DNA from: Flavobacteriales bacterium
Lineage (GTDB): Bacteria > Bacteroidota > Bacteroidia > UBA10329
Direction of reading: 5' to 3'
DNA length: 64,000 nucleotides
NCBI GenBank assembly: GCA_021739695.1
Contig: JAIPBM010000004.1
Location: 124,001-188,000 of the forward strand
Part shown: one piece after another, positions 1-64,000 of the stretch
How the letters are laid out: every line of letters begins with the position of its first letter
How positions within the stretch are numbered: the first letter of the stretch is position 1
Made by a program: the position numbers and the translations under genes
The notes under the pieces: generated by a model
The model's database searches: none
Seen by the model: only the letters and a program-made list of their open reading frames with translations
What the model was told of the DNA's origin: nothing

Positions 1-963
1 AATACCAGTTTTCCCACCGCCCAAATAAAAACTGCCTCCCATAAATTCCTTTTGAATTTCAAGCGGGAGGTCTCGCCAATAACCTTTTTGAGGTACTAGG
101 TCTAATACTTCTCGTTTGCTTTGGGGGTATTTTGCGCCCGTTGACATTGGAACATTTGACTCAAACAATACTCCTTTCTTCAAGGCATCATGTAGAGTGT
201 AAACTTTCTGATGGGGTTTTGGATATTCATATCGAATGTCAATATCTTTTCTTACGCCTACCAAAATCAGTCGTTCACGTTTTTGTGGCACTCTATAATT
301 TATTGCTTTCAACACTTGAACAGGAACGACATTGTAGCCAATTTCGTCTAAAATTGAAATCATTCCCTTCAATGTTCTCCCATTCTCATGGCTTAGCAGA
401 CCACGGACATTTTCACCGATACAAATAGGTGGGTTTACTTCTTTGACAACTCGAGCAAATTCATAGAATAAGGTTCCTCTTGCATCAGCAAGACCAAGTT
501 TTTTTCCTGCGTAGCTAAAAGCTTGACATGGAAACCCACCAGTAACCACATCGATTTTATCGTAATATTCTGAAAAATCAAACGCTTTGATATCTCCTTC
601 AAGCACCCTCCATGCTGGACGGTTTTTTCTTAAAGTTTGGCAAGCCCATTTATCGATTTCATTTAGCGCCACACATTTTAAGCCTGCCCTTTCCAACCCG
701 ACAGCTAAACCTCCAGCCCCAGCAAAAAGCTCTAAGACAGAGTAGTCTCTGTTTGCCTCAACGTAGTTGGTTATTACGTCATCAATTTCTTCATCTAGAA
801 AATCCGCGAACAAGGTTTCAACCTGTTCTCGTTTATACACTCGATAATTACTTATCGGTTCGCGCACAGCCAAAAGCTTTCCTTCTCTGTCCCACCTTCT
901 TAGAGTTTCTTTGCTTTTTCCAATTAGTTTGGAAGCTTCGGATAGCGTTAAATATTCATTCAT
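1..963 (-). CDS. DNA (cytosine-5) methyltransferase with N-terminal HTH, 3' end cut by window edge
   Basis: Hand translation from the ATG at 963-961 gives 321 residues open to base 1, so the C-terminus is missing. Residues 1-50 (starting MNEYLTLSEASKLIGKSKET) look like a MerR/excisionase-type helix-turn-helix. The C5-methyltransferase core follows: motif I LFAGAGG at 79-85, motif IV GGFPCQAFS with catalytic Cys146, motif VI ENVRGL near 195 and motif VIII QKRERLILVG. The visible end (GGSFYLGGGKTG) is in the variable/target-recognition part. It transfers a methyl group from SAM to C5 of cytosine in a specific site. No restriction partner is visible, but the flank beyond base 1 is unknown. The HTH may give promoter binding in addition to catalysis (inference). 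A TAACC/GGTTA inverted repeat lies just upstream. Confidence 0.93.
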   Translation of the reverse strand, partial: MNEYLTLSEASKLIGKSKETLRRWDREGKLLAVREPISNYRVYKREQVETLFADFLDEEIDDVITNYVEANRDYSVLELFAGAGGLAVGLERAGLKCVALNEIDKWACQTLRKNRPAWRVLEGDIKAFDFSEYYDKIDVVTGGFPCQAFSYAGKKLGLADARGTLFYEFARVVKEVNPPICIGENVRGLLSHENGRTLKGMISILDEIGYNVVPVQVLKAINYRVPQKRERLILVGVRKDIDIRYEYPKPHQKVYTLHDALKKGVLFESNVPMSTGAKYPQSKREVLDLVPQKGYWRDLPLEIQKEFMGGSFYLGGGKTGI

Positions 964-975
964 AACCAAGTAGTT

Positions 976-994
976 TAACCTTATACAATGGTTA
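976..994. promoter_or_regulatory. Inverted repeat upstream of the HTH-methyltransferase, candidate operator
   Basis: TAACC (976-980) and GGTTA (990-994) are separated by 9 bases, 13 bp upstream of the methyltransferase ATG. The spacing and position suit an operator for its own N-terminal HTH domain. The arms are only 5 bp, so this is a suggestion. Confidence 0.35.
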
Positions 995-1073
995 CGAATT
1001 TATGATTTCCAGCAATACCATTTATATCGTCTGTGTAATTATTCACTAACACAGGTATTTGGAATCATTTCTC

Positions 1074-1096
1074 AACTGATAAGAACTCCATCAGTT
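1074..1096. other. Small hairpin before the first 21-bp-periodic array
   Basis: AACTGAT (1074-1080) pairs with ATCAGTT (1090-1096) across a 9-base loop. It lies about 60 bp before the periodic array. The second array locus has a hairpin with a GATCAGTC/GACTGATC stem at a similar distance, so this may be a shared part of the locus plan. Confidence 0.4.
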
Positions 1097-1163
1097 TTCA
1101 ATTGTTCGCATTGAATTTAACCAGTGTTCATCCTGCAAACCGCCATCGATCTTTTCAACCCCG

Positions 1164-1540
1164 CGTCCAAGGTTCTACACTCGTGTTGTACGGATCAACA
1201 GCACGATTTCAAACCTCCCCACCCCAACATCACAGCTCAACACTCCTGCCGCAAAGCTCTACACCACTATTGTTGAGTTCTACAGCAGCACTTCAGAACA
1301 CGAAAGCAGCCCCGTCCAATCCAACACCTCAAGTGTTGAATTCTTCAGGAGGATAGTTCATTTCAATAGAAGGACTGTTTAATAGCAAAGTAGCATAGTT
1401 GATTTCAACAGTAGAAGAGTTAAATCCAACACTTGCACTTCAGAGCTTGTTTTTAGCGCTGCTGATTCCTAAAGTTGAATTTCAAAGCTCTGAAATTCAA
1501 CTGTTTGCTTGTGAAGAATAACAATTTCACACTTTTTTTC
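1164..1540 (+). repeat. Degenerate 21-bp-periodic array (about 18 units) upstream of a small orphan gene
   Basis: The 680 bases between the methyltransferase and the next start hold no convincing gene. From about 1170 they fall into consecutive 21-base units sharing a pattern near TCAACA...GTTnA. Examples are gctcaacactcctgccgca, gctctacaccactattgtt and attcttcaggaggatagtt. One plus frame (1102-1356) stays open and reads as heptads of the SSTxxLQ kind before stopping, so steady translation through the array is unlikely. The units are too diverged for recent tandem duplication, and there are no constant repeats with unique spacers, so this is not a CRISPR. A clearer 21-bp array precedes another small protein at 18,220. 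Confidence 0.6.
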
Positions 1541-1644
1541 AATTGGCGAAAAATAAAGTCGTATCGGCCAATGTTTTTAAGGAAAGGAGAAAGTCTCCGA
1601 CAGGGTTTGCCATCCTGGAAACACTCACTAAAAACTGTAAAGAA

Positions 1645-2055
1645 ATGGCTAAGAAAACAGCACGGGTGGTGATTCCCCGTAATCCTGAAGAGCTCATTGA
1701 GCTGGGCGAAGGGATTGTTCTGAAGCACAACGAAGATCCAGCCAATAGCCCCATTGCGGGTTTAGACATGGCCGAGTTTGAACAACTGGTTCTGGTCAGT
1801 AAAAAGAAGAACGCAGAAGCGAAGAAGTTGCGAAAAGATGCCGAAACGGCCACCGAAGACCGCGACACGCTGCTTGGGCATCGGAAAGATCAGAACAGCA
1901 ATACGCTGGGTACGGTGCTCAATTATGTGTCACGCTCAAGAGACATCCTTCTGGGTAATTTCAGAGGTAAGGAACAGCACTTGGGAGATTATGGATTTGT
2001 GGTGAATAAGAGCAGTAGCACTACGCCTTCGGAACCTACTGACCCCACGCCCTGA
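1645..2055 (+). CDS. Small orphan protein behind a 21-bp-periodic array
   Basis: 136 residues from the ATG at 1645 (MAKKTARVVIPRNPEELIEL). The frame is open further up to a TTG at 1543, but the extra 34 residues look like array-derived leader, and the AT-rich bases before 1645 suit a Bacteroidota start. The protein is soluble, without signal peptide or membrane segment. It has a charged helical middle (KKKNAEAKKLRKDAETATEDRD) and a Ser/Thr/Pro-rich tail after a GDYGFVV motif. I recall similar small paralogous proteins in Bacteroidota genomes but know no function. A strong terminator follows at once, so it forms a single-gene unit with the array as its 5' region. Confidence 0.75.
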   Translation: MAKKTARVVIPRNPEELIELGEGIVLKHNEDPANSPIAGLDMAEFEQLVLVSKKKNAEAKKLRKDAETATEDRDTLLGHRKDQNSNTLGTVLNYVSRSRDILLGNFRGKEQHLGDYGFVVNKSSSTTPSEPTDPTP

Positions 2056-2075
2056 ATGAAACGAGCCGAAATGTG

Positions 2076-2107
2076 AAGGGCGACATCAACAGATGCCGCC
2101 CTTTTTT
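2076..2107 (+). terminator. Rho-independent terminator
   Basis: AAGGGCG (2076-2082) pairs with CGCCCTT (2097-2103). An inner CATC/GATG stem closes the loop and a run of T follows. It ends the small orphan gene. Confidence 0.85.
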
Positions 2108-2153
2108 GTGTCTTTCTCGTTACTCTTCGCTTATCGCACATCACTCAAAACGC

Positions 2154-3569
2154 TCAAAATATCTTCTCCGGATTCAGGATGCCCTTCGGGTCAAACACCG
2201 CTTTAATGCCTCGCATGAGGTCGAGGTTCTTTTCGGCCATGGCCAAATGCATGTAAGGTCGCTTGGCAATGCCAATGCCGTGCTCGCCCGAAAGCGTTCC
2301 ACCCAATTCAACCACCGCTTTGAAGATGTCGGCAATGCCCTCGTTCACTTCCTTATCCCAATAGGCATCCGAAAGTTGTTCCTTCATGATGTTCACGTGG
2401 AGGTTTCCATCGCCCACATGGCCGTAGCACACCGAACGGAAACCGATGCGGTTGCCAATTTCTTTGATGGCCGTTACCAACTTGGGCAGATTGCCACGCG
2501 GCACCACCACATCTTCCGATTTGGTCAATGAGTAGGAGTTTACACCCGGAGAAACGTTCCTGCGCAAGCGCCATAGGCCGTCTTTTTCCTCAGCAGTTTG
2601 CGCAAAGTAGATTTCGCCCGTTTCGTAGTTCTCCAACACCTCCACGATCTTCTCCGCTTCGCCCATCAGCACATCTTCATCATTCCCATCCAGCTCAATG
2701 ATCAGATGCGCGTGGATATGATCGGGCAGGTCGATGGAAACAGGCTTGCTCAGCACTTCATCCACATATTTCATGGCCAGCACAATGGCATCGCGCTCCA
2801 TGAATTCCATGCCCGAAGGCGTCAATCCTGCCTTGTAAATACCCGAAATGGCGCGGCAAGCTTCCTCCGAACTGGTGAAAGGCACCAGTAGCGTCACATC
2901 CTTCTTAGGCAAAGGCCGCAGTTTAAAAACAATGCGGGTAATAACGCCCAGTGTTCCTTCGCTGCCGCACATCAGTTGCGTCAGGTTATATCCGGTCGAA
3001 TTCTTCAGCACATTGGCAGCCGTCCATATCACTTCTCCCGTAACCAGCGCCACTTGCATGTTGATGACATAATCGCGCGTAACGCCATACTTCACCGCCT
3101 TTGGTCCTCCTGCATTTTCGGCCAGATTTCCGCCCAGAAAGCAACTTCCCTTGCTACTTGGGTCAGGCGGGTAGAACAATCCTTTCTCCTTCACTGCATT
3201 CTGAAAAACCTCCGTTATCACACCAGGTTCTACCGTGGCCTGTAAGTTCAATTCATCAATGTCGATGATGCGGTTGAAGCGTTTCATGGCCACCACCACA
3301 CCGCCTTTTATCGGTAATGCTCCTCCGCTCAATCCTGTTCCACCACCACGTGCTGTTACAGGTATTACATGTTCATTACAAAGCATCAGAACAGCAGCCA
3401 CTTCTTCGGCAGCATCGGGCATCACCACCACCTGCGGCATATACACGTGATCTTCCGTTTCGTCCGATGCATGGATCTTCAGAGTTTCTTCATCAACAAA
3501 GAAATTGGCAGCTCCAACAACGCTTTTCAGCTGTTCCAGCAATTCGGGGGTGATCTTACCGTATGTCAT
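2154..3569 (-). CDS. FAD-linked oxidase, GlcD / D-lactate dehydrogenase type
   Basis: 471 residues with the FAD_binding_4 (PCMH-type) fold in the N-terminal half. The FAD-contacting stretch GTGLSGGALPIKGGVVVA lies near residue 78 and PPDPSSKGSCFLGGNLAENAGG near 135. An FAD-oxidase C-terminal domain follows, ending in YGHVGDGNLHVNI and SGEHGIGIAKRPYM. The family oxidises 2-hydroxy acids (glycolate, D-lactate, D-2-hydroxyglutarate) and passes electrons to quinone or an electron carrier. The substrate cannot be fixed from sequence, and no GlcE/GlcF partners are adjacent. A TACTTTTG box sits 28 bp upstream of the start, in the divergent gap with the peptidase gene. Confidence 0.9.
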   Translation of the reverse strand: MTYGKITPELLEQLKSVVGAANFFVDEETLKIHASDETEDHVYMPQVVVMPDAAEEVAAVLMLCNEHVIPVTARGGGTGLSGGALPIKGGVVVAMKRFNRIIDIDELNLQATVEPGVITEVFQNAVKEKGLFYPPDPSSKGSCFLGGNLAENAGGPKAVKYGVTRDYVINMQVALVTGEVIWTAANVLKNSTGYNLTQLMCGSEGTLGVITRIVFKLRPLPKKDVTLLVPFTSSEEACRAISGIYKAGLTPSGMEFMERDAIVLAMKYVDEVLSKPVSIDLPDHIHAHLIIELDGNDEDVLMGEAEKIVEVLENYETGEIYFAQTAEEKDGLWRLRRNVSPGVNSYSLTKSEDVVVPRGNLPKLVTAIKEIGNRIGFRSVCYGHVGDGNLHVNIMKEQLSDAYWDKEVNEGIADIFKAVVELGGTLSGEHGIGIAKRPYMHLAMAEKNLDLMRGIKAVFDPKGILNPEKIF

Positions 3570-3596
3570 GTATTGTTTAGATTTGATCGATTAACG

Positions 3597-3604
3597 CAAA
3601 AGTA
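3597..3604 (-). promoter_or_regulatory. TAnnTTTG -7 box for the FAD oxidase gene
   Basis: The minus strand reads TACTTTTG, matching the Bacteroidota sigma-A -7 consensus, 28 bp from the ATG at 3569. Confidence 0.55.
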
Positions 3605-3612
3605 ACCTCCTT

Positions 3613-5790
3613 ATGCCGCAACAATTGATACGGATTGCCTTAGTTTTTCTCATCATTTTCAACACGGGTCAGCTTTGGGCCCAATCTAGCATTACGCTAG
3701 AAGATATTTGGAATAATGGCACCTATCGCACAGAAGGTGTGTATGGTATCCGTTCGTTGAATGACGGCACGCATTACACCACGCTTCAAAAAAGTAGCGT
3801 TGTCAAATACAGCTACGAAACGGGCGACTCGGTAGAAGCCATCGTGCTTGCTTCCGAGCTTAGATGGAACGATGCGCTCATTGCCATCGAAGATTACGAG
3901 TTCAACCAGAGCGAAACAAAGCTGTTGCTTGCCACAGAAGAGGAGCAGCTCTATCGCCATTCATCCAGCTACAAGTATTACGCATTTGACCGCACAGACA
4001 AGAAGCTCCGCGAGATTGCTGGAGGAAAGCATGTCTATCATGCCACGTTTTCGCCTGTTTCCAATCAGGTGGCGTATGTATTCGACAACAACCTTTTTGT
4101 GGAAGATCTGGATGCGAAGACCACTAAACAGATAACCACCACAGGTAAATGGAACGAGATCATCAACGGAATGAGCGATTGGGTTTATGAAGAGGAGTTT
4201 GCCTTCACCAAAGCGTTTCAGTGGTCGCCCGATGGTCGTTTCATCGCCTATTATGAGTTCAACGAAACGGACGTGAAGGAATTCTCGATGACCAAATACG
4301 AGGGTAAACTCTATCCTACCGAAGAGCGCTTCAAATATCCGAAGGCAGGCGAGGCGAATTCAAAAGTGGCCATCTTCATTTATCACATAGACCGCGATAT
4401 GAATGTGAAAGTGGACATTGGCGACCGCGATGACATTTACATTCCGCGCATCAAATGGACCAAAGATCCATCCACACTTTCTGTACAACGAATGAATCGC
4501 TTGCAGAACAGATTGGAGCTTCTTTTTGCTGATGCCGTGAAAGGAAAAACCCGCGTGGTGCTGAGCGAAGCTTCAGAAACCTACATAGACATTACAGACA
4601 ACCTTACTTTTTTGGATAATGCCCAAGAATTCATTTGGAGCAGCGAAAAGGACGGCTACAATCATCTCTACCTCTATGACGTGACCGGTGCCCAAAAGGT
4701 GCAACTCACTTCTGGAACCTGGGATGTGAACGCCTTTTACGGTATCGATGCGAAGGGCAAGAACTTCTTCTATCAATCTTCGGAAGAAGGACCAACACAA
4801 CGCCATGTGTATGCTGCTTCGCTCAACGGAAATTTCAAACGCAAATTGACCCCCAATAAAGGGCAGAACGAACCGAGCTTCAGCAACACCTTCGAGTATT
4901 TCATCAACACCCATTCGGATGCAAATACGCCTCCATTCATCTCTCTACTGAATGAAAAGGGCAAACAGATACGCGTGCTGAAAGACAACGCTGCGCTTAA
5001 GTCTAAACTGGCAGCACTTAAGGTGCCTACGAAAGAATTCTTCTCCTTCACACCTTCACATGGCACTTCGCTCAATGCATGGATGATCAAACCGACCGAT
5101 TTTGACCCATCGCGTAAATACCCCGTGCTCGTTTCCATCTATGGCGGACCAGGAAGCAACACCGTCAATGATTCTTGGGGATCAAAAACACAGATGTGGG
5201 AGATGATGCTGGCGCAGCAAGGCTACATCATTGTTTCGGTAGATAATCGCGGAACAGGAAACCGAGGCCGCGATTTCAAAAATTGCACCTACAAGCAACT
5301 TGGTAAACTTGAAGTGGAAGACTACATCGAAACGGCCAAATACCTTGGGTCGCGCGGTTATGTAGATCCTACGCGCATTGGTATGTACGGATGGAGCTAT
5401 GGTGGCTACATGAGTTCGTTGGCGCTTACCAAAGGAGCCGACTTCTATTCGATGGCCATTGCCGTAGCGCCTGTTACCAACTGGCGATTCTACGATTCCA
5501 TCTATACCGAACGCTATATGCGCACTCCGCAGGAAAACGCCAAAGGTTATGATGATAATTCGCCCATCAATCATGTAGATAAGATGAAAGGAGCTTATCT
5601 CCTCATTCACGGAACGGGAGATGATAACGTGCATTTTCAGAACTCGGTAGAAATGACCGAAGCGTTGATAGAAGCGAACAAGCAGTTCGATATGTACATC
5701 TATCCAGACAGGAATCACGGTATTTACGGGAACAACGCCCGCTTGCATCTCTTCACAAAAATGACCGACTTCATCAAGAAGAACCTGTAG
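3613..5790 (+). CDS. Secreted dipeptidyl peptidase IV (S9B family)
   Basis: 725 residues. A signal peptide (residues 1-23, ending LWAQ) is followed by the DPP-IV beta-propeller and a C-terminal alpha/beta-hydrolase domain. The nucleophile is Ser595 in GWSYGGY, the acid lies in GTGDDNVHF (near 670) and the base is His702 in DRNHGIYG. The propeller carries the DWVYEEEF segment typical of S9B enzymes, whose Glu pair binds the peptide N-terminus. The enzyme removes N-terminal dipeptides, usually X-Pro, in the periplasm or at the surface. A peptide transporter of the POT family lies directly downstream, suggesting joint peptide use. It is divergent from the FAD oxidase with about 43 bp between starts. 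Confidence 0.95.
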   Translation: MPQQLIRIALVFLIIFNTGQLWAQSSITLEDIWNNGTYRTEGVYGIRSLNDGTHYTTLQKSSVVKYSYETGDSVEAIVLASELRWNDALIAIEDYEFNQSETKLLLATEEEQLYRHSSSYKYYAFDRTDKKLREIAGGKHVYHATFSPVSNQVAYVFDNNLFVEDLDAKTTKQITTTGKWNEIINGMSDWVYEEEFAFTKAFQWSPDGRFIAYYEFNETDVKEFSMTKYEGKLYPTEERFKYPKAGEANSKVAIFIYHIDRDMNVKVDIGDRDDIYIPRIKWTKDPSTLSVQRMNRLQNRLELLFADAVKGKTRVVLSEASETYIDITDNLTFLDNAQEFIWSSEKDGYNHLYLYDVTGAQKVQLTSGTWDVNAFYGIDAKGKNFFYQSSEEGPTQRHVYAASLNGNFKRKLTPNKGQNEPSFSNTFEYFINTHSDANTPPFISLLNEKGKQIRVLKDNAALKSKLAALKVPTKEFFSFTPSHGTSLNAWMIKPTDFDPSRKYPVLVSIYGGPGSNTVNDSWGSKTQMWEMMLAQQGYIIVSVDNRGTGNRGRDFKNCTYKQLGKLEVEDYIETAKYLGSRGYVDPTRIGMYGWSYGGYMSSLALTKGADFYSMAIAVAPVTNWRFYDSIYTERYMRTPQENAKGYDDNSPINHVDKMKGAYLLIHGTGDDNVHFQNSVEMTEALIEANKQFDMYIYPDRNHGIYGNNARLHLFTKMTDFIKKNL

Positions 5791-5791
5791 T

Positions 5792-5843
5792 GGCGTAAGG
5801 ATTTACGCCCTTCACAGGTCTTGAGGGCGTAAATCCTTACGCC
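5792..5843. repeat. Nested palindrome between peptidase and peptide transporter genes
   Basis: A perfect 20-bp inverted repeat (5792-5811 with 5824-5843) has a 12-base loop. Each arm is itself a hairpin: GGCGTAA-GGAT-TTACGCC on the left and GGCGTAA-ATCC-TTACGCC on the right. No T-run follows, so it is not a standard terminator. It resembles a REP-like or miniature mobile palindrome. It begins 2 bp after the peptidase stop. Confidence 0.85.
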
Positions 5844-5891
5844 TACGACAGAAAATCCCTACTTTCAACGCGCTTCAAATCAACCTAATCA

Positions 5892-7445
5892 ATGACATCA
5901 ACCCAACAGCAACAATTATTCGGACATCCGGCAGGACTGTTCATTCTCTTCTTCACCGAAATGTGGGAGCGTTTCAGTTACTACGGAATGCGCGCTTTGC
6001 TCGTACTTTTCCTTGTAAGTGGGCTAGATGAAGGTGGTTGGGCTTGGGAGCGCGAGGATGCGCTGGAACTTTATGCCATGTATACTGGCTTGGTGTATCT
6101 CACGCCCATTTTAGGCGGGCTGCTGGCAGATAAGGTCCTCGGATTTAGAAAAGCCGTTTTGCTTGGCGCCTTTCTTATGACCTGTGGTCACGCTTCCATG
6201 GCATTTGAAACGGAATTCACCTTCTACCTCGGTTTGATCCTTCTGATCATCGGTAACGGTGCTTTCAAACCGAACATTTCTTCCATTGTTGGAAATCTAT
6301 ATCCGCGTAACAGTGATAAGAAGGATGGAGCTTATACCATCTTCTATATGGGTATCAATGCTGGTGCTTTCCTCGGAATTTTGTTGTGCGGTTATATTGG
6401 CGAAAAAGTAGGTTGGAGCTTTGGATTCGGTCTGGCCGGAATCTTTATGTTCCTAGGAATGCTTCAGTTCTATTTTGCACAAGGCATTTTTGGAAATATT
6501 GGGCTAAAGCCTCAGAAGGATGAACACTTAGAACCTTCCCAAATGCAAGGTCACGTGAAAATTGACGTGGACAAAGAAGAAAACGTACCTGCAAACGTGG
6601 AGCGCGACCGCTTGATGGTAATTGGAATCCTTTCACTCTTCACCATTTTCTTCTGGATGGCTTTTGAACAGGCTGGTGGATCCATGACCATTTTCGCCAA
6701 AGATTATACCAACCGTGTTCTTACAGGCGATGCAGCCAACACCTTCCGTTGGTTCAATACCATCCTTACGGTTGCCCCGATGGCAATCGTGACCTATGTT
6801 TTGATTTCGCTTTTCCGTCAAACATTCAAAAGCTACGCGCTGTCGAACATATTCCTTGGGAGCAGTTTCGTTATCATTTGGGGTGTGGCGCTATGGATGA
6901 TTCAAAATGAATTCAACCAAGAAGCTAGCGAAGTTCCAGCATCTTGGTTCGGGATTCTCAATTCATTCTTCATTATTGCTTGCGCACCAATCTTCTCTAA
7001 GATATGGGAAAGCAAGTTGAACCCATCAGCATCCATCAAATTTGCCATGGGACTAATTCTTCTTGGACTTGGTTTTGGCGTTTTAGCCTTCGGTTCCGCT
7101 TCAATCCCATCAGGAGCAGCTACTGCCTCTGTTAGCATGGCTTGGCTTATCCTTGCATATTTCCTTCATACAATGGGAGAATTGACACTTTCTCCTGTAG
7201 GTCTTTCCTACGTCAGTAAATTAGCACCAGCACGCTTGGTTGGTCTGATGTTCGGTGTGTGGTTCCTTGCATCAGCAGTTGCCAACTATCTTGCTGGTTG
7301 GACAGGCAGTTTGATTGATAAGATCACGGAGATGTATTCAATGTCCACTTTCTTCCTGATATACACTGGTTTACCGATTGGAGCAGGCTTGGTGCTGATC
7401 CTACTGACACCAATGATCAAGAAGAAAATGCACGGAATACATTAA
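5892..7445 (+). CDS. POT/PTR2 family proton-coupled di-/tripeptide transporter
   Basis: 517 residues with about 14 membrane segments. The PTR2 signature appears at once: the EMWERFSYYGMRALLVLFL segment near residue 22 carries the ExxERFxYY proton-coupling motif. A second family block, GNGAFKPNISSIVGNLY, lies near residue 120. The extra-long loop around residues 205-240 is charged. Members import di- and tripeptides with protons across the inner membrane. The position just after a secreted dipeptidyl peptidase fits uptake of the released dipeptides (inference from context). Confidence 0.95.
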   Translation: MTSTQQQQLFGHPAGLFILFFTEMWERFSYYGMRALLVLFLVSGLDEGGWAWEREDALELYAMYTGLVYLTPILGGLLADKVLGFRKAVLLGAFLMTCGHASMAFETEFTFYLGLILLIIGNGAFKPNISSIVGNLYPRNSDKKDGAYTIFYMGINAGAFLGILLCGYIGEKVGWSFGFGLAGIFMFLGMLQFYFAQGIFGNIGLKPQKDEHLEPSQMQGHVKIDVDKEENVPANVERDRLMVIGILSLFTIFFWMAFEQAGGSMTIFAKDYTNRVLTGDAANTFRWFNTILTVAPMAIVTYVLISLFRQTFKSYALSNIFLGSSFVIIWGVALWMIQNEFNQEASEVPASWFGILNSFFIIACAPIFSKIWESKLNPSASIKFAMGLILLGLGFGVLAFGSASIPSGAATASVSMAWLILAYFLHTMGELTLSPVGLSYVSKLAPARLVGLMFGVWFLASAVANYLAGWTGSLIDKITEMYSMSTFFLIYTGLPIGAGLVLILLTPMIKKKMHGIH

Positions 7446-7458
7446 TGGCTGCAACTTT

Positions 7459-7466
7459 TAGATTTG
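7459..7466 (+). promoter_or_regulatory. TAnnTTTG -7 box upstream of siaC-like gene
   Basis: TAGATTTG lies about 75 bp before the ATG at 7541, in the gap after the transporter. This implies its own promoter and a longer leader than most genes here. Confidence 0.4.
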
Positions 7467-7540
7467 TAAAACCGTATTGAAATTCATTAATCTGTTTCTA
7501 AGCTGTCTGACCACGGCCGAAACACGTAATCCATAGGCGA

Positions 7541-7930
7541 ATGGGAGAAATAAAAGCACTTGTGCTGGAGCCGACAAAGGAGACTCCGCACGTAACGCTA
7601 GATGCTACTGGCAATAAGTTTGAAGTTTCAGGAAGGTCGTTTCCGTTGAATGCAAAGGGATTTTATGTCCCGGTTTTAGAGTGGTTGGATAGCTATGCGG
7701 CTAGCCCTAATGCAAAGACTGAATTTACCTTCAAGTTGGAATACTTTAATACGCCTTCTTCAAAATCCATTTCGGATATTCTGAAGAAGTTGAAGGAGAT
7801 CAAAGATGCTGGAAACGCAGTTGACGTTCTGTGGTATTACGAAGAAGATGACATCGACATCCTAGATCTTGGTCATGTGTTTGCACGCACAGTGGGAATG
7901 GATTTCGAATTCAAGGAGTACGTTGAATGA
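7541..7930 (+). CDS. siaC: SiaC-family (DUF1987) regulatory phosphoprotein
   Basis: 129 residues, no signal peptide. The middle segment LEYFNTPSSKSISDILKKL (residues 66-84) matches the SiaC family block in which the Thr of the YxNT motif (Thr71 here) is the residue phosphorylated by the SiaB kinase in Pseudomonas aeruginosa. The C-terminal half has the WYYEEDDIDILDLG pattern of DUF1987. In Pseudomonas, unphosphorylated SiaC activates the diguanylate cyclase SiaD and controls aggregation; in Bacteroidota the output is unknown. A matching SiaB-like kinase lies 13 kb away at 20,989-21,531 instead of next door. Single-gene unit with a strong terminator. Confidence 0.85.
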   Translation: MGEIKALVLEPTKETPHVTLDATGNKFEVSGRSFPLNAKGFYVPVLEWLDSYAASPNAKTEFTFKLEYFNTPSSKSISDILKKLKEIKDAGNAVDVLWYYEEDDIDILDLGHVFARTVGMDFEFKEYVE

Positions 7931-7958
7931 CCCTCAGAAAGAACAAATGAATAATAGA

Positions 7959-7990
7959 AAGCCCGAACTGATTTCAGTTCGGGCTTTTTT
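7959..7990 (+). terminator. Rho-independent terminator after siaC-like gene
   Basis: AAGCCCGAACTG (7959-7970) pairs perfectly with CAGTTCGGGCTT (7975-7986) over an ATTT loop, followed by T6. Confidence 0.95.
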
Positions 7991-8007
7991 GTAATGATCA
8001 GGGTAAA

Positions 8008-8427
8008 CTAAGGAATCGGTTCGCGTTGGCGTTCCCCGATAATGAGCGCAGTGGTAACTCCCACAAATATGGCGCGGACGATATTGTAAACGAATTCGAG
8101 CAATGCCCAACCAGGAGAAGTGATGTTGAAATCTCCATAATAGCTGGTGACTGTCAAGCCTGTAAGGATTCCCATCAGAAAACCGAATTTCAGACCTTTT
8201 CCGAACGGGTTTCCACCTTTGTATAGCATGTGGTATACATAAACAAACACCAGAGCTCGCATGGCGTGTGTTATGAGAAAGTATGCAACTGGCATTTGCA
8301 TCCGCTCAATTCCAAACACCCACTCGTTGTACCACGCTTCAAAAATGACCTCGTGCCAAAGCACTCCACCAAGGGTGAAGATGAGCCAGGCAGCTATAGT
8401 GGCTGCTATGAATCTGAGCATGTCCAT
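8008..8427 (-). CDS. Uncharacterised four-helix membrane protein
   Basis: 139 residues with four hydrophobic segments (about 5-25, 47-66, 79-97 and 108-131) and short polar links, so an inner-membrane protein. No catalytic motif is seen. The first helix carries GGVLWHEVIFE, with a His and Glu in or near the membrane. The tail GERQREPIP is polar. I do not recognise the family. It lies about 100 bp downstream of the small secreted protein on the same strand and converges with siaC. A near-match to the -7 box (TAAACTTG, minus strand, about 8440) precedes it. Confidence 0.7.
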   Translation of the reverse strand: MDMLRFIAATIAAWLIFTLGGVLWHEVIFEAWYNEWVFGIERMQMPVAYFLITHAMRALVFVYVYHMLYKGGNPFGKGLKFGFLMGILTGLTVTSYYGDFNITSPGWALLEFVYNIVRAIFVGVTTALIIGERQREPIP

Positions 8428-8527
8428 TTAATGAGAACAAGTTTACGGAATCTGCCGAACAGCAACGAACGAAAGCGATAAGCGGTTCAAAATATCCGTC
8501 CAATTACCGTTTTGAGATGAATTGTGA

Positions 8528-8983
8528 TCATTTCACTTCAATATCATCGCCCAGCCAGTTTTTGCCAATGATCAGTTTGTGTTCGTGATCTGTCAGATCG
8601 GCAAGCACGCAATTCACTTTGCGGTATTCCCATCGCGAAGAAAGATTGATTCCGATTTCCAGTTCGACCGTGTAAAGCTGTTGTCCGTTCCAATCTACCA
8701 CCCCAGTTACCGTTCCGTTTACCGTTCTTCCTTGGTCATCGCCATTCCGTAGCTTAAAGCTGATGGATTTCGTCACGTTCTTTTCTTTCGGGAAAGAAGC
8801 ATTCATGATGGCGATGCTTGAACTGTTGATGATGGTGAGTGCTGAATTTGAGTCTAATTCAGCCTTCCAAAAAACATTCGATTCCTTAACCTGTACCGTT
8901 TCGAGTGGCGAAAGGCTTATTTTTTGCGCATGCATACTGATTGAAACGAGCACGAAAGCAAGCAAAAAGAGACTTTTTTTCAT
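8528..8983 (-). CDS. Small secreted protein, function unknown
   Basis: 151 residues from the ATG at 8983. The frame runs open to 9106, but the internal Met begins a clear signal peptide (MKKSLFLLAFVLVSISMHAQ), and a TAGATTTG box lies 20 bp before it, so the longer form is rejected. The mature part is all-beta in character, with a conserved-looking middle (GTVTGVVDWNGQQLYTVEL) and a lysine/aspartate-rich end. No family is recognised. It is probably periplasmic or surface-exposed. Confidence 0.7.
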   Translation of the reverse strand: MKKSLFLLAFVLVSISMHAQKISLSPLETVQVKESNVFWKAELDSNSALTIINSSSIAIMNASFPKEKNVTKSISFKLRNGDDQGRTVNGTVTGVVDWNGQQLYTVELEIGINLSSRWEYRKVNCVLADLTDHEHKLIIGKNWLGDDIEVK

Positions 8984-9003
8984 TTTAATGGAAATTATTT
9001 CAA

Positions 9004-9011
9004 CAAATCTA
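9004..9011 (-). promoter_or_regulatory. TAnnTTTG -7 box for the small secreted protein
   Basis: The minus strand reads TAGATTTG, 21 bp from the ATG at 8983. It supports the shorter start. Confidence 0.55.
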
Positions 9012-9131
9012 GCAACCCTCAGACAACCGAACAGAAACCCCCACGTCTTTATAGCAGACATTCCACTTTTTCCCGAGGGAGTTAAGCCGCGAGATCTAAC
9101 GATCAAACCCTTAGCTCCCTTTCCTTTTGTC

Positions 9132-9139
9132 TAAATTTG
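9132..9139 (+). promoter_or_regulatory. TAnnTTTG -7 box immediately before the ACP phosphodiesterase gene
   Basis: TAAATTTG ends 7 bp before the GTG start at 9147. Transcription would begin at or next to the start codon, giving a leaderless or nearly leaderless mRNA. Confidence 0.5.
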
Positions 9140-9146
9140 GTGTTCG

Positions 9147-9728
9147 GTGAATTTCCTCGGACACATATTTCTTACTCCCAGCGATGACGAAATTCTGCTA
9201 GGAAATTTCATTGCCGACTCGGTGAAAGGCAATCCGGAGAAAAACTATGCAGGAAAGGTTGCGGAAGGAATTCGGTTCCATCGCGCAATTGATGCCTTTA
9301 CCGACAATCATACCCTCGTTAAGCAAGGAGTTGACCGGTTTCGCCAAACACAATCGAGGTACGCTTCGGTGGTGATTGATGTGGTGTATGACCATGTGCT
9401 AGCGAGCAACTGGGCCGAATTTCATGATGCAGCATTGGATGATTTCACGGAATCGATCTATCAGCGGCTGGAAGCGCAGAAAATCCATTTTCCTGATTCA
9501 GTTCAACGCTATTTTCCTTACATGAAAACGCAGAATTGGCTCTACAACTATCAGTTTGAATGGGGCTTGCTGAAATCGTTGCAAGGATTGGACAGGCGCT
9601 CTGCAAACGATACCCAAATGCATTTGGCTTTGGATGTTTACCTGGAATACGAAACGGAATTCAGGCAGGAGTTTCGGCAGTTTATTGCCGATGCCAAACG
9701 AATGTCAGAAGATTACTTTCCGAGTTGA
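9147..9728 (+). CDS. Acyl carrier protein phosphodiesterase family (AcpH, DUF479)
   Basis: 193 residues from a GTG start; the family's N-terminus (MNFLxH) begins exactly there, which decides the start. HD-like residues are visible in GNFIADSVKG, RFHRAIDAFTDNH (near 50-62) and DVVYDHVLASNW. AcpH hydrolyses the 4'-phosphopantetheine link of holo-ACP in E. coli; distant DUF479 members may have other substrates. The -7 box is so close that the message is probably leaderless. The 3' end overlaps the convergent SpoIID-like gene by 16 bp. Confidence 0.88.
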   Translation: MNFLGHIFLTPSDDEILLGNFIADSVKGNPEKNYAGKVAEGIRFHRAIDAFTDNHTLVKQGVDRFRQTQSRYASVVIDVVYDHVLASNWAEFHDAALDDFTESIYQRLEAQKIHFPDSVQRYFPYMKTQNWLYNYQFEWGLLKSLQGLDRRSANDTQMHLALDVYLEYETEFRQEFRQFIADAKRMSEDYFPS

Positions 9729-10924
9729 AGCGAGCTTAGCGGCACCAAACTCACTCCCTTGTAGTAATATCCAAGGATCTGACTGTAGGTGTAGCCACTT
9801 TCTGCCATTTTCATGGCGCCCTGTTGGCAAAGACCTACACCATGTCCGTATCCGCGACCGGTGAATTCTGCCTTTCCGTTTTCCACCTTTAGGTCGAAAT
9901 TGGTGGAACGCAATTGCAGCAGCCTCCGCATTTTGGACATTTCAATTGAATCTTGATACAGTGTAAAGTATTTTTCTCTCTCTGGTTGAAGGAAACTCCA
10001 TCCGCTAGAATCTACAGCAGTTGCCTCAAAACCTAGTTGAGCAATCAGTTCTTCCATAGGCATGCTTTTGTCCCAAGTGGCGCTGCGGCTTTGCGTACAG
10101 AATGTGTCCGTTACCGATGTAAGATACGAGCGGGATTCTTTCCAAACATCTTCTGAGTTGGCTGTTTGTCCGCCACAATTGGCATGAAACGCACTTAGAA
10201 TGAATTCATTTTTCGGGTCAACCATTACCAGTCCGCTGGTGGCAGAGGTTGCCTTCATCACTTCATTCGTGGCTGTTTTCAATCCAGAATAAACTTGACA
10301 ATGCTCGTTATCGCAAAGGTCAAATCCATCAGCTGCATGCCGTTCCAAATTCCGAACCGCGTATGTTCTACAAATAATGCTCTGAATCTTGTAGTACTCT
10401 TCATTGGCTCCATACCCAACCTCAGCCTGCACCACCCGTGCCACATATGGCTCAATTCCAACTTGGTTCACAACTGTCAGATTACCGTTTTTCACCATTA
10501 CCATCAGGTCATCGAAATAGGAATGGTCACGGTTTTCGTTGTTGAAACGCACTCGGAAATTCGGGGAATTTCCTTCCCCAAGAATTTTCAAACTGGCAAC
10601 GGTGTCATTCAGTCCGTACGGAGATTTGACCAATAGTCGTTCTCCGAGGACCGTCATCGAAATGGCATCATCCGATTTGAACACGTAAAGTGTGTCGCTT
10701 TTGTCATTCATCAAAACATACTTACTGGCGGATGGCGAGAACAGCAAGCTGGTTATGGAACTGTGATACATCAACCCAACTGCAACCGTTTGGGCACAGA
10801 CGCTAAAAACCTGCGAAACGCTTATGGAAAGCACCAAAAGCACGCATCTTGTGAGACGTATGGAGAAATTGACTTTTGAATGTTTGTAAGCCTCTGTAAA
10901 CTCGTGGTTCTTTCCGTTGACCAT
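9713..10924 (-). CDS. SpoIID/LytB-domain protein, probable envelope amidase/lytic factor
   Basis: 403 residues. The N-terminal hydrophobic segment (about 25-44, ending SVCAQ) is a signal peptide with an unusually long polar front; no better start was found. The SpoIID core follows: IEPYVARVVQAEVGY, YKIQSIICRTYAVRN, then LSAFHANCGGQTANSEDVW and the C-terminal GRGYGHGVGLCQQGAMKMA. In spore formers SpoIID is a lytic transglycosylase; in Bacteroidota the homologues are probably peptidoglycan-active envelope proteins. It is divergent from the large coiled-coil protein, with about 70 bp between starts. Confidence 0.88.
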   Translation of the reverse strand: MVNGKNHEFTEAYKHSKVNFSIRLTRCVLLVLSISVSQVFSVCAQTVAVGLMYHSSITSLLFSPSASKYVLMNDKSDTLYVFKSDDAISMTVLGERLLVKSPYGLNDTVASLKILGEGNSPNFRVRFNNENRDHSYFDDLMVMVKNGNLTVVNQVGIEPYVARVVQAEVGYGANEEYYKIQSIICRTYAVRNLERHAADGFDLCDNEHCQVYSGLKTATNEVMKATSATSGLVMVDPKNEFILSAFHANCGGQTANSEDVWKESRSYLTSVTDTFCTQSRSATWDKSMPMEELIAQLGFEATAVDSSGWSFLQPEREKYFTLYQDSIEMSKMRRLLQLRSTNFDLKVENGKAEFTGRGYGHGVGLCQQGAMKMAESGYTYSQILGYYYKGVSLVPLSSLQLGK

Positions 10925-10939
10925 TCCTTAAAAACGAAT

Positions 10940-10947
10940 ATTTTTGG
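10940..10947 (+). promoter_or_regulatory. TAnnTTTG -7 box for the 1541-residue protein
   Basis: TATTTTTG lies 46 bp before the ATG at 10994 and inside the longer open frame from 10880, which argues for the internal start. Confidence 0.5.
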
Positions 10948-10993
10948 GAGCTTGAATGAATTGCCGAAAATAACCCGAAAAACGGGTAAATCC

Positions 10994-13900
10994 ATGGTGT
11001 TAAAAGCACGCTTACTATTTCACATCTTATTGTTTCTTCTTGCCTTGCAAGGTTTTGGGCAAGTTAGTTTTGACAGTCAGGAGGAACTGGAAAAGGCGGC
11101 TAACGCATTTTTTGACAACAACGAATTTGCGAATGCCAAACCGCTCTTCTCGCAATTGTTGAGTAAAGACGCGCTTAATCCGAACTACAATTATCGATTT
11201 GGCGTTTGTATCCTTTTTACCGAAGCAGATCCGCTAAAACCGTTACCGTACATCGAAGGTGGGGCAAGTTCAAAGGGAGTGAATCCAGAAGCGCATTACT
11301 TTTTGGGAAAGGCTTATCAGCTCAATTATCGTTTTGATGATGCTATAAAATCATACGAAAAGGGAAAAACTGCAGGGTTCAGTAAGCCAAATGTTGACCT
11401 GGACCGAAGCATTCAAGAATGCAGAAATGGCAAGATACTATACAACGATGCCATCGATTTTGAACCTGCCATGGACAAAGAGGTTCTTGCCAGTGAATTC
11501 TATCGGCCTTACGATTTCCGGAAATTGAAAGGCAAGGTTATTCCCTTGCCACCTAATTTCAAGACGAAGTTTGACGAGAAGAACCTTACAGGAACGGTTG
11601 TTTATACTCCAACCAACAGTCAAACTTTGGTATACGCCAGCTATGGCGAAGATGGAGCGAATGGAAAAGATCTGTATCGGGTAAACCGTCTCCCGAACGG
11701 AGAATTGGCCTTGCCACAGCGGCTGCCAAGTACCATCAATACCAAGTATGATGAGGATTATGCCTTTTACGATGAAGATTCGCAGACGCTTTATTTCGCT
11801 TCGCAAGGACATAATACCATGGGTGGTTATGATGTATTCAGTTCAAAATTCGATGCTGGCACAAACAACTGGTCAACTCCACTGAACCTACAGTATCCTA
11901 TCAATTCTCCGTTCGATGACTTCCTGTATGTTAGTGATCCAGATGGAAAAGTGGCGTTTTTTACAACGGAAAGGAATGTGGAAGAGGGTAAGCTTCGAGT
12001 GCTGAAAACCCTACTTCATGATCCAGGACAAGTAGAGGTTTCGGTCTTGGAGGGTTCGTTTGAAGATAAGACAGATTCTGTCTACAATTATGCTGCTTTG
12101 ACCGTTCTGGATCCAATTACCAATGAAGTGGTTGGAAAGTACAGAACACACAAAGTGACTGGAAAGTACCTTCTGATACTACCTCCTCAGAACGATTACA
12201 CGATGGATGTTGGGCCACGCGAAGCGGACGGGTTTAAGTTTGATCTTGATGTGCCAGTAACAGAATCGACAGAGGCATTAAAGCAGAGCATTGTCTACGA
12301 TGCCATAGGAGAAAAAGGAACGGTTACCCTAACGAATTTCTTCGATGCAACTGGAAATCCAGATTCTGTGAAGTTTGCGGAAACCAGACCACTGCAAGAA
12401 GTTGAAGAGAAGATGATTGCAATGCCAGATGCATCTGAACTTCTGGCAGCGAGAGCAAAAGAAAAGACAGCTGCTGCTAAAGCTCAAAATGATGTGTTGG
12501 CGAAGGAAAAAGCACAGCAGGAAGCCACCAAGCAAGCGGAAGAATTGGCTCTGAAACAACAGCAAGAGGCAGAAGAAGCAGCCAGACAAGCTGAGTTGGC
12601 GAAAACAGAACAGGCCAAATTGGAGGCCACCAAGCAAGCAGAAGAATTGGCTCTGAAACAACAGCAAGAGGCAGAAGAAGCAGCCAAACAATCTGAGTTG
12701 GCGAAAGCAGAACAGGCCAAATTGGAGGCCACCAAGCAGGCAGAAGAATTGGCGCTGAAGCAACAGCAAGAAGCTGAAGCAGCAGCCAAGCAAGCTGAGT
12801 TGGCGAAAGCAGAACAGGCCAAATTAGAAGCCACCAAGCAAGCGGAAGAATTGGCGTTGAAACAACAGCAAGAAGCAGAAGAAGTAGCTGCTAAACAAGC
12901 TGAGTTGGCGAAAGCAGAACAGGCCAAATTGGAGGCCATCAAGCAAGCAGAAGAATTGGCGCTGAAACAACAGCAAGAAGCTGAAGAAGCAGCCAAGCAA
13001 GCTAAGTTGGCGAAAGCAGAACAGGCCAAATTGGAGGCCACCAAGCAAGCGGAAGAGTTGGCATTAAAACAACAGCAAGAAGCTGAAGAAGCAGCCAAGC
13101 AAGCTGAGTTAGCGAAAGCAGAACAGGCGAAAAAGGATTCAATTGCAGCTGAGCTCTTACGCGAAAAACTCATGTTAGCTGAAAAGCAAAAGCTAGAAGA
13201 GATGCAGCGCGAAGTGGCTTTGGCCAATCAACGCAAGTTGGAAGCAGAAAAAGATTCAGAAGCAATTAAATTGAAAGCTAGACAAGATTCCATTGAAGTG
13301 GAGAATCAGCGGCAAGCGATGTTGTTGGCAGAAAAAGAACGTTTGGCTGAACTTGAGAAGTCAGTCGCTTTAGCAAATGAGAAAAAGGAACTTGAACAAG
13401 CGAAGGAAGATTCGTTGAGGATGGAGCGCGAGCGAACTGAGGCGCTTGCAGCGGAGAAAGAGCGTTTGGCACAAATTGACCGTGAGGTGGAATTGGCCAA
13501 ACAACAGGCAATGCGTGATTCGTTGATTGAGCCAGCTGTGGCAAGCACTTCGGAAGTGATGGAAGAGGATGCTTCGCTCAGTCAGATCTTGGAGGAAATG
13601 AAATTGAGAGAGGCGGAATTGCTGAAGGAACAGGAATTGGTAGCCAAACAAAAGGAATCGGAAGCAGCTGGTGCGCAGGCTAAAGAGCTTGAGGCAACAA
13701 AAGCTGAAAGCAAAAAATCGAATGAGATAGCAGCAGATGAACAGCCGCAGACCATTTCTAAGGAAGCTCCCGAAACCGAGTTGACCGATGTGAAAGTGGT
13801 GTCAGAATCGGAACTTTTCTTGCAGACAATAGCCAAATTGGAGGCGCAACAAAAAGAGCAAGAGGCCTTGGTAGCAGCCGAAAACAAACAACGAGATGCG

Positions 13901-15619
13901 TTAAAAGCTGAGAAGAAAGAAGCGGCTCTAGCAGTTAAGCAGGCAGCTGATTCATCAGCAACTGGAGGTATGGAAACCACTAGTGTGGCGGCTAACACGG
14001 ATAACAGCACGGGTGCAGAACAAGCGCTTGATGGTGAACTCGAATCGGTGGCTTTGAAAAGCAATGCAGATCCACAGGAATACTTGGCTGCACTGAATGA
14101 AATTGAGCAGCGAATGAAGACTGATGCAGCTGCTCAGGCTGAAAAGGACTACACACTGCGGCCATTGGATCCAATTGAAGTGCCTGCTGTAAGCAAGGAT
14201 TTTGATCCAGTTTTGGAGGCGAAGATTGCCGCGGATAGAGAAATTCTTGCCGAGCATCAGAAAATTGCCGTGGAAAAAGAACAGTTGTTGAGACAGCAAA
14301 TGGCGCAGGATAGAGATGCGCTGGATGTGATGTACGATGATGAAATGAATAAGGAGTTGTTGTCTGCCGAGAATGAGGAGATGATAACTCAGCCGAATGT
14401 GGCTACTAAAGGAAAACAAGTTGTTGCTCCAGCGAAAGAAGAAGTTGTTGCCCAACCTGAGGTGGTTGCGGTTGTAGAACAAGAAGTTTCGCAAGCAGAG
14501 TTGGAAAAGGAGTTTGCAGCAGTAGAAGAAGCACTGAAAAATGAGGGGATCAAAGAACCGACAGCTGTAGTTGTCAAGGTTGAAGAGCTTCCTGTTCCGG
14601 CAGAAATTGCGGTGGCCGAAGTTGTTGAAACACCAGCGCCATCTGTAGTTGAGGAAACGGTGAACCTTACCGTACCAGAGCCCGCTGTAGAAGAAGAGGT
14701 GACACCAATTGCCGAAACTCCACAGATTTCAGAATTGGCGGAGGAAACGGATGAGCAGATTCAGGAAGAGTTGGATGTCGTGAATGCGGTAACCAAAGAA
14801 TTGGAAGTAGCGGAGCCTGAAAATGTTAAAACGGTAGAAACCGTTGAAGTTGCGACAGAGACGGAATCGCTGAATCCAACAGAAGCTGTTGAAACCCCTG
14901 CACCGATTGTCGCGGAGGAAACGAGCGAAGCTACTTTGGTGGAAGAACAATATCAGTTAGAAGAAAGGGAAGAGGAGTTAGGAGAAGTACGTGCTGAAAC
15001 TCCACCACGTTCTATCAACGCTGCTCCGAATTGGTTGGAAGCAAGTACTGGACAGATACATTCAATGACGGCTGCTCTTCGAGATTACAGCACGCAGAAA
15101 CCTTCCTTCGAAAAGATTGAAGACCCGAGCATGAGAAAAATGGTTCAACGCATGCGTGCTGAGGACATCGGTCGGGTTGCGGTGCTCAAAAACATGAAGA
15201 ACCAGTGGGTGGAAGCAGGAAAAACAGCTGAATCACTGAAAGAGATCAAATCGAATCTGCGTAATCAGGATGTGCTGGAAACGGTTGCGGCAGCACCTTC
15301 CCGAGAAGAGTACATCCGCCCACCGTTTAATAAGGATGATCTGAAAAAGCGTGAAAACGTATCATATAGATTGGAATTTGAGATCCGCACCAATGGCGTG
15401 TCTCAGACCATCACCGAGACCATGACACCCGAACAGGCCATTTCATTCTCCATGCCCGAATTCAGTTTGCAGTCTGGTTACTATGAAACGCTATCGGATG
15501 CCCGAATGGATTACAATGACTATCGCAGTAAAGGATTTGAATCGGTGAAAATCATTCCTTACCTGAAAAATGAAGCTGTGATGTTGTCGGACGTTGAGAA
15601 TATTCCGTTTGTCGATTAA
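10994..15619 (+). CDS. Large TPR / PD40 / coiled-coil envelope protein with SPOR-like C-terminus
   Basis: 1541 residues from the ATG at 10994, which opens a signal peptide (LLFHILLFLLALQGFGQ). Order: TPR-like helices (about 25-150); PD40 beta-propeller segments such as DEDYAFYDEDSQTLYFASQG (about 190-340); a carboxypeptidase-regulatory-like stretch (about 360-470); six 34-residue coiled-coil repeats (512-716); more charged coil; a Val/Glu/Pro-rich linker (about 1130-1330); and a C-terminal domain with the SPOR-like pattern FSLQSGYYETLSDARMDYNDYRSKG. The TPR-PD40 order recalls the T9SS protein PorE, which ends in an OmpA domain; here a SPOR-like domain could take over peptidoglycan binding (inference). 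It may form a periplasm-spanning strut. Confidence 0.8.
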   Translation: MVLKARLLFHILLFLLALQGFGQVSFDSQEELEKAANAFFDNNEFANAKPLFSQLLSKDALNPNYNYRFGVCILFTEADPLKPLPYIEGGASSKGVNPEAHYFLGKAYQLNYRFDDAIKSYEKGKTAGFSKPNVDLDRSIQECRNGKILYNDAIDFEPAMDKEVLASEFYRPYDFRKLKGKVIPLPPNFKTKFDEKNLTGTVVYTPTNSQTLVYASYGEDGANGKDLYRVNRLPNGELALPQRLPSTINTKYDEDYAFYDEDSQTLYFASQGHNTMGGYDVFSSKFDAGTNNWSTPLNLQYPINSPFDDFLYVSDPDGKVAFFTTERNVEEGKLRVLKTLLHDPGQVEVSVLEGSFEDKTDSVYNYAALTVLDPITNEVVGKYRTHKVTGKYLLILPPQNDYTMDVGPREADGFKFDLDVPVTESTEALKQSIVYDAIGEKGTVTLTNFFDATGNPDSVKFAETRPLQEVEEKMIAMPDASELLAARAKEKTAAAKAQNDVLAKEKAQQEATKQAEELALKQQQEAEEAARQAELAKTEQAKLEATKQAEELALKQQQEAEEAAKQSELAKAEQAKLEATKQAEELALKQQQEAEAAAKQAELAKAEQAKLEATKQAEELALKQQQEAEEVAAKQAELAKAEQAKLEAIKQAEELALKQQQEAEEAAKQAKLAKAEQAKLEATKQAEELALKQQQEAEEAAKQAELAKAEQAKKDSIAAELLREKLMLAEKQKLEEMQREVALANQRKLEAEKDSEAIKLKARQDSIEVENQRQAMLLAEKERLAELEKSVALANEKKELEQAKEDSLRMERERTEALAAEKERLAQIDREVELAKQQAMRDSLIEPAVASTSEVMEEDASLSQILEEMKLREAELLKEQELVAKQKESEAAGAQAKELEATKAESKKSNEIAADEQPQTISKEAPETELTDVKVVSESELFLQTIAKLEAQQKEQEALVAAENKQRDALKAEKKEAALAVKQAADSSATGGMETTSVAANTDNSTGAEQALDGELESVALKSNADPQEYLAALNEIEQRMKTDAAAQAEKDYTLRPLDPIEVPAVSKDFDPVLEAKIAADREILAEHQKIAVEKEQLLRQQMAQDRDALDVMYDDEMNKELLSAENEEMITQPNVATKGKQVVAPAKEEVVAQPEVVAVVEQEVSQAELEKEFAAVEEALKNEGIKEPTAVVVKVEELPVPAEIAVAEVVETPAPSVVEETVNLTVPEPAVEEEVTPIAETPQISELAEETDEQIQEELDVVNAVTKELEVAEPENVKTVETVEVATETESLNPTEAVETPAPIVAEETSEATLVEEQYQLEEREEELGEVRAETPPRSINAAPNWLEASTGQIHSMTAALRDYSTQKPSFEKIEDPSMRKMVQRMRAEDIGRVAVLKNMKNQWVEAGKTAESLKEIKSNLRNQDVLETVAAAPSREEYIRPPFNKDDLKKRENVSYRLEFEIRTNGVSQTITETMTPEQAISFSMPEFSLQSGYYETLSDARMDYNDYRSKGFESVKIIPYLKNEAVMLSDVENIPFVD
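12527..13141 (+). repeat. Six in-frame 102-bp tandem repeats inside the large coiled-coil gene
   Basis: Each unit encodes 34 residues beginning T/I-KQAEELALKQQQEAEE and ending AKAEQAKLEA. One unit has a single-residue insertion (EEVAAKQ), giving 615 bp in all. Units differ mostly at synonymous sites, so they are old enough to have drifted but still selected for sequence. Copy number could vary between strains. A 247-codon Cys/Ser-rich open frame on the opposite strand is only a shadow of these repeats. Confidence 0.95.
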
Positions 15620-15670
15620 AACGCTAATTTGGTCATCGAAAGTAATACCTTCGATGTTCGTTTTACAAGC

Positions 15671-15985
15671 ATGAACCTAGACCCACTTTTCAGCCTCGAT
15701 CTTGAAGTTGAGTTCCAACAGGAACTTGACCAGCTCGTTCAGGCACCTAAGACATTGGTGATCCATAATGACGATTACAACACCTTTGACTTCGTTATTG
15801 AGACATTGATCGAATATTGCGGACACGAGCCATTGCAGGCCGAGCAATGCACATTCATCATTCATTACAGCGGAAAGTGTGCGGTTAAGACCGATATGTT
15901 CAGCAAACTTCAACCCGTTTGGGCCAGGATCATCAACCTCGGTCTTACAGCAACAATCGAAGACATTCCGAAGATCGCCAAATGA
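15671..15985 (+). CDS. clpS: ClpS, ATP-dependent Clp protease adaptor
   Basis: 104 residues from the ATG at 15671 (an upstream in-frame TTG at 15629 is less likely). The ClpS core is visible: LVIHNDDYNTFDFVIETLI (the NDD substrate-binding pocket with the downstream Thr/Phe) and HYSGKCAVKTDMFSKLQP. ClpS carries N-degron substrates to ClpAP/ClpCP. The stop overlaps the next start (ATGA at 15982-15985), so clpS, nfeD and floA are probably co-translated. Confidence 0.93.
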   Translation: MNLDPLFSLDLEVEFQQELDQLVQAPKTLVIHNDDYNTFDFVIETLIEYCGHEPLQAEQCTFIIHYSGKCAVKTDMFSKLQPVWARIINLGLTATIEDIPKIAK

Positions 15986-16446
15986 TAACAGGAGTAGTCA
16001 TTGCGCTTCTTCTGCTTGGTATTCTGCTTATACTTTTAGAGATCATCTTTATTCCCGGAACCACCATTGTCGGTGTTGGCGGAATCATTCTGTTGGCGAT
16101 AGGTATTTACCTGACCTATGCCTACCTTGGCACAACAGCTGGACATATTGCCTTGGCCGCTTGTGTGGCCGTGGTGTTTCTCTCGCTTGTGGTACTCTTG
16201 AAGGGAAATACTTGGAAAAGGATGGCCTTGGATTCGAGCATTGATGGCCGCACCTTGGCCGATATGCACACGCAAGTTGCTGTTGGAGACAAGGGCGTTA
16301 CCATTTCGCGATTGAACCCAATGGGCAAAGCGTTGTTTGGAGAGAAGATGTTGGAAGTGACCGCTGACGGAGAATTTGTGGATGAAGCAAAAGACATTGA
16401 AGTTGTAAAAGTGGAGCAGAATAAGATCAAAGTAAAAACCATTTAA
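15982..16446 (+). CDS. NfeD-family membrane protein
   Basis: 154 residues from the ATG at 15982, overlapping the clpS stop by 4 bp. It has two to three membrane helices (about 2-22, 26-44 and 50-70) with the IIFIPGTTIVGVGG loop typical of NfeD. A C-terminal OB-fold-like soluble domain follows, with the GKALFGEKMLEVTADGEFV pattern. NfeD proteins accompany SPFH/flotillin proteins in membrane microdomains. The FloA gene follows 9 bp later, which is the classic pairing. Confidence 0.92.
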   Translation: MITGVVIALLLLGILLILLEIIFIPGTTIVGVGGIILLAIGIYLTYAYLGTTAGHIALAACVAVVFLSLVVLLKGNTWKRMALDSSIDGRTLADMHTQVAVGDKGVTISRLNPMGKALFGEKMLEVTADGEFVDEAKDIEVVKVEQNKIKVKTI

Positions 16447-16455
16447 AATCGAACC

Positions 16456-17442
16456 ATGGCGTTACCCATTTTAATTGCACTTGTTGTATTCTCAGTCGTT
16501 ATTCTATGGCTGTTTTTCTATTACGTTCCACTCGGATTGTGGATCACAGCCATCTTTTCTGGCGTTCCGGTAGGTATTGGGGCGTTGATCGGAATGCGCT
16601 TGAGAAAAGTTCCGCCAACGGTTATCGTGAATGCGATGATCAGCGCTACAAAAGCAGGGCTGACCGTAAACCGTGATGCACTGGAAGCGCACTACTTGGC
16701 AGGAGGAAGCGTGCAGAACGTCACCTTCGCCCTTATTTCTGCCGATAAGGCGAACATTCCATTGGATTTTAAAATGGCCACAGCCATTGACCTTGCCGGA
16801 CGGGATGTATTGCAAGCAGTACAGATGTCAGTAAATCCGAAGGTGATTGATACTCCACCAGTGACTGCAGTGGCAAAAGATGGTATTCAGCTTATAGCCA
16901 AAGCACGAATTACGGTGCGTGCCAATATCGCCCAATTGGTTGGTGGTGCTGGAGAAGACACCATTCTTGCCCGTGTTGGCGAAGGAGTTGTTTCATCCAT
17001 AGGTTCGGCTGCGTCTCACAAAGCCGTGTTGGAGAATCCGGATTCTATTTCGAAGGTGGTTCTTGCCAGAGGATTGGATTCAGGAACGGCATTCGAGATC
17101 CTTTCCATTGATATTGCCGATGTGGACATAGGCAAGAACATTGGGGCAGAACTTCAGATGGATCAGGCAGAGGCCGATAAGAATATTGCGCAGGCAAAAG
17201 CCGAGGAACGCAGAGCCATGGCCGTTGCACTGGAGCAGGAAATGAAAGCCAAAGCCCAAGAAGCAAGAGCGAAAGTGATTGAGGCAGAAGTTCAGATTCC
17301 GCAAGCGATGGCAGAAGCTTTCAGAGCTGGACATTTGGGAATTATGGATTACTACAAATTCGAGAACATCAAGGCAGATACGGACATGAGAAACTCCATT
17401 TCCAAGCCAGGTAAAAGCGATTCTTCGAAAGGGTCGAAGTAA
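16456..17442 (+). CDS. floA: Flotillin-like protein FloA (SPFH)
   Basis: 328 residues. An N-terminal double hydrophobic hairpin (about 1-25 and 28-48) anchors it. The SPFH domain includes [20 protein letters not shown] and [16 protein letters not shown]; the C-terminal coiled coil is Ala/Glu-rich ([20 protein letters not shown]). The length matches the YqfA/FloA family. It organises functional membrane microdomains together with NfeD. Last gene of the clpS-nfeD-floA cluster, followed by a strong terminator. Confidence 0.95.
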
Positions 17443-17461
17443 TTCATACAGCCATTAATTG

Positions 17462-17495
17462 AAAAGGAGCAGACCATTTGGTCTGCGCCTTTTTT
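17462..17495 (+). terminator. Rho-independent terminator after floA
   Basis: AAAAGG-A-GCAGACCA pairs with TGGTCTGC-G-CCTTTT around one internal mismatch, followed by T-rich sequence. Confidence 0.9.
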
Positions 17496-17553
17496 ATGTT
17501 TTCGTGTAAGCTGGGACATCCTGTGGAAGTCTTCTGAGAGCTGGGGGTTTACT

Positions 17554-18021
17554 TCAAAGTTTTTCAAAACACGTACATTCAACTGAGACCCCATCAGATT
17601 CCCAATAGTCAAGAATGAGCATTTTGCCAGTAACCGATTTAATGGGTATGCCTGTTAAATATGGTGCGGTTGTCTCATCACCAAATCCAAGAGGGTTTTC
17701 TGCATTAGGGGTAATAATCAGTTTGCCGTCTTCCACGTGATAAGTACAGGTACAATACTTCATCGGGTCGGATGGAGGATTCTCACAAGTATCTTTACAA
17801 AAGGTCCATGAAAGATCCTGAGCCATTGAGTGATTTTCTCTAAACCTAATTGTCCCGTAAAACCAAAAGGCATCATTATCGTCATCATTATTGTACATGG
17901 GGCACTTTTTTTTCCTCCACGTACCCACCAAAGCTTTCTCCATTTCGCTATCCGACTTTTTGCAAGCCGAGAAAGCAAGCATTAGTATAAAAAGCGCTGC
18001 TATAGAAAGGCGTGGTTTCAT
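17554..18021 (-). CDS. Secreted lipoprotein, lipocalin-like, function unknown
   Basis: 155 residues. A lipoprotein signal (IAALFILMLAFSAC, Cys at 20) precedes KKSDSEMEKALVGTWRKKKC, resembling the start of Bacteroidota lipocalin-like lipoproteins (GTW motif). The mature part holds seven or more cysteines (CPMY, FCKDTCENPP, YCTCTY, ECTCFEKL), which probably form disulfides outside the cytoplasm. No precise family is assigned. It converges with floA. Confidence 0.75.
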   Translation of the reverse strand: MKPRLSIAALFILMLAFSACKKSDSEMEKALVGTWRKKKCPMYNNDDDNDAFWFYGTIRFRENHSMAQDLSWTFCKDTCENPPSDPMKYCTCTYHVEDGKLIITPNAENPLGFGDETTAPYLTGIPIKSVTGKMLILDYWESDGVSVECTCFEKL

Positions 18022-18096
18022 GCTTGGTAGTATCTAAAGGTAATGCATAGGTAAATATCCACTTGCGTTTATGTGTTCTGGCTTGCACCCCCTGCT

Positions 18097-18127
18097 CGCG
18101 CAAGTCTTCCGTAGGATGACTTGTGCG
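18097..18127. other. Strong hairpin upstream of the second 21-bp array
   Basis: CGCGCAAGTC (18097-18106) pairs with GACTTGTGCG (18118-18127), 10 bp with one G-T pair; TCC/GGA inside the loop can pair further. The 470 bases between the lipoprotein start and the next ORF hold this hairpin, another at 18,139 and the tandem array, and no supported gene. Confidence 0.6.
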
Positions 18128-18138
18128 GAATTTGGTGC

Positions 18139-18158
18139 GATCAGTCTCCTGACTGATC
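18139..18158. other. Perfect 8-bp hairpin upstream of the second 21-bp array
   Basis: GATCAGTC, TCCT loop, GACTGATC. It lies 12 bp after the previous hairpin and about 60 bp before the array. A similar ATCAGT-containing stem precedes the first array at 1074-1096. Confidence 0.65.
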
Positions 18159-18219
18159 TCCGAAGCATTCATCATTTTAGTACCATCCATAGTTCCCATT
18201 CATTTCAATATCCGATGCT

Positions 18220-18502
18220 TTCGACTTCCGAGCAGCTAAGTGCTACTTCCTAGCGGTTAAGTCCTCACTCAGATGCCCGAAGTGCATACTTAGGCGCCAA
18301 GACCGCTTATTCAGACGCCAAGAGTGGATACTCAGACGTCAAGAGTGAATACTTAGACGTCAGGAGTGGATACTTAGACGTCAAGAGTGCTAATTCAGAC
18401 GCCAAGAGTGGAGATTCAGACGTCAAGAGTGCAGATTCAGGCGCCAAGAGTGCAGTTTCAGACGCCAAGAGTGGAGATTCAGATGCCAAGAATGCAGATA
18501 GA
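18220..18502 (+). repeat. 21-bp tandem array (13 full units plus a partial) running into a small orphan gene
   Basis: The best units are near tgSagattcagacgYcaagag, for example at 18388-18408, 18409-18429 and 18451-18471. Unit borders are exact from 18220 (18220, 18241, 18262 ... 18472), with the last copy fading after 18493. Upstream units (18220-18303) are degenerate and downstream ones nearly identical, so growth or homogenisation took place at the gene-proximal end. In the gene's frame the units read (V/M)xIQTPR, but upstream variants with TTAGAC give in-frame TAG, so most of the array is not translated in that frame. The repeats are contiguous without spacers. Confidence 0.93.
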
Positions 18503-18887
18503 CAAACTCATGGAGAACTTCATCACCTCCGACCCCGAATTCTACGCCACCTATCACAACGCCCGTAAGATCGTCAATGCAGGCCATGGCTCCGGTGGCG
18601 GCACCATCGAATTCACTGGCGAAATACCTGCCAGCAGCACCGTCAATATAAAGGATGGAGTAGCCCCCAAAGTAAAGATCTCCATCAAGAACATCGGTAC
18701 CGTTCCCTTCTTCGTCTGTTCAACCGATTCGGCAGCCGAAACCTGCACCATCGGCCAGGTCCTCAACCCGGGCGAAGAAGTGAACTTCATAGGCGGCAGC
18801 AGTGGAGCGCCACTGCTCAAACCCTTCCTCAATGCAACTAACAACGACCCGCTCACCGTTGCCAACTACAAGGTCGCCATCTCATAA
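18492..18887 (+). CDS. Small orphan protein at the end of a 21-bp tandem array
   Basis: 131 residues from the ATG at 18492 (other in-frame starts are at 18483 and 18510; the frame is open back to 18378 through array units). The N-terminal MENFITSDPEFYATYHNARKI stretch is helical. A beta-rich part follows (GGGTIEFTGEIPASSTVNIKDG, then VKISIKNIGTVPFFVCSTDS) ending VANYKVAIS, giving a compact beta-sandwich-like look. No signal peptide. The function is unknown. The base composition is more GC-rich and repetitive-codon-like than its neighbours. It shares its locus plan, but no clear sequence similarity, with the gene at 1645. Confidence 0.75.
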   Translation: MQIDKLMENFITSDPEFYATYHNARKIVNAGHGSGGGTIEFTGEIPASSTVNIKDGVAPKVKISIKNIGTVPFFVCSTDSAAETCTIGQVLNPGEEVNFIGGSSGAPLLKPFLNATNNDPLTVANYKVAIS

Positions 18888-18910
18888 TACAGACCATCTC
18901 GTAAAAACGA

Positions 18911-18944
18911 AAAAGGCGCGGTGAACATTCACCGCGCCTTTTTT
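18911..18944. terminator. Bidirectional terminator between convergent genes
   Basis: AAAAGGCGCGGTGAA and TTCACCGCGCCTTTT form a near-perfect stem over a 2-base loop, with A and T runs on the two sides. It serves the orphan gene (+) and the DUF4920 gene (-). Confidence 0.92.
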
Positions 18945-18961
18945 CAATCGTCTTATTCGGG

Positions 18962-19447
18962 TTATTTGATCTCCACTCCCGTAGCCTCAAAAGTGAGGGC
19001 CAGTTCGGGCTGAGTGATGGCATCAATTTCTTCTTGCGTGGCTTTGGCATCTTCGGCCAAATGCTTCAGGTAATCCACATCCAAGGTATCGTACATGGCA
19101 ATGCCTTTCATGGTCATGGTTCTGCCAGCGGCATCCAAGGGAACAAAGAATTCGTAGTCTTTGAAGGTAACGCGCATGGTTTCGCCATTGCCCATATCCA
19201 CTTTCATCCAGCAGCCTTTTTTCTGGCAGCATTCCTGAATGGTTCCTTGCACAATGAATTCGTTTTTCGAAGAATCGCTCATCAGCTTGGCTACTTCCAT
19301 TGCGGGAATAGCATCGGTGTATTCAAATGGCTCGCCATACCAGGCTGTGCTGTCGCTAGCCACATCGCTTGCCTCTGTTGTTTCTTTGGTAAAGCTTCCG
19401 CACGAAGCCAATAGGAAAATGGAGAAAATCGGAATAAGGTATTTCAT
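18962..19447 (-). CDS. DUF4920-type lipoprotein
   Basis: 161 residues from the ATG at 19447, which opens a lipoprotein signal (IPIFSIFLLASC, Cys at 16). The longer frame to 19561 is rejected because a TACTTTTG box lies at 19466-19473. The mature domain has the DUF4920 block FIVQGTIQECCQKKGCWMKV, with a CC...GCWM cysteine cluster, then FKDYEFFVPLDAAGRTMTMKG. The domain has an OB-like fold; the role is unknown. It is divergent from nhaC. Confidence 0.82.
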   Translation of the reverse strand: MKYLIPIFSIFLLASCGSFTKETTEASDVASDSTAWYGEPFEYTDAIPAMEVAKLMSDSSKNEFIVQGTIQECCQKKGCWMKVDMGNGETMRVTFKDYEFFVPLDAAGRTMTMKGIAMYDTLDVDYLKHLAEDAKATQEEIDAITQPELALTFEATGVEIK

Positions 19448-19465
19448 AGGTATCTGTTTATGGGG

Positions 19466-19473
19466 CAAAAGTA
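19466..19473 (-). promoter_or_regulatory. TAnnTTTG -7 box for the DUF4920 lipoprotein
   Basis: The minus strand reads TACTTTTG, 19 bp from the ATG at 19447. Confidence 0.55.
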
Positions 19474-19543
19474 AAGATCTGCCAAACATGCCGCGGTAAC
19501 ATACGCCACACAACTTTGCTATCTTGCCCGAACATTCAAGAAC

Positions 19544-20992
19544 ATGACCGATTCTAAACAACCATCTCTGCTACAATCATTCATTCCGCTGGTTTTTCTG
19601 GTGGCATTGCTCGGAACCAATGTGGCCTTTTATGGAGATAATTCGTTGGGAGGAGCCAATCAGATGGCTTTGTTGCTTTCGGCCGGGGTTGCAACCTTCG
19701 TGGCCTTAAGCAACAAACACAAATGGGATGACCTGTTTGATGGCGTGGTCGGTAGTATCAGCAGCGCGTTGCCGGCACTCATCATCCTTCTGATGATCGG
19801 TGCCTTGGCCGGAACATGGCTTATAAGTGGCGTGGTGCCTGGCATGATCTATTACGGATTGGAGGTATTGAATCCCAAGATATTCTTGTTTGCAACATGC
19901 ATTGTCTGTTCCATTGTTTCGCTTGCCACAGGAAGTTCGTGGACCACAGTAGCTACTGTTGGAGTGGCATTGATGGGAATAGGCCGTATTCTCGGTTTCA
20001 GCGATGGGATGATTGCTGGAGCCATTATTTCGGGTGCTTATTTCGGAGATAAGATGTCGCCTCTTTCAGATACCACCAACTTGGCACCTGCTATGGCCGG
20101 AACGGATCTGATCACACACATCCGACACATGATGTGGACAACAGTTCCGTCCATTACCATTACAGCACTCATCTTTTTGGTCTTGGGATTCACTTCTGGC
20201 ACAGGGGCCAATTTGGATGGGGTAGAGGCACTTCAATCTGCCATTGCGGCTAAATTCAACATCAGCCTGTGGTTGTTTCTGGTGCCCGTTGCGGTCATTG
20301 TGCTTATTGTGAAAAAGGTTCCAGCTGTGCCTGCGTTGCTTGCGGGTGCCATCTTAGGCGGATTGTTTGCCATTGGTTTTCAACCGCAGATCATTCAGGA
20401 GCTTGCTGCCGAAGGAAGCAGTTTCGGCAAGGCGGCTTATATGGCCGTTATTGATGCGATGACCACCGATGTGGCCATCACATCTGGAAATGCTGTGGCA
20501 GATGAACTCCTTACTTCTGGCGGAATGAACGGCATGCTCGGGACCATTTGGCTCATTATATGCGCCATGACCTTTGGCGGTGTGATGGAAGCCAGTGGCA
20601 TGCTGGAGCGCATTGCAGCATCCATCTTGCACTTGGCTCAAACCACGGGTTCATTGATTGCCGCTACAGCTGGCACCTGTGTGGTCTTCAACGTTACCGC
20701 ATCCGATCAGTATCTGGCCATCGTGGTTCCTGGAAGAATGTTTGCCAAAGAATATGAGAAACGTGGCCTCGCACCTGAGAATCTGAGTAGAACCTTAGAA
20801 GACAGCGGAACCGTTACTTCAGCTTTGGTTCCATGGAATACGTGTGGAGCCTATCATTCGGGTGTTTTGGGAGTGGCAACGGGCACGTACTTGCCATTTG
20901 CATTCTTCAACATCATCAGTCCACTAATGACCGTGTTGTTCGGTTACATGGGATGGAAAGTGAATGAGTTGAGAAAGTCTGCAAAAGATTAG
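19544..20992 (+). CDS. nhaC: NhaC-family Na+/H+ antiporter
   Basis: 482 residues with about 11-12 membrane helices. Family blocks seen are ATGSSWTTVATVGVALMGIG, SGAYFGDKMSPLSDTTNLAP (near 165-185, with the Asp pair expected to bind cation) and the C-terminal LVPWNTCGAYHSGVLGV. It exchanges Na+ for H+ across the inner membrane. The 3' end overlaps the convergent siaB-like gene by 4 bp. Confidence 0.93.
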   Translation: MTDSKQPSLLQSFIPLVFLVALLGTNVAFYGDNSLGGANQMALLLSAGVATFVALSNKHKWDDLFDGVVGSISSALPALIILLMIGALAGTWLISGVVPGMIYYGLEVLNPKIFLFATCIVCSIVSLATGSSWTTVATVGVALMGIGRILGFSDGMIAGAIISGAYFGDKMSPLSDTTNLAPAMAGTDLITHIRHMMWTTVPSITITALIFLVLGFTSGTGANLDGVEALQSAIAAKFNISLWLFLVPVAVIVLIVKKVPAVPALLAGAILGGLFAIGFQPQIIQELAAEGSSFGKAAYMAVIDAMTTDVAITSGNAVADELLTSGGMNGMLGTIWLIICAMTFGGVMEASGMLERIAASILHLAQTTGSLIAATAGTCVVFNVTASDQYLAIVVPGRMFAKEYEKRGLAPENLSRTLEDSGTVTSALVPWNTCGAYHSGVLGVATGTYLPFAFFNIISPLMTVLFGYMGWKVNELRKSAKD

Positions 20993-21531
20993 CAGGGCAC
21001 GCTGATCTTCAGGTTAAAGTAACTCACGGCATCATCCACCTGTTGAAAGCAGAAATCCAGCGCATTGCCCGATTTCTTCTTCATGTCAATCAGTCCGAGG
21101 CCTGCGCCACCTTTTGTAGAGAATTTCACTACGGTCTGCTTCATGATAACGCCATAGAGGAACTTGATCTCCTCGTCATTCAGGCTATTGATCTTCAGAA
21201 GCTTGTCCTCCAACACGGGGCATTCCTCGTTCGCAATCAGATTACCGATGGTGATGGTAATGTTGCTTGCATCCTTGGCAACGAGAAATAACGGACGAAG
21301 ATCATACGCTTTGCCATCCAATGGAAACGAATGCAGTTGCAGATTCTGCAGTGTTTCGATGGCAATGTTGACAATCTTGCGCTTCTTCTGTCTATCAACA
21401 GAAAGTGAGTCTAATATTTCTTCAATCTTTGGTAGGGTGTCAAGCAATACCTTCTTGTCCACGGCTCCTTCATGTTCATAAAGAACCGTTTCCTCTCCGA
21501 TCAAAGCATATTTATTGATTCCCTCAGCCAT
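20989..21531 (-). CDS. siaB: SiaB-family protein kinase (DUF6272)
   Basis: 180 residues, no membrane segment. The layout is that of a small GHKL-type ATPase: helix KIVNIAIETLQNLQLHS (N-box-like, residues about 53-69) and GGAGLGLIDMKKKSG (G-box-like, near 143-157). DUF6272/SiaB proteins phosphorylate SiaC on a Thr/Ser instead of acting as histidine kinases. The likely substrate is the SiaC-like protein at 7,541. Neither SiaA phosphatase nor SiaD cyclase is seen. Family assigned from motif recognition. Confidence 0.8.
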   Translation of the reverse strand: MAEGINKYALIGEETVLYEHEGAVDKKVLLDTLPKIEEILDSLSVDRQKKRKIVNIAIETLQNLQLHSFPLDGKAYDLRPLFLVAKDASNITITIGNLIANEECPVLEDKLLKINSLNDEEIKFLYGVIMKQTVVKFSTKGGAGLGLIDMKKKSGNALDFCFQQVDDAVSYFNLKISVPC

Positions 21532-21579
21532 TCCTCAGTTATTCCACCAAATGGTATTTACGAATTCGAGCTCATTTGG

Positions 21580-23421
21580 TTACTCAAACTTGCTCATCCT
21601 CCTGTTTATTACATTTCCTTGGGTCTGAAGCGTGAAAACGTAGAGGCCGGCAGCCACTTCCGGAACGTCAATTTCCAAGTAATGAAGCCCATCTCGCATG
21701 GTGCCAAAATCTTTCTCCAAAACGGTTTTTCCAGAGATGTCAGTCAATTTGATGCTCACATTTTCCTGTTCAAACAGATTGAATTGAACCACAAAGCGAT
21801 CTAAGAATGGATTTGGGTATGAGCTGATCACAACAGGCGATTTGGCTAATTCCTCAACGCCCAATCCTTCTTCTTCGAACAACGGAGCCAATGGTGGATA
21901 CACACCTGCTGGGGCAGCGCCTGTGGCTTGCGTCAAGTGATTATCTCCATCGTTGGTTTTCCAACTTGCTCCCAAGGCAGAAGTAAATGTTGGTTGCGAT
22001 ACGTCCGATACATAGTACCAATCAGATTGGGCAGCTGCAGCGGTCAGATCCAATATCAGGTAACCTTTCTGAGATAGGTCGGCAAACTTGATGTGTGGAT
22101 TGATGGCTCCGATCACATTACTAGGAATTGGAACCGGACTGCTTTGCGTGGAAACACTTGTTACCACATACTCTACGCCCACACTCCCAGCTCCAGTGCT
22201 TCCCACATAGTTATCTCCAGGAAGGTCGTTGGCCCAAGAGGTGTGAATATCTCCGGTAAGAACAACCATGTTGTCCACGTTATTGGATGTCAATTGCTCG
22301 TAAAGACTATCGCGTTCCGCAGGATAGCCGTCCCACTGGTCGTCATTGACCACAAAATTGAAAACGGTCAGTGGAGCCATCATTACCTGCTGTCCAACAA
22401 CTTTCCATTGTGGCGTTTCATTTACCAGGTTATCATACAACCAATGACGCTGTTCATAACCCATCAGACTGCGGTCGTTTGCATTTCCAGCGCCTTGTTC
22501 ATCGCGGTCATAAAGGCGCGTATCAAGCATACTGAGGTGTGCCAGATCGCCAAAGCTGAATTCACGGAACCTGCGAGAAGGGTCGTTTGCATCTGGAAGT
22601 CTCACAGGCAACCATTCGGCATTGGCCTGAATACCGTTTGCTTTTCTATCTACCCAAAGTCCTTCGGCACCTTCTGTGTGGTTCTCGGCACCATCAGAAT
22701 AAGAGTTGTTTGCAGTTTCATGGTCATCCCACACACAGATGAATGGATATTGCTGATGCGCATCGCGCAGATCTGGATCCAATCTGTAATGCGAATAGCG
22801 CGTTCGGTAATCACTTAGTTGGATGATCTCTGTAGCAGGCTCTTCCAGTCTGTCTTGAATAGAAGCACCCAAGCCGCCAGTGGCATATTCGTAGATATAA
22901 TCGCCTAGGTGAAGAATGCAGTCAATATCATTACGGTTCACCATGTCTCGGTAAGCGTGGTAGTAGCCGTTCTCGTAGCTCTGACAAGAAACCACTCCAA
23001 ATCGGAGATGATCAACACCACCTGTTGGGGCGGTTCTGGTCCTTCCAATAAGCGAATGCACACCATTGTGCTCGAAATCGTAGTAATACCAGCTGTCTTC
23101 AGCCAATCCGGTCACATCCACTTTAATGGTCCAATCGACAGAAGAATCTGTTGATGCAGTTCCACTTGCAACCACATTGCTGAAAAGTGTGTCTGTGGCC
23201 ATTCGCCAATTCACATCAACTGGGTCGGTGCTGTTCAGCGTAATTCGTGTCCAAATGATGACAGCGTCAGTTAGCGGATCGCCTGAGGCAACTCCGTGGT
23301 AGAACGGCTCTAAGGCAGGTTCTAAGCTGTTTCTAGAATAATGCGTTGGGTTAAGGTCTTCTTGTTGCGCAATGGCAGAAATGGAAAGAAGGGTGAGTAG
23401 GGAGAAGAAAATTGACTTCAT
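21580..23421 (-). CDS. Secreted PhoD-type alkaline phosphatase with T9SS sorting domain
   Basis: 613 residues: a signal peptide (residues 1-18, ending AIAQ), a PhoD N-terminal domain (FYHGVASGDPLTDAVIIWTRI), then the metallophosphatase core with VVSCQSYENGYYHAYRDM, LHLGDYIYEYA, VWDDHETANNSY and LTGDIHTSWAND. The last 75 residues (SYPNPFLDRFVVQFN ... LYVFTLQTQGNVINRRMSK) are a type A T9SS C-terminal signal. It is therefore exported to the surface or medium, where it hydrolyses phosphate mono- or diesters. A TAAATTTG box lies 21 bp before the start. Confidence 0.95.
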   Translation of the reverse strand: MKSIFFSLLTLLSISAIAQQEDLNPTHYSRNSLEPALEPFYHGVASGDPLTDAVIIWTRITLNSTDPVDVNWRMATDTLFSNVVASGTASTDSSVDWTIKVDVTGLAEDSWYYYDFEHNGVHSLIGRTRTAPTGGVDHLRFGVVSCQSYENGYYHAYRDMVNRNDIDCILHLGDYIYEYATGGLGASIQDRLEEPATEIIQLSDYRTRYSHYRLDPDLRDAHQQYPFICVWDDHETANNSYSDGAENHTEGAEGLWVDRKANGIQANAEWLPVRLPDANDPSRRFREFSFGDLAHLSMLDTRLYDRDEQGAGNANDRSLMGYEQRHWLYDNLVNETPQWKVVGQQVMMAPLTVFNFVVNDDQWDGYPAERDSLYEQLTSNNVDNMVVLTGDIHTSWANDLPGDNYVGSTGAGSVGVEYVVTSVSTQSSPVPIPSNVIGAINPHIKFADLSQKGYLILDLTAAAAQSDWYYVSDVSQPTFTSALGASWKTNDGDNHLTQATGAAPAGVYPPLAPLFEEEGLGVEELAKSPVVISSYPNPFLDRFVVQFNLFEQENVSIKLTDISGKTVLEKDFGTMRDGLHYLEIDVPEVAAGLYVFTLQTQGNVINRRMSKFE

Positions 23422-23441
23422 GATATTGGTTTGTGTGCAAA

Positions 23442-23449
23442 CAAATTTA
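23442..23449 (-). promoter_or_regulatory. TAnnTTTG -7 box for the PhoD gene
   Basis: The minus strand reads TAAATTTG, 21 bp from the ATG at 23421. Confidence 0.55.
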
Positions 23450-23546
23450 GATTAAAACCTAATTCTGCCGCGTTATTATTGCTTAATCCCAAATTCGAAC
23501 ATTATATGTAAATTGGTGTTTGAACATCAAACCAAACGAAAGAGAA

Positions 23547-23783
23547 ATGAGCAAGCCCGAGATTGCACAAAAAGCACCTTATGTACAAGACCTAGAACCG
23601 GGCGTTTATGCTTGGTGTGCCTGCGGAAAAAGCAGTAAACAACCGTATTGCGATGGTTCGCACAAGGGCAGCGAGTTTGCTCCGGTCATTGAAAAGATAA
23701 CAGTGGCCAAGCGAGTGGCATGGTGCGGTTGCAAGCAAACTGCCGGCAAACCGTACTGCGATGGCAGCCACGCTAAGTTGTGA
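23547..23783 (+). CDS. Double CDGSH iron-sulfur protein
   Basis: 78 residues from the ATG at 23547; the open frame reaches back to a TTG at 23520, but nothing supports it. It has two CDGSH-type sites: C24-x-C26 with C35-DGS-H39, and C60-x-C62 with C71-DGS-H75. Each three-Cys/one-His set should bind a labile 2Fe-2S cluster. The two-site arrangement is the bacterial dual-CDGSH form. The role is probably redox or Fe-S handling; the partner is unknown. Confidence 0.92.
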   Translation: MSKPEIAQKAPYVQDLEPGVYAWCACGKSSKQPYCDGSHKGSEFAPVIEKITVAKRVAWCGCKQTAGKPYCDGSHAKL

Positions 23784-23795
23784 TCTGGCAAAAAT

Positions 23796-23827
23796 GGACG
23801 GCCTCTGACGATTTCCCGTCAGAGTCC
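23796..23827. terminator. Terminator of RNase P RNA (minus strand), possibly shared with the CDGSH gene
   Basis: CTCTGACG (23803-23810) pairs with CGTCAGAG (23817-23824), extended by GGAC/GTCC outside a small bulge. On the minus strand ATTTTT follows. It ends rnpB and faces the CDGSH gene. Confidence 0.8.
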
Positions 23828-23833
23828 GTTTTA

Positions 23834-24166
23834 TGCAAACCCGTAAGCCAGATCCTGTTTTAGCTCACCATTTATCTATGCAACCTACCCATCGGGAAAG
23901 AGCGAGCAACTCTTAATTCCCGACCTATTTGGTCTTGCAGCCCGTAAGGTTTGTCCCATTCCGATGTTACCACCGAAACGCGTGAGCTCTTACCTCACAT
24001 TTTCACCCTAACCCTTCGCAAGCAAAGGGCGGTCATTTTCTGTGACACTTGCTGTTGCCGTAGAATTCCTTCCGCGACACCCACATTTGCATGCGGTACG
24101 GTGCTCTATGCTGTCTGGACTTTCCTCCATCCCGACATGTCGGGACAGCGGTGAGCCGATTTGCGC
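23834..24166 (-). ncRNA. rnpB: RNase P RNA component (bacterial type A)
   Basis: The minus strand carries the universal RNase P landmarks in order: GAGGAAAGTCCAGACAGC near the 5' end (P4 5' strand, about 24,110-24,127), the ACAGAAA...ACCGCC segment, the GGTAAGAGCTCACGCG region, GGGTAGGTTGCAT and a terminal ACAGGATCTGGCTTACGG (P4 3' strand). GCAAAT at the 5' end pairs with GTTTGC at the 3' end as P1, which sets the ends to within a few bases. Length about 333 nt. It processes the 5' ends of tRNAs with RnpA. It starts about 10 bp after the stop of the Smr gene, so its promoter lies inside that gene's 3' end or it is read through from it. Confidence 0.95.
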
Positions 24167-24173
24167 TGCAAAG

Positions 24174-25160
24174 TTAGCTTAAGTTTAGATTGACCACCGT
24201 GGCGCCTACACCATATTTGTGGAACGGCCCATCTTGGAAGTGCAATCCATATTCTTTCAACTCTTGACGAATGGCTTCTTTCAGCCTTCCCGTGCCAACT
24301 CCATGAATGAAAGTGATCTCGATGTAATTGTGGGTCAAGGCATGGGTCAATCTCCGTTCGAAATGCCGCATTTGGGTCAGGAATTTTTCGTGATCAGGCA
24401 TATCGTGCGGGTCTAAGCCGATAATGGCTTCCAAGTGAAGATCCACTTCTTCCTCAAAGATCAATGAGGCAGGTTGAACAGTTTTGAATGCCCGAGGATT
24501 TTTTGGAATCGATGCAGGTGCTGAAACGATTCTTTCTTCCTCAATAGGAACAGCAATGGCTGGGTTTTCAAGGCCTTCATAAAATATGTAGTTGCCAGCC
24601 TTCACAAATCGGGTCGATTTGATCTTGAGCATGGTTGAGATCGGTTTTCGGTTTTCATAACCTGTTGTTCCGAAAAAAAGTAGATCAATGTTCAGATTGC
24701 CTACCGAACCAACGTCTTGTCGCCTCAAGGATTGAACGAGATGTTCACTCTTCGGCAATACTTCCCCATGAAATAGGCTGAACCATTGCTCATCCACCTT
24801 GGCGGCAACATTTACCAAGATGTGGTACTTTGAATTATTGATGAAGTAAAGGTCAAGATCGCCCGTATCTGGCTTTTCAGCGTTCGTTGACATGAAAGCC
24901 AAGGAAAGTTCTGGCAATTCGACTCCTTTTTTTACCGATGGAATAGGCATTGGAGCAACAACTGGTTTGTTGATAACCGGCACGGGCTTCGGTTTTTCTG
25001 TTACACGGTCGCGCTCTGCAGGTACAAGTTTGCTGATTGCATGAGGCATGGTGAGACCCGATCTGTCCAATACCAAGGCGGTCTTGGGATCGAGTAGCTT
25101 GATGATGATGCCTTCTCCTTCGTCATCGAGGTATCTTACTTTTTCGCCTACTTTGAACAT
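24174..25160 (-). CDS. DUF2027 / Smr-domain protein (MutS2-like endonuclease domain)
   Basis: 328 residues. The N-terminal FKVGEKVRYLDDEGEGIIIKL is the small barrel of DUF2027 proteins. The middle domain (about 105-205) is beta-rich. The C-terminal Smr domain (about 245-328) shows VDLHLEAIIGLDP, then ITFIHGVGTGRLKEAIRQEL and the closing GVGATVVNLN. Smr domains nick DNA or RNA; the HGxGxG loop is intact. It is soluble. The start codon lies 3 bp after the stop of the DUF2279 gene, so the two are probably one operon, with rnpB next downstream. Confidence 0.9.
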   Translation of the reverse strand: MFKVGEKVRYLDDEGEGIIIKLLDPKTALVLDRSGLTMPHAISKLVPAERDRVTEKPKPVPVINKPVVAPMPIPSVKKGVELPELSLAFMSTNAEKPDTGDLDLYFINNSKYHILVNVAAKVDEQWFSLFHGEVLPKSEHLVQSLRRQDVGSVGNLNIDLLFFGTTGYENRKPISTMLKIKSTRFVKAGNYIFYEGLENPAIAVPIEEERIVSAPASIPKNPRAFKTVQPASLIFEEEVDLHLEAIIGLDPHDMPDHEKFLTQMRHFERRLTHALTHNYIEITFIHGVGTGRLKEAIRQELKEYGLHFQDGPFHKYGVGATVVNLNLS

Positions 25161-25163
25161 GTC

Positions 25164-26090
25164 CTAAAAGTACACTCCATGAAATTTAACTCTTTGAATG
25201 GAGTTGAATTCAACCGTTGGAAACGGTAACTTGATGAGGTTCACAGCCTTGAAAACGGTTCGTAACCATTTCTTATTGGTTCTGATCTTGGTCAGGTCAA
25301 CATCTAAGGATAGATAGATCTGCCGATGCCGCACAAAATTTGGCAGTTCATTTCCGTTATCGTCAAATTTCGGATTGCTGAATGCACCGGTCATGCCATC
25401 GGCACCAAATCCAACGGCCACATTCAGCCAACGCGGAAATTTGCTTTCATCTCTAAGGAAAGAATGAATGTTGGCCGAAAACCAAATGGTATGTCCATTG
25501 TAATCCTTCAACATACGTGAACCAAAACTATCGCCCAGCAAATTGGGACGATACTGTGCATAATGCGTTGGGTGATAAGACATCTTAGGCGTTATCCGTT
25601 GCTCGTTCCAAGCCAGCTCTTGAACAATTACAGCAAATGATCCGCATGTGTTAACGGTAAAATCGCTGAGTGAAAAACCCCATGCATCCGAAAAGCCATC
25701 CAATATCTCTATTCCGGCCATGTAGAAACTACCCATGAAACCTCCGGCCCAAACACTTGTCTGTCGGTTGAATCCAGACCATCTCATCAGATCCATGTAA
25801 TAATACCCGATGGCATAGCAGGTGAAGAAGTGTCCCGCCTTATCCATTTGCATCCACTCGCGGCTATCGTCAAACGTGTGAAATTTTGAACGTGGTTCGT
25901 TAACATACCAAAGCTGATTTAGACCGACCACTGAACCTACCCAGACGCCTGCGGAAAGACCGCCTAAAACATAAGCTCTGGGTTTAAAAATGGTGTCGGA
26001 ATAGGTCTTCCATTCGAATTGGGTTTTCTGAGCGGAGGCTATTGAAACCGACCCGATAACCAGCAAGAAAACCAAAAGCTGCCTGAACAT
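25164..26090 (-). CDS. DUF2279 (YfiM-like) envelope protein
   Basis: 308 residues. A signal peptide (1-20, ending SIASA) precedes a helical hairpin region with the family hallmark WMQMDKAGHFFTCYAIGYY (near 78-96), then segments such as WAGGFMGSFYMAGIEILDGFS. It is a probable membrane-associated protein; the family's function is unknown. The stop is 3 bp from the start of the Smr gene. The divergent gap to 26,198 carries a near -7 box (TACTTTTA). Confidence 0.85.
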   Translation of the reverse strand: MFRQLLVFLLVIGSVSIASAQKTQFEWKTYSDTIFKPRAYVLGGLSAGVWVGSVVGLNQLWYVNEPRSKFHTFDDSREWMQMDKAGHFFTCYAIGYYYMDLMRWSGFNRQTSVWAGGFMGSFYMAGIEILDGFSDAWGFSLSDFTVNTCGSFAVIVQELAWNEQRITPKMSYHPTHYAQYRPNLLGDSFGSRMLKDYNGHTIWFSANIHSFLRDESKFPRWLNVAVGFGADGMTGAFSNPKFDDNGNELPNFVRHRQIYLSLDVDLTKIRTNKKWLRTVFKAVNLIKLPFPTVEFNSIQRVKFHGVYF

Positions 26091-26197
26091 GATGTAAAAG
26101 TAGTTTTTACCTAGATCGAAAAGTTTGGCATTGTCTTGGTATTGTGTGTCACGGATAAAACCAAAGTGTCTTAAACGTTAAACAAAAACTGGAAATC

Positions 26198-27496
26198 ATG
26201 AAAAAGCTCACTCTAATCTTTGTAGGTCTTTTGGCAATTACCTTCCGGTCTAGCGGTTATGGATATTCCTATATCAACAGTTATGCAGACGGATTCGTTT
26301 TTGACGAGATGGGAATAACCTTTGCCGTTTACCCAGATGGTGAATTCGACTTTTACCTGGCCAACGGTCAGCAGTCCAATACGGTAAGTAACGGATATGT
26401 GAATGTCACCTTCAATTCGGGATACAATTACAACCCGTACGTTCAGTATGATGATTTCGGAGCGGTGATTCAAGTTGAAAATGTTCCGATCTGGTATGAT
26501 TACTACGGAAGGGTAACTCAGATCGGAGATGTGATGATCAACTACAACAACCGTAGGGTTTGCCAAGTTGGAGGATTGTATGTTCACTACAATTCATACG
26601 GATACTACGCCTACCATACAGGCTACATCAACACATGGAATCCGTATTTCGTTTTCCGACCATTCTATGTTGCCTTTGCACGCCCAGTTGTAAACATGTG
26701 TTTCGTAAGACAAACGCCCTACAGACAATACTACACGCCAGTGCGCTATACTTACTACAGACCTTATGTACAAAATGTGCGACCTTGCTACGCAACCATT
26801 GGTCATACTTACAGACCGAGCGGTCACGGAGTAGCACACGCTAGGTATACTCAAACTGCTGGTAGAGGTGAGGTTCCGGTGAGACGCGAGCGAAGTACGG
26901 TGACTACTGCGCAAGGGAGCCAACAAAGGCCTGCGGTAAACCGATCTTCTGTAAGCGAGCGTTCAGCAGTTCAACCTTCGCAGGTTCGTAATGCACCTTC
27001 TGTGTCTCAACGGCCAACAGCAACACAAACGTCTCGTCCGGTGAATGACGCAAATAACGTTCGGGTACAATCAACCAGACCGCAGGCAGCATCGACCCAA
27101 TCAAGACCAGTGCAATCTGCACCAGTCAGAACTGGAGCTCAAACTCAAAGTTCTAGCTCTAATCGGCCGGTTTCTACACAACCACGGACAGCAGCGACTT
27201 CTACACGAAGCACTAGCCAAGTGAGACAGAATATGCCAGCACAGAATTCGATGAGTTCGAAGCCAGCAAGTTCAGTGTCAAGAACGCAAGCGACCAGAAC
27301 AACTGCAAAGCCTCAATCGAACGTCAGCAGTACTCCAAGTCGGTCTGCAGCGGGCAATTCAGGAACTCGTCCCTCAAGCGTAAGTTCTTCTCGAGGAACT
27401 TCAACAGTGGCCAAAGCTCCAGCAACTAGAGCAAGCGCTCCTTCATCTGCAGTAAAAAGTGGTGCAGCGAGAACTACGGTTAAGCGTTCTAACTAA
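26198..27496 (+). CDS. Secreted Tyr-rich protein with long basic Ser/Thr/Arg-rich tail
   Basis: 432 residues. A signal-like N-terminus (MKKLTLIFVGLLAITFRSSG) precedes a Tyr/Asn/Val-rich domain (about 20-200) with recurring patterns such as YYGRVTQIGDVMINYNNRR and YNSYGYYAYHTGYINTW. From about 205 to the end the protein is nearly free of Asp and Glu and made of Ser, Thr, Ala, Pro, Gln and Arg (SRPVQSAPVRTGAQTQSS). The tail is very basic and probably disordered; it could bind polyanions such as LPS, DNA or polysaccharide (inference). No known domain or T9SS signal is seen. Confidence 0.75.
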   Translation: MKKLTLIFVGLLAITFRSSGYGYSYINSYADGFVFDEMGITFAVYPDGEFDFYLANGQQSNTVSNGYVNVTFNSGYNYNPYVQYDDFGAVIQVENVPIWYDYYGRVTQIGDVMINYNNRRVCQVGGLYVHYNSYGYYAYHTGYINTWNPYFVFRPFYVAFARPVVNMCFVRQTPYRQYYTPVRYTYYRPYVQNVRPCYATIGHTYRPSGHGVAHARYTQTAGRGEVPVRRERSTVTTAQGSQQRPAVNRSSVSERSAVQPSQVRNAPSVSQRPTATQTSRPVNDANNVRVQSTRPQAASTQSRPVQSAPVRTGAQTQSSSSNRPVSTQPRTAATSTRSTSQVRQNMPAQNSMSSKPASSVSRTQATRTTAKPQSNVSSTPSRSAAGNSGTRPSSVSSSRGTSTVAKAPATRASAPSSAVKSGAARTTVKRSN

Positions 27497-27515
27497 AAGA
27501 CGAATGTCACGAAAA

Positions 27516-27548
27516 GGAAGGGGCGGGCCAATTTGGTCCGCCCCTTCC
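27516..27548. terminator. Terminator between convergent genes
   Basis: GGAAGGGGCGG pairs with CCGCCCCTTCC and an inner CCAA/TTGG. On the minus strand TTTTC follows, so it mainly suits fumC; it lies 20 bp after the Tyr-rich protein gene. Confidence 0.85.
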
Positions 27549-27572
27549 GTTATTATCAGAGGTATTCGATTA

Positions 27573-28970
27573 TCAGATCGTACCGATCATCTTCCGTGGG
27601 TCAACCCACTCGTCATATTCTTCAGATGTCAAATAACCCAAAGAAAGCGCAGCCGCTTTCAGCGTAGTTCCTTCTTCGTGTGCTTTTCCAGCAATTTCGG
27701 CTGCTTTGTAGTAACCGATCTTGGTGTTAAGAGCAGTCACCAACATCAAACTGTTGTTCACCAATTCTTGAATACGTGGGTGATTTGGCTCTATTCCTTG
27801 GGCGCAATGCTCATCAAACGATACGCAGGCATCGCCCAAAAGTCGAGCAGATTGAAGAACATTATACGCCATGACTGGCTTGAACACGTTCAATTCGTAA
27901 TGTCCCTGTGTTCCTGCAATGGTAACGGCTGTATCGTTTCCCATCACTTGCGCGCAAACCATGGTCAAGGCTTCGCATTGCGTAGGGTTCACTTTTCCAG
28001 GCATGATCGAAGAACCTGGTTCATTGGCAGGAATGAGCAATTCGCCAATTCCAGAGCGTGGACCAGAAGCCATCATTCGGATATCGTTGGCGATCTTATT
28101 CAGCGAAACAGCCAGCTGTTTCAATGCTCCGTGGGTTTCCACCAACGCATCGTGTGCAGCCAAAGCTTCAAACTTGTTCTCAGCAGTAATGAACGGAAGT
28201 CCTGTGAATTCGGCAATTTTCTCAGCAACGAGTTCAGAATAACCATCAGGTGTGTTGATTCCCGTTCCAACAGCAGTTCCTCCCAAAGCGAGTTCAGAAA
28301 GATGCTCAAGGGTGTTGTTCAGTGCTTTCAATCCATGGTCCAATTGAGAAACATAGCCGCTGAACTCTTGTCCAATAGTAAGCGGAGTTGCATCCATCAA
28401 GTGAGTACGACCGATCTTTACCACGCTTTTGAATGCCAGCGATTTGGCCTTTAGCGTATCACGAAGTGTCTGAACACCTGGAATCGTGTTTTCAGCGATT
28501 AACTTGTAACAGGCAATGTGCATTCCGGTTGGATACGTGTCGTTAGATGATTGACTCTTGTTCACATCATCATTTGGCTTCAAGACTTTGTCCTTGTCAT
28601 CCAGTTTCCCACCAGTCATTACGTGAGCACGGTTGGCAATCACCTCGTTGGCGTTCATGTTGCTCTGCGTTCCCGATCCGGTTTGCCAGATCACCAACGG
28701 AAATTGATCATCATGCATTCCATCAAGAATTTCATCGCAAACGGCAGAAATCAGGTCTCGTTTCTTCTCATCAAGAACACCTAATTGGCAATTGGTATGA
28801 GCTGCGGCTTTCTTCAGGTAAGCAAACCCGTAGATCACCTCCAATGGCATACTGGCTGCTGGGCCAATTTTGAAGTTGTTTCTTGAACGCTCTGTCTGTG
28901 CTCCCCAATATTTATCGGCAGGCACCTGCACTTCGCCCATGGTATCTTTTTCAATTCTAAAATCTGACAT
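27573..28970 (-). CDS. fumC: Fumarate hydratase class II
   Basis: 465 residues from the ATG at 28970; a 20-residue upstream extension in frame is rejected because a TAAATTTG box lies at 29,001-29,008 inside it. The N-terminus reads [20 protein letters not shown]. Family signatures are [12 protein letters not shown] (near 100), TGxNTPDGY and the fumarase/aspartase signature [11 protein letters not shown] (near 318). It converts fumarate to L-malate in the TCA cycle. Fumarase and argininosuccinate-lyase-type enzymes share the fold; the sequence is plainly FumC. Confidence 0.97.
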
Positions 28971-29000
28971 TTCGTTGTGACTATTAGTTAAGAATGGTCG

Positions 29001-29008
29001 CAAATTTA
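29001..29008 (-). promoter_or_regulatory. TAnnTTTG -7 box for fumC
   Basis: The minus strand reads TAAATTTG, 31 bp from the ATG at 28970. It decides the shorter start. Confidence 0.55.
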
Positions 29009-29049
29009 CCGTCTCGCACAACGCTACCAAACAAGGTTTGAAATAAGCT

Positions 29050-29057
29050 TAGTTTTG
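29050..29057 (+). promoter_or_regulatory. TAnnTTTG -7 box for the secreted esterase
   Basis: TAGTTTTG lies 24 bp before the ATG at 29082. Confidence 0.55.
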
Positions 29058-29081
29058 TAGCTCATTTAATCTCCATCCAGC

Positions 29082-30227
29082 ATGAAATTTACGTTTACAT
29101 CTCTTGTTTCGCTCTTGATATTGGTTGCATCCGCCATGGCCCAACCAGTAGTTCAAGGATCTATTACACATGGAGGTTTACAGCGTGCTTATCGTTTGTA
29201 TCAACCGAATATTTATACGGGCACAGAAGCTGTTCCATTGATCATCAATTTGCATGGTTACGGTTCACAAGCATTTGAGCAGGAAGTGTATGGAAGTTTC
29301 AAGGCCATTGCCGATACGGCCAATTTTATCATTGTTCACCCCGAAGGAACAATGGATAACGCTCAGAATCAATTTTGGAATGCGTTTGGAATACCGGGTG
29401 GACCAGATGATGTTGGTTTCCTTTCAGCCTTGATTGATTCAATTTCTGCTGATTACAACATTGACCCGAACCGTGTTTATTGCACAGGTATGAGCAATGG
29501 AGGATTCATGAGCTACAAAATGGCCTGTGACCTTGGAAGTCGCATTGCAGCCATTGCCTCTGTAACAGGAACGATGGTTCAGTCTGAATTGAGTGCGTGC
29601 AACCTAGATCATCCAACGCCAATAATGGAAATCCACGGCACAGCAGATCCAACCGTTCCTTATTTGGGTGATGCTACCCAGACCTTTGTTGGTACAGAAG
29701 CGGTGGTCAATTATTGGGTGAGCGTCAATAACTGCAATCCAACGGCTGTTCAATCTGCCGTTCCTGATGTTAATGCTTTAGACGGCTGCACTGCCGATCA
29801 TTTTGTCTACTCAGGGGGAGATGCAGGTTCAACGGTGGAGCATTATAGAATAAACGGTGGAGGTCATACGTGGCCAGGTTCTCCAACAGTCATTTCTATT
29901 GGCGTTACCAATCAGGATTTTTCGGCTTCGGTTGAGATATGGAGATTTTTCAATCAATACAGACTAAACGTATTGACGACTGGGATTGAACAAACAACAA
30001 AACCAAGTTTCACCATTTATCCTAATCCTTCGGAAGGAGAAGTTGCCATTAGGTTCGAAACGGCTGCTCAAAGAACTTTTGAATTACGCAATTCACTCGG
30101 ACAACTTTTAAGGTCAGATTCCTCAAAAAGCGCCACTTTTCGTTTGCATGCGGAGAGAGCAGGAGTCTACTTCTTGACCGTTTTTGCTGAGGATGGAATA
30201 TTTACTGAAAAGTTGGTCATTAATTGA
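29082..30227 (+). CDS. Secreted PHB-depolymerase/feruloyl-esterase-type hydrolase with T9SS signal
   Basis: 381 residues. A signal peptide (1-20, ending SAMAQ) is followed by an LpqC/PHB-depolymerase-type alpha/beta-hydrolase: INLHGYGSQ (oxyanion loop), GMSNGGFMSYKMAC with nucleophile Ser138, HGTADPTVPY with the acidic residue, and GGGHTWPG with His262. The last 80 residues (FTIYPNPSEGEVAIRFET ... FTEKLVIN) form a type A T9SS sorting domain. It probably cleaves polyester or sugar-ester bonds outside the cell; the substrate is not decidable. Confidence 0.92.
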   Translation: MKFTFTSLVSLLILVASAMAQPVVQGSITHGGLQRAYRLYQPNIYTGTEAVPLIINLHGYGSQAFEQEVYGSFKAIADTANFIIVHPEGTMDNAQNQFWNAFGIPGGPDDVGFLSALIDSISADYNIDPNRVYCTGMSNGGFMSYKMACDLGSRIAAIASVTGTMVQSELSACNLDHPTPIMEIHGTADPTVPYLGDATQTFVGTEAVVNYWVSVNNCNPTAVQSAVPDVNALDGCTADHFVYSGGDAGSTVEHYRINGGGHTWPGSPTVISIGVTNQDFSASVEIWRFFNQYRLNVLTTGIEQTTKPSFTIYPNPSEGEVAIRFETAAQRTFELRNSLGQLLRSDSSKSATFRLHAERAGVYFLTVFAEDGIFTEKLVIN

Positions 30228-30285
30228 GCACTTCTTTTTGCCCAATTCGTAAGCATACACTACTTTCGGCTCAAATTTCAAAGAG

Positions 30286-30450
30286 ATGAGCGTAGGTATC
30301 GTAGTAATATTCATGTACATGTTGATGGGCTTTTGGATGTTGGTTTTCCTCGGACTTTGGATTCCGTTGATGGCAACATTGCTTTTCATGGAGCGATTTA
30401 GCCCAGAAATGGGAGAAAAATTGGCTGCATTTATCGCGCCACGCGACTGA
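30286..30450 (+). CDS. 54-residue membrane protein
   Basis: A short gene, ATG at 30286 to TGA at 30450, giving MSVGIVVIFMYMLMGFWMLV and then a second hydrophobic stretch (VFLGLWIPLMATLLFM) before a polar tail ERFSPEMGEKLAAFIAPRD. It forms one long or two tight membrane helices, rich in Met. A TACTTTCG sequence (one mismatch to the -7 box) lies at 30261-30268, and a terminator 35 bp after the stop gives it a complete transcription unit. The opposite-strand frame here has no such support. Function unknown. Confidence 0.65.
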   Translation: MSVGIVVIFMYMLMGFWMLVFLGLWIPLMATLLFMERFSPEMGEKLAAFIAPRD

Positions 30451-30458
30451 TTTTAAAC

Positions 30459-30797
30459 TTAAAGTAACGTTTTAACGTTTTCAGGAGGCCGTCCCAAGAC
30501 GGCCTTTTTTTGTTTCACAACAATCGGTCGCTCAATCAATTTCGGATATTTCACCATTGCAGCTATCCATTCATCGTCCGAAAGTTCTTTCACTTTAAAG
30601 TTGTCTTTGAAATCGGTTTCGCCTTTTCTGAGTAAATCGTAAGGTTTGATACCGAGCAGGCTAATCAATTCTTTCAATTCAGCTTCAGAAGGAACATCAA
30701 CCAAATAGTCTACGATTTCAGGCTCAATGCCAGCATCACGAATCAATTGAAGTGTTTCTCGACTTTTGGTGCAACGCGGGTTATGGTAGATTTTCAT
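30459..30797 (-). CDS. arsC: ArsC/Spx-family arsenate reductase (glutaredoxin type)
   Basis: 112 residues. The N-terminal IYHNPRCTKSRETL carries the catalytic Cys9, and the C-terminal IERPIVVKQKKAVLGRPPE contains the conserved ERP and GRPPE segments. It reduces arsenate with glutaredoxin, though many chromosomal copies have unknown roles. The start lies 11 bp from an inverted repeat bounding the upstream four-helix-bundle gene, so it may be read from prfB through that gene. A plus-strand terminator is embedded in its last codons. Confidence 0.92.
   Translation of the reverse strand: MKIYHNPRCTKSRETLQLIRDAGIEPEIVDYLVDVPSEAELKELISLLGIKPYDLLRKGETDFKDNFKVKELSDDEWIAAMVKYPKLIERPIVVKQKKAVLGRPPENVKTLL
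30486..30511 (+). terminator. Plus-strand terminator inside the 3' end of convergent arsC
   Basis: AGGCCGTC (30486-30493) pairs with GACGGCCT (30498-30505) over CCAA, followed by T7. It is placed 35 bp after the stop of the 54-residue membrane protein and overlaps arsC codons for KAVLGRPP. Confidence 0.8.
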
Positions 30798-30807
30798 ACG
30801 CTAGAGT

Positions 30808-30838
30808 AATGAAGGGATGAAGAGGTGAAGTTATGAAG
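30808..30838. repeat. Inverted repeat, arsC-side end of the four-helix-bundle element
   Basis: 31 bp; the core atgaagggatgaagaggtg matches the reverse complement of 31,200-31,230 at 28 of 31 positions. It contains the stop codon of the enclosed gene. Confidence 0.9.
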
Positions 30839-31205
30839 TGTGCTTTTTGTCGATTGATTTGATCAGTCCATTTATCAAAGCAGCACACTTTTGTTCTTGC
30901 TCGTTTAAAAGTGCTATTCGGTCATTTGTACAGAAGCCCAATAAAACACAGAGATCCAAAACCGTATTTACTTCACTTAAGGAACCTCTTGCAATATGGA
31001 GGAAGTGCCTAAATTCTTTGTCTGAATTTCTTCCTGCTCCTTCAGCGAGATTCAGCGGAATGGAAACCGAAGCCCGTTTGAGTTGTGAAGTGATATTGAA
31101 CTTTTCGTCAGATGGTAGTTCAGAAGAGAAGATGTAAATCAGCTTTACAAGTTCCATTGCTTCCTGCCAAGCAACTAGCTTCTTATGCGGCCAATCCTTC
31201 TTCAT
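30831..31205 (-). CDS. Four-helix-bundle protein (S23 / 23S rRNA intervening-sequence protein family)
   Basis: 124 residues. Family features are KKLVAWQEAMELVKLIY, SDEKFNITSQLKRASVSIPLNLAEGAGR and EFRHFLHIARGSLSEVNTVLDL, four amphipathic helices of normal family length. Homologues are encoded in intervening sequences of 23S rRNA genes and as free genes; the retroelement protein Avd shares the fold. No catalytic activity is established. The start codon lies in one 31-bp inverted repeat and the stop codon in the other, so the gene fills the unit exactly. It sits 20 bp after prfB and 33 bp before arsC, all on one strand. Confidence 0.93.
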   Translation of the reverse strand: MKKDWPHKKLVAWQEAMELVKLIYIFSSELPSDEKFNITSQLKRASVSIPLNLAEGAGRNSDKEFRHFLHIARGSLSEVNTVLDLCVLLGFCTNDRIALLNEQEQKCAALINGLIKSIDKKHTS

Positions 31206-31230
31206 TACTTCACCTCCTCATCACTTCATT
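31200..31230. repeat. Inverted repeat, prfB-side end of the four-helix-bundle element
   Basis: 31 bp, partner of 30,808-30,838 with three mismatches. It contains both the stop codon of prfB (31,226-31,228) and the start codon of the four-helix-bundle gene (31,203-31,205). The transcript could close a long stem with the ORF in the loop. Confidence 0.9.
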
Positions 31231-32326
31231 CCTGAGATTCTTCATTGCCGAATTGAAGCAAATAACCTTTGATGAACTTGTTCAACTCGCCATCCATCAC
31301 GCCTTGCACGTTAGATGTTTCGATACCTGAACGTAGGTCTTTTACCAATTTATATGGATGGAAAACGTAGTTGCGGATCTGCGCTCCGAACTCCACTTTC
31401 ATTTTTCCACCTTCCACCTCGGCACGTTTTTCCAAACGCTTTCTGAGCTCAATATCATACAGTTGAGACTTCAATAAACGCAATGCATTTTCGCGGTTCG
31501 TGCCCTGCGATCTGCTTTCCGTATTTCGGATGATGATACCGCTCGGATGATGCGTTACCCGAACACCCGTTTCCACCTTATTTACGTTCTGTCCACCAGC
31601 ACCACCAGATCGGAACGTGTCCCAAGTAATATCTGCCGGATTGATCTCGATATTGATCGTATCATCCACTACAGGATAAACGAAAACGGAGGCGAAGGAC
31701 GTATGTCTTCGGGCGTTGCTGTCGAATGGAGATATTCTCACCAAACGATGAACACCGTTTTCTCCTTTCAGATTTCCGTAAGCATAGTCACCTTCTATCT
31801 GCAACGAGCACGAGCGAATTCCTGCAATATCGTCTTCTTGAATATCGTTCTGCAGAACCTTGAAGCCATTCTTTTCAGCCCACATGATGTACATACGCAT
31901 CAACATGCCAGCCCAGTCGCAACTTTCCGTTCCGCCAGCACCAGAGTTGATCTCTAAAATGGCGTGCAGCTCATCACCTTCATCGCCCAACATGTTTTTG
32001 AATTCGAGATCTTCGAGCAGATCGGTGAATAATTCCTGTTGCGCAGTTACTTCTTCTTCAGAAGCCTCGCCTTCTTTATTGAATTCGTAAAGAACAGTCA
32101 GGTCTTCGAGTGCGGTCGTAGCTTTTTCAAAGGCCTTTGTCCATTCCTTTTTGGCGTTTGTTTTCTTCATCAATTCCTCCGCTTTTTTAGGGTCGTCCCA
32201 AAAACCAGGAGCTAATGTTGTCTGTGTTTCCTCGGCTATTTCGCGCAGCTTTCGGTCTATTTCTAAGTAGCCATGAAGCGCGTTCAGTCTTTTTTTGAGG
32301 TCGTTCAGTTGATCTGTTGTGATCAT
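31226..32326 (-). CDS. prfB: Peptide chain release factor 2, without programmed frameshift
   Basis: 366 residues. The GGQ motif lies in RSGGAGGQNVNKVETGVRV (near 245), and the SPF tripeptide (ISPFDSNARRHTSF) marks RF2, which reads UGA and UAA. In many bacteria prfB needs a +1 shift at an in-frame UGA after the GYL codons; here the same place (residues 19-21) reads GGC TAC TTA GAA and the frame is continuous. A TACATTTG box is 36 bp upstream. The stop codon lies in the inverted repeat of the downstream element. Confidence 0.97.
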   Translation of the reverse strand: MITTDQLNDLKKRLNALHGYLEIDRKLREIAEETQTTLAPGFWDDPKKAEELMKKTNAKKEWTKAFEKATTALEDLTVLYEFNKEGEASEEEVTAQQELFTDLLEDLEFKNMLGDEGDELHAILEINSGAGGTESCDWAGMLMRMYIMWAEKNGFKVLQNDIQEDDIAGIRSCSLQIEGDYAYGNLKGENGVHRLVRISPFDSNARRHTSFASVFVYPVVDDTINIEINPADITWDTFRSGGAGGQNVNKVETGVRVTHHPSGIIIRNTESRSQGTNRENALRLLKSQLYDIELRKRLEKRAEVEGGKMKVEFGAQIRNYVFHPYKLVKDLRSGIETSNVQGVMDGELNKFIKGYLLQFGNEESQE

Positions 32327-32361
32327 AATTGTTCGTGTTTTGGGGTGATTTTCCCGAAGCG

Positions 32362-32369
32362 CAAATGTA
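32362..32369 (-). promoter_or_regulatory. TAnnTTTG -7 box for prfB
   Basis: The minus strand reads TACATTTG, 36 bp from the ATG at 32326. Confidence 0.5.
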
Positions 32370-32392
32370 AGACAAGTGTTGGTGCCTGAAAG

Positions 32393-32848
32393 TTACTTGT
32401 CGCTGAGGAACTCATTGATCAATGTGCCTTCAAATCCGCGTTGCGTGGCAAAGCGATAAATGGCCGATCTGCGTTTCCAGGGATTCTTTTCCTTCAGGCT
32501 CGCCCGTTTTTCATCCATGGTTTCGCGCAGCACGTTCAAATAAGCGTCTTCATCGATTTCCGTTAGTGCCAGCTGAATACATTTTTTACTCACTTGGTGG
32601 TTTTTCAAGCCTTCGGTGATCTTCACTTTTCCCCATTTCTTGATGTTGAATTTGCCTCTTGCGTATGTGCGGGCAAAACGCTCCTCATTCAGGAAATTCT
32701 CTTTCATCAATGAAAGCGTGATCTCTTCGCGCCATTCATCTGGGATTTTCAAGTCCCACATTTTCTGATTCACATCGTGATGGCTTCGCTCTTGATACGC
32801 GCAGTATTTCCGCAATTTCTCGAGCGCTTCTTTCGGGCCAAAATCCAT
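32393..32848 (-). CDS. recX: RecX-family regulator of RecA
   Basis: 151 residues from the ATG at 32848. The frame continues to 32923, but the extra residues come from a repeat-like intergenic stretch. It has three-helix RecX repeats: EALEKLRKYCAYQERSHHDV, LMKENFLNEERFARTYARGK (the FLNDxRFA-type signature) and VSKKCIQLALTEID. RecX binds RecA filaments and modulates recombination. The length is normal for the family. It lies 67 bp upstream of prfB on the same strand. Confidence 0.9.
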   Translation of the reverse strand: MDFGPKEALEKLRKYCAYQERSHHDVNQKMWDLKIPDEWREEITLSLMKENFLNEERFARTYARGKFNIKKWGKVKITEGLKNHQVSKKCIQLALTEIDEDAYLNVLRETMDEKRASLKEKNPWKRRSAIYRFATQRGFEGTLINEFLSDK

Positions 32849-32867
32849 GCATGAAAAATAGCTATCA

Positions 32868-32962
32868 AAGTCGATAGACCATAGTCCACGGACCACAGCA
32901 GCGCACGCTCTATTTCTAAACAATTTTTTTCCGTTGACTATTAACCGTTGACCATCGACTAA
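32868..32962. repeat. Degenerate inverted GTC-rich repeat between recX and the MFS gene
   Basis: gtcgatagaccatagtcca on the left and ccgttgaccatcgac on the right are imperfect inverted copies built from repeated GTCCA/GTTGAC-type units. It looks like a decayed intergenic repeat of the kind common in Bacteroidota. It sits in the divergent promoter region. Confidence 0.4.
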
Positions 32963-32965
32963 AAC

Positions 32966-32973
32966 TAGCTTTG
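32966..32973 (+). promoter_or_regulatory. TAnnTTTG -7 box for the MFS gene
   Basis: TAGCTTTG lies 13 bp before the ATG at 32987, implying a leader of only a few bases. Confidence 0.55.
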
Positions 32974-32986
32974 CCCAACTTTTTTG

Positions 32987-34267
32987 ATGGAAAACAAACG
33001 CGCCCTCGCACTTCTGTTCAGTTCACACGTGGTTTCGAGCTTTGCGCAGGGAATTACCATGCTTTCCATTCCGTGGTACTTTGCTTCGGTTGTCAACCAA
33101 TCTGTGGTGTTCGGAAAAGTGCTTGCCGTGGCCACGTTCATCAGCATTTTTTGGAGCCTTTTTGCAGGAACACTTATTGACCGTTATCCACGCAAGAACA
33201 TCTTTTGGTTTGCGTCCATCGTTGGTTTTATTGTGCTTGGATGTGCTGGTCTGTACGGAGAACTGCATCAGGAAGCGCCTATTTGGTTAGTTGCTTTTGT
33301 GTTTGTTTTCACCTTTTTCGGGTTCAACATCCATTATCCCAATCTCTACGCATTTTCGCAGCAATTGGCAGCCAAAGGCGATTACGGCAGAGTCAATTCG
33401 CTGATTGAAGTTTTAGGGCAGGGCACCAACGTGCTTTCGGGCGCGTTTGGCGCTATTCTGCTTTCGGGCACAACGGGCGGAAGTTTGAACATGATGGGTC
33501 TGCAGATTTCTTTTCCCTTTGAAATTGAGCAATGGACCATTTGGGAAATTTTCCTGCTCGATGCGAGTACGTACGCACTTGCCGCGTGCATCATTCCCTT
33601 CATTAAATATGTCGATCACAATCCACTACCGATCGATATGGAGAAGATCCTACTTCGCTTTAAGCGTGGTTGGAAGTTTCTAACGTTGAACAAGGAACTT
33701 CTGGTCTTCGGTTTGGCAACCTATTCCATTTTTGTTGTGCTGCTGGTCGAGGTACAATTTCTGCTTCCCATTTTCGTAGATAATCAGTTGGAAGCTGGCG
33801 CAGATGTGTACGCTAGTAGCGAGGTTTACTTTGCGTTAGGAAGTTTGTTTGCTGGGTTTCTCATCCAAAAATTAACAAGGAATCTGGCTCCTGCCAAAAG
33901 CATTCTTTTGCTCATGTTTTTGGCCGGTGTTTCGTTCGTGGTTGTGGCATTTTCCAAAAGCGTTGTCGGATTCTATCTTTTCTCTACGCTTATCGGGTTC
34001 AGTAATGCCGGCACGCGCATCACGCGCGTCACTTTTCTGTTCAATCACATTCCAAACAACATCATTGGCAGGGCCAATAGTATTTTTTACATCTACAATA
34101 TTGCCAGCCGTGGTCTATTGCTTTCACTGTTTGCGCTGCCGTTCTTTTCTGCTTCCAATAATATTGTTTGGTGTTACGGGATCTGCGGAGGATTTATCCT
34201 TGTTTCCATTATTCCGCTCGTTGGAGTTCTGCCACAGCTTCAAACGCTGAAAATCCGAACCGAATAA
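32987..34267 (+). CDS. MFS transporter, substrate unknown
   Basis: 426 residues from the ATG at 32987, with 11-12 membrane helices. The loop after helix 2 reads AGTLIDRYPRKNIFW, the major facilitator GxxxDRxxRR-type motif A. It is similar in build to enterobactin-exporter (EntS)-like and MFS_3 proteins. The middle loop (about 205-235) is soluble and charged. It is divergent from recX. The stop codon abuts that of the next convergent gene with no bases between. Confidence 0.88.
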   Translation: MENKRALALLFSSHVVSSFAQGITMLSIPWYFASVVNQSVVFGKVLAVATFISIFWSLFAGTLIDRYPRKNIFWFASIVGFIVLGCAGLYGELHQEAPIWLVAFVFVFTFFGFNIHYPNLYAFSQQLAAKGDYGRVNSLIEVLGQGTNVLSGAFGAILLSGTTGGSLNMMGLQISFPFEIEQWTIWEIFLLDASTYALAACIIPFIKYVDHNPLPIDMEKILLRFKRGWKFLTLNKELLVFGLATYSIFVVLLVEVQFLLPIFVDNQLEAGADVYASSEVYFALGSLFAGFLIQKLTRNLAPAKSILLLMFLAGVSFVVVAFSKSVVGFYLFSTLIGFSNAGTRITRVTFLFNHIPNNIIGRANSIFYIYNIASRGLLLSLFALPFFSASNNIVWCYGICGGFILVSIIPLVGVLPQLQTLKIRTE

Positions 34268-35191
34268 TTATTTCAACCAGAAATTATTGCTGAACAGCCA
34301 AGAAGGATGTTTTGGTGGTAGGAGGGAAGTTTCGAATTTCAATTTTCCCAATTCATCTTTCAAAACCTGACTTTTTTCCGCATCTGTTTTGTTTGAATTT
34401 ATGCTGTAAACGGTTGTTTTCCGTGAGGAAAAAGTGCCATCGGAATTCAGAAGGAATTCAATTTCAACTCTCCATTTTGCTTCTTCTGGAATGCTGATCT
34501 CATTGCCAAGAATTTTTTCCAGAACCGTGTTGAATTCCTCTCCATTTTCGGTTTTGGGAAATTCTTTCGGGAAATACTCGGATGAATTGAATTCCGAACG
34601 GAACGGCATGTTTGGAATGGAGTAATAATTCTGCATGAAATGATTGGCTCCATTTCCTGTGTAAACATGGAACATCTCATTCACGTCAAAAGCGTGCAGC
34701 AGCGGTCCATCCGTAGAAATAAACACCTTATCATCCGTTATGTAGAACGAATTGCTGGCCATTGTGTGCAGCAGACTATCGTTTCTAAGCCAGCCAGATC
34801 TGGGCAATCGTTCCTTTTTTACGGCATCATCCAATTCGTATTTTATCAATTTGCCTAATTCGGCAGCATCAAACTTTTCTCCGTTCCGATAAAAAGTGAG
34901 AATGCTTTTGTTGAGGGGCAACGAATTTTTTTCTGACTGAACGTGAACGATGGTTTTCCCATCGTTGCTCAAACCAACAAATCCGTTGAGGAATTGATCC
35001 ATGCTGTAAAGCGTGTCTTTTCCTGTTTTATCAGTCACGTAGGTAATTCCCTCTTCGTTATCAATTCGATGTGAGAATGTGAGTGAGGTGAGTTTGAAAG
35101 TTCCGATCTCGTTTCTCAGTTCGTAAGAAACGCCTTTGTACTGCGCCATGCACAGGAAAGGAGAGAACAGAAATATGAAAAACGTGCGCAT
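34268..35191 (-). CDS. Secreted protein of unknown function
   Basis: 307 residues with a signal peptide (1-16, MRTFFIFLFSPFLCMAQ). The mature protein is mixed alpha/beta. The C-terminal part (WRVEIEFLLNSDGTFSSRKTTVYSINSNKTDAEK and then FETSLLPPKHPSWLFSNNF) has the look of a TonB-C-like beta-alpha-beta unit, but the YP motif is absent. No family is assigned. It lies downstream of a terminator and is convergent with the MFS gene, sharing no intergenic space. Confidence 0.65.
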   Translation of the reverse strand: MRTFFIFLFSPFLCMAQYKGVSYELRNEIGTFKLTSLTFSHRIDNEEGITYVTDKTGKDTLYSMDQFLNGFVGLSNDGKTIVHVQSEKNSLPLNKSILTFYRNGEKFDAAELGKLIKYELDDAVKKERLPRSGWLRNDSLLHTMASNSFYITDDKVFISTDGPLLHAFDVNEMFHVYTGNGANHFMQNYYSIPNMPFRSEFNSSEYFPKEFPKTENGEEFNTVLEKILGNEISIPEEAKWRVEIEFLLNSDGTFSSRKTTVYSINSNKTDAEKSQVLKDELGKLKFETSLLPPKHPSWLFSNNFWLK

Positions 35192-35202
35192 GGGATAAAA
35201 AT

Positions 35203-35230
35203 AAAGCCTTCAGGTTTTTCTGAAGGCTTT
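35203..35230 (-). terminator. Terminator of the 78-residue protein gene
   Basis: AAAGCCTTCAG and CTGAAGGCTTT form an 11-bp stem with a 6-base loop; on the minus strand ATTTTTAT follows. Confidence 0.88.
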
Positions 35231-35255
35231 ACGGTTACTTTTTTTATGAATTGGA

Positions 35256-35492
35256 TTATTTGGAAATCTTGTATCCAAGCTCTTCCAAAAACTTGATTTT
35301 CTCGTCCACTACAGCCATTTTCCGTCCTTGGATTTCGCCTTCAATTCCCTCTTTCATCCCATTCAATTCCTCTTCGGAGAATTTGGCTAGAAAGTGATTT
35401 TTGAATTGTGCTTTCAGTGTGCCGTTCGCGTTCATGTTTTCACGCACAGCAGTTGCTAGAACCACAGGTGTAAGTTTTCCTTTTTGAGTCAT
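35256..35492 (-). CDS. Small soluble protein, function unknown
   Basis: 78 residues, no signal or membrane helix: MTQKGKLTPVVLATAVRENM, then a charged helical part (FSEEELNGMKEGIEGEIQGRK, VDEKIKFLEELGYKISK). It is predicted all-helical and compact. A clear terminator follows and a partial -7 box (TAAATTCG) precedes it, so it is a real single-gene unit. No family is recognised. Confidence 0.7.
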   Translation of the reverse strand: MTQKGKLTPVVLATAVRENMNANGTLKAQFKNHFLAKFSEEELNGMKEGIEGEIQGRKMAVVDEKIKFLEELGYKISK

Positions 35493-35533
35493 TGATTTTT
35501 TGCTGATAAATATGTGTTGCGAATTTACGCGAT

Positions 35534-36712
35534 CTAGTTGAAGGCGTTGAAACCGGTCACATCCATTCCAGTAATGAGCAAATGGATGTCGTGCGTGCCT
35601 TCGTAGGTCACTACACTTTCCAAATTCATCATGTGGCGCATGATCGGGTATTCGCCCGTGATTCCCATTCCGCCCAACATTTGTCGTGCTTCGCGAGCGG
35701 TTCTCAGAGCGATTTCCACATTATTCCGTTTGGCCATGGAAATTTGTTGTGGCGATGCGCGATGGTCGTTTTTCAGCACACCTAATCTCCAAACCAGCAA
35801 TTGCGCTTTGGTTATCTCTGTGATCATTTCGGCCAATTTCTTTTGTTGCAATTGGAAGCTGCCTATCGGTTTTCCGAATTGGATGCGCTCTTTCGAATAA
35901 CGCAAAGCGGTATCGTAGCAATCCAAGGCTGCTCCTAAAGCGCCCCAAGCAATTCCGTAACGGGCTGAGTTCAAACAGCTCAACGGGCCTTTAAGACCTC
36001 GAATATCTGGGAACAGATTTTCCTTTGGAACTTTTACGTTATCAAATACCAATTCGCCAGTGGCAGATGCGCGCAGACTCCATTTTCCGTGGGTTGTTGG
36101 CGTAGTAAAACCTTCCATTCCGCGCTCTACAACCAAACCTCTGATAGTGCCTTCTTCGTCCTTTGCCCACACAACGGCAATATCTGCGAATGGTGCATTG
36201 CTGATCCACATTTTCGCTCCGTTCAGAATAACATGATCACCAGCATCTTTGAAATGCGTGACCATTCCATTCGGATTTGAACCATGATCTGGTTCCGTAA
36301 GACCAAAGCATCCGAGTAATTCGCCCGTTGCCAATTTTGGCAGCCATTTCTGTTTCTGACTTTCGGTGGCGTAGCTCCAGATAGGAAACATCACCAACGA
36401 ACTCTGAACAGAAGCAGTGCTTCTCAAACCGCTATCGCAACGCTCCAATTCTTGCATGATGATGCCGTAGCTGATCTGATCTAAACCTGGTCCGCCATAT
36501 TCATGCGGAATGTACGGACCGAACGCTCCGATCTCTCCCAAACCTTTTAAGAGATGAATAGGGAACTCCGCTTTCTGCGCGTATTCTTCAATGATCGGAG
36601 AAACATTCTGTTTCACCCATGTTCGCACCGTTTCACGAATGAGTTTGTGTTCTTCCGTAAGGAGTTCGTCCATCAGGTAATAATCGTGTCCGTTATATCT
36701 GTCTTCAGCCAT
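35534..36712 (-). CDS. gcdH: Glutaryl-CoA dehydrogenase-type acyl-CoA dehydrogenase
   Basis: 392 residues from the ATG at 36712; the 17-residue longer form would overlap the TACTTTTG box at 36,731. The acyl-CoA dehydrogenase fold is clear. LGCFGLTEPDHGSNPNGM binds FAD/substrate, and NSARYGIAWGALGAALDCYD plus MNLESVVTYEGTHDIHLLI match the glutaryl-CoA dehydrogenase branch, with the catalytic Glu in TYEGTHD near 375. It oxidises and decarboxylates glutaryl-CoA to crotonyl-CoA at the end of lysine and tryptophan breakdown, passing electrons to ETF. Kynureninase of the same route lies at 62,408. Confidence 0.9.
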   Translation of the reverse strand: MAEDRYNGHDYYLMDELLTEEHKLIRETVRTWVKQNVSPIIEEYAQKAEFPIHLLKGLGEIGAFGPYIPHEYGGPGLDQISYGIIMQELERCDSGLRSTASVQSSLVMFPIWSYATESQKQKWLPKLATGELLGCFGLTEPDHGSNPNGMVTHFKDAGDHVILNGAKMWISNAPFADIAVVWAKDEEGTIRGLVVERGMEGFTTPTTHGKWSLRASATGELVFDNVKVPKENLFPDIRGLKGPLSCLNSARYGIAWGALGAALDCYDTALRYSKERIQFGKPIGSFQLQQKKLAEMITEITKAQLLVWRLGVLKNDHRASPQQISMAKRNNVEIALRTAREARQMLGGMGITGEYPIMRHMMNLESVVTYEGTHDIHLLITGMDVTGFNAFN

Positions 36713-36730
36713 AGCTTTTGTTTGAAGCCA

Positions 36731-36738
36731 CAAAAGTA
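36731..36738 (-). promoter_or_regulatory. TAnnTTTG -7 box for gcdH
   Basis: The minus strand reads TACTTTTG, 19 bp from the ATG at 36712. Confidence 0.55.
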
Positions 36739-36807
36739 GAAATGATTGGTTGCCACTTTCCATGCATCTTGATCCTCATATCACTTCGATTCCTCATCTT
36801 CAAAACA

Positions 36808-36815
36808 TACCTTTG
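36808..36815 (+). promoter_or_regulatory. TAnnTTTG -7 box for lpdA
   Basis: TACCTTTG lies 23 bp before the ATG at 36839. Confidence 0.6.
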
Positions 36816-36838
36816 CGGCCGTTCAAAAACAGCAAAGC

Positions 36839-38242
36839 ATGGCAAAGTATGATGTAACGATTATTGGTTCAGGCCCAGGAGGCTACGTGGCAGCGATCAG
36901 ATGTGCGCAATTGGGGATGAAAACCGCCATTATTGAGAAATATCCAACGCTTGGAGGTACCTGCCTCAATGTGGGATGTATTCCTTCCAAGGCCTTGCTC
37001 GATTCATCGGAGCATTTCCATAATGCCATGCACACATTTAAAGAGCACGGAATTGATATTCCTACGCCAAAAGTGAACATCAAGCAGATGATCACCCGCA
37101 AAAGCGATGTGGTGAAACAGAATGTGGATGGCATCAGCTTCTTGATGAAAAAGAACAAGATCGATGTTTATGAAGGCCTCGGAAGTTTCGAAACCAAGAA
37201 CAAGATCAACGTTACCAAGGCAGATGGCACATCAGAGACCATCGATACGGATAAAGTCGTTATTGCCACTGGCTCAAAGCCATCTTCATTGCCTTTCATC
37301 ACAATCGATAAAAAGCGGGTGATAACGTCTACCGAAGCATTGAATCTTACCGAAGTTCCAAAGCATCTGATAGTAGTTGGTGGTGGCGTTATCGGCTTGG
37401 AACTCGGTTCTGTTTATGCCCGTTTAGGTGCCGAAGTTTCCGTTGTGGAATATATGGACAGCATCATTCCAACCATGGATAAGACCTTAGGCAAAGAATT
37501 GCTGAAAGTATTGAAGAAAGAAGGCGTGAAATTCTACTTGAGCCACAAGGTGAAAGCCGTTTCTGCCAAAGGAAAGACCGTTACCCTCAAAGCTGACGAT
37601 AAGAAAGGAGAAGAGATCACCTTAGAAGGAGATTACTGCCTCGTGTCTGTAGGACGGAAAGCATATACAGATGGACTCGGATTAGAGAAAGTTGGAATAG
37701 CTACGGATGACCGCGGTCGAGTAGAAGTAGATGCACATCTACAGACAAAAGTTGCTGGTATTTACGCCATTGGCGATGTAATAAAAGGAGCAATGCTTGC
37801 TCACAAGGCCGAAGAGGAAGGCGTGTTCGTTGCCGAAACCATGGCTGGACAAAAACCGCACATCGACTATAACCTTATTCCAGGTGTGGTTTACACGTGG
37901 CCAGAAGTGGCAGCTGTTGGACAAACAGAAGAGCAATTGAAAGAAGCTGGTATTGAGTACAAGGTAGGTTCCTTTCCAATGCGTGCCTTAGGCCGTTCGC
38001 GTGCCAGTATGGATATGGATGGTTTGGTTAAAGTTCTTGCAGATAAGAATACTGATGAGATTCTAGGGGTGCACATGATCGGTGCGCGTGCCGCAGATAT
38101 GATTGCAGAGGCGGTTGTAGCCATGGAATTCCGTGCTTCAGCCGAGGATGTTTCGCGCATTTCGCATGCTCATCCAACCTATACAGAAGCCATTAAAGAA
38201 GCCTGTTTGGCTGCTACGGATAATCGTCCGTTGCACATGTAA
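36839..38242 (+). CDS. lpdA: Dihydrolipoyl dehydrogenase (E3)
   Basis: 467 residues. The N-terminal FAD site IIGSGPGGYVAAI is followed by the redox-active pair Cys42/Cys47 in GGTCLNVGCIPSK. The NAD-binding segment IVVGGGVIGLELGSVYARLG lies near 180, a second FAD segment YAIGDVIKGAMLAHKAEEEG near 310, and the C-terminal HAHPTYTEAIKEA carries the catalytic His-Glu pair. It reoxidises dihydrolipoamide of the 2-oxoacid dehydrogenase and glycine-cleavage complexes. hemH follows 36 bp downstream, probably in the same transcript. Confidence 0.97.
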   Translation: MAKYDVTIIGSGPGGYVAAIRCAQLGMKTAIIEKYPTLGGTCLNVGCIPSKALLDSSEHFHNAMHTFKEHGIDIPTPKVNIKQMITRKSDVVKQNVDGISFLMKKNKIDVYEGLGSFETKNKINVTKADGTSETIDTDKVVIATGSKPSSLPFITIDKKRVITSTEALNLTEVPKHLIVVGGGVIGLELGSVYARLGAEVSVVEYMDSIIPTMDKTLGKELLKVLKKEGVKFYLSHKVKAVSAKGKTVTLKADDKKGEEITLEGDYCLVSVGRKAYTDGLGLEKVGIATDDRGRVEVDAHLQTKVAGIYAIGDVIKGAMLAHKAEEEGVFVAETMAGQKPHIDYNLIPGVVYTWPEVAAVGQTEEQLKEAGIEYKVGSFPMRALGRSRASMDMDGLVKVLADKNTDEILGVHMIGARAADMIAEAVVAMEFRASAEDVSRISHAHPTYTEAIKEACLAATDNRPLHM

Positions 38243-38278
38243 TCGGAACATTCGATACAGAAACGTGTTCCAATCTCC

Positions 38279-39289
38279 ATGAAGCCAGAAATAGGAGTTC
38301 TCCTCATGAATGTCGGAACACCCGACTCCCCAAAGGTGAGCGATGTGCGCAAGTACCTCTCGCAATTCCTCAACGACCCGCGTGTTATTGATATTCCTTG
38401 GTTGGCAAGGAAGATTCTGGTCAATGCCATCATTGTTCCATTCCGCGCGCCAAAATCAGCCAAGATCTATCAACAGATGTGGACGGATCAGGGTTCTCCG
38501 TTGCTTATTCATTCAGAGAATTTCAAGAAGGGATTGCAGTCTGATCTGGGGCCAAAGTACCAGGTGGAAATCGCTATGCGCTATCAAAGCCCTTCTGTGG
38601 AAGAAGGCTTGGAGAAAATCCGAAAGAACAATCCGAAAAAGATCATTGTGGTGCCGATGTATCCACAATATGCATCATCTTCTACCGGCACCTGCATGGA
38701 AGAGGTAATGCGCATTGCATCCAAGTGGTGGGCCATTCCTGAAATGGTTTTTGTCAATCAATTTTACGACCTACAAGGTTATGTTGACGGATTTGTGAAA
38801 CGGGGAAAACAGTTCGATGTAGCTGCGTACGATCACGTCTTGTTCAGCTACCACGGTTTACCTGTTCGACAACTAGATAAGATCTATGATGAAGGTCTAT
38901 GCTCCGATCACGATTGTGAGCATGGTGTGTCAGATGATAATCAGTTTTGCTACAAGGCCACCTGTTACGAATCCACCAAGCGCATTGCTGCCGGATTGGG
39001 ATTGACCGAAGATCAATACACCGTTGCATTTCAGTCTCGCTTAGACGATAAATGGATCAAACCATATTCGGATAAGGTAGTGGCAGAAAAAGCGGAGAAA
39101 GGTGTTAAAAAGATGCTGGTCTTCTCACCTGCCTTTGTTGCCGATTGCCTCGAAACACTCATTGAGATCGGAGTGGAATATCAAGAGATATTCGAAGAGC
39201 ACGGAGGAGAAAAGATCCAATTGGTTCCAAGTTTGAACGATGACCCTGATTGGGTAAAAGCGATGGCAGATCACATTCGTTCCAAATAA
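38279..39289 (+). CDS. hemH: Ferrochelatase
   Basis: 336 residues. IGVLLMNVGTPDSPKVSDVRKYL opens the family fold. VPMYPQYASSSTGTCMEEVM lies near 125 and SYHGLPVRQLDK near 197 with the metal-binding His. The C-terminal FSPAFVADCLETLIEIGVEY carries the conserved Glu. A Cys-rich insert (CSDHDCEHGVSDDNQFCYKATC, about 215-237) is a feature of some bacterial enzymes. It inserts Fe2+ into protoporphyrin IX. A terminator follows. Confidence 0.96.
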   Translation: MKPEIGVLLMNVGTPDSPKVSDVRKYLSQFLNDPRVIDIPWLARKILVNAIIVPFRAPKSAKIYQQMWTDQGSPLLIHSENFKKGLQSDLGPKYQVEIAMRYQSPSVEEGLEKIRKNNPKKIIVVPMYPQYASSSTGTCMEEVMRIASKWWAIPEMVFVNQFYDLQGYVDGFVKRGKQFDVAAYDHVLFSYHGLPVRQLDKIYDEGLCSDHDCEHGVSDDNQFCYKATCYESTKRIAAGLGLTEDQYTVAFQSRLDDKWIKPYSDKVVAEKAEKGVKKMLVFSPAFVADCLETLIEIGVEYQEIFEEHGGEKIQLVPSLNDDPDWVKAMADHIRSK

Positions 39290-39317
39290 AAAAGGGAGAA
39301 CCGAAGTCCTCCCTTTT
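39290..39317 (+). terminator. Terminator after hemH
   Basis: AAAAGGGAG (39290-39298) pairs with CTCCCTTTT (39309-39317) across a 10-base loop. It may also serve the convergent T9SS cargo gene. Confidence 0.8.
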
Positions 39318-39340
39318 CACTTTCCCACTCATTTTCTTCT

Positions 39341-41002
39341 TTATTTCAGCATCACTCGCTTGCTGAAGTTTTTGGTGCTGTTCGACAGGTTGACGATGTA
39401 GATTCCGCTTGCAAGTACACCTGTGTTAAGTCTTACTTTATTCATACCGTCCACGGCTGTGTTGGCGTAATCAAGTATTTTCTTTCCACTAGCATCGAAA
39501 AGAACGATCTTGAAGTCTTCATTTTCAGTGCCTGTAAATTCTACAACTACTTCAGTTTGGTCAACATCATAGGCATTCACAAAGTTGAAGTCGTTAACAT
39601 CATCACCGCAGGTAACAGCAACTACCTCAGAATAAGTCGATTTTCCTGCGAAATCAGTGTCTTTCAAACGGTAGTAAGAAGTTCCGCTGTAAGCTTCTTC
39701 ATCTTTCACATTGTAGCTGATCGGCTCGTTGCTGTTGCCAGCTCCTTCTATCACATCTACAATTTCGAAATCACTTCCATTATTACTTCTTTCAAGTGTG
39801 AAGAAGTCGTTGTTTGTTTCAGTCCAAGTCGTCCAACGTACATCAATAGAACCGCCAGCACACTCACCCGCAAACCGAACGATTTCAATAGGAAGTGGAT
39901 CACTGTTGTCAACAAGTGTCCAAACTGGGTACATGTCTTCCTCCCAAGTTGAACCATCTTGAGCAATTTGTACGGTAGTAGTGTTCGTAGCTGGGTTGGT
40001 AATTACTGCAGGAACGCCATACAACCAATCGCCCCATTTGTTCAAGGTGTGATTCCAGCGTTGCGGGGCTAATTTCGTCTCATCTATATGGTTTGGAGCC
40101 GCTACTTCAGTTTGCGCGTATTTGAAAGCATATTCAATTCTTGGCGCGGAAGCATAGCCACTCATGCCAACGCCAATGTTTTCCGCATCAATGATCCAAA
40201 AACGGTCCACTGTCCAATAATGAGCAGCTTGTATATAATCATCAGTAAGGTTGGTTACTGATGTTGGAAGGTCTGTCCATTGGTTATTCAATGGGTTTAC
40301 CGTGATGTTGGTTCCTGTGAATGAATTCTCAGAATCGGTTACATAGGTTGAAAAAGTCTTGTAGTTAGAGCTTGGTAGACCAGCAGTGGTAATGTTGTAG
40401 CCGAATGACAGGTCAGTAGGTGTCGCTACATCTGTTCCAAACGGAATCGTGTAGTTTCCAGTGTTGGTTCCAATGTTCCAACGAAGCACGCCATATCCGC
40501 CAGAAGCAGGACCTGTTTCAGAAATGATCTTTCCAGCTCCAGTGATGGCAGCAGTGGATGATGTTTCGATATTCAACGTGTTTGTGTTGAGTCTCAAACT
40601 TTTCCCATTCAGGTTAAGGTTGTTGTAAACATTGGCATCAACTCCATTCAACGTTTTATGGGCAGTACCTTGAACTACAACTGTGTAGAAATCCGTAGGC
40701 TCCGAACCAGTGATATCTTGTGCAGCACCGTCTAATTGAACTACTCCATTGTTCGTGGCAAATACACCACCAGCATCGTTGTTTTCCCAAGTTCCATCAA
40801 CTTGCATCGTTCCAGCATTGGTAACTTCACCTCCAGATTCGTTCGTGAATCCGCCATTGTCTATGTTGAAGTAGGTACCAGTAGCAATGTTGATCTTCGC
40901 TCCGTTGTTCACGACTCCTTGGGCCTGCGAGTTCAGCGAAATAACGCTGCAAGCTACAATTACAGTGAGAATTCCTATCTGAGAGTAAATTGATTTCTTC
41001 AT
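39341..41002 (-). CDS. Secreted beta-rich surface protein with T9SS type A sorting domain
   Basis: 553 residues from the ATG at 41002 (longer frame rejected: the signal peptide MKKSIYSQIGILTVIVACSV starts here). After the signal (ending NSQAQ) come short repetitive beta strands such as FNIDNGGFTNESGGEVTNAG (residues about 30-110), an asymmetric region without known domain, and a fibronectin-like part (WTTWTETNNDFFTLERSNNG, about 400-460). The C-terminal 75 residues (FNFVNAYDVDQTEVVVEF ... GIYIVNLSNSTKNFSKRVMLK) are a T9SS sorting signal with the KRVxLK ending. It is probably a surface adhesin or matrix protein; its function is unknown. Confidence 0.88.
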   Translation of the reverse strand: MKKSIYSQIGILTVIVACSVISLNSQAQGVVNNGAKINIATGTYFNIDNGGFTNESGGEVTNAGTMQVDGTWENNDAGGVFATNNGVVQLDGAAQDITGSEPTDFYTVVVQGTAHKTLNGVDANVYNNLNLNGKSLRLNTNTLNIETSSTAAITGAGKIISETGPASGGYGVLRWNIGTNTGNYTIPFGTDVATPTDLSFGYNITTAGLPSSNYKTFSTYVTDSENSFTGTNITVNPLNNQWTDLPTSVTNLTDDYIQAAHYWTVDRFWIIDAENIGVGMSGYASAPRIEYAFKYAQTEVAAPNHIDETKLAPQRWNHTLNKWGDWLYGVPAVITNPATNTTTVQIAQDGSTWEEDMYPVWTLVDNSDPLPIEIVRFAGECAGGSIDVRWTTWTETNNDFFTLERSNNGSDFEIVDVIEGAGNSNEPISYNVKDEEAYSGTSYYRLKDTDFAGKSTYSEVVAVTCGDDVNDFNFVNAYDVDQTEVVVEFTGTENEDFKIVLFDASGKKILDYANTAVDGMNKVRLNTGVLASGIYIVNLSNSTKNFSKRVMLK

Positions 41003-41190
41003 ACTAGATGTATTTCTAATTCTGGTTTCAAAGCTAATTGAACACGAGTCTAAAGTTACTTTTTTCACTCGAACTGGTTGGTAAAATTCTGAAGCCATTT
41101 AAATTTCAACTTTGCGGAACGTTCTCCTATTGCCGTCTTATTACGGTGGAGGTTGAGTCCGGTTATGTTGTTTGTCGATATTCGTAGTTA

Positions 41191-42459
41191 ATGGCGTGGT
41201 CTGATAGGAAATGGGTTGATGTGGACGAATCCTCGATGGAGAAACACTTTTCGAGTTTAGCAAGTGTTAGAATCGGCTTGGATTGGAACCAATTCCATCA
41301 ATTCTCCTCATCAGAGAATTCGTTTAAGTTCTCGAAATTATTTGGCACTGGAATTCAGTCCGAGATAATTGGAGAATCGGAAGCTGATATTCCGAAGTTG
41401 AGGAATTGGCTAAACCAACAACACGACCTGGTTTTGGGCTATTTTGGATACGATGCCAAGAATTTGCTCGAAAACCTTTCAAGCAAGAACTCAGACAGTA
41501 TCAGCTTTCCGATGTTCCACTTTTTTGTACCAAAGCACGCGTTTCTCTTTAGCGAAAATGGATGGACGTGTTTTTCTCATTCGGATGAATTGGATGGTGA
41601 AATCGATCAGCAAAACGCAGCTTCTGTCCTTGGAAATGAACTTGAAACCGTTTCAAAATCGGAATATGTCCACAAGGTTAAAAGCTTACAGCAGCACATT
41701 CAATTCGGTGATATCTACGAGGTGAATTTCTGCGTTCAACACGGTTTTAAGAACACCACGGTCGATCCGTTTCGATTGTATCAGGAATTGCAGCTTGCAT
41801 CGCCTGCTCCATTTTCCTGTTTTGTGGCAGATAATGGCAAGTATCTGATGAGCTCTAGTCCCGAGCGATTCATGATGAAGGAAGGAAGAAAGTTGATCTC
41901 TCAGCCGATGAAAGGAACCAATCGCAGAACGGCTGAAAACGAACTTCAGAAAACGGCATTACGAAATGATGCGAAGGAAGTAGCAGAGAATGTGATGATC
42001 ACCGATCTGGTGCGCAACGACCTATCGCGAAGCGCGAAAAAAGGAAGCGTGAAAGTGGAAGAATTGTGCGGTGTGTATGAGTTTGAACATGTGAATGCAA
42101 TGATCTCAACCGTTTCTGCTGAGTTGCGAGATGACGTTCATCCGCTGGATGCTTTGCTCAATGCATTTCCGATGGGTTCCATGACGGGCGCACCGAAGAT
42201 CCGAGCCATGGAATTGATCGATCAGTTTGAAGATTTTTCGCGTGGATTGTATTCTGGAGCGGTCGGTTATTTCACACCTGAGCTCGATTTTGATTTTAAC
42301 GTCATCATCCGAAGTATTCTCTATAACGAAGAGAAGCAGTTGGTCACTTTTCCAACTGGAAGCGCCATCACCATCAATTCTGATCCCGAAAAGGAATATG
42401 AAGAATGCATGCTAAAGGCAGAAGCTATGCGAAACGTGCTACTCAATCATGCAAAGTAG
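41191..42459 (+). CDS. pabB: Aminodeoxychorismate synthase component I (PabB type)
   Basis: 422 residues. The chorismate-binding domain is complete: SSSPERFMMKEGRKLISQPMKGTNRR, ENVMITDLVRNDLSR, GSMTGAPKIRAMELID and FPTGSAITINSDPEKEYEE. The Lys in QPMKGT replaces the Ala of anthranilate synthase (PIAGT) and marks PabB, which makes 4-amino-4-deoxychorismate for folate. A glutaminase partner (PabA) is not in the window. The last 11 bp overlap tilS, so the two are co-translated. The 188-bp region upstream holds a partial -7 box (caactttg, about 41,108) and no gene. Confidence 0.9.
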   Translation: MAWSDRKWVDVDESSMEKHFSSLASVRIGLDWNQFHQFSSSENSFKFSKLFGTGIQSEIIGESEADIPKLRNWLNQQHDLVLGYFGYDAKNLLENLSSKNSDSISFPMFHFFVPKHAFLFSENGWTCFSHSDELDGEIDQQNAASVLGNELETVSKSEYVHKVKSLQQHIQFGDIYEVNFCVQHGFKNTTVDPFRLYQELQLASPAPFSCFVADNGKYLMSSSPERFMMKEGRKLISQPMKGTNRRTAENELQKTALRNDAKEVAENVMITDLVRNDLSRSAKKGSVKVEELCGVYEFEHVNAMISTVSAELRDDVHPLDALLNAFPMGSMTGAPKIRAMELIDQFEDFSRGLYSGAVGYFTPELDFDFNVIIRSILYNEEKQLVTFPTGSAITINSDPEKEYEECMLKAEAMRNVLLNHAK

Positions 42460-43723
42460 ACTCCTCGAATCCATGCAAAAACTTGGTTTTCTGAATGATG
42501 GAAGACCAGTTTTAGTGGCCGTTAGTGGTGGAGTGGATTCAATGGTGCTGGTTTCTCTACTTCATCAACAAGGATATGCGATTGCTGTGGCGCATTGCAA
42601 TTATCAGCTGCGCGATTCAGCTTCAGATGCTGATGAAGAATTGGTGAGAACGTGGTGCGCGGAAAGAAACGTTCCGTTTTACTCACGACAAGTTGAGACC
42701 AAAAAACTGGCTGAAGATTCGAATAGTTCTATTCAGATGGTGGCCAGAGATGAGCGCTACAGATTCTTTCAGGAATTAATGGACGAGCACGGTTTCGTGG
42801 CAACTGCTTTAGCGCACCACGCCAACGATAGAGTTGAATCGCTACTGATGAATGTGCTGCGCGGAACAGGTTTCAGAGGTTTGCAAGGAATGCCTTCTAA
42901 ACGGGAAAAATATTTCCGTCCGCTGCTCGGATTCACGAAGGATGAAATCAGAAAGTTTGCCTTGGAAAACGCCATCCCTTTTCGGGAAGATTCGTCAAAT
43001 GCAACCGTTTATTACCAACGGAATTGGGTCCGTTTGCGCTTGCTTCCAATGTTGATGGCTGCGGATTCAAACGCGTTTGAAAAGCTCCTTTCGTTGTGCG
43101 AACGAGCGGAAAACGAACTTCCGAATTACAAGAAGTGGGTTCAACACAACTTAGCTGATATGGTGATGGAATCAGCAATCAGCATCAATGATCTGAAAGA
43201 TTCTGAAGCACCTTTCACTTTAATGAAGGAGTTTTTGGGACCGAAAGGATTTTCATCCGATCAGATTTTTGAACTGTTGCAAATGATGGATTCAAATTCG
43301 GGTACGGAAATTCATTCGGATTCTCATCGGATAGTGAAAGACCGTGAGCATTTTCTTGTTCAAGAAATTACTTCGCAAAGCGAAACTCTGAAGTTGTCGT
43401 TTGAGCTGTTGGATAGATTGGAATTGACATCGCTGAAAACGGAAAAGAACGTTGCGTTGCTGGACGCCAAATTGGTCCAGCAATCGGAATTGAAACTCCG
43501 AAAATGGCAAATGGGCGACCGATTTAAACCCTTGGGAATGAAGGGCTGGAAATTGCTCAGCGACTTTTTTATCGACCAAAAACTTTCTGTTTTTGAAAAG
43601 GAAAAAGTGGTGTTGCTTATCTACAAAAACGAAATTGTTTGGGTGCTTGGCATGCGCCTAGACGACCGTTTCAAAGTCACAAATTCGACCCAAAAAGTGT
43701 TAAAGATCAGTTTGGTGTTCTGA
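42449..43723 (+). CDS. tilS: tRNA(Ile)-lysidine synthase
   Basis: 424 residues. The N-type ATP pyrophosphatase motif VAVSGGVDSMVLVSLLH is near residue 24. Family blocks IAVAHCNYQLRDSASDADEELV and ALAHHANDRVESLLMNVLRGTG follow, and the C-terminal TilS domain contains LRKWQMGDRFKPLGMKGWKLLSDFFID. It converts C34 of the AUA-reading tRNA-Ile to lysidine, an essential step. It overlaps pabB by 11 bp. Confidence 0.96.
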   Translation: MQSRLLESMQKLGFLNDGRPVLVAVSGGVDSMVLVSLLHQQGYAIAVAHCNYQLRDSASDADEELVRTWCAERNVPFYSRQVETKKLAEDSNSSIQMVARDERYRFFQELMDEHGFVATALAHHANDRVESLLMNVLRGTGFRGLQGMPSKREKYFRPLLGFTKDEIRKFALENAIPFREDSSNATVYYQRNWVRLRLLPMLMAADSNAFEKLLSLCERAENELPNYKKWVQHNLADMVMESAISINDLKDSEAPFTLMKEFLGPKGFSSDQIFELLQMMDSNSGTEIHSDSHRIVKDREHFLVQEITSQSETLKLSFELLDRLELTSLKTEKNVALLDAKLVQQSELKLRKWQMGDRFKPLGMKGWKLLSDFFIDQKLSVFEKEKVVLLIYKNEIVWVLGMRLDDRFKVTNSTQKVLKISLVF

Positions 43724-43743
43724 ACAAAACCCACCTCGCTTGT

Positions 43744-43751
43744 TACATTTG
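43744..43751 (+). promoter_or_regulatory. TAnnTTTG -7 box for the lemA operon
   Basis: TACATTTG lies 18 bp before the ATG at 43770. It supports that start over the upstream TTG at 43740. Confidence 0.6.
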
Positions 43752-43769
43752 TCTAAACATCAAACCAAA

Positions 43770-44345
43770 ATGAAAAAACTATTCTTCTTTTTATTGATTG
43801 CTGGTTCATTGGGACTTCAAAGCTGTCAATACAATACTATTGTCGAAAAACAGGAAGCGGTAACCGCGCAGTGGTCACAGGTTGAAAACGTTTACCAACG
43901 AAGAGCAGACCTTATCCCGAATTTGGTTGCTACGGTAAAAGGCTATGCCGATTTTGAACAGGAAACGCTGACTGCCGTAATTGAGGCACGCGCCAAAGCA
44001 ACGAGTGTGAATGTGGACGCATCGAAATTGGATGCGAACAGCATTCAGCAATTTCAAGCTGCGCAAGATGGATTGTCATCGGCTTTGAGCAAATTGATGG
44101 TGGTGGTAGAGCGTTATCCAGAATTGAAAGCGAATCAGAATTTCTTGGAATTGCAATCGCAATTGGAAGGCACTGAAAATCGTATTGCTGTAGAACGCAA
44201 GAAGTTCAACGAAGCGGCTCAGGATTACAATACATACATCCGCAAATTCCCAAATAACATGATCGCGGGCATGTTCGATTTCGAAAAGAAAGAATATTTC
44301 GAAGCAGATAAAGGCGCGGAGACAGCTCCAAAAGTGGAATTCTGA
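43770..44345 (+). CDS. lemA: LemA-family lipoprotein
   Basis: 191 residues from the ATG at 43770. A lipoprotein signal (FFFLLIAGSLGLQSC, Cys at about 19) precedes the LemA core: QWSQVENVYQRRADLIPNLVATVKGYADFE and ELQSQLEGTENRIAVERKKFNEAAQDYN, long helices typical of the family. Anchored in the envelope; exact role unknown. Two TPM-domain genes follow with 1-bp and overlapping junctions, the usual LemA-TPM cluster of Bacteroidota. Confidence 0.93.
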   Translation: MKKLFFFLLIAGSLGLQSCQYNTIVEKQEAVTAQWSQVENVYQRRADLIPNLVATVKGYADFEQETLTAVIEARAKATSVNVDASKLDANSIQQFQAAQDGLSSALSKLMVVVERYPELKANQNFLELQSQLEGTENRIAVERKKFNEAAQDYNTYIRKFPNNMIAGMFDFEKKEYFEADKGAETAPKVEF

Positions 44346-44346
44346 T

Positions 44347-44781
44347 TTGAAAGCTTCTGAATACTTCACCGAAGCACGGCTTGCCGAACTCGATAAGGCG
44401 ATCAAAGCTGCCGAAAAGGCAACTTCGGGCGAGGTGCGTCTTTATGTAGAAGACAAGTGCAAGGAAGATGTGATGGACCGTGCGGCTTTCTTGTTCGGAG
44501 AGCTGAAAATGCACAAGACAGAACTTCGAAATGGTGTGCTATTCTATTTGGCAATGACCGATCGGAAATTTGCCATTTTGGGCGATGGCGGCATCAACGC
44601 CAAAGTGGCGGCTGATTTCTGGGATCAGATAAAAGCGGAGATGCTTTCTCGATTCAAAGAAGAAAAGTTTGCAGAAGGTTTGCAGAAGGGGATTTCGATG
44701 GCTGGCGAAGCGCTTTCCACACATTTCCCTTATCAGAAAGGTGATGTGAACGAACTCTCAGACGAAATCATCATCAAATGA
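44347..44781 (+). CDS. TPM-domain protein (cytoplasmic, first of two)
   Basis: 144 residues from a TTG start at 44347, one base after the lemA stop; the family's usual beginning (MKASEYFT) starts exactly there. The TPM fold is seen in ELDKAIKAAEKATSGEVRLYVED, GVLFYLAMTDRKFAILGDGGINAKV and EGLQKGISMAGEALSTHFPY. No signal peptide. TPM domains take part in photosystem repair in plants and membrane-protein handling elsewhere; the bacterial role is open. The last 4 bp overlap the next start (ATGA). Confidence 0.88.
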   Translation: MKASEYFTEARLAELDKAIKAAEKATSGEVRLYVEDKCKEDVMDRAAFLFGELKMHKTELRNGVLFYLAMTDRKFAILGDGGINAKVAADFWDQIKAEMLSRFKEEKFAEGLQKGISMAGEALSTHFPYQKGDVNELSDEIIIK

Positions 44782-45551
44782 GAAACTTGCTTTTCATCTT
44801 TCTACTTGCAATTCCGTTTTCGGTTTTTTCTCAGAATTTTCCTGCCAGATCCAATCGCTTAGTAAACGATTTTACAGGCACGCTTTCTGGTGCAGAAATC
44901 AGTCAGCTAGAACAAAAGCTGGTTGCCTACGATCGCGAAAGCTCCGTACAAATTGCCATCGTCATTATCAAGTCGCTGGATGGTTACGAGATCAGCGATT
45001 ATGCTTTTGAGCTGGGTGAGAAATGGGGTGTGGGAAGAAGCGGAAAAGACAATGGCGCACTCATTCTCGTAAGTATGGCTGACCACAAAATGTGGATTGC
45101 CACTGGCTACGGACTGGAAGCAACGTTGACGGATGCGATGTGCAAACGCATCATTGAAAATGAAATGAAACCGCGTTTCCGACAGGATGATTATGCCGGT
45201 GGTTTGGCATCAGCCGCAGACGCCATGATTCTTGCTACCCGTGGCGAATACAAAGGCGAAGGTGGAAGTGGCGATGGGGCTGCAGCGCCTATCGGAAGTA
45301 TTTTATTCATCGTCTTGGTGTTCGGTATTGTTTGGTTGATAAAAGCCAAGCAGGTGCGCGATTATTCGCGTGTCAACAATATGGGCTTCTGGGCAGCTTG
45401 GATGCTTTTGAACGCGGCTAGTCGCAATCACCCAGGTTCGTACGGTTCTTTCCGAGGAGGTAGCGGTGGATTTTCTGGTGGTGGCGGAGGCGGCTTCGGT
45501 GGCTTTGGAGGAGGAAGTTTTGGTGGTGGTGGTGCTGGCGGAAGTTGGTAA
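44778..45551 (+). CDS. TPM-domain membrane protein with Gly-rich tail (second of two)
   Basis: 257 residues. A signal peptide (1-18) is followed by a TPM domain (FPARSNRLVNDFTGTLSGAE, SVQIAIVIIKSLDGYEISDYA, MWIATGYGLEATLTDAMCKRI). One membrane helix lies at about 173-190, and the glycine-rich C-terminal tail (GGFSGGGGGGFGGFGGGS) is the common YgcG-type ending. The TPM domain faces the periplasm with the tail on the other side of the helix. Third gene of the lemA cluster. Confidence 0.9.
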   Translation: MRNLLFIFLLAIPFSVFSQNFPARSNRLVNDFTGTLSGAEISQLEQKLVAYDRESSVQIAIVIIKSLDGYEISDYAFELGEKWGVGRSGKDNGALILVSMADHKMWIATGYGLEATLTDAMCKRIIENEMKPRFRQDDYAGGLASAADAMILATRGEYKGEGGSGDGAAAPIGSILFIVLVFGIVWLIKAKQVRDYSRVNNMGFWAAWMLLNAASRNHPGSYGSFRGGSGGFSGGGGGGFGGFGGGSFGGGGAGGSW

Positions 45552-45559
45552 TTTGCAGC

Positions 45560-46252
45560 ATGCAACTTTCAGCAGAAAAACAAAAGCAGGCCGATCTCAT
45601 TTACCTCATTCTTGCGGGAATTTTCATTGCCTCGCTTGTTTCATGTAATCTCATCTTTCAGAAATTCTTCACCTGGAATCCTTTTGGACTCTACACCTTC
45701 GAGATTTCAGTTGGTATTCTTCCGTATCCGATCACGTTTTTGGTTACCGATCTTATTTCTGAGATCTATGGAAGACGACATGCAGACCGCGTTGTAATGG
45801 CCGGTCTTGTTGCCAGTGTTTTTGTGCTTGGCGTAGTAACGCTGGCAGACATGGTTCCTGCTACCGATTGGTCGCCAGTGCAGAATGAAGAATTCAGTAA
45901 GGTGTTTGGACTGACCACTGTTTCGGTTGGTGCTTCAATGGCTGCATACCTAGCAGCCCAATTCATTGATATTCGTCTTTATCATTTTTGGAAACGGATG
46001 ACCAAAGGCAAGCATCTCTGGATACGGAATAACTTTTCTACCATGACTTCTCAGTTGGTTGATACGGTGCTGGTTGTCGGACTACTTTGCAGCGTTGGCG
46101 CCATCGATTGGAGTCGATTCACCGATCTGATCATTGCTGGATGGTTGTTCAAAGTAATTGTGGCTGCGCTCGATACACCCTTCATGTATTTAGGAACGTG
46201 GAGAATTCGCAAACAATTAGGTTTAAAAGGTTCAGAGGAGGTTGAATTCTGA
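45560..46252 (+). CDS. Queuosine-precursor transporter (YhhQ/VUT family)
   Basis: 230 residues from the ATG at 45560 with about six membrane helices. Family blocks are FTFEISVGILPYPITFLVTDLISEIYG (near 43-68), WIRNNFSTMTSQLVDTVLVV (the conserved TSQ-x-VD motif) and IAGWLFKVIVAALDTPFMYL. It imports preQ0/preQ1 for queuosine in tRNA. Directly after the lemA cluster (8 bp) and probably co-transcribed. Confidence 0.9.
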   Translation: MQLSAEKQKQADLIYLILAGIFIASLVSCNLIFQKFFTWNPFGLYTFEISVGILPYPITFLVTDLISEIYGRRHADRVVMAGLVASVFVLGVVTLADMVPATDWSPVQNEEFSKVFGLTTVSVGASMAAYLAAQFIDIRLYHFWKRMTKGKHLWIRNNFSTMTSQLVDTVLVVGLLCSVGAIDWSRFTDLIIAGWLFKVIVAALDTPFMYLGTWRIRKQLGLKGSEEVEF

Positions 46253-46344
46253 CCTCAGTCTGAAACAAGACACAACAAACTCGTGATAGAATAGATATTT
46301 GTACGAACAATCCAATTTTAAGAACGATAGAAGAAGTGGATAAG

Positions 46345-48756
46345 ATGTTGAGATTTTTCCTTTCGATGCTACTCACAGCATCTGTTTTTTCAAGTGCTTA
46401 CGCTCAAATATACGACCCTGTAAAGTGGTCTTTTTCTGCTGAGCGGGTTAGCGAAACAGAAGCGAACCTCATCTTTTCTGCTGCGCTCGAAAAAGGTTGG
46501 CATCTCTATTCTCAGTTTATCGATGGCGATGGACCAGTACCAACGTCATTCATTTTTCAAGATCTAGGAACTGCTAAACTAAACGGAAAGGTTTCTGAAG
46601 GAGAAGGCCACAAAGAAATGGATCCCAATTTTGGGATTGAGTTGAAGTATTTCGAGAATAAGGCTCGATTTGTTCAAAAGGTGAATGTATCGCCAGCAGC
46701 CACAACAGTTAAGGGAGAATTGGAATTCATGGTCTGCAACGATGAACGTTGCCTGCCGCCAGATTATCTTCCTTTCGAGTTCAAAATTCCTAAGGCAAAA
46801 AGTGTTGATTTTCCTATTGAAAAACCAGCAGATCAAGGGCTGGCCGAACCAGAACAAGCGCCCGAGCCAGAGATATTCGATCCGGTCATATGGACTTTCA
46901 GTCATAAAGACCTCGGAAACGGTGAATATGAGTTGAGTTTTTCGGCCACCGTTGATAAAGGTTGGCACGTGTACGCATTGAATGAGAAAGGTCAAGAATC
47001 GATGACTGCCACTGTCATCAATTTTCAGCCACTGTCGGGAGCTGAATTGACAGGTGACCCATCGCAGCCGGAGCCAATTTCAGAATATGATAGCATCATT
47101 GGAGAACAGTTGAATTACTTCTACGATCAAGCGGTTTTCACTCAGAAAGTAAGATTGCTTTCATCGCCTAGCAGCGTGAAAGGTTCCATTGAATTCTCAG
47201 CATGCAACGAGAATGGTTGTCTGCCACCAGAATTAGTCGATTTTGAATTTGAATTGAGTGGGGCAGTGGCCGAAGCCAGTTCGGAAGCAGATGGTGGAAT
47301 TGACAGATCTTGGATCGGTATTTTCATAGCAGGTTTTCTTGGTGGTTTACTAGCGCTTCTGACTCCTTGCGTTTTTCCGATGATTCCGCTTACCGTTTCA
47401 TTCTTCACCAAGCAGAGCAAGACGCGCGCAAAGGGAATCACCAATGCGCTTACTTATGGCGCTTTCATTGTCTTCATTTATGTCGTTCTCGGATTTTTGG
47501 TCACAGTGACTTTTGGTGCCGATGCCTTGAATGCGCTGAGCACGAATGTTTGGTTCAATCTGTTTTTCTTTGTGCTGCTGGTGGTTTTCGCCATTTCGTT
47601 CCTTGGAGCATTCGAGATCACGCTGCCAAGTTCATGGGTCAACAAGGCCGATCAAGCCTCAGACAAAGGCGGAATCATAGGTATCTTCTTCATGGCCTTC
47701 ACGCTTTCACTTGTATCTTTTTCCTGTACCGGACCAATTATCGGAACGCTGTTGGTTGAGGCTGCAGTTAACGGAGGTGTAATGGGGCCTATCATGGGAA
47801 TGACAGGTTTTAGCATGGCCTTGGCATTGCCTTTTGGCTTGTTTGCAGCCTTTCCTGGATGGTTGAATTCGATGCCGAAATCGGGCGGATGGCTAAATTC
47901 TGTGAAAGTGGTACTTGGTCTCTTGGAATTGGCTTTGGCATTCAAATTTTTGAGCAATGCCGACCTCGTAATGCAGGCTGGTTTATTGCAGCGAGAACTT
48001 TTCCTCACCATTTGGATCGCTATTTTCGGAACGCTTGCGCTTTATCTCTTCGGGTTCATCAAGTTTCCACACGATAGTCCGGTGAAGAATCTTTCTATTC
48101 CACGATACTTGTTCGGATTGGTGGTTTTGGTTTTCACCATTTACCTCATTCCAGGTCTGTGGGGCGCGCCACTTAAGATCATCAGTGGTTTTCCACCTCC
48201 GAACTTCTATAGTGAAAGCCCAAATGGATTTGGCGGTGGTGGAGAAATGTCGGTGGCCGAGAATGCTCTTACAGTCAATGGTGAAATTGTAGGTGAGCCA
48301 GAGCATTGTCCGCACGGATTGCCGTGTTTCCACGATTACGAGGAAGGTTTGGCTTACGCGAAGGAATCAGGAAAACCGATCATGCTTGATTTTACTGGCT
48401 GGGCTTGCGTCAATTGCCGAAAAATGGAGGAGCAGGTTTGGAGCGACCCGCGCGTTTTAAAACGCTTGCGAGAAGATTACGTGCTCATCTCACTTTACGT
48501 TGATGAGAAATTAGATCTTCCGAAAGAAGAGCAGATTGAAGTAGAAATAGGAGGGAAGACCAAAAAGCTACGGACGGTTGGAAACAAATGGAGTTATATG
48601 CAAGCCACGCGTTTCGGGACCAATTCTCAGCCTTACTATGTGGTACTTGACCACAATGAAAATCAATTGGGCGGACCTGCAGCTTACGATCCGGACATTG
48701 ATAAATACATCAAGTGGTTGGATGCTGGCATCGAGTCTTTTGGAGCATCGCAGTGA
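46345..48756 (+). CDS. dsbD: DsbD-type thiol:disulfide interchange protein with duplicated N-terminal domain
   Basis: 803 residues from the ATG at 46345 (an in-frame GTG at 46336 is less likely). After the signal peptide come two homologous DsbD-alpha-like domains: YDPVKWSFSAERVSE ... CNDERCLPPDYLPF (about 22-155) and FDPVIWTFSHKDLGN ... CNENGCLPPELVDF (about 173-300). The membrane part (about 315-620) has the redox cysteines in LTPCVFPMIPLT and SFSCTGPIIGT. The C-terminal thioredoxin domain has WACVNCRKMEEQ. It carries electrons from cytoplasmic thioredoxin to periplasmic partners. Most DsbD proteins have one alpha domain; two suggest two exits or a structural spacer. Confidence 0.93.
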   Translation: MLRFFLSMLLTASVFSSAYAQIYDPVKWSFSAERVSETEANLIFSAALEKGWHLYSQFIDGDGPVPTSFIFQDLGTAKLNGKVSEGEGHKEMDPNFGIELKYFENKARFVQKVNVSPAATTVKGELEFMVCNDERCLPPDYLPFEFKIPKAKSVDFPIEKPADQGLAEPEQAPEPEIFDPVIWTFSHKDLGNGEYELSFSATVDKGWHVYALNEKGQESMTATVINFQPLSGAELTGDPSQPEPISEYDSIIGEQLNYFYDQAVFTQKVRLLSSPSSVKGSIEFSACNENGCLPPELVDFEFELSGAVAEASSEADGGIDRSWIGIFIAGFLGGLLALLTPCVFPMIPLTVSFFTKQSKTRAKGITNALTYGAFIVFIYVVLGFLVTVTFGADALNALSTNVWFNLFFFVLLVVFAISFLGAFEITLPSSWVNKADQASDKGGIIGIFFMAFTLSLVSFSCTGPIIGTLLVEAAVNGGVMGPIMGMTGFSMALALPFGLFAAFPGWLNSMPKSGGWLNSVKVVLGLLELALAFKFLSNADLVMQAGLLQRELFLTIWIAIFGTLALYLFGFIKFPHDSPVKNLSIPRYLFGLVVLVFTIYLIPGLWGAPLKIISGFPPPNFYSESPNGFGGGGEMSVAENALTVNGEIVGEPEHCPHGLPCFHDYEEGLAYAKESGKPIMLDFTGWACVNCRKMEEQVWSDPRVLKRLREDYVLISLYVDEKLDLPKEEQIEVEIGGKTKKLRTVGNKWSYMQATRFGTNSQPYYVVLDHNENQLGGPAAYDPDIDKYIKWLDAGIESFGASQ

Positions 48757-48826
48757 TTATCGTTTGCCACTTGTTTTCTTCGGCCTTAGCCCGTTACTTT
48801 GCGCTTGTTTAGAATCTATCTAAATA

Positions 48827-49462
48827 ATGAGCGAGATACGTGTAGGAATAGCTGATGCCCACTTTGTGGTGAGAGAGGGACTGAAGTATGTCTTCTCGCA
48901 CGATAAGCACATCAAAATTGCTGGAGAATGCTCTGATGGAAAAGACATTCCTAAGCTGCTGAAAGAGAACTTGGATCTACTGGTTTTCGATTATGATCAT
49001 GCCGATTACATCTCTTTCGAAGATCTTCAAAAGGTATTCCGCGTAGCGCCAGATACCAACGTATTGGTGATTTCGGCCCACACAGACGCAGCTACTGTTA
49101 ATCGCATTATTCGTCAGCCCGTAAAAGGGTTGCTGTCTAAAGAATGCAGCGAAGCGGAGATATTGGATGCCGTTCGGGCCACAGCCAAAGGAGACAAGTT
49201 CTATTGCAATCGCATTCTTGATGTAGTAACGGAATCGAAGAAGGATGGCGCGGGCGAAGATTGTTCTCCGACCGTGTTATCGCAGCGCGAAATAGAAGTG
49301 GTGGAATACATCGCGCAAGGCTTGACCGCAGCCGAAGTGGCTGATAAGATGTGCTTGTCTGTGCACACCATCAACACGCATCGCAAGAATATCTTCAAGA
49401 AATTAGGCGTTAATTCTACCACAGAATTGGTGCGCTACGCGCTGAAAACAGCGCTGATCTGA
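48827..49462 (+). CDS. NarL/FixJ-type response regulator
   Basis: 211 residues. The receiver domain (1-120) has phospho-acceptor Asp55 (LVFDYD), Ser near 83 and Lys in KGLLSKE, but the acidic pair near the N-terminus is Asp10-Ala11 (IADAH) instead of DD, so Mg2+ binding may be weak. The C-terminal LuxR HTH (about 147-205) is standard: LSQREIEVVEYIAQGLTAAE and LSVHTINTHRKNIFKKLGV. No histidine kinase is adjacent, so it is an orphan regulator. A TTACTTTG sequence resembling a -7 box lies about 30 bp upstream. Confidence 0.92.
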   Translation: MSEIRVGIADAHFVVREGLKYVFSHDKHIKIAGECSDGKDIPKLLKENLDLLVFDYDHADYISFEDLQKVFRVAPDTNVLVISAHTDAATVNRIIRQPVKGLLSKECSEAEILDAVRATAKGDKFYCNRILDVVTESKKDGAGEDCSPTVLSQREIEVVEYIAQGLTAAEVADKMCLSVHTINTHRKNIFKKLGVNSTTELVRYALKTALI

Positions 49463-49595
49463 GCCTGCTGGCCTTGAGCCGAAACGATTCCTTCATCTTT
49501 CTATCCTCAGTAATTTCCTTCGTCTAGAACAACTGGGCGAAAACGGTCGTTGCGTTCTATATTTACCTCATCAACTTAAATTGATATTTATCAAA

Positions 49596-51122
49596 ATGGG
49601 CATTGCAAAATTTATAGAGAAGAAGATCATCAAACACCTGCCTTCTGTTGCGCGCGCTGTGCAACGCAGCATGAATGACGACAAGAAGATTGACCTGATA
49701 ATGAACGAAATGCGGAACGACCCGGAAATGGTGAATTCGCTTTTCCCGTACCGAGATAAATTTCCGGTTAACTCGAAGATGCCCGAAAAATCGATGTCGA
49801 AAGAGGAGATTCTAGCGCAGATCAAAGAAATGCATGCTCTTGAAAGCGCGCCTTGGAAGGGCGGCAAGATCAGCGGTTCATTCTATCATGGCGATCAAGA
49901 CCATTACGATTTCCTGAATGAGGCTTTTGGATATTACTCACAAGTGAATTCCATTCAGCGCGATGTGTGTCCTTCGCTTACCAAGTATGAGGGCGAGATC
50001 ATTGCCATGACACTGGATATTTTCAATGGCGATGCGGTGAACAAGCGCAATCCTGAGGAAAAGGCCTGCGGGTCGCTGACAACAGGCGGCACCGACAGTA
50101 TCTTTCAATCGGTATATGCTCACAGAGAATGGGGTGTGGATCAGAAGAATATCACGCAACCAGAGATCGTGCTTCCTGTTTCGGCACATCCTGCCTTCTT
50201 CAAAGCCGCGCATTACTTGAACATGAAAGCGGTGCCAGTCAAATTGGATGAGAATTTCCAAGCAGATGTGGCCGATATGGAAAGTAAGATCACGTCCAAT
50301 ACAGTAATGGTAATTGGTTCGGCAGGGAACTACGGCCACGGTATCATCGACCCATTGGAGAAGATCTCAGCTCTTGCGCTTAAACACGGAATCGGAATGC
50401 ACGTGGATGGCTGCCTTGGTGGATTCATCCTTGCTTGGGCAGAGCCGCTGGGCATTGAGTGTCCGGTGTTCGATTTCCGTCTGCCTGGGGTTACGGCCAT
50501 TTCTGCCGATACGCACAAGTACGGTTATGCGCTCAAGGGAACATCAACCGTGCTGTTCAGCAACGAGAAGCTAAGACGCTATCAATACTCAGGTGAAGTA
50601 GATTGGCCGGGTGGCGTTTACATCTCAACCGGTTTTAACGGTAGTAAGTCGGGTGGATTGTTTGCGGCTACCTGGGCTGCCATGATGCACTACGGGAAAG
50701 AAGGCTATCTGAATCGCGCCAAGAAGATCTTTGATGTGAATCTGCGCCTGAAGAATGTGGTGCGTTCAATCCCTGAATTGAAATTGTTCGGTGATTCGCT
50801 TTTCATCACGGCAGTTGGTTCCGATCAGTTCAACATCTACCATGTGAACGACCACCTGAAAACCAAAGGCTGGCGAATGAACGGCCAGCAGCATCCGAAC
50901 GGATTTCACTTTTGCATTACGGGTCCGCAGATCACCAATCCGACCATTGTGGAGGAGTTTGAAAAGGATCTGAAAGCGGCAGTTGAATACGCCAAAGCAC
51001 AGAAAGGCGACCCGAAATCGGCAGCGATGTACGGTGGAGCAGGGAAGGAGATCGACCCATCCATGTACATGCCCATGCTAACTGCTTACACCGATGTGAC
51101 CCAAAGCACGTATCCGTTCTAA
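49596..51122 (+). CDS. PLP-dependent sphingosine-1-phosphate-lyase-like enzyme
   Basis: 508 residues from the ATG at 49596. It belongs to the group II decarboxylase/SPL fold: CGSLTTGGTDSIFQSVYAHRE, VIGSAGNYGHGIIDPLEKI, HVDGCLGGFILAWAEPLG and the PLP-binding Lys308 in ISADTHKYGYALKGTST. The GSAGNY segment and the length are typical of sphinganine-1-phosphate aldolase relatives instead of glutamate decarboxylase. Bacteroidota make sphingolipids, so a role in their turnover is plausible; other C-C lyase or decarboxylase substrates remain possible. No membrane anchor is evident. Confidence 0.85.
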   Translation: MGIAKFIEKKIIKHLPSVARAVQRSMNDDKKIDLIMNEMRNDPEMVNSLFPYRDKFPVNSKMPEKSMSKEEILAQIKEMHALESAPWKGGKISGSFYHGDQDHYDFLNEAFGYYSQVNSIQRDVCPSLTKYEGEIIAMTLDIFNGDAVNKRNPEEKACGSLTTGGTDSIFQSVYAHREWGVDQKNITQPEIVLPVSAHPAFFKAAHYLNMKAVPVKLDENFQADVADMESKITSNTVMVIGSAGNYGHGIIDPLEKISALALKHGIGMHVDGCLGGFILAWAEPLGIECPVFDFRLPGVTAISADTHKYGYALKGTSTVLFSNEKLRRYQYSGEVDWPGGVYISTGFNGSKSGGLFAATWAAMMHYGKEGYLNRAKKIFDVNLRLKNVVRSIPELKLFGDSLFITAVGSDQFNIYHVNDHLKTKGWRMNGQQHPNGFHFCITGPQITNPTIVEEFEKDLKAAVEYAKAQKGDPKSAAMYGGAGKEIDPSMYMPMLTAYTDVTQSTYPF

Positions 51123-51135
51123 AATGGACGAATAA

Positions 51136-51268
51136 CGATTAACGAACTGCGATGAACGAATGATGCTGATGGTAAATTTCAGAATGTCTATGGTCTGTGC
51201 GGATCTCTTAACTCGTAGAACCGCAGGCATAGTGCCCGTTGTGCGGGGCAATCGCAGTTCGTTAATCG
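51136..51268. other. Strongly folded intergenic element (closing stem plus two hairpins)
   Basis: An 18-bp perfect stem, CGATTAACGAACTGCGAT (51136-51153) with its complement at 51251-51268, encloses 97 bases. Inside are hairpin 1, CTATG..TGCGG (51188-51202) with CCGCA..CATAG (51221-51232), and hairpin 2, TGCCC (51233-51237) with GGGCA (51246-51250). Hairpin 1, hairpin 2 and the closing arm abut with no spare bases, as in a multi-way RNA junction. Further partial pairing continues outside the stem (cgaata with tattcg). It occupies most of the gap between the lyase-like and FGGY kinase genes. It could be an RNA element of the kinase leader or a miniature mobile element. Confidence 0.75.
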
Positions 51269-51351
51269 ATAATCGATATTCGCAAATAGTTGAGTTGCGA
51301 ATTCATTATTGTTCTGAACGATTGCTCACCTGCTAAATCCTAGTACCTCTC

Positions 51352-52938
51352 ATGACCAACCTCATCTCAAAATGCGTGCTGTCCATCGACCTTGGTTCTA
51401 GCGGACCAAAGATCTCTGTTGTAGACGAGAGTGGTAAAATTCTGGCCACGCGATCGGGTAATTGCGAGAGCACCTATGTGCAAGATGGCAAAGGAGTGGA
51501 GCAGGATGCCAACGAATGGTGGTCACAGATCATGCTGCTATCCAAAGAGGTGATTGAAGAGTCTGGCACGGCCAACCGTATTGTTGCCATCGGTAATTGT
51601 GCCCAATATTTCAGTTCTGTGCCTGTTGATAAAGACGGGAATCCGACCCACAACGTCATTATGTGGGAAGACCTTCGGGCCGAAAAGTACGTTAGGGAAA
51701 AGCTTGGGAGCTTTCCCGCCATAGAAGGTTATAATGTTTTCAAGTTGCTGCGATGGCTCTCTTCTGTGGGCATACCGCCTGTTATTTGGGGCGTTGGCGC
51801 ATCGTGCCACATGCTGCTGCTCAAAAACGAGAAGCCCGATGTGTGGAAAAAGACTTACAAGGTGATGGAGCCTTCCGATTTCATCAGCATGAAGCTGACG
51901 GGCAAGTTCCAAACAAACGAGAACACGGGTTTTACCTATGCCATGATCAAAAAAGCGGCATGGAGCAAAGGAACCTACAACAAGAATCTGATAGATGCAT
52001 TGGGGCTCGATAGTGATCGTTTCCCAGACATTCTGCCTGTGGGTGCCGACCTCGGAGCCCCCACCAAGGAGGTGATAGAAAAGCTCGGTATCTCTGAAAA
52101 TGTACGGGTGTTTTCGGGCATGCAGGATACCACCGCGTGTATGCTCGGAGGTGGCGGTTTTGACGACCTTGATATGGTGATTGAGATCGGCACCACTTTG
52201 AACACCGGTGTGGTAATAGAGAACAGAACCTTCGATATTCTGAACGCCATTTATTCGGTCAGCAGTCCGGTGCCCAACAAATTCATCATGGTGGGCGAGG
52301 CAGGCGCTGGCGCCAAAGCACTGAACTATCTGCTGGAAGGGTTCTTCCGCGTGGCCGATTCGCTTACACACATCAATGCCGAAACGGATGAACATTACGC
52401 GAAGATCGCAGACGTCATGGCGGCCCAATCGCCCATCGGGTGCAACGGTGTCATTTTTCTCCCGTGGATATTCGGTGCCACTTTCCCTGAGCCGGATGGC
52501 AATATGCGTGGCGGCTTCATCAATCTAAGTCCCGACAACTCGAGGAACGATATGATACGCGCAGTATTCGAATCGTATGCCATGAACTTTAAGTGGATGC
52601 TCGAACTCAAGGAAAAGAACCTCAAGGGCAAGATCAAGAAGGTGAACTTTACGGGAGGAGGCGCCATGTGGGAAACATCTGCTCAGATCTGTGCCGATGC
52701 CCTGAAGATCCCGGTGCACGTTATGGACGAACCTCGGCAGGCAAATACCAAGGGCATTGCAGCTGTTTGTTTTAATAACCTTGGTCTGGTCACCTACGAG
52801 GAGATGAAAACCAAGCTCAAGGTGAAGAAGGTATTCGAACCGCAACCAGAAAACTTTGCCTACTACGATAAGCAGTTGAAGACCTTCAAAAAGCTCTTTA
52901 AGAAGATGCGGCCTATTTATGCTGAGTTAAATAAGTAG
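51352..52938 (+). CDS. FGGY-family carbohydrate kinase (xylulokinase-like)
   Basis: 528 residues. The N-terminal ATPase/sugar part begins VLSIDLGSSGPKISVVDESG (phosphate 1 motif). VIMWEDLRAEKY and DTTACMLGGGGF (around 260) follow, then EIGTTLNTGVV, and the C-terminal FTGGGAMWETSAQICADALKIPV with the adenosine motif. The usual xylulokinase or glycerol-kinase specificity residues cannot be assigned confidently. It phosphorylates a sugar or polyol. No sugar isomerase or transporter is nearby. A folded element lies in its 229-bp upstream gap. Confidence 0.88.
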   Translation: MTNLISKCVLSIDLGSSGPKISVVDESGKILATRSGNCESTYVQDGKGVEQDANEWWSQIMLLSKEVIEESGTANRIVAIGNCAQYFSSVPVDKDGNPTHNVIMWEDLRAEKYVREKLGSFPAIEGYNVFKLLRWLSSVGIPPVIWGVGASCHMLLLKNEKPDVWKKTYKVMEPSDFISMKLTGKFQTNENTGFTYAMIKKAAWSKGTYNKNLIDALGLDSDRFPDILPVGADLGAPTKEVIEKLGISENVRVFSGMQDTTACMLGGGGFDDLDMVIEIGTTLNTGVVIENRTFDILNAIYSVSSPVPNKFIMVGEAGAGAKALNYLLEGFFRVADSLTHINAETDEHYAKIADVMAAQSPIGCNGVIFLPWIFGATFPEPDGNMRGGFINLSPDNSRNDMIRAVFESYAMNFKWMLELKEKNLKGKIKKVNFTGGGAMWETSAQICADALKIPVHVMDEPRQANTKGIAAVCFNNLGLVTYEEMKTKLKVKKVFEPQPENFAYYDKQLKTFKKLFKKMRPIYAELNK

Positions 52939-52973
52939 AAGGTCCTTGTTATGTATTGCTTGCGGAGAGCCTG

Positions 52974-52990
52974 CCCTGAGCGAAGTCGAA
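52974..52990. repeat. CCCTGAGCGAAGTCGAA intergenic repeat fragment
   Basis: This 17-base string occurs in intergenic regions of many unrelated bacterial genomes as half of a hairpin (recalled, not checked). Its usual partner, TTCGACTTCGCTCAGGG, is reduced here to a weak ccttcgatac at about 53,015. It lies in the convergent gap 52,939-53,139, which otherwise holds nothing recognisable. Confidence 0.5.
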
Positions 52991-53139
52991 TGGAAGCATC
53001 TCTTTTCTGTTATCCTTCGATACAGAGATTCCTTCTTCCTCGGAATTACAAAAACCTCTGACATAGAACCGCATATTCAGGTAATTTTTTGACTGGAATA
53101 ATAAGCGCCTTTTCCAAACCCACTTGGCGTTGGCAGCTC

Positions 53140-55470
53140 TTAGTCAAACACCACTTCCATTTCTACCCTACGGTTCTTGGCACGTCCTTCTGGCGTATCG
53201 TTCGGATAGGCAGGTTTGCTTTCGCCAAACCATTCTACCACAAATTTGCTGCTTGCAACACCTTTGTTGGTCAAATAAGCGCTTACCGATTTAGAACGTT
53301 TTTCAGAAAGTTTCATGTTTGCATCATCGCTTCCCACGTTATCTGTGTGGCCAGCGATCTTCAGTTTATAGTTCTCTTTTTTCTTAAGCACTTCTGCCAA
53401 TTGGTCTAGCGAAGGGTAGGATGATGCTTTGATCACATCGCTTCCTGTTTCAAACTCAAGGTCATCAAAGGCGGTGTTCAATACTTCCTGCTCTTCTTTT
53501 TCAATTACAGGACAGCCTTTGTTTTCAACCGGGCCTGGCGTTCGCGGACACTCGTCTTCAAGGTCGATAACGCCATCTCCATCAGAATCTTGATACGGGC
53601 AGCCCTCATTGTCTGCCGGCCCAGGCACATCAGGGCAACGGTCCACGTTATCTAGCACGCCATCTCCATCTCTATCTCCCCACGGGCAACCCTTGTTTTC
53701 GGCAGGACCGGCCTCGTTCGGGCACTGATCATCATTATCCAAAATGCCATCACTGTCTCTATCTCCCCACGGGCAGCCATTATTATCTACCGGCCCGGCC
53801 ACATCAGGGCAAGCATCTATGTTGTCGGTCACGGTATCCCCATCTCTATCTCCCCACGGACAACCTTTGTTCTCTTCAGGGCCAGCAACATCTGGACACT
53901 CGTCTACATTATCTGTAATGCCATCTGCATCAATATCGCCCCAAGGACAACCACCGTTCATGCGAGGTCCGAATTCCGTTGGGCAGTTGTCAACCTGATC
54001 AGGAATGCTGTCGAAATCCGTATCTGGGCATCCTAAATAGGCTTCTAACCCAAATTGATCTGGGCAGTTATCCACTTTGTCCAGAATTCCGTCTCCATCA
54101 CGGTCGCTTTTCTTGCCCTCCTTATAGTTTACAACGAAGTTCAACCCGCTGTGGAAGTGTGCATTCTGCGTATGCTGCGGCATCATTGGCGCCAAGATGT
54201 TGTCCATGGCCAAGTACCATTGTACTGGTCCGAGCGTGAGGGCAAATCCTAGACCGAGGTTGGCAAAGTTGCGGTTGTTGTACATGTAACTTCCGCTCAG
54301 GTGGAAGATGGTTCCGAACTTATGCGTGTAGTTCAAGGCCACTGCAGGTTCAAAGTGCGTTTTGAATATCTCACCATAGAAATCAAGTCCCAAGCGGTCT
54401 TTTTCGGTGAATTTGTAAGCGCCACTTACATAGATCTGCGAGCTGAGTGTAGTGCTATATGTATTGGTCTTTTCCTGAATGTTGAACACGGATTTCAAGG
54501 TGTCGACAAACTCATTGAAGACATCTGCACTATCTGGCTGCGTGAGATACTGCGCCAGATCCAATCCTTGATAGGTGAATTGCGCATCGTTCAACTCGTA
54601 GCTCTTCACGTTGTCTTTCCAGAAGATCATTCCCAGATCATTGGCACTTGCAGCCACTTCCCACTTGTCATCGATCATATAATGTGCACCCAGATTGAAT
54701 GCAAAACCGTGGTTTCCGCTGAAGGCGATCTTTGCCGCATTTACGTTATCAATGTCGTTGAAGAAACCTGAGGTTCGAGCTGTGAAATTGGCTTTTGCGG
54801 TGATGTTGTAATTGTTCGGGTCTGTGTAAATAGATGTTCCTCTATTGTCGGTAGAAACATTCACCGTTCCGTTCAAATATTTCACGGTAATACCTACACG
54901 GAGCTTCTTATCAAGCAGCTTCCGTGCATAACTGATTCCGTATTCGGTATACACAGATGCGTCTGCATTGAGTTTAGATAGGTCGATTTCCTCACCCAAA
55001 AAAGCCCCGTTTCCTTTCCAAAGGAATTCCAATCCTTTTTTCGGAAGCGTGAAGCGCGAAGCAACTCTTAGCGAGCTGTTTACATAGATGAAGTTGTTGG
55101 CATCGGGCCCAAAGGTGAAACTGAATGAGAGCAGATCGATCTTCGCATTCATCGTCAGGTAGTTGTTCTTACCCATCTTATCCAACGCGCCTTGCAGATC
55201 AACATAAAGCGAATCGTTCGCATCTTTCTTAATAAGCTGAGAATAAGCATGACCATTGTATCCAAGGGTGATGTGATTGCTGCTAAGCGCAGGAATGCCG
55301 ATGTGCCATTTACTATCTGGGACAAACGCAGGGTTGATATACATACGCTGCGGAACGAGTGTCATTCCCTGCATGGTAAAATCGTACTGCGCCTTGGCCT
55401 GATAGGAGCCGAGCATCAACATGATGATTGCGAGAAATGAAAGGCTTTTCTTGAATAGTGGGTACGCCAT
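53140..55470 (-). CDS. DUF5723-type beta-barrel with TSP3 repeats and OmpA domain
   Basis: 776 residues. A signal peptide (about 1-27, ending AKAQ) precedes a barrel-like domain (about 30-450) beginning YDFTMQGMTLVPQRMYINPAF, as in DUF5723/PorP-like proteins. Seven thrombospondin type 3 calcium-binding repeats follow (about 455-655), for example DRDGDGILDKVDNCPD and CPWGDRDGDGVLDNVDRCPD. The OmpA-like peptidoglycan-binding domain ends the protein (LKIAGHTDNVGSDDANMKLSEKRS and AKNRRVEMEVVF). The protein probably spans the outer membrane and grips the cell wall. A large lipoprotein gene lies 23 bp upstream on the same strand and is a likely partner. Confidence 0.9.
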   Translation of the reverse strand: MAYPLFKKSLSFLAIIMLMLGSYQAKAQYDFTMQGMTLVPQRMYINPAFVPDSKWHIGIPALSSNHITLGYNGHAYSQLIKKDANDSLYVDLQGALDKMGKNNYLTMNAKIDLLSFSFTFGPDANNFIYVNSSLRVASRFTLPKKGLEFLWKGNGAFLGEEIDLSKLNADASVYTEYGISYARKLLDKKLRVGITVKYLNGTVNVSTDNRGTSIYTDPNNYNITAKANFTARTSGFFNDIDNVNAAKIAFSGNHGFAFNLGAHYMIDDKWEVAASANDLGMIFWKDNVKSYELNDAQFTYQGLDLAQYLTQPDSADVFNEFVDTLKSVFNIQEKTNTYSTTLSSQIYVSGAYKFTEKDRLGLDFYGEIFKTHFEPAVALNYTHKFGTIFHLSGSYMYNNRNFANLGLGFALTLGPVQWYLAMDNILAPMMPQHTQNAHFHSGLNFVVNYKEGKKSDRDGDGILDKVDNCPDQFGLEAYLGCPDTDFDSIPDQVDNCPTEFGPRMNGGCPWGDIDADGITDNVDECPDVAGPEENKGCPWGDRDGDTVTDNIDACPDVAGPVDNNGCPWGDRDSDGILDNDDQCPNEAGPAENKGCPWGDRDGDGVLDNVDRCPDVPGPADNEGCPYQDSDGDGVIDLEDECPRTPGPVENKGCPVIEKEEQEVLNTAFDDLEFETGSDVIKASSYPSLDQLAEVLKKKENYKLKIAGHTDNVGSDDANMKLSEKRSKSVSAYLTNKGVASSKFVVEWFGESKPAYPNDTPEGRAKNRRVEMEVVFD

Positions 55471-55493
55471 GATTGGTTGGTCTGGTCGTTGTA

Positions 55494-57149
55494 TTAAAAT
55501 TCATCAATTACCGAAGGGCTCGCCTTCAGTTTAACCCGAAGTCCGATGTGCACTTCAATGTTGTCTTCAGTGTAAAGCTTGACGTTTCTTCCAGCATCAT
55601 CTGTAGAGGTGATGTCGGCCGAAATCAACAGATACCTTGACTCAAATAAATGATCAATCCGAGCTCTGTCAAGTTCAATGTCGTTGTTTGTTTGTGTTGA
55701 TGTAATGGTTTTTCCATCTGCATTCACCGTTCCTGAACGGATGATATACGAACCGTCCGTAAGAACAGAGTCGGTAAGTGCATAGGTCGAATCTGCGAAA
55801 TACAATTTCAGCAATCCATCAACAGGGAAATGGCTTACTGTATTGATCCGCAACATGCCTTTTTCAATATTGTCTGCAAGCGTAGAAACGTCATCAAATG
55901 GCACTTCTACTGTATCGATGATGGTGAAATGGTTAGAATATCCCCAAAATGGAAGTTCAACATCTGCCACAACCTCAACCGAACTGTTCAATGTGGCAAA
56001 GTTGTATGCCGTTCCGTTGGGATTTACGGATGCTCCCACAGCATAATAGATCTTATCGTATTGATTGTTTATGACAGGTTTGATGTTGCTATTGTTTTGA
56101 GTGAAATAGTACTCGAGCTTGGTTGAGTCTCCAATCGAAGGCGCTGGAGGAATGATGAATTGACCACTTGGTATAAGGCTTGAAATGTCCAGATTCAATT
56201 GACCTGGATTGCCTGTTGCATAAAGCTCGTTGATGCTCACATTCATTTCAGCACCGATCGTGTTCTTCACTTTCAATTTAAACTTCGGATCCTCGAAATA
56301 GATTGTTCCTGTGTGATTTCCTTCCACAATATCCAAATGCACTTCTCCTGGATCTATGGCAAGGCTGAAGTTTCCGAAATAGCCATCTGCAAATGCCATT
56401 CTCAAACTCTCAAATGAATGATTGATCTGAACTTGGTTTGCAGATGTTGGTGTTGCTCCGCCACCTTGGTTCAGCGTAAGCAGATAATTGATTGGAAAGG
56501 TGTTCGGGCCGCTGCCGCTGTTAACGTCCATTTCGTAGCCCGCAAGTGGAATATTCATATCCACATTTACAGCACCGCCTTGGTAAACAATTGGGTATGA
56601 TTGCGAAAATGGCACTCCATTCAAGCGTAATTCTGGCAACGTGACGAGCAAATTACCGCTGTGTTCAAAATTGCTGGTAAAGGCGATATTCATATTTCCG
56701 CTTTGGAAAACGATCTTATCCAATTGCGAACCTCCTGGGCCTGTTAGACCCAAGGTCATGCCCGTGTTCAGCGCAGTTTGCACCGTTTGAGTAGAATTGA
56801 AGGTGTTGATTTCGGCAGCATCAAGGTTCATGGTGCTGTTCATCGTCTGAAATTGTGGCAACTGAAAAAAGTCGTTCAGCGTTTGGGAGAAAACACGTCT
56901 GCGATAGATCAACGTGATGAAATTGTCTGGGTCATATTCATAGACGTTCGTTGAATCAGACATGCTGATGATCTCCTCAGCATCCAGAACGGAATAGACA
57001 ATAGGAAATGCAATGTCCGGCTCCCATGTTACCATGTCTTCTTTCATTCTGTCAAAATCGAAGTTGTCTTTGTAGCAACCCGATAGGCTGATCAGCATTC
57101 CGGAAAAAATAAAAAGGGCGGCAATACTGCCTGAACGGTAATTTCTCAT
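55494..57149 (-). CDS. Large lipoprotein, likely partner of the TSP3/OmpA barrel
   Basis: 551 residues. A lipoprotein signal (SIAALFIFSGMLISLSGC, Cys at 25) is followed by YKDNFDFDRMKEDMVTWEPD. The rest is beta-rich with long Thr/Asn runs and no recognised domain; patterns like INYLLTLNQGGGATPTSANQVQI and VELPFWGYSNHFTIIDTVEVP suggest stacked beta domains. Start 5' of the barrel gene by 23 bp, same strand. It may sit at the cell surface or bind the barrel in the periplasm (inference). Confidence 0.75.
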   Translation of the reverse strand: MRNYRSGSIAALFIFSGMLISLSGCYKDNFDFDRMKEDMVTWEPDIAFPIVYSVLDAEEIISMSDSTNVYEYDPDNFITLIYRRRVFSQTLNDFFQLPQFQTMNSTMNLDAAEINTFNSTQTVQTALNTGMTLGLTGPGGSQLDKIVFQSGNMNIAFTSNFEHSGNLLVTLPELRLNGVPFSQSYPIVYQGGAVNVDMNIPLAGYEMDVNSGSGPNTFPINYLLTLNQGGGATPTSANQVQINHSFESLRMAFADGYFGNFSLAIDPGEVHLDIVEGNHTGTIYFEDPKFKLKVKNTIGAEMNVSINELYATGNPGQLNLDISSLIPSGQFIIPPAPSIGDSTKLEYYFTQNNSNIKPVINNQYDKIYYAVGASVNPNGTAYNFATLNSSVEVVADVELPFWGYSNHFTIIDTVEVPFDDVSTLADNIEKGMLRINTVSHFPVDGLLKLYFADSTYALTDSVLTDGSYIIRSGTVNADGKTITSTQTNNDIELDRARIDHLFESRYLLISADITSTDDAGRNVKLYTEDNIEVHIGLRVKLKASPSVIDEF

Positions 57150-57196
57150 GACGATAGAATTGTGTCGCTTAGATTGCGAAAATAGGAACTTAAAAC

Positions 57197-59923
57197 CTAG
57201 CGAAGCGTTTGGATGGACAGAGCATTGTCATTGCCAGCACTGATCACCATCATTCCCGACTCAGCATTGCTTACCGCGAATTTCGAATTACCGCTCAATG
57301 GAAATCCTTCCACCATTTGGCCTTTTGGGTTGAAAAGCACAAGCTGCTGCGGGTCTTTGTAGCAATAACCGATTCCAGCGCCTTGGTCGCCTAGGTCGAT
57401 GATGAACGGAGCTGTAGCAGTTGGGTCTATGCGCTGCTCAAATACTTTTTGCTTCTTGTAGTTGAATACGTGAAGCACATTCAAATCGGAGAAAACGAAT
57501 TCAGGTCCGCCATCTTTGTCTAGGTCGCAAACGAAAAAATAATGCTCAGGACTGTATTTGCCCAGATCCATTGGCTGCACATCTCCATCTAATGCAATGC
57601 GGTATATTTTCCCCTGCACATCTGTGATGTAAGCTCCCGTAAAGGCCACTTCGGATGACTTGAACACCTGAAGATGATTGTGCACCGATGGTTCAACTCG
57701 CTTCTCAACCTTCACTCGGTTTTTTCCTCCACGGTCCAGCAGGTGTATTTTCCCACTCGTTTCTCCAGTGATCAGGTAATCCTTGCCAGATACTAAGAGA
57801 TGCTTGAATGGTTGTACGGTCGGGTCAGTGGAACGGGTATGTTTCCAGCCACTCACAGGCTTGCCCTTGATATCGAAGTTGTAAATGTGCTTGTTCTTGC
57901 AAGCAATCAGCAAGCGGTAATCGTTGTTTTTATCGTAGTCAAAAACGGCTAGTTCGGTTTCAGCAGGAGAATCCAATTCCAAGGGAAAACCATCTACCGA
58001 ATTTCCATCTCGGTCTATCAGATGGATGAAATTCTTGGTGTTAAAGATGTACTGAAGCTTTCCGTTCTTTAAAGCATCAACTTGAACAGGTCGACTTTCG
58101 ATGGGTTCAGAAATCTCAACTTTGAAAAGTTGCTGTCCCATCATATTGAAGAGATAAAGTGCATTGGTCTCGTCCTGCACAAGAATTTCCTGTTCGCCAC
58201 TTACATGGTTGGTTACAAACACAGGCGGAATCTGTGCCTTACCACTCATTTCGGCTTCCCAAACCGATTCTTTGGTGTTCTTCCAATCTGGATTGTATTT
58301 CAGGAAAACATTGGAGTAGAACGATTTTCCAGTGGTAGATAATTGTGTTCCAACGGCTTCAAAACTGGTCGAAAGCGCTGAATTCTTATCCATGATGCTG
58401 TTAGCTTCTTTACTCAAATAGGAGTGAAGCATGCTCTTTGATCTGGAAAGTTGATGATAAGAGAATACGTTGAAGCTTGACCCTAGATTTTCAGAAAATC
58501 GTGAAAACGAAAGTTCTTTTGCCAGCGTCCTATCGGCCTGTATGTAAGTGAGGTATTGGGTCAGCGATTCTGGAGTTGAGCCGAAGACCACATGCTTATC
58601 CAAAACCATGTAAAACGGATTTTCATAACCGTCAAAAACATCACCGAACATATCTTTCAGAATTCCATTCAGCGCAAGTTGGCGTATGTCAACTCCGTTC
58701 TGATCAACGGTAACGGCTTCAATTCCATTCTTGGAACTGAGCGCTTCACCAAGGTCGCTCAGCAGTTTCGAGGCAAGGTCGGCAGATCGAGAATCGAACA
58801 CCAAGAACCGATTGGAACCAGCGACCATTGCTTGCGGCTCTAAAGCACAAAACCCGAACGAATGACCGATCCATGCAAGCAGGTTCTGTTCAATATCTAC
58901 TCCATAAAGGGTGTTTAGGCTGTCCAGTTTGCCGTCAATCGCTTTCAGTTTGCCGAAGCGGTTCAACAGCTCGCGGTAATCGCTCGAGAATGAAATCGCA
59001 TCCTCAATGCCGAAGAATAGGAATGTTGCCGTATTCGATGGCAGAATTTCGGGAAACGAAATCGTCTGTGGTTGCTGATTCAAGAAAAGACTCAGAAACT
59101 GTGGTAGAGAATCGCTCACATACGAAAAGCCGTTGAACGTAAGACCTTCAGATTTCACGTTTGCATCCAGCACGGTCCACGATGCAAAGTCAGCAATCAT
59201 CGATCGATCGCTCACTAGATCAGGTTTGAGGATTCTAGAAAGATATTCTGGAAGTTTCGCGTAGTTGATGAAAACGTTGGCCTCCACATTCTTTCCAGTG
59301 GCCTCCAGCGCGTTCGAAAATCCCAGATCCTCACGCAAGGAACGCCCATTTTCTAACTGACTGAAGGATTCTTGCAACAACTGCAGGTCAGAACTTGCAA
59401 GCACCAATCCATTCGAATTTGAACAGAAAAGCACGTCATACGGGTCTGTGAAAACGATCTTAAAAACGGACCGTTCTCCCAATTGCTGTTCTGTGATGGT
59501 GCTTGTTGATGAGAAGGCGTTTTTGAGAAGTTCCAACGCGTTTTTCGAATTCCCGTCTTTGGATTGCAAAGCGTAGAAAACCAGCAACGAATCGTTCTTA
59601 GAATGATAAGACGACCAAAGTGTGCCGCCAGCTAAAAGTGCATGAACCTCTGGATCCAGACGCAGAACCGAATCCAATCGGGAATTACGTGTGAAAAAAC
59701 CTTCAAATTGCTCGACAGAACCAAGCACCTTGGCGTAATCCTGAGATTGAAATTTCTCCCATGCAGCAGCAAGATCTGGATAACTGATCACCACCGCAGC
59801 CGAAAGCGGAATGGCATCCACAGGGTCGGAAGATGTTTCAGCCTTTTGAAGCGAATTCCAGTACAGCCATCCACCGACACCTGCAGTGCCCAGAATGATG
59901 AGTACGATGAAAAGCTTTTTCAC
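57197..59923 (-). CDS. 908-residue membrane-anchored DUF3352-like and beta-propeller protein
   Basis: An N-terminal anchor or signal (MKKLFIVLIILGTAGVGGWLYW) begins the protein. Residues about 35-560 resemble DUF3352-type proteins, with repeated alpha/beta segments (AIPLSAAVVISYPDLAAAW, GLVLASSDLQLLQESFSQLEN, NPFYMVLDKHVVFGSTPESL). Residues about 575-908 form a beta-propeller with blade-like strings (FIHLIDRDGNSVDGFPLEL, HIYNFDIKGKPVSGWKHT, IHLLDRGGKNRVKVEKRV). It faces the periplasm. Function unknown; possibly an envelope quality or stress scaffold. It lies 63 bp downstream of lolD on the same strand. Confidence 0.7.
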   Translation of the reverse strand: MKKLFIVLIILGTAGVGGWLYWNSLQKAETSSDPVDAIPLSAAVVISYPDLAAAWEKFQSQDYAKVLGSVEQFEGFFTRNSRLDSVLRLDPEVHALLAGGTLWSSYHSKNDSLLVFYALQSKDGNSKNALELLKNAFSSTSTITEQQLGERSVFKIVFTDPYDVLFCSNSNGLVLASSDLQLLQESFSQLENGRSLREDLGFSNALEATGKNVEANVFINYAKLPEYLSRILKPDLVSDRSMIADFASWTVLDANVKSEGLTFNGFSYVSDSLPQFLSLFLNQQPQTISFPEILPSNTATFLFFGIEDAISFSSDYRELLNRFGKLKAIDGKLDSLNTLYGVDIEQNLLAWIGHSFGFCALEPQAMVAGSNRFLVFDSRSADLASKLLSDLGEALSSKNGIEAVTVDQNGVDIRQLALNGILKDMFGDVFDGYENPFYMVLDKHVVFGSTPESLTQYLTYIQADRTLAKELSFSRFSENLGSSFNVFSYHQLSRSKSMLHSYLSKEANSIMDKNSALSTSFEAVGTQLSTTGKSFYSNVFLKYNPDWKNTKESVWEAEMSGKAQIPPVFVTNHVSGEQEILVQDETNALYLFNMMGQQLFKVEISEPIESRPVQVDALKNGKLQYIFNTKNFIHLIDRDGNSVDGFPLELDSPAETELAVFDYDKNNDYRLLIACKNKHIYNFDIKGKPVSGWKHTRSTDPTVQPFKHLLVSGKDYLITGETSGKIHLLDRGGKNRVKVEKRVEPSVHNHLQVFKSSEVAFTGAYITDVQGKIYRIALDGDVQPMDLGKYSPEHYFFVCDLDKDGGPEFVFSDLNVLHVFNYKKQKVFEQRIDPTATAPFIIDLGDQGAGIGYCYKDPQQLVLFNPKGQMVEGFPLSGNSKFAVSNAESGMMVISAGNDNALSIQTLR

Positions 59924-59986
59924 GGAATGGGGTTGTATGCAAAAAGGTACGCGATAAAGGCAAAGTTAGTATTTGGACCGAAGGGA

Positions 59987-60640
59987 CTAAATGATCTGTC
60001 CATCCTTCATTTCCAATTTACGGTCGGCCATATTGGCCAATTCTTCATTATGTGTTACAATCACGAAGGTCTGATTGAACTTATCACGCAGGTCAAAGAA
60101 CATCTGATGCAGTTCCTTTGCTGATTGACTGTCGAGGTTTCCGGATGGCTCATCTGCCAGAACAACCGCTGGTTGGTTGACCAATGCGCGCGCCACAGCA
60201 ACCCGTTGTTGTTCTCCACCAGAAAGCTCAGAAGGCTTGTGGTGTATACGCTCCGCCAAACCCAGAAAACCAAGAAGTTCGGTGGCTTTCATTTCAGCCT
60301 CTGCTTGGCTTTTGCCAGCAATGAAGGCTGGAATACAAACGTTTTCCAACGCAGTGAACTCTGGCAACAGATGATGGAACTGAAAGACAAAACCGATGGC
60401 GCGATTTCGGAAATCTGACAACTTCTTATCCTTCAGTTTTCCAGCCTCAATTCCTTTTATCGAAAGGGTTCCAGAATCAGGTTTGTCTAACGTGCCGATT
60501 ATATGAAGTAGCGTTGATTTTCCCGCGCCTGAAGCTCCTACAATGCTTACGATCTCACCTTCGTTTATCTGAAGACTTACGCCTTTCAGAACTTCCAGTT
60601 CGCCATATTTTTTTCGGATGTTTTCCGCGATGATCATCAC
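59987..60640 (-). CDS. lolD: ABC transporter ATPase, LolD/MacB type
   Basis: 217 residues. Walker [10 protein letters not shown] (near 36), Q-loop [16 protein letters not shown], signature [15 protein letters not shown], Walker [14 protein letters not shown] and His switch [10 protein letters not shown] are all intact. Length and the PSGNLDS motif place it with LolD/FtsE/MacB ATPases that drive lipoprotein release or substrate extraction from the inner membrane. No permease gene is next to it, so the partner is elsewhere. It lies 40 bp after the hydrolase gene on the same strand. Confidence 0.88.
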
Positions 60641-60680
60641 TGCGAAGATATGCGAGATTCTTCCACGTCCTGAATCAACT

Positions 60681-61712
60681 TTAGTTGGACAAGCTTTCGT
60701 AGAACGAGACCATTTTCGATACGATCGTATCCGAGTAAACTTCGGGAATCATATGTCCCAATCCATCAACCCAAAGGGTTTCTGCATTCGGAATCAGTTC
60801 GGCTGTTTTCACCCCGTGTTCAAATGGAATGAGAGGATCTGATTTTCCGTGGATAACCAATGTTGGGGTAGAAAGACTTTTCAGTGCGTTGATGCGCGAA
60901 CCGGAGCGTTCGATGGCTGCCGATTGTTGTCTGCTCGATGATCGGTTGTAACCTTTCCGACTGCGCAGATTGTACAGCGTGGCTTGAGCGATTCGTTCAA
61001 TATCAAGGTCATATTGCTCGGATGCCGCCAAAATAGTGAGGGTTGCACAACTCATCTTCAAGGCGTCAAGCTCATTATCGCTCAAACCGTAAACCATCAT
61101 GTTAATGCCTATCTCCTTGAAACAATCCGTTTTCAGCTCTGGAAGTTCAGGATCCATGATCCACGGAGTGGACATCATTGAGGTTAGACTGATTGCTCTT
61201 TCGGGATGCTCGATGCAAAGCGTTTGCCCGATCATTCCACCCAGCGAAACGCCACAGATGTGCGCCTTTTCAATTTCAAGCGCGTCCATCACCGCCAGCA
61301 CATCATCCGACATATCGGAAAGTGAATACGGATGTTCTGGATCGAAATCATCCCAAGCCGACATGCCAACGCCTCGGTTATCCAAGCGGATTACTTGGTA
61401 GCCCTTGGCAAGAAGTCCATGGTTGAAAAACGTTGGCCAAGCCAACGCATCAGCCGCAAGTCCCATGATAAGAACAACGGTTCCTCGGATGGAATCTGAA
61501 GGCGTTTGAACATCATACCAGATTTTGGTGTCACCGTTGTGAGCGTATCCTTCAATTCCAGTATGCGGTTGAATCGGCAATTTGATCGCAGCTTCCAATC
61601 GCTGCTCTTGCTCAGGCGTGAACTTAACGGCCGAAGCGTGAACGTAAATAACCAATGCTGCAATAGCCGTGACTACAAACAGACCGAAAATGAGAATGAT
61701 TTTCTTAAACAT
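60681..61712 (-). CDS. Alpha/beta-hydrolase, membrane-anchored
   Basis: 343 residues with an N-terminal membrane segment (5-26) and periplasm-facing hydrolase. [14 protein letters not shown] carries the oxyanion strand, [12 protein letters not shown] the usual DNRG motif, [12 protein letters not shown] the nucleophile elbow (Ser near 157) and [15 protein letters not shown] plus [10 protein letters not shown] the acid and base. Similar to esterase/lipase-type hydrolases; substrate unknown. The ATG immediately follows the rnhB stop with no gap, so the two are co-translated. Confidence 0.87.
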
Positions 61713-62315
61713 TTAAATCTCTTTGAAGGGTAATTCGGGCTGAAGTAACTGAAAACTCATGCGGTGCCATTCAGTTGGGCCGTGCTTTCGAATGCCTAAA
61801 CGATGCTCTTTGGTCGGATAGCCTTTGTTCCGATCCCAACCAAAATGAGGATATTGAAGATGCAGTTGGCGCATGATCTCATCCCGATGCGTTTTTGCCA
61901 AGATGGAGGCAGCCGCGATGTTCTGGTATTTGCCATCGCCTTTCACAATCGTTTCGTGCGGTATCTTTTTATATGGGATGAATCGGTTCCCGTCCACAAT
62001 AATGAGTTGAGGTTTGGTTTTCAATTGATCCAATGCGCGATGCATGGCCACAAAACTCCCTTTTAGAATGTTGATCTCATCAATCTCTACGTTGGTCACA
62101 ATTCCAACCGCCCAGGCCAAGGCCTTTGCTTCAATTTCTGACCGAAGTAATTCCCTCGTTTTTTCGTTGATCTTCTTGCTGTCGTCCAATCCTTCAATCG
62201 GATTGTTTGGATCTAGAATGACGGCAGCGGCAACCACTGGTCCGGCCAAGCAACCACGTCCTGCTTCATCGCAGCCAGCTTCTAAAAGTTCAGTTTGAAA
62301 TGTGTGAATGAGCAT
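61713..62315 (-). CDS. rnhB: Ribonuclease HII
   Basis: 200 residues from the ATG at 62315; the 13-residue longer form would begin inside the upstream intergenic repeat and is rejected. The active site is visible in AGCDEAGRGCLAGPV (Asp16-Glu17), LIIVDGNRF with the third carboxylate, and AAASILAKTHRDEIM. It cuts the RNA strand of RNA-DNA hybrids and single embedded ribonucleotides. The hydrolase gene starts at the next base after the stop. Confidence 0.96.
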   Translation of the reverse strand: MLIHTFQTELLEAGCDEAGRGCLAGPVVAAAVILDPNNPIEGLDDSKKINEKTRELLRSEIEAKALAWAVGIVTNVEIDEINILKGSFVAMHRALDQLKTKPQLIIVDGNRFIPYKKIPHETIVKGDGKYQNIAAASILAKTHRDEIMRQLHLQYPHFGWDRNKGYPTKEHRLGIRKHGPTEWHRMSFQLLQPELPFKEI

Positions 62316-62320
62316 TGTTT

Positions 62321-62407
62321 GACCGCTAAGACGCAAAGGTTGCGCAAAGGACACAAAGAAATCAAAGAAAACTTCGCGCTCTTTGCGAAGTCTCAGCGCC
62401 TTTGCGG
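62321..62407. repeat. Intergenic repeat of the CCGC..GCAAAGG type between kynU and rnhB
   Basis: The gap is almost wholly filled by a sequence built from GCAAAGG/CCTTTGCG words. Its outer ends (accgctaagacgcaaagg and cctttgcggtt) are imperfect inverted copies, and ACTTCGC-GCTCTTT-GCGAAGT (62371-62391) is a perfect 7-bp hairpin. Similar word-repeat spacers are frequent in Bacteroidota and other genomes (recalled, not checked). Confidence 0.6.
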
Positions 62408-63670
62408 TTAACCCAAATGTTGCCTTAGAATATCAACAAACGTCCAAACATCTTCAAACGAATTGTAGAGTGGGACAGGAGCCAAGCGAATCACATTCGG
62501 TTCGCGGTAATCGGTAATTACGTTTTCATCAAGCAATGCTTGGTGCAGTTTCTTCGCTTCGTTGTCTACAAAAATCGAAATTTGGCAACCGCGCTTTTCG
62601 GGGTCTCGTGGCGTGATGATGCGAACATCTTTCGAGTTCAGATCATCCAACAGGAACTCCAAATATCCTGTCAGTTTCAGGCTTTTTTCGCGAAGCTTAT
62701 CCATGCCAACTTCTGCGTGAATATCCAAAGCCGATTTATGTACCGCCATTCCAAAAACTGGAACGTTGCTCAATTGCCATCCACGCGCGCCTTCAGCAGG
62801 AACAAATCCGGGTTGCATTTTGAATCGTGAATCAGGATCGTTGCCCCACCAACCCGCAAAACGATTGAGTTCTGGGTTGTTGCAATGACGCTCGTGCACA
62901 AACATTCCCGAAACATTCCCAGGACCGGAATTCAAGTATTTGTAGCTGCACCAACAGGCGAAATCAACATTCCAATCGTGCAGTTGAAGTAGAATATTTC
63001 CCGCTCCATGGGCAAGATCAAAACCAACCTGAGCGCCTACTTTATGTCCTGCTTCAGTTATTGTTTTCATATCGAAAACCTGACCAGTATAGTAATTCAC
63101 ACCACCGAACATCACCAAGGCAATTTCATCTCCATTTTCCGAAATCGCGTTCAGAATATCTTCTTCCCGAATCAGGTCTTCGCCTTTTCGTGGGGCAATT
63201 TCAATGATGGCATCCTCAGGCTCGTAGCCGTGATGTTTCACCTGACTTTCCAACGCGTATTGATCGCTTGGAAAAGCCTTTGCTTCGCAGATGATCTTGT
63301 AGCGTTTCCCTCTCGGGTTGTAGAACGAAACCATCAACAAATGAAGGTTTACCGTCAAGCCGTTCATCACTGTCACTTCTTTCGGAAGTGCTCCAACCAA
63401 CTTGCTCAATTGCTCTGGGAAAATATCCTGATAACTGAACCAAGGCGTTTTGGCGTGAAAGTGTCCTTCCACCGCAAATTCTGCCCAATCATCCAATTCC
63501 TGATTGACGAACTCCTTGGCGGTTTTTGGCTCCAAACCCAAGGAGTTTCCACAGAAATAGGTGGCGGGTTTTCCATTCAATTTTGGATGATGGAAACGAT
63601 TGCGGTAATCCTTTAACGAATCACTCTCATCCAGTTTTTGCGCAAATGCTTTTGTGTTCTCGAACTGCAT
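62408..63670 (-). CDS. kynU: Kynureninase
   Basis: 420 residues. PLP-fold landmarks are [12 protein letters not shown] (near 38), [29 protein letters not shown] with the PLP-pairing Asp, and [19 protein letters not shown] with the Schiff-base Lys. The C-terminal [13 protein letters not shown] and [17 protein letters not shown] are typical. It cleaves L-kynurenine or 3-hydroxykynurenine to (hydroxy)anthranilate and alanine in tryptophan catabolism or NAD synthesis. No other kyn genes are adjacent; glutaryl-CoA dehydrogenase lies 26 kb away. Confidence 0.96.
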
Positions 63671-63746
63671 ACGGCAAATGTCGGTAATTCAATGAATGAA
63701 CCGAATATGACCCGATAGGGCTATTTGTTCAAATTATCAGCAAACA

Positions 63747-63754
63747 TATTTTTG
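63747..63754 (+). promoter_or_regulatory. TAnnTTTG -7 box immediately before the Cys-rich lipoprotein
   Basis: TATTTTTG ends 4 bp before the ATG at 63759, so the start codon would lie at or very near the transcript 5' end. Confidence 0.45.
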
Positions 63755-63758
63755 GAGT

Positions 63759-64000
63759 ATGGATAATAGGAATGTTTTAACCTTAGCGGCAGCCTGCATG
63801 GTCGTTGCCTTGATGTTGTCTGGCTGTTTCAAAGACAAGAATGCCACGGAAGAAGTTTGCGATAACACTTGCCAGTACGCTTACGATGGTCAATGCGATG
63901 ATGGCGGACCGAATTCTCTTTACAGCCTTTGCGATTGCGGTACAGATTGCGCTGACTGCGGCACAAGAGAAGTTTCCGATAATGATTGTTTGGACGGAAG
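63759..64000 (+). CDS. Cys-rich lipoprotein, 3' end cut by window edge
   Basis: 80 residues are visible. MDNRNVLTLAAACMVVALML leads into a lipobox (LSGC, Cys at 23) and then CFKDKNATEEVCDNTCQYAY. The following segment (DGQCDDGGPNSLYSLCDCGT and DCADCGTREVSDNDC) is a compact disulfide-rich motif with an Asp-Asp-Gly-Gly core, known from many secreted proteins of Bacteroidota and eukaryotes, and probably binds calcium. The remainder lies beyond base 64,000. Confidence 0.8.
   Translation, partial: MDNRNVLTLAAACMVVALMLSGCFKDKNATEEVCDNTCQYAYDGQCDDGGPNSLYSLCDCGTDCADCGTREVSDNDCLDG

Follow-up and report, generated by a model that had tools for sequence, protein, structure and literature searches.

Why should an array of 21-bp direct repeats lead into a small bacterial gene, and what holds such an array to its step? 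The locus that raises this question lies in a window of 64,000 nucleotides, the whole stretch of DNA that was analysed, from the genome of a Flavobacteriales bacterium. At 18281-18499, TRF reports a tandem repeat of period 21 with 10.4 copies, 81% matches and no indels, and autocorrelation over 18260-18500 yields self-identities of 0.79, 0.78 and 0.76 at lags 21, 42 and 63, whereas no lag outside the multiples of 21 exceeds about 0.36. Together with the identity of each unit to the consensus AGTGCAGATTCAGACGCCAAG, these analyses delimit an array of 11 clear units without indels at 18271-18501 on the forward strand. The first-pass annotation had counted thirteen contiguous units; the remaining two or so are only worn and faint, as the unit table places outer units that are in phase with the array but only 0.38-0.48 identical to the consensus at 18208-18270 (forward strand), including two faint far-end units at 18208-18249 (0.48). 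Consensus identity rises from 0.38-0.67 at 18250-18291 to 0.81-0.95 at 18397-18501, and the decay gradient that had been described, with the best-kept units next to the gene, is therefore real in this array.

The two hairpins that had been placed before the array are present. The first (18085-18138, forward strand) is possibly a terminator or a leader structure, and the second (18139-18158, forward strand) consists of an 8-bp perfect stem, GATCAGTC-TCCT-GACTGATC. The 101-nt segment that holds both (18085-18185) folds at -42 kcal/mol (z -5.98), with none of 200 shuffles folding as well. A search of the 4.24-Mb genome for the window unit, as had been proposed, found no match outside this locus with up to three mismatches allowed; what this locus shares with others is thus a plan and not a sequence.

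The array runs straight into an open frame of 131 amino acids (18492-18887, forward strand), as first described. This frame had been taken for another intact orphan gene, but it instead corresponds to the C-terminal part of a member of a protein family referred to here as F1, matching F1 residues 181-266 and carrying a beta-type C-terminal domain. F1 proteins are composed of an N-terminal helical domain of about 220 residues and a beta domain, often CarboxypepD_reg. The 18492 product begins at about F1 residue 181 and lacks the N-terminal ~180 residues of the helical domain, and it contains the signature LMxxF...PEFYxxYxxARxIV..G that marks the end of this domain. It is 33% identical to part of a 321-aa F1 paralog of the same genome (L002/L011, contig C14) and, over residues 2-34, 64% identical to the complete F1 protein of locus L030. 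An ortholog from a sister genome (G003), 80% identical at the protein level, continues upstream as F1 codons, reading SILTKQMDKLMENF up to a contig edge just upstream, which matches AILKTRMDKLMENF of the L030 protein.

In blastn alignments, the homology of the window gene to its relatives starts at 18495 with the letters CAGAT, at the point where the match of the unit GTGCAGATTC ends. Side-by-side sequences show that this pentamer (18495-18499, forward strand) is present both in the array unit and in the F1 gene of the sister genome (AAACAGATGG). These sequence comparisons strongly suggest that the window gene is a truncated F1 gene that meets the array at a microhomology of 5 bp, and the fusion probably arose by deletion between the two CAGAT copies. 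Such a deletion would have taken out some 180 codons and the leader along with the gene-side end of the array, so that the array became fused to what is left of the gene. The one-sided gradient of the window array can be attributed to this cut, as other arrays have no consistent polarity. Across 48 arrays, uniformity of the gene-side half minus that of the far half is -0.020 (sem 0.018), with 17 of the 48 differences positive. The gradient is thus not a general property, and the notion that new units arise at the gene end is not supported. A comparison of the codons from 18492 onward with those of the sister-genome ortholog (dN 0.12, dS 0.67) indicates that selection has constrained the C-terminal domain during at least some of its history.

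The F1 helical domain is predicted by AlphaFold with pLDDT mostly above 90, and when 395 genomes of the class were searched with a profile, disregarding matches only to the common C-terminal domain, F1 helical domains turned up in more than 15 families of Bacteroidia. In a contig search with query A2, the named matches were Flavobacteriales MAGs only. Six further loci (L047, L048, L049, L051, L052 and L053) encode a C-terminal domain like that of the window protein, with a C...C pair and an FLN.(S/T)N motif, behind unrelated N-terminal domains; four of them (L048, L049, L052 and L053) are also array-led. The shared C-terminal domain suggests domain shuffling among array-led genes. The 321-aa paralog gene similarly has its own upstream 21-bp array, with units unlike those of the window.

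The window also harbors a second, heavily worn 21-bp array at 1204-1454 (forward strand; score 0.51 at lags 21 and 42), with identities of 0.44-0.46 at lags 21, 42 and 63. This array leads a gene (1645-2055, forward strand) for a small all-helical protein of a family referred to as F6, which is predicted to fold into four helices (AlphaFold pLDDT 87.7) and is unrelated to F1. In Pfam, NCBIfam and PHROGs the helical domains of these proteins are unannotated, the C-terminal CarboxypepD_reg of F1 being the sole known domain. Convincing matches among solved structures likewise cover the CarboxypepD_reg domain only, in searches in which the helical domain was not queried alone. A phage or plasmid origin was considered and rejected, as F1 is absent from phage records and F6 from plasmid records. 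The arrays of two F6 paralogs (L234, L245) are directly preceded by a conserved hairpin that resembles a terminator (GTCCTGC...GCAGGAC and then a T run).

That the array plan is the shared part of such loci, as had been proposed from the two window loci, is borne out both within the genome and class-wide, in that arrays precede unrelated small-protein families. Of 79 distinct F1 genes for which 250 bp or more of upstream sequence was available, 57 have an upstream period of 21 (36 genes) or 42 (21 genes), taking the best period in each case, and every best score above 0.45 falls on one of these two periods. An upstream period-21 array is found in 22 of 29 F6 loci. Absence of any counterpart before other small genes had been named as what would refute a common plan; counterparts are found in both families, and this refutation therefore fails. 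Of the 52 period-21 arrays at F1 loci, 47 fall in the 800 bp before the gene (61.8 kb), compared with 5 in the other 274 kb. When periods of 13 to 60 are scanned, 47 upstream arrays are found at 21 and 44 at 42, and nearly all arrays of other periods belong to two loci, one AT-rich and one with a 20-bp stretch. These counts include F1 loci that are not independent, several sharing genomes and ancestry, and the detection thresholds were the analyst's choice.

Outside these families, the census of arrays rests on 400-kb samples per genome. The sample of the window genome contains one more non-coding array, of 21 bp, 365 bp before a gene for a 652-aa protein, and its remaining periodic arrays are coding or probably coding. 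Within the window itself, 102-bp repeats at 12520-13132 lie in an alanine/glutamine/glutamate-rich coding sequence (10880-15619), and 87-bp tandem repeats at 53570-53925 are probably coding. In 400 kb of genome G011 there are about ten arrays of 21 or 42 bp besides a single one of 41 bp, G190 has four 21/42-bp arrays, and G158 has one array that looks alike though it was scored as coding; in one sampled genome the density reaches about one array per 35-40 kb. In G047, which has no F1 match by single-protein search, no 21-bp array was found in 400 kb. A limited search of the open-access literature found no earlier description of such arrays, the only paper among those listed that looked related being one on TAACTGA repeats. 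There is strong support for a family of array-led small genes, and the 21-bp arrays are apparently a widespread, undescribed DNA element of Bacteroidia. The plan has its variants: at five loci (L068, L092, L100, L101 and L042) a 21-bp array lies 3' of the F1 gene rather than 5', and two arrays (L148, 1915-2229, and L070, -827 to -617) score best at a period of 41, not 42.

The most constant property of these arrays is their step. A path fit that permits other steps finds exactly 21 bp in 598 of 609 unit steps, with the qualification that array ends were picked by lag 21, which biases the fit toward 21 within them. The clearest exception is a 20-bp step within a 21-bp array at -390 to -261 upstream of one F1 gene (L105). 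Pooled excess identity is +0.35 at lag 21, +0.37 at lag 42 and +0.35 at lag 63, and is about zero at lags 7, 10, 11 and 14, so that no sub-period of 7, 10 or 11 bp is present. Conserved columns clump into one core per unit (z 0.75 +/- 0.19), clear palindromes were not found in the units (mean z 0.30 +/- 0.15), and the unit sequences differ from locus to locus. B-DNA makes one turn in 10.5 bp, and up to 60 no integers other than 21 and 42 correspond to a whole number of such turns.

A step of 21 is also a multiple of three, and the question had been raised whether the units are translated, which would give seven-residue repeats in an upstream peptide or in a fusion. An open frame, counted over six frames, does run through 35 of the 48 arrays, but permutation of the units leads one to expect 29.7 of 48, and the other 13 arrays have stops in all six frames, both window arrays among these. 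Furthermore, at F1 loci scanned for periods of 13 to 60, non-coding arrays of period 18 or 24 are almost absent. Translation of the units is therefore regarded as highly improbable.

The position of the arrays upstream of genes, and the hairpins or terminators before some of them (the window array, L234/L245), would fit an array that is transcribed and acts as RNA, whether as a repeated leader, a small RNA or a protein sponge. However, the arrays have no strand preference in composition (GC skew is negative in 28 of 48), and on neither strand does the gene-side part of the window array fold more stably than its shuffles (z 0.23 and -0.16). The segment 18250-18390 folds more strongly (z -2.2), which may reflect the GACGTC cores of the window array. 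No Rfam family was found at arrays in the window and in six sources, the only match in the window being the Bacterial RNase P class A RNA (RF00010) at 23828-24167 on the reverse strand. A role of the arrays as RNA is accordingly judged quite unlikely.

Comparisons of related loci show how the arrays turn over. Between one pair of orthologs the array differs by 84 bp, or four units, and between another by 22 bp; a pair that is 93% identical has no indel in 214 bp of array, and two related genomes have identical arrays adjoining a slightly different CA run. In L041 and L058, old paralogs within one genome, the upstream flanks are 0.79 and the genes 0.69 identical, but the arrays are only 0.47 identical, and unit similarity between the paralogs L121 and L122 has a z of 1.0. 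Conversely, three loci whose F1 proteins are 46-50% identical (L020, L021 and L022) keep a common unit consensus (z 5.5-7.1). This retention between distant orthologs argues for a sequence-specific reader.

These observations bear on two further explanations. The arrays may be the by-product of some process by which DNA is copied or duplicated 21 nt at a time, with little function of their own. The exact step with arbitrary sequence, the occurrence of 42-bp ABAB super-units and the replacement of arrays between intact flanks are all consistent with such a process. However, the arrays cluster strongly before particular gene families, the unit consensus is retained by distant orthologs, and even arrays that have diverged heavily retain the step and have few indels, contrary to what decay should produce. 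This origin is considered unlikely, and the same applies to the idea that the shape of the DNA is read rather than its sequence, such that the bends of any unit add up over the two-turn period into a curved or stiffened segment that is recognized by nucleoid proteins or polymerase, with the sequence of the unit at liberty to change. The predicted bend is indeed about three times as coherent at a period of 21 as at 20 or 22, and old paralogs with unrelated units (L041/L058; L121/L122) have the same period. Nevertheless, two wedge models predict no more bending for the units than for the same units with their columns permuted (mean z -0.27 to 0.07), and the consensus kept between distant orthologs again stands against a reader of shape.

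With curvature not raised, coding rejected and RNA structure not evident, the explanation that is favoured, tentatively, is that the arrays are helically phased tandem protein-binding sites that control the neighbouring gene. Each 21-bp unit would consist of one short core and span exactly two turns of B-DNA (2 x 10.5 bp), and a step of two turns places all cores on the same side of the helix. A protein could load side by side over 5-30 units and so set the transcription of the flanking small-protein gene, and the locus-specific core would keep paralogs apart.

At at least ten loci, the likely binder would be a divergent Cro/C1-type regulator of the HTH_26 type encoded at the far end of the array. 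A divergent small HTH_26 gene is found at this position in nine F1 loci of two families, and only one other HTH_26 gene occurs in the roughly 2 Mb of DNA sampled; it too lies directly beside an array, at a site without an F1 gene. Other helix-turn-helix genes lie near some arrays. Most arrays, both window arrays included, have no HTH_26-type regulator within reach, and HTH_26 proteins would therefore directly explain only a minority. Unit similarity correlates with similarity of the regulator recognition helix (r 0.47) to the same extent as with F1 identity (r 0.47), so that co-evolution of recognition helix and unit is not demonstrated and is inseparable from overall relatedness. Most operators of Cro/C1 proteins are palindromic, and against an operator reading stand the lack of clear palindromes in the units and the location of some arrays 3' of the family gene or next to unrelated genes.

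A bolder form of the phased-site explanation, possible but rather doubtful, is that the arrays constitute a class of chromosomal element that is defined not by sequence but by helical coherence over a long range, through its two-turn step. Each locus would build an array of its own, starting from a fresh unit, the step would be what is selected, and the unit would serve as the private address of a locus-specific protein. If this is true, dozens of related small-protein genes per genome are controlled separately. Ordinary repeat mutation produces arbitrary periods and does not readily account for non-coding arrays that combine an exact step with free sequence. Such arrays are a natural experiment in which to ask why helical phase is maintained in DNA elements. 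They recur in more than 15 families of this major class, before genes of protein families to which no function could be assigned. They may represent a new form of transcriptional control, and they provide a route towards the function of the small helical proteins.

Several known systems resemble these arrays in part. As in CRISPR, each unit has a conserved and a more variable part, but the total step is 21 bp and the arrays hold no spacer-like unrelated inserts; unit length alone argues against their being CRISPR. Phased A-tract curved DNA, which lies upstream of promoters, similarly repeats an element in helical phase; the arrays here, by contrast, do not require A-tracts, some being GC-rich, and they have no 10-11-bp sub-period and no excess of predicted curvature. 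REP elements share one palindromic sequence genome-wide, and REP/BIME clusters are associated with RAYT transposases. They too are many-copy intergenic repeat clusters, whereas the 21-bp units are neither shared nor clearly palindromic. One locus (L222 in G190, 851-3319) has arrays of about 50-bp period around a Y1/RAYT transposase-like gene, and this cluster likely consists of REP elements, distinct from the 21-bp arrays. TAACTGA heptamer repeats are found between genes in Beggiatoaceae, Cyanobacteria and some Bacteroidetes, and in Maribeggiatoa they mostly lie within a few bases of a start codon (PMC4679880). Like the 21-bp arrays, they are abundant intergenic direct repeats before unrelated genes, partly in Bacteroidetes, but they have one fixed 7-bp sequence, in contrast to the free sequence, 21-bp step and missing 7-bp sub-period of the arrays. 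In tandem operators and plasmid iterons, direct repeats of about 20-22 bp are bound by an initiator or a regulator. The arrays share with these the direct repeats, a step near two turns and, at some loci, a neighbouring gene for a DNA-binding protein. Unlike these systems, they occupy many chromosomal loci per genome and lead uncharacterised protein families, no replication initiator was seen, and their unit differs at nearly every locus of one genome.
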